From Nitrosomonadales bacterium (lineage in GTDB: Bacteria > Pseudomonadota > Gammaproteobacteria > Burkholderiales > Gallionellaceae), in contig JAHFQY010000004.1 in assembly GCA_023259065.1 (NCBI GenBank), positions 55,163 to 94,002 on the forward strand: a DNA stretch of 38,840 nt. The letters run 5' to 3'. The stretch's first letter is position 1; each line of letters opens with the position of its first letter. The position numbers were made by a program, and so were the translations under genes. The notes under the pieces are model-generated. The model was not told the DNA's origin. It ran no database searches and saw only the letters and a list, made by a program, of their open reading frames with translations. Below, piece by piece: positions 1 to 38,840 of this stretch.

Positions 1-2997
1 AGCCATTCTGGCCGCCTCGCCATCCTTCTCACCCAGGTTCAGGTTCTTCAGGCGCGCCACCAGCTTGCCATTGTCATCGCCCTGCCAGCTCAATTCGCCG
101 TTCACTTCCCTGGATGCAAGTTGCGCCCTCAGCACATCTTCCTGCGTGCTGGCGCTCACGTGCAAATTCTTCACGGTGTTGCCGTAGCCAGTCAATTTCT
201 GTATCTGAAAATCCGCGCCGGCTATGTCAAATTGAACATCATCGCCCCCCGGGCCGCTCATCAAATCACCCCAGCCTTCCAGCGACACCCAGGGCAGGGT
301 GCCCAGCAGCCATATGCCGTCCCTGTCGCGACTCCTGGCAATATTTCCAAACATCACCTTGCCGCGCTGGATATTCCAGTTGCCGCTTGCGTCAGCCTGG
401 CGCAGGAATTTTGCGTTCAGCCATTTGCCATATTGCAGGGTGAGAGTCTCATGTTTGGCGTCCTGGCTGCTCTGCTCAAAATGCACTTCGAGATTTTCGC
501 CGGCACGTTTGGACAAGGGCGCGGGCAAATCGGATTGCAGCCCGGACAGATTGCTATTGAAGGTTATGTTGCTGAGCTCGTTCTGCACCCTGACATCTGC
601 TTCCCAGGGGGCGCTGCCCTGCAATCGGCGCAACAGCGGATGCGCCACCTGCTTGCGCAGGGCATCCAGATTGGCCGTGCCGTTAAGCCTGGCGCTGATT
701 GCCCCCGCGCTGTCAGTTGCCACAACCAGACTGGATGGCCCCCCCAGTATTTGCGCATTGATATTGTTTGTGCTCACCCCGGACTCGCTGAACAGCAGGT
801 CTCCGGACACCTTGCGCAGGGTGGGCAGATATTTGCCGAACTCCACTTCATCATCGGCAAAGTGATAGCTGCCCGCCACCTTGACCGGCTGGCTGCCCAT
901 GAGCGGTATGGCCAGCTGCAAACCCAGCTTGCCGTTGCCGCGCGCAGTCACGTCGTCGGTAAAGCCGGAAATATACCCGCGCACCGGGCTCTTCTGGATA
1001 AACTCCAGGCAGCGTGCAATATCCCCCTCCTGTTCCCCGCGCACTTGCAACAGCAAATCGTTGCCCAGCATATCGGCCATGGTGACGCGCACTCTTTGCA
1101 CGCGCGCCCCGGCTGTCATGGCGCTGGGTACCGTGATATCCATCAGCTTGCCCTGCAGCAGGAAATCGACAGTGGCGTTTTCCACACGCGGCCAATCCCG
1201 GGCGTATTCAACGGCCACATTCCTGGCGCGTGCATGCACCTCGAAAATTCCTTGCTTGCTGTCCGCAAAGGGGAAGTCATTCAGGTTCCCCTTCAGGCGC
1301 AAGCTGGCATCGCTGACCTGCCCTTCCTGCAGGGCGTTGCCAACCCAGGTTCGGGTATCGGCGTCCATGGCCAGCAGGGGCGCATAGCGGCGCATGCGCG
1401 GCAATGCGGCACGCGTCAGGTGCACTGTCACATCCACCTTGCCCATGCTGTTTTCTGCCGTCTGGTAGCTGCCATACGCGCTGCCGGCGAGATCGTCATT
1501 CACCACGGAAATATTGCTGAACCTGACTTCCATCCCGCTGGAGCCGGATTCCCAGCTGGATTGGGCAGTCACGGAATCAAACGCCAGCGGCTCCGGCATG
1601 AACTGCGGCGCATCCAGCTTGAAGTTGCGCGCGTTAATCGACAAGGTTCCGCCGGCCTCATTGCCATCGACCTCGCCACTCAAACCGGAGAACCCCGGCA
1701 GATTGCCTACCCTGTGCAACGCCAGCTGATTGAAACGCGCCTTCAATTCATAGTGCAGGTTTTGCGCATCGGCGCTTTCCCAGCGCGCCAGCAGGTTGTC
1801 AATATGGCCATGCGGGGCATACTCGGCAAACTGCTGCTTGAGCCGGCGTTCCAGCGGCAGAAACTCCATCAACGTGCCAAAGTCCGATAGCTCCAGCAGA
1901 TTGGCACGCACCTCGCCCCGGCCATACGGGTTCTCTCCCGCCCGGCCCAGGCTTAACAGGATGCTGGTCGGCTTGAGTTCGAAGCCGTTAAACAGCTTGA
2001 ACGCAAGAGCATTGCTTGAAAACTCGAAGCCCTCATCAAGGTCGCGCCATCCCACGCGCCCGCGCAGGGTGCGGATTTCCAGCGCGGGCACGTCCTCTGC
2101 CAAGCGGGTTTGCACATTCTCCAGCGCCAGGTCGGCCGTCACATGGCTGATCTTGCCGTCCTCGATACCCAGCCAGCCGCGCAACGCGCCTTTGCCGCGC
2201 TTGAATGCCGTGGGCAATTGCAGCCAGCTTTTCCAGGCCGCCACATCGGCATAATCCAGCTGGGTAAAGATTTCGCCGCTCCAGCTGGCCGTATCATCAA
2301 ATGTGTTGCCGAACAGATCGCCGCGCACATCAAGCTGTGTGGACAGCTCTGCGGGCGGCAAGGCGCGCAGTGCGAAACGGTGATGATGCCAGCTGTTGCG
2401 TATCAGCAGATTGACGTCCCTGAATTCCAGCAACGGTGCGGCCCGCTTCTCGTCCAACCAGAATATGTGCGCATCGCGCACGACGATGCGCGCCTGCTGC
2501 AACAGCATGTTGGAAAAGCCGGCGCCCGCATCCGCGGCTTGCTCGTCCTGCGCCTGGTAACTGAGAGAGATGCCGGAAATTTGCAAGCCCCCCTGCGCAT
2601 CGCGCTTGACCAGCAGTTCGGGCTTGTCGACTTCAAGGCTGGCCAGGCGCAGTTCACCGGCCAACAACGTCATCCACGACACCACCAGGTCAACGCGCTG
2701 CAAGGCCAGTACAGGCTGGCGCTGTTTATTCAGGATACGGATGTCGCTCAGGCGCAAGTGCGGGCCTAAACCGTCCCAATCCGCTTCTATCCTGTCTATC
2801 TCTACCGGTTGCCCCACTGCCTGTGTGGCTGCGGCAACTATCCGGCCGTGATAATGCTCGATGTCAGGCAGCACCCAGTAACGCAGGGTCAGCACGCCGC
2901 CCGCCAGGGCAAAGATCAGCAGCAGCCCGCCCAGCAAGGCCGAGCGTGTCAGAAAGCTGAGCCCGCGCCAGGCAAAATGCAGGGAAATTTTCAACAT
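1..2997 (-). CDS. yhdP: YhdP-family (AsmA-like) envelope protein, partial
   Basis: The frame is open from an ATG at 2997 to the left edge, giving 999 residues without a stop; the family is usually about 1,250-1,300 residues, so the C-terminus lies outside the window. The N-terminus starts MLKISLHFAWRG, has one membrane segment at about residues 16-37, then the family-typical stretch RYWVLPDIEHYHGRI and EIDRIEADWDGLGPHLRLSD. YhdP/AsmA-like proteins are anchored in the inner membrane and span the periplasm with a long repeating beta structure; in Escherichia coli YhdP takes part in phospholipid movement to the outer membrane. It is divergent from glnE across a 121-bp spacer. Long open frames on the opposite strand here are shadows. 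Family assignment is from the N-terminal pattern and length; the role is inferred. Confidence 0.85.
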   Translation of the reverse strand, partial: MLKISLHFAWRGLSFLTRSALLGGLLLIFALAGGVLTLRYWVLPDIEHYHGRIVAAATQAVGQPVEIDRIEADWDGLGPHLRLSDIRILNKQRQPVLALQRVDLVVSWMTLLAGELRLASLEVDKPELLVKRDAQGGLQISGISLSYQAQDEQAADAGAGFSNMLLQQARIVVRDAHIFWLDEKRAAPLLEFRDVNLLIRNSWHHHRFALRALPPAELSTQLDVRGDLFGNTFDDTASWSGEIFTQLDYADVAAWKSWLQLPTAFKRGKGALRGWLGIEDGKISHVTADLALENVQTRLAEDVPALEIRTLRGRVGWRDLDEGFEFSSNALAFKLFNGFELKPTSILLSLGRAGENPYGRGEVRANLLELSDFGTLMEFLPLERRLKQQFAEYAPHGHIDNLLARWESADAQNLHYELKARFNQLALHRVGNLPGFSGLSGEVDGNEAGGTLSINARNFKLDAPQFMPEPLAFDSVTAQSSWESGSSGMEVRFSNISVVNDDLAGSAYGSYQTAENSMGKVDVTVHLTRAALPRMRRYAPLLAMDADTRTWVGNALQEGQVSDASLRLKGNLNDFPFADSKQGIFEVHARARNVAVEYARDWPRVENATVDFLLQGKLMDITVPSAMTAGARVQRVRVTMADMLGNDLLLQVRGEQEGDIARCLEFIQKSPVRGYISGFTDDVTARGNGKLGLQLAIPLMGSQPVKVAGSYHFADDEVEFGKYLPTLRKVSGDLLFSESGVSTNNINAQILGGPSSLVVATDSAGAISARLNGTANLDALRKQVAHPLLRRLQGSAPWEADVRVQNELSNITFNSNLSGLQSDLPAPLSKRAGENLEVHFEQSSQDAKHETLTLQYGKWLNAKFLRQADASGNWNIQRGKVMFGNIARSRDRDGIWLLGTLPWVSLEGWGDLMSGPGGDDVQFDIAGADFQIQKLTGYGNTVKNLHVSASTQEDVLRAQLASREVNGELSWQGDDNGKLVARLKNLNLGEKDGEAARMA

Positions 2998-3072
2998 GGC
3001 ACTGGTTTCAACATGGCGCTGGCACGTTTGATTGCCCGGGCAATAAATAAGGCAAGGTAAACATCGGGGATT

Positions 3073-3078
3073 TATAAT
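3073..3078 (+). promoter_or_regulatory. possible -10 box for glnE
   Basis: A perfect TATAAT lies 40 bases upstream of the glnE ATG in the spacer shared with the divergent yhdP gene. No convincing -35 hexamer sits 16-18 bases further upstream (AGGCAA is the best at 17), so this is a weak candidate that may need an activator. Confidence 0.35.
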
Positions 3079-3118
3079 GAACTTTGAGCAATGCGCATTT
3101 TAACCCTAAGCACACGCC

Positions 3119-5836
3119 ATGAATACCGCATCCACCCTCCCCGCACGTGATTTTGACAGCCTGGTGCAACACGCCCGCCATTGCAGCCGCTATGTGCACC
3201 GCTTACTGGAAGCGGACGCCGGGCTGCTGACATGGCTGCACGAACATTACGCACAGCCATGCACGGCAGCAGAAATGGGCGAGTGGCTGGCAGCCATGCC
3301 GGTTTCCGCTGAAGATGAGCTGTCGCGTGCACTGCGCGCACTGCGCAAACGCGTCATGCTGAAGCTGCTGACGCGCGACCTCGGCGGGCTTGCCGATCTG
3401 GATGAAGTGATGTCGGCCATGACCGCCCTGGCCGAACTGGCCGTACAGCGTGCCCATGATTTTGCCATGCAGGCGATGGCTCAACAGTACGGCCAAGCCA
3501 TTGGGGAAGACAGCGGCACGGCACAGGAACTGCTGGTCATCGGCATGGGCAAGCTGGGCGGCGGCGAACTGAATGTGTCGTCTGACATCGACCTGATTTT
3601 TGTCTATCCCGAGGACGGCAATACCAACGGCCCGCGCTCGATCGGCAACAATGATTTCTTCACCCGGGTTGGACGCAAGATCATCAACCTGATCAACGAG
3701 GCTACCGCAGACGGCTCGGTATTCCGCGTAGACATGCGGCTGCGCCCTTATGGCGACAGCGGCGCACTGGTCATGAGCTTTGCCGCCCTGGAGGAGTACC
3801 TGGTGTCGCAGGGGCGCGAATGGGAACGCTATGCCTGGATCAAGGCGCGCGTAATCTCGCCCCCAGACTGCCCGGCCACCGGGAATTTGATGCAGCTTGC
3901 ACAGCCTTTTGTGTTCCGCAAATATCTTGATTTCGGCGCGTTTGAATCCATGCGCAAACTGCACGCGCAGATACGCCAGGAAGTGCTGCGGCGCGACCGC
4001 CTCAACAATGTGAAGCTGGGCCCAGGCGGCATCCGCGAGATCGAATTCATCGCGCAGGTTTTCCAGCTGATACGCGGCGGCCGCGATCCCCGCCTGCGCA
4101 TACGCCCAACCCAGCGCGTGCTTGAGCTGTTAAGCGAGAACGGGCAAATCAGCCCGGACACCCTGGTTGCACTGAACAACGCCTACGTATTCCTGCGCAA
4201 CCTGGAACATCGCTTGCAATATCTGGAAGACCAGCAGACCCAGGATCTGCCGGAAAAAGCCGAAGACCAGGCAGTGATTGCCCAGGCCATGGGCTTTGCC
4301 GATTTCGCCGCCATGCTGGAGGTCTTCAATCAGCACCGCAGTTTTGTCAGCAGGAATTTCGAGCAGATTTTCAGCACCGATGAGAGCCATGCTGAGGAGA
4401 GCCCGACCGGAAGCAGCGCACTGTGGGAGGAAGGCATGCAGGCGGACAAGTTGCGCGATGGCCTGGCCGCGCTGGGCTACAGCGATGCACTCCCGCTGGC
4501 CGAGCAACTGCTGCAAATCCGCGACAGCGCCCGCTATCGCCAGCTGCCGGAGTTGAGCCGCCAGCGCATGGACAAGCTGATTCCGCAATTCATCAGCCTG
4601 TGTGCAGCCCCGGACAATCGCGACCAGACCCTGCCGCGCGTGCTCAAATTGCTGGAGGCAATCAGCCGCCGCGCATCCTACCTGGCATTTCTGGCCGAGT
4701 ATCCACAAGTGCTGCAACGCCTGGTGGGCATCTCCAGCGCCAGTGTCTGGGCGGCAGACTATCTGGTGCAACATCCCTTCCTGCTCGACGAGTTGCTGGA
4801 TGCCCGGGAAATTTACCGCGCGCCCGACTGGACTGCCCTGGACACCCTGCTGCATGCGCAACTGGACGATTGCGCGGGGGATATGGAGCGGCAGATGGAC
4901 ATCCTGCGCCAGTTCCATCACAGCCAGACTTTCCATCTGCTGGCGATGGACATACAGGGCTTGCTACCGCTGGAAAAGCTGAGCGATCACCTGAGCGACC
5001 TGGCCGACCTGATCCTGCGCCATGTGCTGCAGCAATGCTGGCGCGATGCACGCAAGAAACACCAGGAGCAGCATCACTTCGCCATTATCGCCTATGGCAA
5101 GCTGGGTGGGCGTGAGCTGGGCTATGCCTCGGACCTGGATCTGATTTTTCTGTACGACGACGACCATGCGGATGCCGGCGAGGTGTATGCCAGGCTGGCA
5201 CAGCGCATCAACACCGTGTTGAGCAGCTACACCTCGGCCGGCCGCCTGTATGAAACCGATTTGCGCCTGCGCCCCAATGGCGCCAGCGGCCTGCTGGTGA
5301 GCAGCATTGAAGCTTTCGCGGAATACCAGCAAAAGAGCGCCTGGGTGTGGGAACACCAAGCACTGACCCGCGCCCGCTTCAGCGCGGGGGATGGCGATGT
5401 GGGGGCGCAATTCGAGGCGATACGCAAATCGGTATTGTGCCAGCCGCGTGACATCGACAGCTTGCGTAAGGAGATTGTCAGCATGCGCCAGAAAATGCAT
5501 GACGGTCATCCCAATAACACCGCGCTGTTCGACATCAAGCACGATCAGGGCGGCATGGTGGATATTGAATTCATGGTGCAATTCCTGGTGCTGGCGTATG
5601 CCAGCAGCCACCCCGGGCTGACTGCCAACAGCGGCAACCTGGCCCTGCTTAAACAATCAGCCATGCTGGGATTGATAGAGGAAAAACTGAGCGGGGAAGT
5701 GCAGGAGATTTACCGCAAGCTGCGCCGGGTGCAGCACAGGATGCGCCTGAACAATGCCGATTCGGCACGCATAGCCCGGGATGAAATCAACGTGGCGCCC
5801 GTGCTGGCGCTGTGGAAAACCCTGTTACAGGAATAA
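3119..5836 (+). CDS. glnE: bifunctional glutamine synthetase adenylyltransferase / adenylyl-removing enzyme
   Basis: This enzyme adenylylates glutamine synthetase when nitrogen is plentiful and removes the AMP when nitrogen is scarce, under PII control. The 905-residue protein (E. coli 946) has two nucleotidyltransferase domains: the N-terminal adenylyl-removing domain with GKLGGGELNVSSDIDLIF near residue 143, and the C-terminal adenylylating domain with YGKLGGRELGYASDLDLIF near residue 658. The DxD metal-binding aspartates are intact in both, and the central PII-response region is present. The ATG at 3119 is the first plausible start, although no strong ribosome site is seen. It is convergent with the adenylate cyclase gene, with only 23 bases between stops and no obvious terminator. 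Nothing looks damaged. Confidence 0.97.
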   Translation: MNTASTLPARDFDSLVQHARHCSRYVHRLLEADAGLLTWLHEHYAQPCTAAEMGEWLAAMPVSAEDELSRALRALRKRVMLKLLTRDLGGLADLDEVMSAMTALAELAVQRAHDFAMQAMAQQYGQAIGEDSGTAQELLVIGMGKLGGGELNVSSDIDLIFVYPEDGNTNGPRSIGNNDFFTRVGRKIINLINEATADGSVFRVDMRLRPYGDSGALVMSFAALEEYLVSQGREWERYAWIKARVISPPDCPATGNLMQLAQPFVFRKYLDFGAFESMRKLHAQIRQEVLRRDRLNNVKLGPGGIREIEFIAQVFQLIRGGRDPRLRIRPTQRVLELLSENGQISPDTLVALNNAYVFLRNLEHRLQYLEDQQTQDLPEKAEDQAVIAQAMGFADFAAMLEVFNQHRSFVSRNFEQIFSTDESHAEESPTGSSALWEEGMQADKLRDGLAALGYSDALPLAEQLLQIRDSARYRQLPELSRQRMDKLIPQFISLCAAPDNRDQTLPRVLKLLEAISRRASYLAFLAEYPQVLQRLVGISSASVWAADYLVQHPFLLDELLDAREIYRAPDWTALDTLLHAQLDDCAGDMERQMDILRQFHHSQTFHLLAMDIQGLLPLEKLSDHLSDLADLILRHVLQQCWRDARKKHQEQHHFAIIAYGKLGGRELGYASDLDLIFLYDDDHADAGEVYARLAQRINTVLSSYTSAGRLYETDLRLRPNGASGLLVSSIEAFAEYQQKSAWVWEHQALTRARFSAGDGDVGAQFEAIRKSVLCQPRDIDSLRKEIVSMRQKMHDGHPNNTALFDIKHDQGGMVDIEFMVQFLVLAYASSHPGLTANSGNLALLKQSAMLGLIEEKLSGEVQEIYRKLRRVQHRMRLNNADSARIARDEINVAPVLALWKTLLQE

Positions 5837-5859
5837 CACCCTGGCAGATCGCCTGATTT

Positions 5860-7134
5860 CTATGACGCAACGTAGTGATGCGCCGCATCCTTTACCTTGC
5901 CGGTCAGGCGGTAAATCGACATCTCGCCCTTGCCCTTGACTGTTATCACCGTAGGCGGCTCAAACGTGTATTGCTGGCGCAGACGGTTGTAGGTGGTTCT
6001 GTCGGTCAGTATGTCGCCGCGATGACCGTCATCCGACAGGCGGCTGGCAATATTCACGGTATCGCCCCACAGGTCATAGATAAAACGCTTGGTGCCGATC
6101 ACGCCGGCCACCACCGGCCCGGTTGCTATGCCCACATGCAGGCCCAGGTTGTGTTTGGCCAGCTCCGGATGCAGGGCAACAAAATCGCGCATCTCCAGCG
6201 CCATATCCACGATGTTCTTTACATAGTCCACCCGATTGCGGGTAAGCCCGCCCACCACCATGTAGGCATCGCCTATGGTCTTGATTTTTTCCAGGCCGTA
6301 TTTTTCCGACATGGAGTCAAACCAGGTAAAGATGGTGTTCAGCAGCTCCACCATTTCCTTGGGCGCCATCTGCTCCGTCATCTGGGTAAAGTTGGTGATG
6401 TCGGCAAACATGACGGTGACATCGGCATGGCCATCCGCAATCAGGCCCTGATTATCCTTGAGGCGCTCGGCAATGCTGGTAGGCAGCACATTCAGCAGCA
6501 GGCGCTCGGATTTCTTCTGCTCCTCTGCCAGCAATGTGTGCTGCTGGTCCAGCTGGTTCTTGATCTTTTCGGTTTCCAGTACAAAGTAGCGCAACAGCAA
6601 ATACAGGATGGATGACATCGCCGCGAAATTCAGCGCGAAAAACACGCCTATGGTCTTCATTTCCAGGCCGCCAGTACCGCCCACCCCGAGGAAGTAATCA
6701 AACACGCCGGAAACAAAAGTCAGCACGATATAGGCCACGAACCAGGGGATGGACTCACGCCAGCCCGATACCACCACGGCCGCCATCGGCGCCAGCAAGG
6801 CCCACAGCATCACCCCGCTGGCGGTGACCGAGCTGCCTATGGTCCACTGCATGATAAAGGGGGCAAACAGGAACAGTCCCAGCTGCACAAAGCGGAACAC
6901 TTCGAAATTTTTGGTCTTCAGGAAATACACCAGCGAGGTAATGGATATCGCCTGATAGGCCAGCGGCACATTGCTGGAGTAGTTTTGCCCCATGACCCAG
7001 TAAATTGCCAGCCACAGCATGACGGCAAAATTCATGAACGCACAGGCCAGAATCAGCAGGTTTTTCTGCAGCTTGCCTTCCTGGGTATCTACCGATTTGT
7101 CTATCATTATTGCCAACTTGGATTGCGCAGCCAT
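5860..7134 (-). CDS. membrane-bound class III adenylate cyclase
   Basis: The protein of about 424 residues has about six hydrophobic segments in the first 185 residues, a short coiled-coil-like linker (EKIKNQLDQQHTLLAEEQKK) and a C-terminal class III cyclase domain. The metal aspartates are in MFADITNFT and KTIGDAYMVVGG. The Lys of EKIKTIGD and the Asp of YDLWGDTVNIASR are the adenine-selecting pair, and NIASR supplies the transition-state Asn and Arg. One chain therefore holds all residues needed for a homodimeric cAMP-forming enzyme; adenylate rather than guanylate specificity is an inference from these residues. The ATG at 7134 is chosen because a G-rich stretch precedes it; an ATG at 7146 and a TTG at 7149 are in frame. 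The membrane part may sense a ligand, but I do not recognise a named sensor domain. Confidence 0.88.
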   Translation of the reverse strand: MAAQSKLAIMIDKSVDTQEGKLQKNLLILACAFMNFAVMLWLAIYWVMGQNYSSNVPLAYQAISITSLVYFLKTKNFEVFRFVQLGLFLFAPFIMQWTIGSSVTASGVMLWALLAPMAAVVVSGWRESIPWFVAYIVLTFVSGVFDYFLGVGGTGGLEMKTIGVFFALNFAAMSSILYLLLRYFVLETEKIKNQLDQQHTLLAEEQKKSERLLLNVLPTSIAERLKDNQGLIADGHADVTVMFADITNFTQMTEQMAPKEMVELLNTIFTWFDSMSEKYGLEKIKTIGDAYMVVGGLTRNRVDYVKNIVDMALEMRDFVALHPELAKHNLGLHVGIATGPVVAGVIGTKRFIYDLWGDTVNIASRLSDDGHRGDILTDRTTYNRLRQQYTFEPPTVITVKGKGEMSIYRLTGKVKDAAHHYVAS

Positions 7135-7198
7135 TCCGACCCCCATCAAGATTACGCGATCGCCCTTGCCTTGTTTGCGATACTTAACGTGATACTAC

Positions 7199-7204
7199 AT
7201 TATA
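7199..7204 (-). promoter_or_regulatory. possible -10 box for the adenylate cyclase gene
   Basis: TATAAT reads leftward 65 bases upstream of the chosen cyclase ATG, in the 137-base spacer after glmM. No good -35 hexamer is found at normal spacing. It suggests that the cyclase can be transcribed apart from the glmM operon. Confidence 0.35.
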
Positions 7205-7271
7205 AAACTGCCGGCTAACAAAGATCATCAAGCATGGCTTGCCCGACTACCCTATTGGCGCCACTCCGGCC

Positions 7272-8648
7272 TTAGCGGGGCACACTGTCAGTCTCTGCAG
7301 CCACACGCACGACCTGCGCAATTTTTTCGGCCCATTGCTGCACCGCCGCACGATCCTCACCTTCCACCATGACCCGCAACAGCGGCTCGGTGCCGGAAGG
7401 ACGCAGTAACACGCGGCCCTTGCCGTGCAATGCGGTTTCAGCAGCAGTGACTGCGGCACGCACATCAGGATGATTAGCCAGATCGCCGCCCTTGGCGATG
7501 CGCACATTGATCAGTATCTGCGGATACATCAGCAGCCCTGCGGCAGCCTGGGCCAGCGTCTGCTTTGCCGCACGCAGGGCATGCAGCACCTGCAGCGCCG
7601 AGACTATGCCGTCCCCGGTGCTATGCCGGTCCAGGCAAATAATATGGCCGGAATTCTCGCCGCCCAGTTGCCAGTCTTTTTGCTGCAACAGCTCCATGAC
7701 ATAACGGTCACCCACCTTGGCGCGCGCAAACGGTATGTCCATGCGCTGCATGGCATGCTCAAAGCCGAGGTTGGTCATCAGCGTGCCTGCCACCCCCCCC
7801 TTCATCACGCCTTGCGCCTTGCGCTGCTGCGCGATGATGTAGATCAGCTGGTCGCCGTCGTACAAGCGCCCCTCGGCATCCACCATTACCAGCCTATCGC
7901 CGTCGCCATCCAGGGCTATGCCCAGATCCGCCTTGTGTTCCTGCACTGCCTGTTGCAAATTGCCCGGCGCGGTCGCGCCATAACCATCGTTGATGTTCTT
8001 GCCGTCCGGCTGCACGCCGATCGCCACCACATCCGCGCCCAGCTCGTGGAACACATGGCTGGCAATGTGATAGGCGGCGCCGTGGGCGCAATCAACCACC
8101 AGCTTCAGCCCGCGCAAATCCAGCTCGTAGGGAAAGCTGCTCTTGCAAAACTCGATATAGCGCCCGGCGGCATCATCGATGCGCTTGGCCTTGCCCAGCC
8201 TGGCTGACGCCATGGTCACGATGGGCGAATCCAGCCCGGCCTCGATGGCGCGCTCGGTTTCATCCGGCAACTTGCTGCCATCGCCGGAAAAGAATTTGAT
8301 GCCATTATCTTCAAACGGATTGTGCGAGGCCGAGATCACCACCCCCGCCTGCAAACGCAAGGCGCGTGTCAGATAGGCCACGGCAGGCGTGGGTATGGGG
8401 CCGGCCAGATAGACATCCACACCGGCAGCGATCAGGCCCGCCTGCAGGGCCGACTCCAGCAGGTAACCGGAAATGCGCGTGTCCTTGCCTATCAAGATTG
8501 CCGGTCGCGTCCCTTCCGACAAATGCCAGTCGGCCGCCGCCAGCACCTTGCCGGCGGCATAACCCAGGTGCATGACGAATTCGGGGGTAATCGGATACTC
8601 GCCCACCTTACCACGCACACCATCGGTACCAAAATATTTTCTGCTCAT
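7272..8648 (-). CDS. glmM: phosphoglucosamine mutase
   Basis: GlmM converts glucosamine-6-phosphate to glucosamine-1-phosphate, a step toward UDP-GlcNAc for peptidoglycan and lipopolysaccharide. The start at 8648 gives [16 protein letters not shown], the normal family N-terminus; an upstream in-frame start would add ten unrelated residues. The phosphoserine loop is [15 protein letters not shown] (Ser near residue 108), the magnesium site is DGDGDR, and the C-terminal phosphate-binding loop is [15 protein letters not shown]. The length of 458 residues is close to the usual 445-450. It follows folP in the classic ftsH-folP-glmM order, but a 152-base spacer with a repeat element separates the two. 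Confidence 0.97.
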
Positions 8649-8737
8649 AGAAAAACACCCAAAAAAACTACTATCCACATAACCAGCGACTTGGCTGGCG
8701 TCTTCTGACAGCCTAGTCGAATGGCTAGTAGTTACAC

Positions 8738-8789
8738 CAGATTACGTAGATTAACTCAGACAAAAATCTGCGTGAATCTGTGTAATCTG
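8738..8789. repeat. inverted repeat built on a 9-bp period (AATCTGTGT type)
   Basis: Two 23-base arms, 8738-8760 and 8767-8789, are reverse complements at 19 of 23 positions around a CAAAAA loop. The right arm contains three near-copies of a nine-base word (AATCTGCGT, GAATCTGTG, TAATCTGCG). The element lies in the folP-glmM spacer, 12 bases beyond the folP stop. It does not look like a simple terminator because the arms are not GC-rich. I recall similar strings as dispersed spacer elements in environmental bacteria, but cannot check that here. Confidence 0.75.
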
Positions 8790-8800
8790 CGGACAAAAAC

Positions 8801-9622
8801 TCACTCGTTTACAGCATTCCAAACCTTCAACGCATCCACCGTCGCCCGCACATCGTGCACGCGCACGATGCTTGCGCCGCGCTGCACTGCCAGCAATGCC
8901 GCGGCCACGCTGGCATGTATACGATGATCTACGTCCTGCCCGGTAATCGCCCCCAGCATGGATTTGCGCGACAAACCTGCCAGCACGGGCACACCCAGAG
9001 AACAAAACTCGTCCAGCTGGCGCAACATGCCGAGATTATGCGCCAGTGTCTTGCCAAAGCCAAAGCCCGGATCCACCACGATGCGCTCCTGCGCAACCCC
9101 TGCGGCGCGCACCGCAGCGACTCGTGAGCGCAAAAAATCCTGCACTTCGGCCACCACATCGGCATAGACGGGCTCTCGCTGCATGGTCTGCGGAATGCCC
9201 TGCTTGTGCATCAGGCACACTGCCGCATCGCTGTTCACAACGGCAGCCAGGGCTGCAGGCTGCTGCAAGGCATCGATGTCGTTGACCATGTGCACACCGG
9301 CAGCAAGTGCTTCCCGCATCACTTCCGCCTTGCAGGTATCAATGGAGAGCGGCACCGGGGCGCCGCGCAATGCTTCGAGCAGCGGCAAGACCCGATCCAG
9401 CTCTTCCTGCACGCTCACGGAAGCTGCGCCGGGGCGGGTAGACTCGCCGCCGATGTCCAGAATATCCGCGCCCTCCAGAATCAATTGTTGCGCGTGCGCC
9501 AGCGCCGCGTCGCGCATCAAGTGGCGACCGCCATCGGAGAAAGAATCGGGGGTGACATTGACGATGCCCATCACCAGGGGACGGGACAGATCGAGATGAA
9601 AGGAGCCGCAGTGAATAAACAT
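8801..9622 (-). CDS. folP: dihydropteroate synthase
   Basis: FolP joins p-aminobenzoate to dihydropterin pyrophosphate in folate synthesis and is the sulfonamide target. The 273-residue protein carries the two family signatures near its N-terminus, MGIVNVTPDSFSDGG and ILDIGGESTRPGA, then SIDTCKAEV, the VNDI loop, and the late motifs DPGFGFGKTLAHN, GLSRKSMLG and RVHDV. Length is normal (E. coli 282). It lies between ftsH and glmM on the same strand, as in many proteobacteria. The 58-base gap to ftsH is almost entirely a heptamer repeat, so the folP ribosome site would lie inside the repeat; no strong Shine-Dalgarno is visible. Confidence 0.97.
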   Translation of the reverse strand: MFIHCGSFHLDLSRPLVMGIVNVTPDSFSDGGRHLMRDAALAHAQQLILEGADILDIGGESTRPGAASVSVQEELDRVLPLLEALRGAPVPLSIDTCKAEVMREALAAGVHMVNDIDALQQPAALAAVVNSDAAVCLMHKQGIPQTMQREPVYADVVAEVQDFLRSRVAAVRAAGVAQERIVVDPGFGFGKTLAHNLGMLRQLDEFCSLGVPVLAGLSRKSMLGAITGQDVDHRIHASVAAALLAVQRGASIVRVHDVRATVDALKVWNAVNE

Positions 9623-9625
9623 CAG

Positions 9626-9681
9626 TACTGAGGACGAAGTGCTGAGTGCCGGTACTCAGTCCTCAGCACTCAGTCCTCTGT
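9626..9681. repeat. eight consecutive 7-bp units (CTCAG family)
   Basis: From 9626 the spacer divides exactly into eight heptamers: TACTGAG, GACGAAG, TGCTGAG, TGCCGGT, ACTCAGT, CCTCAGC, ACTCAGT, CCTCTGT. The first half carries CTGAG words and the second half the reverse complement CTCAG words, so the whole is an imperfect palindrome centred on TGCCGGT. It fills the gap between ftsH and folP, and its last base is part of the ftsH stop codon. The same family recurs inside carA at 17084-17110. Confidence 0.8.
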
Positions 9682-11576
9682 TAAGTTGCTTGAGCCGGTG
9701 TCGCAGGTGCCGTTGGCGCTGCATCCTGGGGCGGCTTGGGTGTCTGGTTCATCGAGCTGGGCTTGGGTGGGCGCGGCGGGTTGCCGGCCATGATATCGGC
9801 GATCTGGTCTGCATCTATGGTTTCCCATTCAAGCAGCGCAGCTGTCATCGCCTCGACCTTGTCGCGATTTTCTTCCAGCAGCCTGGTTGCGAGCGCATAT
9901 TGCTCGTCCAGAATACGCCTGATCTCTGCATCCACCTTCTGCATGGTCGCTTCGGAAATATTCTTGTGCGTAGTTACCGAGCGACCGAGGAAAACCTCGC
10001 CTTCATTTTCCGCATAAACCATGGGGCCCAGCAAATCCGACATCCCGTAGCGCGTAACCATATCGCGGGCCATATCTGTGGCACGCTCGAAATCGTTGGA
10101 TGCGCCAGTCGAAATATCACCGGTAAAAAGCTCCTCTGCAACGCGGCCGCCAAACAGCATGCAGATCTTGGCCAGCATCTGGTTGCGGTACAAGCTGTAG
10201 CGGTCAATTTCCGGCAGGGACAAGGTAACGCCCAGCGCGCGTCCGCGCGGAATCACACTCACCTTGTGCACAGGATCACAACCGGGCAACAAGCTGCCTA
10301 TGATTGCGTGGCCGGATTCGTGATAGGCGGTTTTCTTTTTGTCTTCCGGTGTAATCACCATGGACTTGCGCTCGGCGCCCATGAATATTTTATCCTTGGC
10401 CGCTTCGAAATCATCCATTTCCACGAAGCGCTTGTTGCGGCGCGCAGCAAACAGCGCGGCTTCATTCACCATATTGGCCAGGTCGGCGCCGGACATGCCG
10501 GGGGTGCCGCGAGCCAGAATGTCAGCCTTGACGTCAGGCGCCATCGGCACCTTGCGCATATGCACCAGCAGAATCTGTTCGCGGCCGCGAATATCCGGCA
10601 GAGGCACCACCACCTGGCGGTCAAAACGGCCCGGGCGCAATAGTGCCGGATCCAGCACGTCGGGGCGGTTGGTGGCGGCAATCACGATCACGCCGCTGGC
10701 GCCTTCGAAACCGTCCATTTCCACCAGCAGCGCGTTCAACGTCTGCTCGCGCTCGTCGTTGCCGCCGCCCAGGCCGGCGCCACGCTGGCGGCCGACCGCG
10801 TCGATCTCGTCGATAAACACGATGCACGGTGAATGTTTCTTGGCCTGCTCGAACATGTCGCGCACGCGGGCTGCACCCACGCCGACGAACATCTCGACGA
10901 AATCGGAGCCGGAGATGGAGAAGAACGGCACCTTGGCCTCACCCGCAATGGCCTTGGCCAGCAGGGTTTTGCCGGTGCCCGGGCTGCCCACCATCAGCAC
11001 GCCGCGCGGAATGCGCCCGCCCAGGGTCTGGAATTTTGAAGGATCGCGCAAAAAATCCACCAGCTCGGAAACGTCTTCCTTGGCCTCATCACAACCGGCC
11101 ACATCGGCAAAGGTCACGCGTTCCTTGGCGTCATCCATCAGGCGCGCCTTGCTCTTGCCGAAGGAAAACGCACCGCCGCCCTTGCCGCCCTGCATCTGGC
11201 GCATGAAGAAGATCCACACGCCTATCAGCAGCAGCATGGGGAACCAGGACACGAATATGCTCATCCAGAAGGACTGCTCCTCTTCCGGCTTGGCCTCAAT
11301 CTTTACGCCATTCTTCAGCAGGTCGGACACCAGCCACAAATCGCTGGGGGCGTAAGTGGTAATGCGCTTGCCATCCGTGGTCACTGCCTTGAGGGTGCGA
11401 CCTTCTATGGTGACCTTGGCTATCTGCCCCTGCTTGACCTGGTCGAGGAACTGGGAATAATCCAGTTGCGCCTGCGCAGTCTGCTGCTGGCGCGAATTGA
11501 ACTGGTTGAAGATGGTCATCAGCACCAATGCCACAACCAGCCAGATACCTACACTTTTAAACATATTATTCATCAT
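9681..11576 (-). CDS. ftsH: ATP-dependent zinc metalloprotease FtsH
   Basis: FtsH is a hexameric inner-membrane AAA+ protease that degrades misassembled membrane proteins and regulatory proteins. The 631-residue protein has transmembrane segments at about 7-24 and 106-124 flanking a small periplasmic domain, Walker A GSPGTGKT at 197-204, Walker B IVFIDEID near 252-259, the pore motif [14 protein letters not shown], the second region of homology ([20 protein letters not shown]) and zinc motif HESGH at 419-423. The C-terminal tail is rich in Pro and Ala. The start at 11576 has AAGGAG just upstream; a second ATG follows directly. It lies between rlmE and folP, as is usual. Confidence 0.98.
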
Positions 11577-11641
11577 TGCTCCTTGTGAGCCTTAAAACCG
11601 TTAAGCATTAAACACCGTGCCGCCTGATTACTCAAGCTTGA

Positions 11642-12262
11642 CTATTCGCGCTTTTCCAGGCCCAGCAGATACACCTCGCTGCTGCGATCACGCGATGCCT
11701 TGGGCTTGCGACTGACCACGCGCGCGAAATGATTGCGCATGGTCTTCATATATTCTTCAAAACCAGTACCCTGAAACACTTTCACCAGGAACGCCCCGCC
11801 CGGTTTCAGGTGTTGCGCCGCAAACTCAAGCGCCAGCTCGGCCAGATACATGGCACGAGCCTGATCGGAGATATCAACACCGCTTATGTTGGGCGCCATG
11901 TCGGAAATTACAAGGCCTATCTGCTGCCCCTTCAGGGTTGCTTCCAGCTGCGCCAGCACACTGTCTTCGCGAAAATCACCCTGAATGAACTCGACCCGCG
12001 CTAACGGCTGCAAGGGCAACAGATCCAGCGCAATCACGCGCCCACCCTGCCCGACCTTGCTCGCCGCCACTTGCGACCAGCCCCCGGGGGTGGCCCCCAG
12101 ATCGACCACCACCATGCCTGGCTTGAGCAAATGGTCGCGCTCGTCTATCTCCATCAGCTTGTAAGCGGCACGCGAACGATAGCCCTCCTTCTGCGCCAAC
12201 TGCACAAAAGGGTCGTTTACATGCTCTTTCATCCACTGTTTGCTGGTTTTGGAGGGCTTCAT
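11642..12262 (-). CDS. rlmE: 23S rRNA (uridine-2552 2'-O) methyltransferase
   Basis: RlmE (FtsJ/RrmJ) methylates U2552 in the A loop of 23S rRNA at a late stage of large-subunit assembly. The 206-residue protein matches the E. coli enzyme in length. It has the SAM-binding motif [15 protein letters not shown] near residue 52, the catalytic Lys in the N-terminal [12 protein letters not shown] stretch, the SDMAPNISG loop holding the catalytic Asp, and [14 protein letters not shown] with the second Lys. It stands 65 bases upstream of ftsH on the same strand and is divergent from yhbY over a 34-base gap. Confidence 0.97.
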
Positions 12263-12296
12263 CGATTAGAATGCGGCACTATATCTGGAGTACATC

Positions 12297-12638
12297 ATGT
12301 TAACGCTTTCTGTTTCCCAACGCCGTGACCTCAAGGCACGCGCGCATCCGCTGAACCCCACCGTAATGATAGGCTCAGCCGGGCTGACACCCTCCGTACT
12401 GGCCGAGATTGCCCGCAGCCTGAAAAGCCACGAGCTGATAAAAATCCGCGTCATGAGCGACGATCGTGAAGCGCGCGCCGCCATGCTGGAAGAAATCTGC
12501 ACCCAGCTGGACGCCGGCGCCGTGCAACACATCGGCAAGATCCTGGTGGTATACCAGCCGCAGGAAACCCCGCTGGTCAGCATGCCCAAGCGCAAAAAAG
12601 GCAAGCCGCTGACCAAGAAGCAACTGGGTAACCGTTAA
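12297..12638 (+). CDS. yhbY: YhbY family (CRM domain) ribosome-associated RNA-binding protein
   Basis: The 113-residue protein is one CRM domain, with RAHPLNPTVMIGSAGLTPSV and the helix ending KSHELIKIRV. In E. coli YhbY associates with pre-50S particles. A short basic tail (KRKKGKPLTKKQLGNR) extends past the domain. The ATG at 12297 has a GGAG about eight bases upstream. It is divergent from rlmE, the usual partner, which also acts on the 50S subunit. Its TAA stop is shared with the left end of a large inverted repeat. Confidence 0.92.
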   Translation: MLTLSVSQRRDLKARAHPLNPTVMIGSAGLTPSVLAEIARSLKSHELIKIRVMSDDREARAAMLEEICTQLDAGAVQHIGKILVVYQPQETPLVSMPKRKKGKPLTKKQLGNR

Positions 12639-12716
12639 CCCCTCCCAGCCTCCCCTTGACAGGGGAGGAGCAGTGCGGTGGTCTCCTCCCCTGTCAAGGG
12701 GAGGGCGGGAAGGGTT
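12637..12716. repeat. 80-bp inverted repeat filling the yhbY-greA gap; probable bidirectional terminator
   Basis: Arms 12637-12670 and 12683-12716 (34 bases each) are reverse complements at 31 of 34 positions. Each arm also contains its own small hairpin, CCTCCCC and GGGGAGG around TTGACA, so the DNA can fold as one long stem or as two short ones. The left end lies inside the yhbY stop and the right end touches the greA stop, so the element is the whole spacer between these convergent genes. A terminator role is inferred from the convergent setting; there is no long T-run. It resembles dispersed CCTCCCC/GGGGAGG elements I recall in other genomes. Confidence 0.85.
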
Positions 12717-13192
12717 CAGATGTATTGAACGTTGACGATTTCGTACTCGCGTATACCACCCGGCGCCTGCACTTCCGCCACATCCCCACTGCTTTTGCCT
12801 ATCAGGGCGCGCGCTATCGGCGAGCTGATGGAAATCTTGCGCTGCTTGATATCCGCTTCGTCATCGCCCACGATCTGGTAAACCATCACGTCGCCGGTAT
12901 TCGAATCTTCCAGCTCAACGGTCGCGCCAAACACGCAGCGTCCATCGGCGTTGATGGTTCTGGGATCGATCACCTGCGCGCTACCCAGCTTGCTTTCCAG
13001 CTCGATAATGCGGCCCTCGATAAATCCCTGGCGCTCTTTCGCCGCCTCGTACTCTGCGTTTTCCGAAAGATCGCCCTGCGCGCGCGCCTCGGCAATGGCG
13101 TTGATCACCCAGGGGCGATCAACCGTTTTCAGGTGGTGCAACTCGCTGCGCAATAACTCTGCGCCTACCACGGTCAAGGGTACCTTGCTCAT
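12716..13192 (-). CDS. greA: transcription elongation factor GreA
   Basis: GreA rescues backtracked RNA polymerase by stimulating cleavage of the nascent transcript. The 158-residue protein has the normal length. It has an N-terminal coiled coil with the tip pair in [16 protein letters not shown] (Asp and Glu at the tip) and a C-terminal FKBP-like domain ending [19 protein letters not shown]. It begins 20 bases after the carB stop on the same strand, and carA-carB-greA is a common proteobacterial order, so it is probably cotranscribed with carAB. Its end is bounded by the large inverted repeat shared with yhbY. Confidence 0.97.
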
Positions 13193-13212
13193 ACTGTGTT
13201 TCCTTCGGTTTC

Positions 13213-16434
<3,222 letters not shown>

Positions 16435-16444
16435 TTTCTTTGGA

Positions 16445-16522
16445 AGTGAAAAGTGAAAAGTGAAAAGTGAAACGTAAGGGCAGCGCACCGCCTACATTTC
16501 ACATTCACATTTCACATTTCAC
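16445..16522. repeat. heptamer repeats (AGTGAAA / TTTCACA) filling the carA-carB gap
   Basis: Four perfect tandem copies of AGTGAAA occupy 16445-16472. After a 25-base core, the other end (about 16495-16522) carries four units of ACATTTC type in the opposite sense, one of them short by one base. The two sides form an imperfect inverted repeat. The right end runs through the carA stop codon (16519-16521), so the carA TGA is part of a GTGAAAT unit. The left end stops ten bases before the carB start. It occupies the region where the carB ribosome site would be, and no good Shine-Dalgarno is visible. Confidence 0.85.
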
Positions 16523-17661
16523 CGCTTCTTCTCCATCAAGCCGATAAATCGGTCGAATAAATAATCCACGTCCTGCGGTCCCGGGCTCGCTTCAGGGTGG
16601 CCCTGGAAGCAGAACGCCGGCTTGTCGGTCAGCTCGAAGCCCTGCAGCGTGCCGTCGAACAGCGACACATGGGTCACGCGCGCATTTTTTGGCAGCGACT
16701 TGGCATCCACCGCGAAACCGTGATTCTGGCTGGTGATCATCACGCGCTTGCTCTGCATGTCCTGCACCGGATGGTTGGCGCCGCGATGGCCGAATTTCAT
16801 CTTCAGCGTCTTGGCGCCTGTAGCCAGCCCCAGGATCTGGTGGCCGAGGCAAATGCCGAACAGCGGCGTGCCGTCCTTGAGGAATTGCTGCGTCGCGGCA
16901 ATCGCGTAATCACATGGCTCCGGATCGCCGGGGCCATTGGACAGGAACACGCCGTCGGGATTGAGCTTCTTCACCTCTGCCGCGCTGGTCTTGGCCGGCA
17001 CCACGGTCACCTTGCAGCCGCGCTCGGCCAGCTTGCGCAGGATATTGCGCTTCACGCCGAAGTCGTAGGCCACCACATGCAAGGACTTAGGACTGAGTGC
17101 TGAGGATTCCAGTTCGCTGTAGCCGCTGCCGAGTTTCCATTCCTGCTGCGTCCATTCGTACGGCTGGTCGCAAGTCACGGCCTGTGCCAGGTCCATGCCG
17201 GCCAAGCCGGCGAAGCCGCGCGCTGCAGCCAGCGCCGCGGCCTCGTCCGTGCCGCTGGCGATGCAGCCGCTCTGCGCGCCTTTTTCGCGCAGGATGCGCG
17301 TGAGTTTGCGCGTATCGATTTCGGCTATGCCCACCACCTTGTTGGCCTTGAGGTAATCGGAAAGCGATTGCGTGCTGCGGAAGTTGCTCACGGTTTGCGA
17401 CAGGTCGCGTATCACCAGCCCGCTGGCAAACACCTGGCGCGATTCCACGTCCTCGGTGTTCACGCCCACGTTGCCGATGTGCGGATAAGTCAGGGTGACG
17501 ATTTGCTTGCAATAAGACGGGTCAGTGAGAATTTCCTGATAGCCGGACATGGAGGTGTTGAACACCACCTCGCCCACACTGGAGCCTTCGGCGCCTATGG
17601 AAATGCCACGAAACACCGTTCCATCGGCTAAAACTAGAATGGCAGGGTTCGTTTGTGACAC
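16519..17661 (-). CDS. carA: carbamoyl phosphate synthase small (glutaminase) subunit
   Basis: CarA hydrolyses glutamine and passes ammonia to CarB. The 380-residue protein (E. coli 382) has the N-terminal domain starting with [15 protein letters not shown] and a class I glutamine amidotransferase domain with the Cys nucleophile in [13 protein letters not shown] and the His/Glu pair in [12 protein letters not shown]. It starts with GTG at 17661, supported by GGGGAG seven bases upstream. The linker between the domains reads ESSALSPKS at about residues 185-193, and this stretch is coded by three CTCAG-type heptamers, apparently an in-frame repeat insertion. Transcription probably starts at the strong promoter at 17749-17777. 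Confidence 0.97.
17084..17110 (-). repeat. CTCAG-family heptamers inside the carA coding region
   Basis: On the plus strand the bases read GACTTAG, GACTGAG, TGCTGAG, GATTCC from 17084. These are three consecutive heptamers plus a partial one, of the same family as 9626-9681. They sit in frame within carA and encode ESSALSPKS at the junction between the N-terminal domain and the glutaminase domain, just before [15 protein letters not shown], which is conserved. The position at a flexible linker would explain how it is tolerated. Confidence 0.7.
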
Positions 17662-17707
17662 CGGATACTCCCCAAAGCAGATATAACAGCACAGATGACA
17701 TAAAGAA

Positions 17708-17733
17708 GCGGGACGAACCTTGGTTCATCCCGC
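17708..17733 (-). promoter_or_regulatory. stem-loop in the carAB leader
   Basis: A 12-base stem with one G-U wobble (GCGGGATGAACC pairing with GGTTCGTCCCGC on the minus strand) lies about 10 bases into the predicted carAB transcript and 46 bases before the GTG start. The bases after it (TTCTTTATG) are only weakly U-rich, so it is a poor terminator by itself. It could be a leader attenuator, a transcript-stabilising hairpin, or the end of the upstream zinc-ribbon gene transcript. Confidence 0.6.
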
Positions 17734-17748
17734 CATTGATTGCTGCGA

Positions 17749-17777
17749 ATTATACCCGAATCTGCAGGGGCTATCAA
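17749..17777 (-). promoter_or_regulatory. near-consensus sigma-70 promoter for carAB(greA)
   Basis: Reading leftward, TTGATA (17772-17777) and TATAAT (17749-17754) are separated by exactly 17 bases. This is one mismatch from the full consensus. It lies about 90 bases upstream of the carA GTG, so transcription would start near 17742 and leave an 80-base leader containing the stem-loop at 17708-17733. Confidence 0.75.
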
Positions 17778-17809
17778 ATACAGGCCAGAAGGCCGGTCAG
17801 GCTTGAAAG

Positions 17810-18382
17810 CTAGTCGAGGGCCTTGCCGCACTGCTTGCAGAACTTGGCGCCCGCCTCGTTGCCGGCAGCGCAAGCCGCACATTTTTTAGCCTCGCCCGTT
17901 GCACCAAAATGATTGGCCGCTGAAGTAAAGGCCTCGGTCAGGGAAGCTGATTGCCCCAGCACCGCCATCACCACCCAGGCAGCACAAGCGAGGATGGCGG
18001 CAATGAATACCAGGTTGTAAATATTCAGCAGCGACAAGCCCAGCAATGGCTTGAGTATCAGCAATGCCACCGAGTACACCGAAGACACCACAATCAGGGT
18101 CACGATGGGCAAAATCAGGTGCTGCAGGAACGACCAGCGGCCTCCGCTCTTCTGCACCGCCATGGTGGTGTGCTGGCCGAGCATCCACAGTGCGCCAAGC
18201 GCCGTGCTATAGCCGAGGAAGCGCACCAGATGCGCGGCCGAAAGCTTGCCCGTCACCACAAAGGTTTTCTCGAACAGCTCCATGCTGCCGATGGCCGCGC
18301 CCAGTATCAGGGCGACCACGATCACGGCCACATAACGTCCGGCCAGGTTCCAGTCATCATTCATTTTTGCGTCATTGCTCAT
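17810..18382 (-). CDS. membrane protein with C-terminal zinc ribbon, function unknown
   Basis: I do not recognise a named family. From the ATG at 18382 (GGAG six bases upstream; an alternative ATG lies at 18394) the protein has about 190 residues. Four or five hydrophobic segments follow a short polar N-terminus: VAVIVVALILGAAIG, HLVRFLGYSTALGALWM, LILPIVTLIVVSSVYSVALL and LVFIAAILACAAWVVMAVL. The last 25 residues hold a compact zinc ribbon, CAACAAGNEAGAKFCKQCGK, of the kind often found at the ends of prokaryotic membrane proteins. It follows the DUF4202 gene by 21 bases and is probably cotranscribed with it. Localisation to the inner membrane is inferred. Confidence 0.75.
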   Translation of the reverse strand: MSNDAKMNDDWNLAGRYVAVIVVALILGAAIGSMELFEKTFVVTGKLSAAHLVRFLGYSTALGALWMLGQHTTMAVQKSGGRWSFLQHLILPIVTLIVVSSVYSVALLILKPLLGLSLLNIYNLVFIAAILACAAWVVMAVLGQSASLTEAFTSAANHFGATGEAKKCAACAAGNEAGAKFCKQCGKALD

Positions 18383-18403
18383 TGCATGCTCCATCCTTGA
18401 ATT

Positions 18404-19006
18404 TTAAAGGTCCAGCGCCTTCTTGATAATTGCCAGCATCTCGGGTTTGTAGTTCAGCTGCAGCGCCGCAGCATGGCCTTTTTCGGACATCTTGTTCCAG
18501 GTTTTGCGCACGATGCCGAGCAGCTTGTCTTCTTCGTAGTGGCTGTACTTGGCGACAAAATCATCCAGGTAGTATTGCAGGAACACCAGGTCAACCACGT
18601 CTTCCAGCAACTGTGTATCCGGATTCACCTTGAGCCGTTCCTTGCGCAGCAGGGCTTGCAGCTTGGCGATGATATCCTCGTCATAGCCCACTTCGCGCAT
18701 GATCGCGCCGGCAGTTTCACCGTGGAATTTGTACAGATTGGTGCGCCAGCGCTTGTAGCCCTCGCCATCCATGGGATAGGTGTTGCGCGGGCTCATCCAG
18801 CGGCAGATATGCTGGCTGCGCGCCGCCAGCTGCACCACTTCAGGCGCATCCGGCGCAAACTGTTCCAGCATGGCCGTCATGCGCTGAGCATAGAGCAGTT
18901 CCTTGGGATACGACTTGCCTTCAGACATTTCCTGATTGGGGTCTTGCGCATTGGCGGCATCGAATTTCTCGATCGCCTGCTTGAAGCGGGCAGTGTTGGC
19001 AATCAT
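18404..19006 (-). CDS. DUF4202 domain protein
   Basis: The 200-residue soluble protein matches what I remember of DUF4202: an N-terminal helix RFKQAIEKFDAANAQDPN, the stretch PKELLYAQRMTAMLEQFAP, RSQHICRWMSPRNTYPMDGE and a central YKFHGETAGAIMREVGYD. The function is not known; the conserved His residues and all-helical look suggest an HD-like fold, but this is only an impression. The ATG at 19006 is chosen because AAGGA lies eight bases upstream; in-frame starts at 19036 and 19066 lack this. It is 74 bases downstream of dapB and 21 bases upstream of the zinc-ribbon gene. Confidence 0.8.
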   Translation of the reverse strand: MIANTARFKQAIEKFDAANAQDPNQEMSEGKSYPKELLYAQRMTAMLEQFAPDAPEVVQLAARSQHICRWMSPRNTYPMDGEGYKRWRTNLYKFHGETAGAIMREVGYDEDIIAKLQALLRKERLKVNPDTQLLEDVVDLVFLQYYLDDFVAKYSHYEEDKLLGIVRKTWNKMSEKGHAAALQLNYKPEMLAIIKKALDL

Positions 19007-19038
19007 GCTATTTTCCTTGGTTATTGGGGCAGTCATGC

Positions 19039-19060
19039 CCAAGTGCGTTTGTGCACTTGG
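19039..19060 (-). terminator. possible hairpin between dapB and the DUF4202 gene
   Basis: A perfect 8-base stem, CCAAGTGC and GCACTTGG, encloses a six-base loop in the 74-base spacer after the dapB stop. There is no T-run after it in the leftward direction, so it may attenuate or stabilise the message rather than end it. Confidence 0.35.
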
Positions 19061-19080
19061 CCACATGGGGCTGAATTCGG

Positions 19081-19887
19081 CTATTTCAAGCTCAGGACAT
19101 CCTGCATGTCATACATGCCAGAAGGGTTGGATTTCAGGAAGCGTGCGGCGCGCAGCGCACCCAGCGCAAAAGTGGCGCGGCTGCTGGCCTTGTGGGTGAT
19201 CTCGATGCGCTCGCCTATGCCGGCAAACATCACGGTATGGTCGCCCACGATGTCGCCGCCGCGCACAGTGGCAAAGCCGATGGTGGAGGGATCGCGCTCG
19301 CCGGTCACGCCTTCGCGGCCATACACTGCGCACTTGGACAAATCGCGCCCCAGCGTCTTGGCGATCACCTCGCCCATGCCCAGCGCTGTGCCTGAGGGAG
19401 CATCCACCTTGTGGCGGTGATGCGCCTCGACGATCTCGATGTCATAGCCGTGCGACAGCACTTTGGAGGCCGTCTCCAGCAGCTTGAAGGTGAGGTTGAC
19501 GCCCACGCTCATATTGGGCGCAAACACCACGCCGATCTTCTGTGCAGCCACACCCAACTGTGCCTTCTGTTGCGCGTTGAAGCCGGTGGTGCCGATGACG
19601 ATGTTAACGCCCTGCTGCTGGCACACCTCCAGGTGATGCAGCGTGCCCTCGGGGCGGGTGAAGTCAATCAGCACATCCGCACCCTTCAGTGCGGCGGCCA
19701 CGTCCGCGCCGATCTTCACGCCGCAGGCCTTGCCTGCGAATTCACCGGCATCCTTGCCCAGTGCCGCATTACCCTCATGCTCCAGCGCCGCATGCAGCAC
19801 CAGGTCATCCGACTGCAACACACCTTCCAGCAGGGCCTTGCCCATACGGCCGCTACATCCGGCGATCACGATTTTGATTTTGCTCAT
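19081..19887 (-). CDS. dapB: 4-hydroxy-tetrahydrodipicolinate reductase
   Basis: DapB uses NAD(P)H to make tetrahydrodipicolinate in lysine and diaminopimelate synthesis. The start at 19887 gives [20 protein letters not shown], with the Rossmann glycine motif in place, and a 268-residue protein (E. coli 273). Other signatures are [15 protein letters not shown], the GTTGF loop, the active-site [20 protein letters not shown] with its His pair and Lys, and the C-terminal [15 protein letters not shown]. An ATG six bases earlier (19893) is possible; the longer in-frame extension to 19959 overlaps bamE and is unlike DapB. It lies 19 bases after bamE in the nadK-recN-bamE-dapB run. Confidence 0.96.
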
Positions 19888-19906
19888 ATTCATTCCACGA
19901 GGTTGG

Positions 19907-20266
19907 TTATTGCGTGGCGCCTGCCGCAGCCTGGCCGCTTGCAGCCGGCAAGCCGTCATCTTCTATGCGCGCCACGAAATCGCCCTTGAAATACACGGTA
20001 AGACGCTGCTTCTCGACCAGCTCACCCTTCTCTTCCAGGCGATAGATGTAATCCCAGCGATTGGCGTGATACACATCCGAAACCAGTGGCGATCCCAGCG
20101 CGGTGCTGATCTGCTGACGCGACATCCCCACCCTGATGCGCTCGCGCATTTCCGGGGTAATCAGGTTGCCCTGGCGTATCTCCATCTTGTATGGCGAAAA
20201 AGACGACAGCCATGAACAGGAAGCCAGCAGGATTGAGGCTGCGATAAGGATAAGTTTGGTGCGCAT
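19907..20266 (-). CDS. bamE: outer-membrane assembly lipoprotein BamE (SmpA/OmlA)
   Basis: BamE is a small lipoprotein of the BAM complex that inserts beta-barrel proteins in the outer membrane. The 119-residue precursor has a lipoprotein signal with lipobox LASC (Cys 17), then the family pattern [48 protein letters not shown] and [20 protein letters not shown]. Length and motif order are normal. It sits between recN and dapB on the same strand, with gaps of 37 and 19 bases. In many proteobacteria bamE is beside fur or recN, so the setting fits. Confidence 0.95.
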
Positions 20267-20303
20267 CAGATTTCAACTTTTACAAAACGGCAGGCATGAT
20301 ACC

Positions 20304-21965
20304 TCAAGCCGGGATACCGAGCATCTCGGCGGCGTGCTTGCGCGTGGTGTCGGTTATTTTCACCCCGCCCAGCATGCGTGCGATTTCTTCCACGCGTTCC
20401 GCCGGCTTGAGCACGCGGATATTGCTCAGCGTCACCCCGTCGGTGGCGGCCTTGCTCACCTGCCACTGCGCGTCGGCCATGGCCGCCACCTGCGGCAGGT
20501 GGGTCACGCACATTACCTGGAAGCGCTTGCCCAGCTGCTTGAGCAGGCCGCCGACAATCTCCGCCACGCGCCCGCCGATGCCGCTGTCCACCTCGTCAAA
20601 AATCAGCGTAGGCACGGTGGCAGCCTGGCTGGCGGCCACCTGTATCGCCAGGCTGATGCGCGACAGTTCGCCGCCGGAAGCCACTTTGGCCAGCCCGCGC
20701 ATGGGCACGCCGGGGTTGGCGGCCACCTGGAACTCCACCGCCTCCAGTCCGTGCGCATTGCCTTCCGCCAGCGGCAACAAGGCCACGGCAAAGCTGCCGC
20801 CCTGCATCGCCAGCGTCTGCATGGCCAGGCTGATTTCCTGTGACAATTTCCCGGCCGCCTGTTTGCGCGCCGCGCTCAGCTTTCTGGCCAGCGCCAGATA
20901 CTGTTCGTGCGCAGCGGCATCCTGCCGGCTCAATTCTTCCATATCGGCATCGCCGCCCAGCTCATCCAACCTGGCCACGATGCCCTGCAAGGCTGCTGGC
21001 AGCTGCTCCGGCGTCACCCGATACTTGCGCGCCGCTTCCACAATGGCCGCCATGCGCTGCTCCTGCTCGCGCAGCTGCTGCGGATCGGCATCCAGGTCTT
21101 GCTGGTAATGGCGTAACGCATATACCGACTCTTGCAAATCGTTCTGCGCACTCTCCAGCATGGTCAGCGTTTCCTGCAGCTTGGCATCAAACTCAACCCC
21201 GGCGCGCACGCGTGCGGTCAGGGCATTGAGCTGGGCCAGGCAGGAAGTATCGGCTTCGCTTAGCACCTCCACACCGAATTGCGCGGTCTCCAGCAGGTTG
21301 GCCGCATGCGACAGGCGCGAATGTTCGGCCTGCAACTCCTCCCATTCCGCCACGCTGAAATTCAGCCCCTCCAGTTCGCTGCGCTGAAACTGCAGCAGAT
21401 CGCGCTCGGCCAGCACGGCAGCGGCATTCTGTTCCAGCTGCATGCGGCGGCGATGCAGCGCCTGCCAATCGCGATACAGCAGCGCAACCGCCTCGGCATC
21501 GCGCAACAAGTTGGCATGACCATCCAGTATCTCGCGCTGCGCATCGGGGCGCAGCAGCGACTGGTGTGCGTGCTGGCCGTGGATGTCGAGCAGGAATTCA
21601 CCGACGGCGCGCATCTGTTGCTGCGTGGCGCTGCCGCCGTTGACGAAGCCGCGCGAACGGCCGCCGGCATCCAGCACGCGGCGCATCAGGCACACGCCGG
21701 CATCGCCTTCCAGACCCTGCTCCTGCAGCCAGGCCTGCACTTGCGGCAAGGCGGAAATATCAAACTCGGCGCTGATCTCGGCACGCTCGCAGCCGGCGCG
21801 CACCATGCTGGCTTCGCCGCGCTCACCCAGCGCCAGCGACAACGCGTCGATCAGGATGGATTTGCCGGCGCCGGTCTCGCCGGTAAGCGCGGTAAAGCCT
21901 GCGGCAAAATCGAGCTCAAGTGAGTCGACGATGACAAAGTCACGGATGCTGAGAAATTTAAGCAT
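20304..21965 (-). CDS. recN: DNA repair protein RecN
   Basis: RecN is an SMC-like ATPase acting in double-strand break repair. The 553-residue protein (E. coli 553) starts MLKFLSIRDFVIVDSLELDF, has Walker A GETGAGKSI near residue 30, a long central coiled-coil region, the ABC signature KVASGGELSRISLAIQV and Walker B TLIFDEVDSGIGG, and ends with the H-loop CVTHLPQVAAMADAQ. The initiating ATG at 21965 has no Shine-Dalgarno; it lies in a tandem triplication and overlaps the stop of a 14-codon ORF that itself overlaps the nadK stop. Translation may therefore depend on coupling to nadK. Confidence 0.97.
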   Translation of the reverse strand: MLKFLSIRDFVIVDSLELDFAAGFTALTGETGAGKSILIDALSLALGERGEASMVRAGCERAEISAEFDISALPQVQAWLQEQGLEGDAGVCLMRRVLDAGGRSRGFVNGGSATQQQMRAVGEFLLDIHGQHAHQSLLRPDAQREILDGHANLLRDAEAVALLYRDWQALHRRRMQLEQNAAAVLAERDLLQFQRSELEGLNFSVAEWEELQAEHSRLSHAANLLETAQFGVEVLSEADTSCLAQLNALTARVRAGVEFDAKLQETLTMLESAQNDLQESVYALRHYQQDLDADPQQLREQEQRMAAIVEAARKYRVTPEQLPAALQGIVARLDELGGDADMEELSRQDAAAHEQYLALARKLSAARKQAAGKLSQEISLAMQTLAMQGGSFAVALLPLAEGNAHGLEAVEFQVAANPGVPMRGLAKVASGGELSRISLAIQVAASQAATVPTLIFDEVDSGIGGRVAEIVGGLLKQLGKRFQVMCVTHLPQVAAMADAQWQVSKAATDGVTLSNIRVLKPAERVEEIARMLGGVKITDTTRKHAAEMLGIPA

Positions 21966-22007
21966 TGCGGGGAAATTTAAGCATTACAAGAAGTTTGGGC
22001 ATTACAT
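21951..22007. repeat. three tandem 18-19 bp copies at the nadK-recN junction
   Basis: Units at 21951-21969, 21970-21988 and 21989-22007 are near-identical in the first two (GAAATTTAAGCATT core) and diverged in the third (GAAGTTTGGGCATT). On the minus strand each unit carries an ATG, at 21965 (recN), 21984 and 22002. The simplest reading is a tandem duplication of the recN start region, followed by drift. Confidence 0.8.
21958..22002 (-). CDS. 14-codon ORF linking nadK to recN (possible coupling ORF)
   Basis: The ATG at 22002 overlaps the nadK stop as TAATG. The frame reads MPKLLVMLKFPRNA and ends with TAA at 21960-21958, just after the recN ATG at 21965. Thus nadK stop, this ORF start, this ORF stop and recN start are chained with overlaps of a few bases. 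There is no Shine-Dalgarno for it or for recN. It is probably meaningful as a coupling device rather than as a peptide; whether it is translated is unknown. Confidence 0.4.
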   Translation of the reverse strand: MPKLLVMLKFPRNA

Positions 22008-22874
22008 GGATTTGTTCCACAGCAGCTTTTCACGCAGCGTGCGATAGTAGCTATGTCCCACCGGATGCAACAGGCGCACCGGATCAGGGTAACGCGTCAC
22101 CACCAGGGTATCGTTCAGGTGCAGATCAAAATGGGTGTGACTGTCAAAACGCACGCGCACATCCTCGGTGCGGTGCATCAGGATTTCAATCTTCGATTCC
22201 CCGCTCACCACGATGGGACGGTTGCTCAGGGTATGCGGACATACCGGCACCAGGGTCATCACATTCAAAGACGGATGCACAATCGGGCCGCCGGCAGACA
22301 AGGCGTAGGCCGTGGAGCCAGTTGGTGTGGAAACAATCAGACCATCGGCACGCTGCGTATAGACATACTCGCCATCTATGCGCACCTCAAACTCGATCAT
22401 GCTGCTGACGTTGCTGCGGTGCACCACAACCTCATTGAATGCCTGCGAGCTGAACACCTCGGTTCCCTGGCGCATCACACCCGCCGTCAGCAACATGCGT
22501 TGCTCGGTGACCAGCTCGCCCTGCAACATCGCGCCTATGCTGCGGCGCATGCTGTCCAGCGACAAATCCGTCAGAAACCCCAGCCGCCCCTGATTCACCC
22601 CGACCAGAGGAATGCCAAAAGGGGTCAAGGTGCGGGCGATATTCAGCATGGTGCCGTCCCCGCCCAGCACAATGGCCAGGTCAACCTGGCCCTTCATTTC
22701 ATCCAGCGCCAGCGCACGATAAGGATTGGGGTTGATATGGCTGGCGGTAAGGTTATCCACCACCACCGTCACGCCCTGCTCAGCGAGGAAAGCAGCCAGC
22801 CGCAGCAGCGATTCGGCAATCTCCGGCGTCTTGTATTTGCCGATCAGCGCAATGGTTTTGAAGGGTGCTTTCAT
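22002..22874 (-). CDS. nadK: NAD kinase
   Basis: NadK phosphorylates NAD to NADP. The start at 22874 gives MKAPFKTIALIGKYKTPEIA, the usual betaproteobacterial N-terminus, and 290 residues. The family motif GGDGTMLNIARTLT is near residue 70, followed by PLVGVNQGRLGFLTD, the NE-containing FNEVVVHRS and the STPTGSTAYALSAGGPIVHP substrate loop. A longer in-frame reading to 22934 adds 20 unrelated residues. Its TAA overlaps the ATG of a short ORF leading into recN. It is divergent from the GGDEF gene at 23038. Confidence 0.97.
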   Translation of the reverse strand: MKAPFKTIALIGKYKTPEIAESLLRLAAFLAEQGVTVVVDNLTASHINPNPYRALALDEMKGQVDLAIVLGGDGTMLNIARTLTPFGIPLVGVNQGRLGFLTDLSLDSMRRSIGAMLQGELVTEQRMLLTAGVMRQGTEVFSSQAFNEVVVHRSNVSSMIEFEVRIDGEYVYTQRADGLIVSTPTGSTAYALSAGGPIVHPSLNVMTLVPVCPHTLSNRPIVVSGESKIEILMHRTEDVRVRFDSHTHFDLHLNDTLVVTRYPDPVRLLHPVGHSYYRTLREKLLWNKSM

Positions 22875-23037
22875 GGCCGCGATTAAACCATATCGGGGGG
22901 GGAATGACAAAGCTGTAAGGGTAAGCAAGCACATCTAACGATCATCAGCCATTCGGATTATTCTCCCCCTTCAACTTGCTGTACCATTCATCTCACACCA
23001 GCACCAATAATACCAACGTACTCCCAGGCAATAACAC

Positions 23038-24192
23038 ATGAAACTTCTGCAACTCCCCGTCCTGCAAAACATTTTCAGCGAACTTCCGCGCGAGGAAATA
23101 TTGTGGCTGCTGTTTCCCGGCAAGCACATGACGCTGCTGTCGACTCGGCGTGCGGCCATGATTATTTCGCGCGTGCGCCTGATCGCATTCTTGTTTGCCG
23201 TGCTGACCATGCTGTTCATCATTCCCGATTTACTGATTCTGCCGTGGCCGCTTTCCGGCGAGCTGGCGTTGGGGCGCGTTGTTGCCAGCCTGGCGTTTGT
23301 GGGGCTGATGTTCTCGTTTCGCAATTCAACCAGCATGCGCCATGCTTATATTGCGCTAGCGATCATGTTTGCCATTCCCACCGTGTTTTTCGTGTTTTCC
23401 TATACGCTGCTGGCGCAGGAGCATCTGAACGGCCTGGGCGCAACCATTCAGGCTATCTATGCTTTCCTGCCTCTGATCATGGTGGCGGGGCTGAGCATGT
23501 TCCCGCTGACCGCCCTGGAGGGAGCCATTTTTGCCGGGCCGGTGCTGGTCGCCGAGATTGCCTCCAGCGTCATGCACACGGCTCACATCAACCTCAGCCC
23601 GCTGATCAGCACCTCCTGGCTGGTGATCGTCATCGCCATCGTGGCAACGCTTTCCGGCATGAGCCAGCTTGGTTTCATGATCGAGCTGGTGCGCACCGCG
23701 CTGCGCGATGCGCTGACCGGCTGCTTCTCGCGCCTGAGCGGCACCGAACTGCTGGAGATGCAGTTTATTATTTCCATGCGCAGCGGTTCGCCGCTGGCCA
23801 TTGCCTTTATCGACCTGGATAACTTCAAGAGCGTGAACGATAGCTACGGCCACGATGCCGGCGACCAGATACTGGTGAGGGCTGCGGAGCACATACGCGC
23901 CTCGCAGCGCACCGGTGACATGCTGGCACGCTGGGGTGGAGAGGAATTCATCCTGATCATGCCCAACACCTACTGCAAGGAAGCTGTCTCGGCCATTGAA
24001 CGCCTGCGTGCCAACGGCCTGGGGGCGCGCCCGGACAACACGCCGATGACGGCAAGCATAGGCATTGCAGAGCGCACCGAAGACCATGCAAGCGACTGGA
24101 AAACCCTGGTCGAGCTGGCCGACCAGCGCATGTACAACGCCAAGCAAAGCGGCAAGAACAAAAGTGTGCATTCCTGCAGCACCAGCAGATGA
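23038..24192 (+). CDS. membrane diguanylate cyclase (GGDEF domain)
   Basis: The 384-residue protein has about six hydrophobic segments between residues 40 and 220 and a C-terminal GGDEF domain. The active-site motif is GGEEF near residue 301 (LARWGGEEFILIMPN), with the metal Asp in FIDLDNFKSVNDSYGHDAGD. An inhibitory-site RxxD (RTGD) stands five residues before GGEEF, exactly where feedback binding of c-di-GMP occurs in PleD-like enzymes. An active, feedback-regulated enzyme is therefore likely. I do not recognise the membrane part as a named sensor. It lies alone between divergent nadK and codirectional hrcA. The ATG at 23038 lacks a clear Shine-Dalgarno. Confidence 0.9.
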   Translation: MKLLQLPVLQNIFSELPREEILWLLFPGKHMTLLSTRRAAMIISRVRLIAFLFAVLTMLFIIPDLLILPWPLSGELALGRVVASLAFVGLMFSFRNSTSMRHAYIALAIMFAIPTVFFVFSYTLLAQEHLNGLGATIQAIYAFLPLIMVAGLSMFPLTALEGAIFAGPVLVAEIASSVMHTAHINLSPLISTSWLVIVIAIVATLSGMSQLGFMIELVRTALRDALTGCFSRLSGTELLEMQFIISMRSGSPLAIAFIDLDNFKSVNDSYGHDAGDQILVRAAEHIRASQRTGDMLARWGGEEFILIMPNTYCKEAVSAIERLRANGLGARPDNTPMTASIGIAERTEDHASDWKTLVELADQRMYNAKQSGKNKSVHSCSTSR

Positions 24193-24221
24193 GCCTTTAA
24201 TGCCAACTTTGCTCGCAATGG

Positions 24222-24227
24222 TAGAAT
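24222..24227 (+). promoter_or_regulatory. possible -10 box directly before the hrcA start
   Basis: TAGAAT ends six bases before the hrcA ATG. If it is used, transcription would begin at or next to the ATG and give a leaderless message. No Shine-Dalgarno is visible before hrcA, which fits, but there is no clear -35 hexamer. Confidence 0.3.
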
Positions 24228-24233
24228 TCCCGC

Positions 24234-25253
24234 ATGCTTAATGACCGCGCACAAATCCTGCTGAAAACCCTGGTGGATCGCTATATCAGCGATGGCCAGC
24301 CGGTGGGCTCGCGCGCGCTGCAGCAGTTCTCCGGGCTGGATGTGAGCCCTGCCACCATACGCAATGTGATGGCCGACCTGGAAGAAATGGGCCTGGTCAG
24401 CAGCCCGCACACCTCTGCCGGGCGCGTGCCCACCGCACTGGGTTACCGCCTGTTCATCGACACCCTGATGGTGGTGCAACCGCTGGACAGCGCGCGCGTG
24501 CAGCGCCTGGAACACCAGCTGCAGCCGGACAACCCCACGCGCCTGCTGACCCAGGCTTCCAACCTGCTTTCCGAACTGACCCACTACGCCGGCGTGGTGG
24601 CCACGCCCAAGCGCAGCAGCATTACGGTGCGCCAGATCGAGTTTCTGCGCCTGTCCGAGAAAAGAGTTCTGCTGATTATCGTGATGCCGGACGGCGAGGT
24701 GGAAAACCGCGTGCTGCTCACGCACAAGGATTACACCCAGTCGCAGCTCACCGAGGCGGGCAATTTCCTGAGCCAGCAATACGCCGATTGCGCCTTTCAG
24801 GACATCCACCAGCGCGTGCAAAGCGAGCTGCACCAGCTGCAGCACGACCTCACTGCGCTGATGAGCGCCGCGATGGCGGCCAGCGACGCAGCCATCGCGC
24901 GCAAGGCGGAGGATTATGTGATCAGCGGCGAGCGCAACCTGTTGCACAGCAACGATCTTGCTTCCAACATGAACCAGCTGCGCGGCCTGTTCAACGTGTT
25001 TGAACAGAAGACGGAGCTGCTGCAACTGCTGGACGCCAGCCGCCATGCCGCCGGTGTGCATATCTTTGTCGGCAACGAATCAGGCCTGGCCGGGCTGGAT
25101 GAATGCAGCGTGGTGAGCGCACCCTACGGCGCGGACGGGCAGATTATCGGCACGCTGGCGGTGGTCGGCCCCAAGCGCATGAATTATGAACGCGTGGTGC
25201 CCATCGTGGACATCACCGCCAAGCTGCTCAGCAATGCGCTGTCGCAGTATTAG
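24234..25253 (+). CDS. hrcA: heat-inducible transcription repressor HrcA
   Basis: HrcA represses groESL and dnaK-type operons at CIRCE operators and is kept active by GroEL. The 339-residue protein starts MLNDRAQILLKTLVDRYISD and has the winged-helix DNA-binding region with GQPVGSRALQQFSGLDVSPA, TIRNVMADLEEMGLVSSPH and TSAGRVPTALGYRLFIDTLM. The dimerisation and GAF-like parts follow, and the C-terminus has the usual GPKRMNYERVVPIVDITAKLLS. No CIRCE element (TTAGCACTC-N9-GAGTGCTAA) is seen in this window, so its targets lie elsewhere. Confidence 0.97.
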   Translation: MLNDRAQILLKTLVDRYISDGQPVGSRALQQFSGLDVSPATIRNVMADLEEMGLVSSPHTSAGRVPTALGYRLFIDTLMVVQPLDSARVQRLEHQLQPDNPTRLLTQASNLLSELTHYAGVVATPKRSSITVRQIEFLRLSEKRVLLIIVMPDGEVENRVLLTHKDYTQSQLTEAGNFLSQQYADCAFQDIHQRVQSELHQLQHDLTALMSAAMAASDAAIARKAEDYVISGERNLLHSNDLASNMNQLRGLFNVFEQKTELLQLLDASRHAAGVHIFVGNESGLAGLDECSVVSAPYGADGQIIGTLAVVGPKRMNYERVVPIVDITAKLLSNALSQY

Positions 25254-25291
25254 AATACTTCACCATAATTAAAACCATATTAAAACCATTC

Positions 25292-25404
25292 ACCACAGAG
25301 ACACAGAGACACAGAGACAATCAAGAACATCAATTTCACACCCACTTATTCGGTGATTAAGTTTTTGATTCAGGTTTTTCTCTGTGTCTCTGTGTCTCTG
25401 TGGT
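25292..25404. repeat. 26-bp perfect inverted arms with an 8-bp period (ACAGAGAC type)
   Basis: Arms 25292-25317 and 25379-25404 are perfect reverse complements, separated by 61 AT-rich bases. Each arm is ACCACAGAG followed by ACACAGAG-type units at an 8-base period. The element takes up most of the 168-base hrcA-hemH spacer. Just before it, a direct repeat ATTAAAACCAT occurs twice (about 25267-25289). No ORF is present inside. It looks like a mobile or amplifying spacer element; I recall similar ACAGAGACACAGAG strings in unrelated environmental genomes but cannot confirm. Confidence 0.85.
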
Positions 25405-25421
25405 AGCTTTTTAGGCATCTT

Positions 25422-26513
25422 ATGAGCTACGCAGCTGAACCCACCTACTCCCACGGCACGCCGGAAAAAACCGCGGTGCTGCTGGTCAATCTCGGCACCC
25501 CTGAAGCACCCACGGCACAGGCGGTGAAGCCGTATCTACGCGAATTCCTCAGCGACCCGCGCGTGGTGGAAATTCCGCGTGCCATCTGGTGGTTGATATT
25601 GAACGGCATCATCCTCAATGTGCGCCCGAAAAAATCGGCGGCAAAATACGCCAGCATCTGGATGGCAGAAGGCTCGCCGCTCAAGGTGCACACTGCACGC
25701 CAGGCCGTGCTGCTGCAAGGTTATCTGCATGAAAAAACCGGGGGGGCAGGTGTGGTGGTGGACTACGCCATGCGCTACGGCCAACCTTCCATTGCCGCTG
25801 CGCTGGCACGGCTCAAGGCGCAAAACTGCCAGCGCATATTGCTGCTGCCCATGTATCCGCAATATGCCGCCAGCGCCACGGCCACGGTATGTGATGCCAT
25901 GTTCAGCGCCTTGCAGAACACGCGCAACATGCCGGCGCTGCGCACCATCAAACATTTTCACGATGATGCCGGTTACATCAGGGCCACGGCGCAGAACATC
26001 CGCGACTACTGGACGCTGCACGGCCGTCCGGACAAGCTGGTGATGAGCTTCCACGGCGTGCCGCGCTACACTCTGGACAAAGGCGACCCCTATCACTGCG
26101 AGTGCCTGAAGAGCGGGCGCCTGATTGCCGAGGAACTTGGGCTCACGCAGGAGCAATATGTCATCAGTTTCCAGTCGCGCTTTGGCAAGGCCGAGTGGAT
26201 AAAGCCTTACACCACGGCCACGCTGATGGAACTGGGCAAGCGCGGAACAAAGCGCGTTGACGTGGTGTGCCCGGGGTTTGTGGCAGATTGCCTGGAGACG
26301 CTGGAAGAGATTGCACAGGAAGGCCGCGAAGATTTCCAGCATGCCGGTGGCGGTGAGTATCACTACATTCCCTGCCTTAACGAGCGCCCCGAGTGGATGC
26401 ATGCGCTGACCGATCTGGTGCTGGATAACCTGCATGGCTGGCTGGACAAGCCGGATGCAGTACAACTGGAACAAAGCCGTTTGCGCGCGCTGGCAGCAGG
26501 CGCGCAAGCGTAA
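25422..26513 (+). CDS. hemH: ferrochelatase
   Basis: HemH inserts ferrous iron into protoporphyrin IX as the last step of heme synthesis. The 363-residue protein has the N-terminal [19 protein letters not shown]-type opening, [12 protein letters not shown], the [12 protein letters not shown] segment, [14 protein letters not shown], the catalytic His in [19 protein letters not shown] near residue 209, and the late [15 protein letters not shown] and [15 protein letters not shown] motifs. Length is normal. It follows the hrcA spacer repeat and has only a weak Shine-Dalgarno. Heme supply is relevant to the cytochrome-rich nor/nir locus downstream, but no link in regulation is visible. Confidence 0.97.
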
Positions 26514-26660
26514 GACAAACGCGGGGCACAACCCTGAATGAATTGTGGGTACTCGCCGCGCATCGCCATGAATTTTTATCAGCAACACGGATAGTGCCTT
26601 AAACTCCGCTATGCCAGCGCACGCACCCGTCTGCTGCCCATCCCACAACAAGGAGAACCC

Positions 26661-27485
26661 ATGATGCTACGCAAAATACGTAACTCACTGCTGCTCGCTT
26701 TGCTGCTGTGCTTGCCACTGGTTGCGGTTGCGGCCAATACCGAGCTTACCTGGTACGGCCATGCCGCCTTCAAGATCACCACGCCTGCGGGCAAAGTGTT
26801 GCTGATCGACCCGTGGATTACCAATCCCGCCAACAAGAATGGCAAGGAAGATCTGGCCAGGCTGGACAAGGCTGACCTGATTCTGGTGACACACGGGCAC
26901 TTTGACCATGTCGGTAATAGCACTGAAATTGCCAAAAAGACCGGGGCAAAACTGGTCACCACATTTGACCTGGGCAAGGCCATGGCGACCTACGGCGGCT
27001 ACCCCAAGGAACAGATGGGTTATGACACCCAGGGCAACTTTGGCGGCGAGCTGACACTGCTGGATGGCGAGGTGAAGATCGCTTTCATTCCCGCCATCCA
27101 CAGCTCCACGATAATGGCGCCGGAGGGCAGCGCCGACAAGGACATCCACGATGGCGGCAACCCCGGCGGCTTCCTCATCACGGTGAAGAATGGCCCGGCC
27201 ATTTATCACACCGGCGATACCGATGTGTTCAGCGACATGGCGCTGATCAGGCAGTTCCACAAGGTGGACGTGATGCTGGCAGCGATAGGCGGCCACTTCA
27301 CCATGGGGCCGCAACGCGCAGCTGAGGCGGTCAAGCTGGTTGATCCGGGCATGGTGATTCCCATGCACTTCGGCACCTTCCCGATACTGGATGGCACTCC
27401 AAATGCATTGGAGAAGATACTGACAGACCATCATTCCCGCACCAAGGTCAAAACCATGGCTATAGGTGCGTCCATCAAGTTATAA
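26661..27485 (+). CDS. exported metal-dependent hydrolase, metallo-beta-lactamase fold (UPF0173-like)
   Basis: The 274-residue protein begins with a signal peptide (basic start, LLLALLLCLPLVAVA, likely cleavage after AVAA) and then the UPF0173-like opening ELTWYGHAAFKITTPAGKVL and LIDPWITNP. The metal motif THGHFDHVG is near residue 77 (HxHxDH), with later ligands in PAIHSS, YHTGDTDVF and IPMHFGTFP. UPF0173 proteins are usually cytoplasmic and about 230 residues; this one is exported, so its substrate is likely in the periplasm. The substrate is unknown. AGGAG lies seven bases before the ATG. A terminator follows. Confidence 0.9.
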   Translation: MMLRKIRNSLLLALLLCLPLVAVAANTELTWYGHAAFKITTPAGKVLLIDPWITNPANKNGKEDLARLDKADLILVTHGHFDHVGNSTEIAKKTGAKLVTTFDLGKAMATYGGYPKEQMGYDTQGNFGGELTLLDGEVKIAFIPAIHSSTIMAPEGSADKDIHDGGNPGGFLITVKNGPAIYHTGDTDVFSDMALIRQFHKVDVMLAAIGGHFTMGPQRAAEAVKLVDPGMVIPMHFGTFPILDGTPNALEKILTDHHSRTKVKTMAIGASIKL

Positions 27486-27503
27486 ATCGTGGCTCAAGCT
27501 GAG

Positions 27504-27542
27504 AAGAGGGGTGTGGCTGGCCATACCTCTCTTTAATTTTTT
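27504..27542 (+). terminator. rho-independent terminator after the metallo-hydrolase gene
   Basis: A stem of up to 13 base pairs with two G-U wobbles (AGAGGGGTGTGGC and GCCATACCTCTCT) begins 19 bases after the stop and is followed by TTTAATTTTTT. This has the form of an intrinsic terminator. Confidence 0.75.
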
Positions 27543-27685
27543 GCACCTGGTTTGTTGTTTCAGGCAGGGGCTGATTTTCCTTGCCTGGCCGCTGATTTTC
27601 GTGAACAGTAACGGCATTCATGGGAAGCAGCATGGCCCTTTCAATCTGCTCGTTTGGCCGCATTGATTATCATTACGTTATTGCA

Positions 27686-28534
27686 ATGAATACATTTTCC
27701 ATCCTGGCACATGCATTGCTGCTCTCAGCTGTAGTACTGCTGGCAACTTCACTGGTGCTGGTGCGGCGTTTGATCACCCAGTTGCCAACCGGAAGCATGC
27801 GCTCGCGCTGGCATCTGTTGTCGCTGCTCGTGATGGCATTCATTGCCAGTTACCTGAGCTATACCGTCGTCACCTGGCAGGCACACCACAACTGGCACGA
27901 CCTGATCGTGCCTGCCGTATTTTTCTTTGGCGCCTGCTTTGTGTGGCTGACGGCAGGACTGGCCCTGCGCACTACCAAGGATTTGCGCCAGCTGGTGAAG
28001 CTGGAGCACGAAAATATCACCGACCCGCTGCTGGGCATCTACAACCGCCGCTACCTGAATCGCAAGCTGGAAGAAGAAACCACTCGCGCCCTGCGCTACA
28101 AAATGCCGCTTTCCATACTGATGGTGGATGTCGACCACTTCAAGCGCATCAACGACACCTATGGGCATCAGGTGGGTGACCAGGCCTTGATTCACCTGAG
28201 CAAGGTGCTGCTGGATTCGGTGCGCAACCTGGACGTGGTGGCGCGCTACGGTGGTGAGGAGGTTCTGGTCATCGTGCCTGACACGGCGCCACAGACTGCG
28301 GCCGAGCTGGCCAAGCGCCTGAACCAGTATGTGGAAAGCCGGGCTCTGACCATTACCAACTCAAACGGCTTGCCGCAGGAAATCCGCATGACGATCAGCA
28401 TAGGCGTTGCCAGTCTCGACTACCGGACAGACAACATGCAGAAACTGCTGGAAAGAGCCGATGCCGCGCTGTATCAGGCCAAACAGAATGGCCGCAATCA
28501 GGTGGTAGTGAGCGGCGCCCATCTCGGGGAGTAA
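27686..28534 (+). CDS. membrane diguanylate cyclase (GGDEF domain, GGEEV variant)
   Basis: From the ATG at 27686 the protein has 282 residues: three hydrophobic segments in the first 95, then a GGDEF domain. The motif reads GGEEV near residue 189 (VARYGGEEVLVIVPD), with Val in place of the usual Phe. The metal and substrate residues in VDVDHFKRINDTYGHQVGD are kept, and an RxxD (RNLD) lies five residues before, so c-di-GMP synthesis and feedback control are likely. Start choice is uncertain: in-frame ATGs at 27620 and 27632 would add 18-22 residues, and 27632 has GGGAAG upstream. The gene ends five bases before the inverted-repeat element at 28540. Confidence 0.85.
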   Translation: MNTFSILAHALLLSAVVLLATSLVLVRRLITQLPTGSMRSRWHLLSLLVMAFIASYLSYTVVTWQAHHNWHDLIVPAVFFFGACFVWLTAGLALRTTKDLRQLVKLEHENITDPLLGIYNRRYLNRKLEEETTRALRYKMPLSILMVDVDHFKRINDTYGHQVGDQALIHLSKVLLDSVRNLDVVARYGGEEVLVIVPDTAPQTAAELAKRLNQYVESRALTITNSNGLPQEIRMTISIGVASLDYRTDNMQKLLERADAALYQAKQNGRNQVVVSGAHLGE

Positions 28535-28539
28535 ATAAA

Positions 28540-28775
28540 CCTAGAAACCTCAGTTGACCGCCCCTCTGCACGCCTAAGGCAATGAAGTTAATGAGTTTAT
28601 TTTATAATTCTGGATTCACCCAACTGGTGAGTCCGCTACAGGCCGAATTGCACGGTTTTTGTGGCGCATGGCGGCGTTGTAACTCCTTGGAATGGAATGA
28701 CCATTCCGCGTCGTTACGCCTTGCCCTACACCACAAAAACCGCACACTTCGACCTGTCCAACTGAGGTTTCTAGG
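28540..28775. mobile_element. 236-bp element with perfect 17-bp terminal inverted repeats (MITE/REP-like)
   Basis: The ends 28540-28556 (CCTAGAAACCTCAGTTG) and 28759-28775 are exact reverse complements. Inside lies a large imperfect palindrome of about 120 bases (28637-28757): CGGTTTTTGTGG at 28653-28664 pairs with CCACAAAAACCG at 28731-28742, and GGAATGG at 28689-28695 pairs with CCATTCC at 28701-28707 around AATGA. No credible gene is inside. It begins five bases after the GGDEF stop and ends 27 bases before the stop of a Y1-type transposase gene, so it may be a non-autonomous substrate of that family. No clear target-site duplication is seen. Confidence 0.75.
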
Positions 28776-28802
28776 ATAATTTCCGCATGCAGCGGGCTGC
28801 TC

Positions 28803-29663
28803 TCACACTGCCTGCTCAACACGCTTGATGATCTTGCTCACCGTGGAAAAATGAATACGCGCCGCGTTGGCAATGTCCGCCATGGAGTAGGCATGTTCCT
28901 GATATGCCTGCCTGATCGCTTCATTGCGCAAAGTCTTGTCCGCCCTTGTTTTGGCCGGAAACAGGGAAGCAACGCTCGGCCGCTTCAACAGACTGGGCGC
29001 CCGTGGCAGTTTGTTCAGGCTGGTCTCGCCGCTAAGCAGTGCTTTCATCTTCTTGCTGAATGCCGCACTACCGAGCAGCACCTGCGCCTTCACCTGTTGC
29101 AGGGGAGAGGCCATGTTTTCACCGGCGCTGACAAATTCGGCATATTTGCGCTGTGCCACTTTGCTGCTGCGCCCAAACTGACCCAGCACCCAGGAAGTAT
29201 CCAGCCAGGATGGCGCAGCAACCACGCCTGCCGTGGCGCGGTAGCTGCTCCACGGATAGCGCGCCAGGTTTCTTGCCGCCTTGGCGCGCAACGGGCTCAC
29301 CACCACGTCGCGGCACAGGTCCAGCAAATAGCGCTCACGCTCGACCACGACAGCCTTGTAGCGTCCCTGGAATAGATTACCGCCACTGTTGTGGCGGCGG
29401 TTAAAGCGCTGGGTATACACGCCATTGAGCTGGCGCATGCCGCGGGCAAGATTGCCCCCGGGGGTTTCGATCAGCAGATGGTAGTGATTGTGCAGCAGGC
29501 AATAGGCATGGCAAATCCAGCCAAAACGGGCAACCACCTCGCCCAGTACCGCCAGAAACTGTGCGCGATCTTCGTCGTCGAGAAATACAGGCATCTCTTC
29601 CATGCCACGCGTAGTGATATGGTAGGTTGCGCCAGCGAATTCGAGTCGTATCGGTCTAGCCAT
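28803..29663 (-). CDS. Y1/RAYT-family transposase-like protein with altered catalytic Tyr
   Basis: The 286-residue protein opens MARPIRLEFAGATYHITTRG, typical of the REP-associated tyrosine transposase group. The HUH metal motif is intact in LLHNHYHLLIE (His 60 and 62), followed by NLFQGRYKAVVVERERYLLD. The position of the catalytic Tyr, normally RYVVLNPVRA in this group, reads CRDVVVSPLRA, with Asp 119 for Tyr and Ser for Asn. Each differs from the usual codon type by one base (GAC for TAC, AGC for AAC). The C-terminus has a helix-turn-helix-like end (SMADIANAARIHFSTVSKII). There is no frameshift, so the protein is either recently inactivated or kept for DNA binding. The adjacent 236-bp palindromic element may be its target. 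Confidence 0.85.
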   Translation of the reverse strand: MARPIRLEFAGATYHITTRGMEEMPVFLDDEDRAQFLAVLGEVVARFGWICHAYCLLHNHYHLLIETPGGNLARGMRQLNGVYTQRFNRRHNSGGNLFQGRYKAVVVERERYLLDLCRDVVVSPLRAKAARNLARYPWSSYRATAGVVAAPSWLDTSWVLGQFGRSSKVAQRKYAEFVSAGENMASPLQQVKAQVLLGSAAFSKKMKALLSGETSLNKLPRAPSLLKRPSVASLFPAKTRADKTLRNEAIRQAYQEHAYSMADIANAARIHFSTVSKIIKRVEQAV

Positions 29664-29815
29664 TTGGAAACCTTAGGCTTACCGCATCGACATGTCAACC
29701 CGTGTTCATGCCGCTTACCCAAGCCATGAAAATGGTTTTTACATAGCATTGCAGTTGCCCGGCCAGAAGCGTAGATTATTAGGTTCAAGCGCAACAATCA
29801 GATTGGAGGCATGTC

Positions 29816-30016
29816 ATGACTACGCCCACCCATCCAGACATCCAGCCGCAAAAAATCGCCTGCAGCGTATGCCTCAAGGAAATTCCGTTAAATCTGGCAG
29901 ACACGCCGGTAGGTGCTGACTATGTCGGCCACTACTGCGGAATTGAATGCTACGAAGAGTTCGCCGCCCGGCAAAAAGTCGAGGCCGCAGCACAGCCCGG
30001 CGGGAATCAGAAATAA
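29816..30016 (+). CDS. small zinc-binding DUF3330-like protein
   Basis: The 66-residue protein has CSVCLKEIP and, about 27 residues later, HYCGIECYEEF, giving a CxxC...CxxxC pair that could bind zinc. This matches what I remember of DUF3330, a short family also found near mercury-resistance transposons. The ATG at 29816 has GGAGG six bases upstream. The last ten bases overlap the end of the convergent glycosyltransferase-like gene. The function is unknown. Confidence 0.75.
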   Translation: MTTPTHPDIQPQKIACSVCLKEIPLNLADTPVGADYVGHYCGIECYEEFAARQKVEAAAQPGGNQK

Positions 30017-31077
30017 TTCTCCAGCAGGATGCGTGCCGCCTCGCTTGCACCCGTGGCTTGCGGCCCGGGCGGCTTGGGCTGCGCCCACAGGTTTTGCAGC
30101 AGCACACTCAAATCCCCGTCCAGCAATGCCCCGCGCTCCACTTCCAGGCACACCCCGTTGTGGCTTAGCCAGCGCACCAGGTAGGCTTCCTCAGGCCAGT
30201 CGCGCCGCGTCACGTAAATGACCGGCACGCCGGCACAGGCAGCCTCGGCAAAAGTGCCATACCCCGGTTTGGTCAGCACGGCATCGCTCGATGCCAGCAC
30301 GTCGCTGAACGACAAACCCAGTGTCTCGAACGCCGTCACGTCATCGCGCTGAATTCCCCAGGCTTGTGGAGCCAGCCAGTGCACCCCGGGCAAGTGTGAC
30401 CAGCGCTCCATGGGCAAACGGAACTCCATGCCGCCCATCGCCACCAGCACTATTTTTTCTCCATCATGCAGGGAGCATTTCTCCGCCATGCGTGCACGCT
30501 GTGGCCGTCCCAATTGCGAAATAGGGCCTATGCCGCGCGCCCTGGTGAAGTCGGGCATGGGCATAGTGGGCTGCACCTGGAGAAAACATTCGGCACTGTT
30601 GTACGCCTCCAGCATCTGCGCATGAATAATGCGGCTGGGCTCATCCTGCACGCAGTAATGCCGGTAAATATCCGCCCAGTTCAAACAGCACATGCCTGCT
30701 GCACGCACCCCCGCCTGTTGCGCCGCAGCCAGCGACAGATAGGGCACGTTGGCGAGCAAGACATCCGGCTTGAGCCGTGCCATGGCTTCTGCCTCCAGCC
30801 CGACCTTGTATTTCCAGTCGGCATGAAACAAACGGTATGCCTCAGCGCTCTCCCGCACCTGCACATCCACCGCATTGGCCATGCGCATGCCAAAATCAAA
30901 CGCCAGCGGATGATGCTGGAATTCGCCATTGATTCTTTGCTGCAACAGGGAAAGTGGCGCGGCGCTGCGCACCGTGACGCGCAGGCCGGGCAATTGCCGT
31001 TTCAGCTCATTTATCACTGGCGCGGTCTGGGCAACATGGCCGTAGCCGTGGGCAGAAATATCAACTAGAAGATGCAT
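30007..31077 (-). CDS. GT-B glycosyltransferase-like protein
   Basis: The 356-residue protein looks like a two-domain GT-B fold related to MurG/GT28. The N-terminus MHLLVDISAHGYGHVAQTAP resembles a glycine-rich acceptor loop, and near residue 268 the stretch KPGYGTFAEAACAGVPVIYV is the nucleotide-sugar-binding motif of the C-terminal domain. There is no signal peptide or membrane segment, so it is probably cytoplasmic or membrane-associated. The sugar donor and acceptor are unknown. Some proteins of this type are described as predicted glycosyltransferases of secondary metabolism or sugar recycling. It is divergent from norC across a 219-base promoter region, and its 3' end overlaps the DUF3330 gene. 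Confidence 0.7.
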   Translation of the reverse strand: MHLLVDISAHGYGHVAQTAPVINELKRQLPGLRVTVRSAAPLSLLQQRINGEFQHHPLAFDFGMRMANAVDVQVRESAEAYRLFHADWKYKVGLEAEAMARLKPDVLLANVPYLSLAAAQQAGVRAAGMCCLNWADIYRHYCVQDEPSRIIHAQMLEAYNSAECFLQVQPTMPMPDFTRARGIGPISQLGRPQRARMAEKCSLHDGEKIVLVAMGGMEFRLPMERWSHLPGVHWLAPQAWGIQRDDVTAFETLGLSFSDVLASSDAVLTKPGYGTFAEAACAGVPVIYVTRRDWPEEAYLVRWLSHNGVCLEVERGALLDGDLSVLLQNLWAQPKPPGPQATGASEAARILLENYF

Positions 31078-31129
31078 CGCAATAAAACATTGATCACTAA
31101 TATTCCTTAGTTCATTTGCCCCTTAAAAA

Positions 31130-31146
31130 GATATATTTAATATATC
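31130..31146. promoter_or_regulatory. 17-bp perfect palindrome upstream of the FNR box of norC
   Basis: GATATATTTAATATATC is an exact palindrome around a central T, four bases upstream of the FNR-type site. It resembles the GATGYATTT half-site of NsrR operators, but the spacing is two bases short of the known 9-1-9 form. It could bind a NO-responsive repressor, or be only AT-rich promoter DNA. Confidence 0.4.
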
Positions 31147-31150
31147 AATA

Positions 31151-31192
31151 TTGATCTATATCAAATATATTTGTATTGGGCTAGGCTAATGT
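31151..31192 (+). promoter_or_regulatory. FNR/DNR-dependent promoter of norCB
   Basis: TTGATCTATATCAA at 31151-31164 matches the FNR consensus TTGATNNNNATCAA at every fixed position. A class II activator centred at -41.5 would place the start at about 31199 and the -10 hexamer at 31187-31192, where TAATGT stands. The leader to the norC ATG would be about 98 bases. The gene is thus probably switched on at low oxygen by FNR, or by NO through a DNR/NnrR-type regulator, which use similar sites. Confidence 0.8.
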
Positions 31193-31296
31193 TTCCCTGC
31201 CGTATTCGCAGCAAATTATTTCACTGCCAATGCGCATGGATGTAGGCAGCTTACTAACTTTTGATCCAATAACCAACAAGCTATTCAGGAGGTAAT

Positions 31297-31737
31297 ATGA
31301 GTGAAACATTTACCAAGGCGATGGCGCGAAACATATTTTACGGGGGGGCGGTATTTTTCTTCCTGTTGTTTCTCGGACTCACCTTTGACAGCATGAAAGC
31401 CTTGCCCAAACGCGATCATCGAGAAAACATCACGGAGTCTGTCACGCGCGGCAAACTCATCTGGGAAACTCGCAACTGCGTCGGTTGCCACACCATTCTG
31501 GGCGAGGGAGCTTATTTCGCACCTGAACTTGGCAACGTCTACAAGCGTCGCGGGGGCGACAACGGTGGCGCTGAATTCATCAAGGCCTGGATACAAAGCC
31601 AGCCCACCGGTGTTCCAGGGCGTCGTCAAATGCCGCAATTTCATCTGAACGACCAGCAACTGGAAGACATGGTTCAATTCCTGAAGTGGACGTCTGAAGT
31701 CAACACCGGCACTTGGCCACCCAATATTGAAGGCTAA
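31297..31737 (+). CDS. norC: nitric oxide reductase subunit C (cytochrome c)
   Basis: NorC carries electrons from periplasmic donors to NorB. The 146-residue protein has one N-terminal membrane anchor (IFYGGAVFFFLLFLGLTF, about residues 13-30) and a periplasmic heme c domain with CVGCH at 61-65, the typical GAYFAPELGNVYKRRG after it, and a likely axial Met in GRRQMPQF (Met 112). AGGAGG lies four bases before the ATG. It leads a cluster whose genes all point the same way and is followed by norB after 44 bases. Confidence 0.97.
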   Translation: MSETFTKAMARNIFYGGAVFFFLLFLGLTFDSMKALPKRDHRENITESVTRGKLIWETRNCVGCHTILGEGAYFAPELGNVYKRRGGDNGGAEFIKAWIQSQPTGVPGRRQMPQFHLNDQQLEDMVQFLKWTSEVNTGTWPPNIEG

Positions 31738-31754
31738 TCCAGCGGACAACCTGA

Positions 31755-33158
<1,404 letters not shown>

Positions 33159-33170
33159 ACCTGAACTAAA

Positions 33171-33196
33171 GGGGACGTTCGCGTCCCCTTTTTTTT
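33171..33196 (+). terminator. strong rho-independent terminator after norB
   Basis: GGGGACG and CGTCCCC form a perfect seven-base stem with a TTCG loop, followed directly by eight T residues. It lies 12 bases after the norB stop and 22 bases before the ATG of norE, so it separates norCB from the accessory genes, or allows only partial read-through. Confidence 0.93.
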
Positions 33197-33218
33197 GTCT
33201 CTATAGTTGACTATTTTA

Positions 33219-33803
33219 ATGGACAATACACGGGCTCATCCGCAGATTCTGGCCACGCCTCCCGGCGATCTGGCGATCTGGTTTTTCATTTATGCCGAGC
33301 TACTCGCTTTTGGCGTCTTCTTCGTCGCCTACGCTTTTGCGCGGGCGCACAATGTGGAGCTGTTCAACGAATCGCAACAGCACCTCAACCGTGCATCGGG
33401 TGCCATCAACACCCTGGTGCTGATTACCAGCAGTTACTTCGTGGTGCGCGGCGTTGCCGCCATCCAGCGCGGCTACTCGACACTTTGCGCGCGCTGGCTT
33501 GCCGCTGCCATCGGTTTAGGCGGCGTCTTTCTCGCCATCAAGCTGCATGAATTCGACGCCGTTTTTTCCGCCGGCATCTCGCTCAGCACCAATACTTTCT
33601 ACATGTTCTACCTGTCGCTCACCCTGTTCCACTTCATGCACGTGATCCTGGGCATGGTGATCCTGTTCGCGGTGATGCTGAAAGCACAGCGTGGCGGTTA
33701 CAGCGCAGAGGAGCATCGCGGCGTCGAAACCGGCGCCTCCTACTGGCATATGGTGGATCTGCTGTGGATCATCCTGTTCCCGCTGGTTTACGTCATCCAT
33801 TAG
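33219..33803 (+). CDS. norE: NorE, cytochrome c oxidase subunit III-like protein
   Basis: The protein of 194 residues is a short member of the cytochrome oxidase subunit III family, with about five membrane segments. It opens with PGDLAIWFFIYAELLAFGVFF and has KLHEFDAVFSAGISLSTNTF, LTLFHFMHVILGMVIL and the terminal GASYWHMVDLLWIILFPLVY, the NorE/CoxO pattern. NorE is not catalytic but improves NO reductase activity in some denitrifiers. The ATG at 33219 is preferred; a TTG at 33207 in the same frame is possible. Neither has a good Shine-Dalgarno. It directly follows a strong terminator and is followed by the norF remnant after ten bases. Confidence 0.9.
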   Translation: MDNTRAHPQILATPPGDLAIWFFIYAELLAFGVFFVAYAFARAHNVELFNESQQHLNRASGAINTLVLITSSYFVVRGVAAIQRGYSTLCARWLAAAIGLGGVFLAIKLHEFDAVFSAGISLSTNTFYMFYLSLTLFHFMHVILGMVILFAVMLKAQRGGYSAEEHRGVETGASYWHMVDLLWIILFPLVYVIH

Positions 33804-33813
33804 GCGAACTCAC

Positions 33814-34089
33814 ATGAACTCCACCCCCGGCATGTTCCGTCCCTGCACCAGCATCTGACTGCTCCTGCTGTTGCTCACCGGAATCACCTTCGCCGTCTGC
33901 GAAAGCGGGCTGGGCGGCGCGGGCATCATGCTGCTCGTGCTGGGCACGGCAGTGGTCAAGGTGCAGATGGTTGCCAACTATTTCATGGGGCTGCGCCACA
34001 CCCGCTGGCTGTGGCGCAGCATTGTGCTGGTATGGCTGTTGCTGGTGGCGGTGTTGATCGCTATCGCATATTTGCAAAGTATCAGGTAA
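33814..34089 (+). pseudogene. norF: norF interrupted by an in-frame TGA
   Basis: From the ATG at 33814 the frame codes MNSTPGMFRPCTSI, then TGA (33856-33858), then continues LLLLLLTGITFAVCESGLGG and on to a stop at 34087-34089. The continuation has the NorF pattern: VVKVQMVANYFMGLRHTRWLWR, two or three membrane segments, in the usual place after norE. TGG (Trp) at the TGA codon would restore a 91-residue NorF, so this is a one-base nonsense change. The only restart near it is a TTG at 33871 without a Shine-Dalgarno. A sequencing error or TGA read-through are alternatives. Confidence 0.8.
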
Positions 34090-34132
34090 AAAGAAAAAAC
34101 TGTTTATCAATTATCGAGACTGGTCCTGACTT

Positions 34133-34915
34133 ATGAGCGAGCTGCCTTTTTACAAACCCCACGGCAATGAAATCGAATTGTTCGAGCACGCCTATCGCAA
34201 CCGCCTGCCCCTGCTGATCAAGGGCCCGACCGGCTGCGGCAAGACGCGTGTCGTATCGCACATGGCGTCGCGCCTGGGGCTGCCGCTCTACACCGTGGCA
34301 TGCCATGACGACCTCACCGCGGCCGACCTGGTGGGGCGCCACCTTATCGGCGACGGGGTGACCTACTGGAATGACGGCCCGCTCACGCGCTCGGTGCGCG
34401 AAGGTGGCATCTGCTATCTGGACGAGGTGGTGGAAGCGCGCAAGGACACCACCGTCGTGCTGCATCCGCTGTCTGATGACCGCCGCATCCTGCCCATAGA
34501 GCGCACCGGCGAGATTCTGCAAGCGCCGCCCGAGTTCATGCTGATCGTGTCCTACAACCCGGGCTACCAGAATTTCCTCAAGGGCATGAAGCCCAGCACG
34601 CGCCAGCGCTTTGTCAGCCTGCGCTTCGACTTCCCCGAAGCCGAACTGGAACAGCAAATCATCATCGGTGAAACCGGTATCGATGACATGTTGTCCAAGA
34701 AGTTAGTTAATCTCGCCAACAGCCTGCGCGCACTCAAAGAGCACGATCTGGAAGAGGCTGCCAGTACCCGCCTGCTGGTGTATACCGCCACCCTGATCGG
34801 CAGCGGCTTTGACCCCGTGGAGGCGTGCCGCGCCGCGCTGGTGGAGCCACTCACCGACGACGAGGAAACCGCGGAGGCATTGATGGAGATCGTGTATGCC
34901 AGCTTCGGCAGATAA
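34133..34915 (+). CDS. norQ: NorQ, MoxR-type AAA+ ATPase for NO reductase activation
   Basis: NorQ works with NorD to insert the non-heme iron or otherwise activate NorCB. The 260-residue protein has Walker A GPTGCGKT at about 31-38, the CHDDLTAADLVGRHLIGDGV loop typical of the CbbQ/NirQ/NorQ group, Walker B GGICYLDEVVEARKD, a sensor region VSYNPGYQNFLKGMKPSTRQ and a CbbQ C-terminal domain. Length is normal. Its last 20 bases overlap the next gene, so translation is probably coupled. Confidence 0.95.
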   Translation: MSELPFYKPHGNEIELFEHAYRNRLPLLIKGPTGCGKTRVVSHMASRLGLPLYTVACHDDLTAADLVGRHLIGDGVTYWNDGPLTRSVREGGICYLDEVVEARKDTTVVLHPLSDDRRILPIERTGEILQAPPEFMLIVSYNPGYQNFLKGMKPSTRQRFVSLRFDFPEAELEQQIIIGETGIDDMLSKKLVNLANSLRALKEHDLEEAASTRLLVYTATLIGSGFDPVEACRAALVEPLTDDEETAEALMEIVYASFGR

Positions 34916-35294
34916 CAACGAAACACCCGGGCAGAACCTTGCAGTGATGGCTGAAGCGCTTTACCTCGCCAACCTGCTGGTGGCCCCCGGCTTGAGTTTC
35001 ATTATCCTGCTGCGACTCTATTTCAGGCATCGCGCCACGGCGCCGGCGTTGGCCATATGCCACCTGAAGCAGACCGTTTCCGCCAGCATCTGGGCGGGCA
35101 TCCTGCTGTTGATCGCCAATCTCGCCATCTTTTCGCTCGGCGGCTACACCTCGCCCTATACCTGGGCTGTAGTGATCGTCTATTTCACCACCTGCCATTC
35201 CACCCTGGTCCTGCTGGGCATGCTCGGCCTGGCGCGCGCGATGGCCGGCAAGGATTTCATTTACCCGCTGATAGGCCGCCGCTGCGATGGATAA
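34896..35294 (+). CDS. small membrane protein of the nor cluster, function unknown
   Basis: The 132-residue protein has about four hydrophobic segments: LYLANLLVAPGLSFIILLRL, SIWAGILLLIANLAIFSL, YTWAVVIVYFTTCHSTLVLL and LGMLGLARAMAG. The pattern P-G at the first segment and HLKQTVSASIW before the second recalls Tic20/DUF4870-type proteins, but this is weak and I would not name the family. It starts inside norQ (20-base overlap, with GGAG upstream) and ends inside the next gene (8-base overlap), so it is tightly bound to the nor operon. A role in assembly of NO reductase or as partner of the polyferredoxin is inferred from position only. Confidence 0.75.
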   Translation: MPASADNNETPGQNLAVMAEALYLANLLVAPGLSFIILLRLYFRHRATAPALAICHLKQTVSASIWAGILLLIANLAIFSLGGYTSPYTWAVVIVYFTTCHSTLVLLGMLGLARAMAGKDFIYPLIGRRCDG

Positions 35295-36258
35295 CCCCAC
35301 CCAACGCTATCGCCTGATGACCCAGGCCGGATTTTTCATCCTGTTCCTGCTGGCGCCGGTATTCGACCTGTTTCGCCTGGACCTCAATCTCAAGCATTTC
35401 TTTTTCCTCGGCATGCACTGGACACTGGGCCTGGATGATTTTGTCGCCGGCCGCATCGACGCCACCGAAGCCGCGCTGCGCGTCGTGCTGCGCGGCGGCC
35501 TGCCCATACTCGGCACCATCGCCTTCGGCATCTGGGTTGCGTGGAAATACGGGCGCCTCTACTGCGGCTGGCTATGTCCGCATTTTTCCGTGGTGGAAAC
35601 CATCAACCAGCTGATGCGCCGCGCCATCGGCAAGCAGAGCCTGTGGGATCGCCATCTGCTGCCGCAAAAAAATGCCGATGGCAGCATCACCCGCGCCAAT
35701 CCGCTGTACTGGCTGGTATTGCTGCCGCTGGTAATCGCCTTCGCCTTTCTGTGGGCCATCGGCCTGCTCACTTACCTGCTTCCCCCCGCGGAAATCTACG
35801 GCAATTTGTGGCACGGCACGCTGACGCGCAACCAGAGCGTTTTCCTGATGGCGGGCACCACTGCCTTCTTTGTCGAGTTCATGTTCGCGCGCCACCTGTT
35901 CTGCCGCTACGCCTGCGCTGTCGGGCTGTTCCAGTCACTGGCCTGGATGGGCAACCGCAAGGCCATGGTGATCGGCTTTGACCGCAGCATGGTGGAAGAA
36001 TGTGCGGATTGCAATGCGGCCTGCGACAACGTGTGCCCGATGCGCATCAAGCCGCGCACCATCAAGCGCATGATGTTCACCTGCACCCAGTGCGGCCAGT
36101 GCGCCGACGCCTGCGGCAAGGTGCAGGCAGACAACCCGGACGGCGCCCTGCTGCAATGGGTGCAGGGCGACTGTGCGCTGGACAAATCGGTGCGCGACTT
36201 CGGCCAGCATATAGATCTGCCCGCGCATTGCTACGACAGCAACAAGAAGAAAAAATAA
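35287..36258 (+). CDS. membrane polyferredoxin, CcoG/NapH/NosR-like
   Basis: The 323-residue protein has about five membrane segments and two pairs of Cys motifs. Membrane-side motifs are YCGWLCPH near residue 92 and FCRYACAVG near 204, as in CcoG, NapH and the C-terminal part of NosR. The soluble 4Fe-4S motifs are CADCNAACDNVCPM (about 239-252, Cx2Cx3Cx3C, one residue longer than the usual first spacing) and CTQCGQCADACGK (about 265-277). The Ig-like C-terminal domain of CcoG is absent. By analogy with CcoG, a cupric reductase in cbb3 oxidase assembly, it may deliver electrons for metal reduction or for NorCB maturation. It overlaps the previous gene and abuts norD. Confidence 0.85.
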   Translation: MDNPTQRYRLMTQAGFFILFLLAPVFDLFRLDLNLKHFFFLGMHWTLGLDDFVAGRIDATEAALRVVLRGGLPILGTIAFGIWVAWKYGRLYCGWLCPHFSVVETINQLMRRAIGKQSLWDRHLLPQKNADGSITRANPLYWLVLLPLVIAFAFLWAIGLLTYLLPPAEIYGNLWHGTLTRNQSVFLMAGTTAFFVEFMFARHLFCRYACAVGLFQSLAWMGNRKAMVIGFDRSMVEECADCNAACDNVCPMRIKPRTIKRMMFTCTQCGQCADACGKVQADNPDGALLQWVQGDCALDKSVRDFGQHIDLPAHCYDSNKKKK

Positions 36259-38085
36259 ATGGAAGAACAGGTCGGCGCCATCTGGCATAAATTGATCACC
36301 GGCGTGGCGGAGAAGCGCTACCCCAAGGAAGCCGTGCAGCTTGCGCAAATCAGCAAGACTGCCGGCATACTGTTCCGCGCCTGGGGCGGCGACAGCGGCC
36401 TCGCGGTGAAATCGGCCACCGCCACCGCCCACGGCGCCAGGCGCAGCCTGCTGCAACGCATCGCCGGCAGCAACCTGAAAACCGAACTGACCTGGCTGGA
36501 CGGCGAAACACTGAACCTGCCCGCCACGCTGGATCTGTTCCCCGAGCGCAGCCTGAACCGCGATTTGTACCTGTGGCTGATCGCTCTCGCCGCGACATCA
36601 AGCAATCCCGGGCTGCCGTGGATTCAGCGCAACCAGCAGGCCACGCTGGAGGTGCTGCAACGCTGGCCCGGTCTGCTGCCGCGCTATCGCCGCCTGGTGA
36701 GCGCCCTGCTGGCAATACGCCCGCAGCCCGCACGCCTGCCGCGCAACGAAGCCAGACAGGAGGAAGCCATACGCGCCGCGCTGCAAAACCCCGGCAGCGT
36801 GGAAGAGCTTCCCCCCGCCCGCTATCCGCCCCAACCGGTGCACCTGTGGCTGCATCCCTTGCCGCCGCAAACCACGCCAGCCCAGCCCGGCAACACCGAG
36901 CCTGCCAGCCATGAAGGCGGCAACAGCCAGAAGAACAAGAACGACAGGCGCTATCAAGCCGAGCGCGTGGACATGCCGGACGGCAAGGATGGCTTCATGA
37001 TGTTCTTCCGCGCCGAGAGCATTCTGAGCTGGGCCGAATACATCAAGGTCAACCGCGCCACCGAAGAAGACGAAGCGCCGGATGATCAAGCCGCCGAGGA
37101 CATGGACAAGCTCAGCGTCGCCCAGGATGGCAAGACCACGGCCTCGCGCCTGCGCTTCGACCTGGATCTGCCCTCTGCCGCCGCTGACGACCTGCCGCTG
37201 GGCGGCGGCATATTGCTGCCGGAATGGCATTACAAAAAACAGCAACTGCTGCCCGACCATTGCCGCGTGCAACCCATGGTGGCGCGCAATGCCGCAGCAC
37301 AGGCGTTGCCAGCCCATCTTGCCGCCACGGCGCGGCGTTTGCGCAGCCAGTTTGAGGCGCTCACTCCGTGCAAGGTGTGGGTCAAGGGGCAGTTCGACGG
37401 CACCGAGCTCGACCTCGATGCCTGCGTGCAATTCTCCGCCGACCGCATCAGCGGCCTGCAGGCGCGCGAGAACGGGCTGTACAAGGCCCACCAATACCGT
37501 GACCGCGACCTCGCCTGCCTGCTGCTGGCAGACCTGTCCCTGTCCACAGATGCCCATGTCAGCGACGAGGCGCGTGTCATCGATGTGATCCGCGACACCC
37601 TGTTCCTGTTTTCCGAGGCGCTCTCCACCACCGGCGACCGCTTTGCGCTGTACGGCTTTTCCTCGCTCAAGCGCGAAAATATCCGCTTCCATGTGCTCAA
37701 GGAGTTCGAGCACAAGTACAACGCCGAAGTGCGCGGGCGCATCGCCGCCATCAAGCCCGGCTTCTACACGCGCATGGGCGCGGCCATCCGCCACTCCAGC
37801 CGGATACTGGCCAAACAGGCGGCGACGCAAAGATTGCTGCTGATACTCACCGACGGAAAACCCAACGACCTCGACCAGTACGAGGGCCGCTATGGCGTGG
37901 AAGACACCCGCGTCGCCATCCACGAGGCCAGGCAAATGGGCTTGCGCCCCTTCTGCGTCACCATAGACGAGAAGGGCAGCAACTACCTGCCCCATCTGTT
38001 CGGCGTGAATGGCTATGTGGTGATCCGCAAACCCTCCGAATTGCCGCGCGAACTCCCCATGCTGTATGCGCAACTTACCCGCTAG
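36259..38085 (+). CDS. norD: NorD, VWA-domain activation protein for NO reductase
   Basis: NorD pairs with the AAA+ protein NorQ to activate NO reductase. The 608-residue protein has a helical N-terminal part, a low-complexity acidic/basic middle (about residues 210-295) and a C-terminal von Willebrand A domain. The MIDAS motif is ADLSLST near residue 425 (DxSxS), with the later Asp in LILTDGKPNDLDQYEGRYG near 529. The ending KPSELPRELPMLYAQLTR is typical of the group. Its ATG directly follows the stop of the polyferredoxin gene. The next gene, nirS, has its own promoter. Confidence 0.95.
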   Translation: MEEQVGAIWHKLITGVAEKRYPKEAVQLAQISKTAGILFRAWGGDSGLAVKSATATAHGARRSLLQRIAGSNLKTELTWLDGETLNLPATLDLFPERSLNRDLYLWLIALAATSSNPGLPWIQRNQQATLEVLQRWPGLLPRYRRLVSALLAIRPQPARLPRNEARQEEAIRAALQNPGSVEELPPARYPPQPVHLWLHPLPPQTTPAQPGNTEPASHEGGNSQKNKNDRRYQAERVDMPDGKDGFMMFFRAESILSWAEYIKVNRATEEDEAPDDQAAEDMDKLSVAQDGKTTASRLRFDLDLPSAAADDLPLGGGILLPEWHYKKQQLLPDHCRVQPMVARNAAAQALPAHLAATARRLRSQFEALTPCKVWVKGQFDGTELDLDACVQFSADRISGLQARENGLYKAHQYRDRDLACLLLADLSLSTDAHVSDEARVIDVIRDTLFLFSEALSTTGDRFALYGFSSLKRENIRFHVLKEFEHKYNAEVRGRIAAIKPGFYTRMGAAIRHSSRILAKQAATQRLLLILTDGKPNDLDQYEGRYGVEDTRVAIHEARQMGLRPFCVTIDEKGSNYLPHLFGVNGYVVIRKPSELPRELPMLYAQLTR

Positions 38086-38225
38086 GCATAGCTTTTCCTC
38101 AAGACCAGCAGAGCCTTGCGAGCCCCCGCCACAGTCCCGAAAACCACCCGTAAAATATGGAAGATGTGCGTTAAATAAGGGGCTGCATTAAATATGTGCT
38201 TTGAATACCTAAAATAAACTTGATG

Positions 38226-38270
38226 TTTGACCTAGGTCAAATTCTCCACTTTATAAGAAGGGGATTATTT
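38226..38270 (+). promoter_or_regulatory. FNR/DNR-type promoter of nirS
   Basis: TTTGACCTAGGTCAAA (38226-38241) is a perfect 16-base palindrome of the FNR/DNR/NNR class, with TTGAC and GTCAA half-sites. Placed at -41.5 it would put the start near 38275 and a -10 near 38263-38270, where GATTATTT stands. The TTGAC half-site differs from the TTGAT of norC, a difference that can weaken FNR and favour DNR/NnrR-type regulators. The rest of the 297-base norD-nirS spacer shows no gene and no clear terminator. Confidence 0.75.
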
Positions 38271-38283
38271 GTCGGCAGTGTAA

Positions 38284-38840
<557 letters not shown>

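Follow-up and report, generated by a model that had tools for sequence, protein, structure and literature searches.

A conserved polyferredoxin gene between norQ and norD is the core of an unnamed accessory module of cNOR

The window analysed here, a stretch of 38,840 nucleotides from a Nitrosomonadales bacterium, carries a nor cluster in which norC, norB, norE, norF and norQ are followed, all in one direction, by a gene for a small membrane protein (SmA), a gene for a membrane polyferredoxin (PFd) and norD (Table 1). The last four reading frames are closely packed: norQ overlaps SmA by 20 bases, SmA overlaps PFd by 8, and the PFd stop codon is separated from the norD ATG by 0 bases. An ORF check reproduced exactly the coordinates and overlaps given in the original prediction, which had drawn attention to the two inserted genes from the DNA letters alone. 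Because both frames are conserved in other genomes, chance or artefactual ORFs could be ruled out for SmA and PFd. Beyond norD, a further frame with a c-type cytochrome domain begins (38293-38838) and leaves the window; we take it to resemble cd1 nitrite reductases in their N-terminal region.

Table 1. Genes of the nor cluster in the window
Feature	Position	Strand	Assignment and basis
norC	31297..31737	+	cytochrome c subunit of cNOR; ORF; before norB in homologous clusters
norB	31782..33158	+	catalytic subunit of cNOR; ORF; homologues mostly 57-92% identical, norC adjoining
norE	33207..33803	+	COX3-like; COX3 3.8e-12
norF	33871..34089	+	COX4_pro-like; COX4_pro 2.4e-13
norQ	34133..34915	+	MoxR-type AAA+ ATPase; AAA_5 2.2e-36, CbbQ_C 9.9e-33
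SmA	34896..35294	+	membrane protein of 132 aa with four predicted helices; weakly resembles DUF4870/Tic20
PFd	35287..36258	+	membrane polyferredoxin, 323 aa; ORF and invariant redox residues
norD	36259..38085	+	VWA-domain partner of NorQ; VWA 2.6e-6, position, homologues

Across 421 related genomes, PFd follows cNOR closely: it was found in 47 of the 76 genomes in which NorB is matched, against 1 of the 345 others (Fisher p about 6e-41, a value that ignores relatedness), leaving 29 genomes with NorB alone and 344 with neither. These genomes combine an order-level set (150 genomes; PFd orthologue in 15, NorB match in 31) and a class-level set (274 genomes; 34 and 46, respectively), which have three genomes in common; at order level, orthologues were separated by a cut set between 257.7 and 75.7 bits, retaining 15 of the 50 genomes that match at E<=0.001. 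Conversely, a NorB match accompanies PFd in 47 of 48 genomes, and the sole exception (G356, 87% complete) carries its PFd in a norQ-SmA-PFd-norD unit. The original prediction would have been refuted by a pair lying mainly outside nor clusters, and the survey shows the opposite. The phylum-level search gave matches in 16 of 249 genomes, one of which, G421 (115 bits, L239), shows no nor neighbour and was excluded from the PFd count.

The linkage extends to gene order. A scan of genome contigs with PFd gave 65 loci, those of Thiobacillus denitrificans and of an Aromatoleum/Azoarcus strain among them, and in all 65 norQ and/or norD lies on the PFd strand, as judged by tblastn with the nor proteins of the window. 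The gene next after PFd is norD throughout the 30 class-level loci fetched, one of them from the own genome, and throughout the 14 phylum-level loci, 13 of which have norQ preceding PFd; of four class-level genomes outside the 30, G215 and G269 also show PFd-norD, unlike G246, and G247 was left out. In G269 the PFd gene is split over two frames (L224:7273-8225), by a frameshift mutation or an assembly error. Together with the own locus and 13 order-level loci, the 65 make up a set of 79 PFd loci, in which near-duplicates such as L003 and L056 are included and from which a fragment (L016) and paralogues scoring 75.7 bits or less (L002, L017-L031) were left out. PFd thus occurs with cNorB and adjoins nor genes, as an accessory gene of cNOR should, the exceptions being G246, locus L036 and a Thiothrix plasmid, all described below. 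We conclude that PFd is the core of a real, conserved, unnamed cNOR accessory module, which bears out the earlier assignment of these genes to cNOR, PFd usually standing with NorQD. A search of open-licence literature by title and start of abstract returned no description of the pair, which is weak evidence of absence.

Possession of PFd is not universal among NorB genomes. Of the 29 that show none, two have contigs that end before the place of PFd (G122, G335), and in two others NorB is only 46% (G055) or 40% (G071) identical. On a NorQ tree of 84 clusters, the distribution of PFd calls for about 12 gains or losses, at least five of these on well-supported branches, in a tree whose bootstrap had not settled; the function must therefore be dispensable or replaceable. 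PFd is a widespread gene with several losses, or gains, in its history.

On sequence criteria, PFd is a polyferredoxin of the NapH/CcoG/NosR kind that falls in no named family and would constitute a new subfamily; three plasmid records annotate it only as '4Fe-4S binding protein'. The window protein matches the Pfam profiles Fer4_5 (2.1e-10, over the cut-off) and Fer4_18 (1.9e-5, just below it), the former being matched by 28 of 28 PFd homologues. With Fer4_5, two CxxxC motifs, eight cluster cysteines and four hydrophobic regions, PFd has the features of the CxxxCP polyferredoxin superfamily, its second motif being CxxxCA, not the superfamily-type CxxxCP. Its best NCBIfam match is napH (TIGR02163; 6.1e-15, 55.4 bits, far below the cut-off of 213), and ccoG scores similarly (TIGR02745; 7.9e-14, 51.4 bits, far below the cut-off of 316.7). 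All 28 homologues match TIGR02745 (best E 3.7e-20), and every nor-linked PFd scored against it stays below the cut-off, with a top score of 58.9 bits. The epithet 'CcoG-like' in the original prediction was therefore half right: a weak ccoG match is there, but napH matches equally and both lie far under their cut-offs. The C-terminal Ig-like domain FixG_C is absent from the eight Pfam families matched at E<=0.001 by the 28 homologues, and the window protein ends 47 residues past its last cluster cysteine; as YccM-type relatives are likewise described without a C-terminal FixG domain in a review (PMC7558416), the missing domain alone cannot exclude a CcoG relative.

The redox motifs provide a clearer separation. 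In an alignment of 28 diverse PFd homologues, 12 of 12 cysteines and the histidines H37, H99 and H203 are invariant, and they make up the motifs CxxxCPH (C93, C97, H99) and RHxxCxxxCA (H203, C206, C210) together with the eight cysteines of the clusters (239, 242, 246, 250; 266, 269, 272, 276). We examined the motifs in 93 rows, of which 79 are the loci above, 13 come from the phylum level and one is the window itself, a repeat of L001. CxxxCPH is present in all 93; RHxxCxxxC without a following P is present in 92, as is a first cluster motif widened to CxxC-x(3-10)-CxxxCP, and the row that lacks parts of the signature is a truncated sequence (L094). The full signature is thus found in 92 of 92 complete PFd rows, and CcoG shows its motifs in 0 of 30. 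The classic CxxCxxCxxxCP occurs in 30 of 30 CcoG and the classic first cluster motif in 22 of 22 NapH, one of which has RHxxCxxxC, but with P following. Where PFd has CPH and RHxxC, CcoG has CPQ (30/31) and RExVC (29/31); after the second motif, FQ stands in 30 of 31 CcoG and FQS in 78 of 79 PFd, some phylum-level PFd having AQS.

A tree of 60 rows gave one group each for PFd (21 rows), CcoG (17) and NapH (11), with support of 100/100, 100/99 and 100/99; because the branches are long, the order of the three groups is unsure. Two of its rows had been relabelled by sequence (one fetched as napH proved to be PFd, the other CcoG), two were omitted, and the remainder was thinned to 60. Score, clade and signature rule out PFd as a member of the CcoG family. 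Nor does it stand in for CcoG, since 30 of 31 PFd genomes and 19 of 22 PFd-less genomes have a gene for a true CcoG (over the cut-off), in the former at another place in the genome; with the separate clade and the signature, its presence alongside PFd disposes of the equation of the two proteins.

Family-mean hydropathy of PFd shows four main membrane stretches, and the charge balance of the loops, with borders taken from the helices of a structure model, predicts a cytoplasmic location for both termini, the C93/C97 loop and the cluster domain at the C-terminal end. The structure model itself is poor (mean pLDDT 65.7) and its fold comparison gave no meaningful match, so we make no fold claim for PFd; a PDB sequence search with the PFd alignment returned a short ferredoxin stretch only. 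From its sequence, PFd is predicted to have four helices, with the CxxxC motifs and two [4Fe-4S] clusters on the cytoplasmic side.

The model of SmA (mean pLDDT 79.7) has four helices, in agreement with its original designation as a four-helix protein. The window SmA has no Pfam or NCBIfam match at E<=1 and misses the profile PF09685 (DUF4870) even at E<=5; among 31 aligned homologues, 13 match that profile weakly (best E 6.4e-4). Fold comparison returned, with good coverage, two chains of TIC complexes, 8z9y_B (prob 0.94, TM 0.62, E 0.64) and 7vcf_W (Z 8.4, rmsd 3.0, 116 aligned), both presumably Tic20, but four-helix bundles with no relation to them do at least as well, reaching Z 9.8. Judging from the model, a DUF4870/Tic20-like fold is plausible for SmA. 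A PDB sequence search with the SmA alignment returned nothing credible, and the own genome (77% complete) yielded no DUF4870 match.

SmA is optional in PFd loci. It was not detected in 17 of the 79, nor in any of the 14 phylum-level loci, and among the 62 loci with a match two hold a 40-residue stretch only (L004, L038) and one is cut by a contig end (L044). By tblastn labels, 24 of 62 PFd clusters in the NorQ tree set are without SmA, and 6 of 22 PFd-less clusters have SmA. Each gene being found without the other, we dropped the idea that the two always come together; SmA, named as a partner in the original prediction, is not an obligate one. Two further arrangements were seen: a PFd-less nor cluster in G346 holds two SmA homologues (L211:9591-9920 and 12162-12548), and an Amphritea plasmid carries one on the opposite strand, before norC (L301:3592-3870).

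What might a cytoplasm-facing polyferredoxin do for cNOR? We propose that PFd serves cNOR specifically, as a membrane electron carrier that most likely acts in maturation together with NorQD, a reading to which we assign a probability of about 0.4. According to a study of the Paracoccus denitrificans enzyme, the insertion of FeB requires both NorQ and NorD, purified NorQD did not restore activity of the solubilised FeB-deficient enzyme, and the iron source is left open as free Fe2+ or 'iron chaperones/ferritin' (PMC9976466); a 2026 cryo-EM paper, as far as its available text goes, describes how NorQD may open cNOR and leaves the iron source unsettled (PMC13036017). The motifs and clusters of PFd would lie on the cytoplasmic side, which is that of NorQD and the proposed side of entry of FeB iron into NorB. 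Electrons from a cytoplasmic or quinol donor would pass through the PFd clusters and reach a metal site formed by the CxxxC/His motifs, where PFd would keep or make iron ferrous during its hand-over to NorB, and SmA, where present, would anchor PFd in the membrane or serve it as an adaptor there. Occupancy of the clusters, maturation instead of catalysis, iron as the substrate and the role of SmA are what we infer here. The requirement cannot be general: in the P. denitrificans study, the nor operon is given as six genes, norCBQDEF, without PFd or SmA, and its expression in E. coli gives active cNOR with FeB non-haem iron (PMC9976466).

The strongest rival places PFd in turnover rather than assembly, as a NapH/NosR-like part of a quinol dehydrogenase that passes electrons to NorC or NorB. 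Membership of the same polyferredoxin superfamily and a NapH profile matching as well as that of CcoG speak for it, as do two plasmids: in Amphritea PFd lies between norB and norE, adjoining norB and apart from norQD, and in Thiothrix it stands beside norCB and NnrS, with no norQD within 6 kb. Against it, the cofactor motifs of PFd are predicted to be cytoplasmic, and no gene for a periplasmic ferredoxin-type partner lies beside PFd in the window or in three annotated plasmid regions. The bc1 Rieske subunit, moreover, is encoded in all 53 genomes searched, 31 with PFd and 22 without, so PFd does not stand in for bc1, although an extra electron route is still compatible with this count. In three genomes, finally, a norQ-(SmA)-PFd-norD unit is separate from norCB: about 26 kb away in G061; on the opposite strand in G080, its norD end about 90 bases from norF; and on another contig in G035, with no nor genes in the 6 kb upstream of norQ and no SmA found (the genus label is the same for G080 and G035). 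That PFd stays with norQD away from norCB points to maturation, which we hold to be the more likely role; electron supply in turnover we consider unlikely, if not markedly so.

Further arrangements were seen. The order on a Sphaerotilus plasmid is norC-norB-norQ-PFd-norD. In G246 (L219, PFd at 7389-8309, minus strand), PFd is directly beside ubiU and ubiV, genes of anaerobic ubiquinone synthesis, with norB and norD on other contigs, and L036 has no norD within 8 kb of PFd.

The neighbours of PFd in a few lineages add a possible link to iron. A bacterioferritin gene (TIGR00754, over the cut-off) lies between PFd and norD in G032 (L011:989-1450, minus strand) and replaces PFd between SmA and norD in G077 (L128:9001-9465), two genomes that share a genus label. 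In a search of five genomes of the family, the nor-cluster bacterioferritin proved to be a second copy in both, the other, encoded elsewhere, being about 50% identical; G649 has a 68% identical ferritin-like gene on a 2.8-kb fragment with no nor gene. A gene for a hemerythrin HHE-domain protein directly follows PFd at four loci (L003:2517-2960, L007:2523-2975, L046:9023-9475, L056:9020-9463), each with a 4-base overlap that sets its start codon over the PFd stop, and directly precedes PFd at two (L164:998-1489 and L165). Because few lineages are involved and hemerythrins are also linked to NO, we regard these ferritin and hemerythrin neighbours as suggestive only. Between the hemerythrin gene and norD, three loci encode a conserved small protein that looks secreted by eye (L007:2998-3483, L046:9796-10281, L056:11799-12317), the L046 copy of which has no Pfam match. 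Insertions in nor clusters can also be without any iron link: type II toxin-antitoxin genes (YefM-YoeB / Phd-PIN) lie between SmA and norD in G020, where no PFd was detected (L315:3646-4145), and after PFd in L036 (9029-9651).

The same neighbourhood could be read as a response to NO stress, in which the module and the genes around it would serve to repair iron sites (FeB, NorQD, iron supply) or shield them from NO. Hemerythrin and NnrS are neighbours typical of NO-response loci, and the near confinement of PFd to NorB genomes would fit; yet a repair function, we reason, would give PFd no need to stand between norQ and norD across genomes this diverse, and [4Fe-4S] proteins are NO-sensitive themselves. 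We judge this reading less probable than electron supply in turnover. Least probable of all, and very unlikely, is a cupric reductase like CcoG that supplies copper for denitrification: PFd shares two CxxxC and two cluster motifs with CcoG, and the FQ after the second motif, but it forms a separate clade with CPH and RHxxC in place of CPQ and RExVC, it is linked to cNOR, an iron enzyme, and a copper role is made unlikely by the true CcoG of 30 of the 31 PFd genomes examined.

Within the maturation reading, reduction of iron by PFd is a good hypothesis, drawn by analogy with CcoG, although a review states that CcoG reduces Cu(II) and not Fe(III) (PMC7558416). In its fullest form, which we advance tentatively and consider unlikely to hold in every part, PFd would be a dedicated ferric reductase built like CcoG, its preference shifted from copper to iron by the two histidines adjoining the CxxxC motifs; it would supply NorB with Fe(II) by way of the NorQD gate, with SmA as a membrane adaptor and the ferritin or hemerythrin of the cluster as an iron source.

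An unnamed polyferredoxin, often accompanied by SmA, has thus been kept between norQ and norD in many denitrifying bacteria and is probably an additional helper in the building of cNOR. PFd offers a concrete candidate for the supply of non-haem iron once NorQD has opened NorB; if it is a ferric reductase, it would represent a missing iron-delivery branch of NO reductase assembly, and haem-copper oxidases and NO reductases would each have a polyferredoxin helper, one for copper and the other possibly for iron. As cNOR makes N2O, whatever limits its assembly matters for denitrification.

Among known systems, the closest in architecture is the cupric reductase CcoG/RdxA/FixG (TIGR02745), likewise a membrane polyferredoxin with two CxxxC and two cluster motifs and likewise encoded by an assembly gene of a haem-copper-type enzyme. 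PFd differs from it in having no detected C-terminal FixG domain, a second motif that is not CxxxCP, a widened first cluster motif and histidine where CcoG has Gln/Glu adjoining the CxxxC motifs, and in the linkage of its gene to nor, not cco. The quinol dehydrogenase ferredoxin NapH/MauN (TIGR02163) is similar to PFd in length and equals CcoG in profile score; it differs around the CxxxC motifs, keeps the classic first cluster motif and forms a separate clade, and no napG-like gene was seen adjoining PFd in the window or the three annotated plasmid regions. With the iron-insertion chaperones NorQ and NorD, finally, PFd shares its place, its gene lying between theirs and usually in their genetic unit; NorQ is an ATPase and NorD a VWA protein, whereas PFd belongs to the membrane redox proteins.
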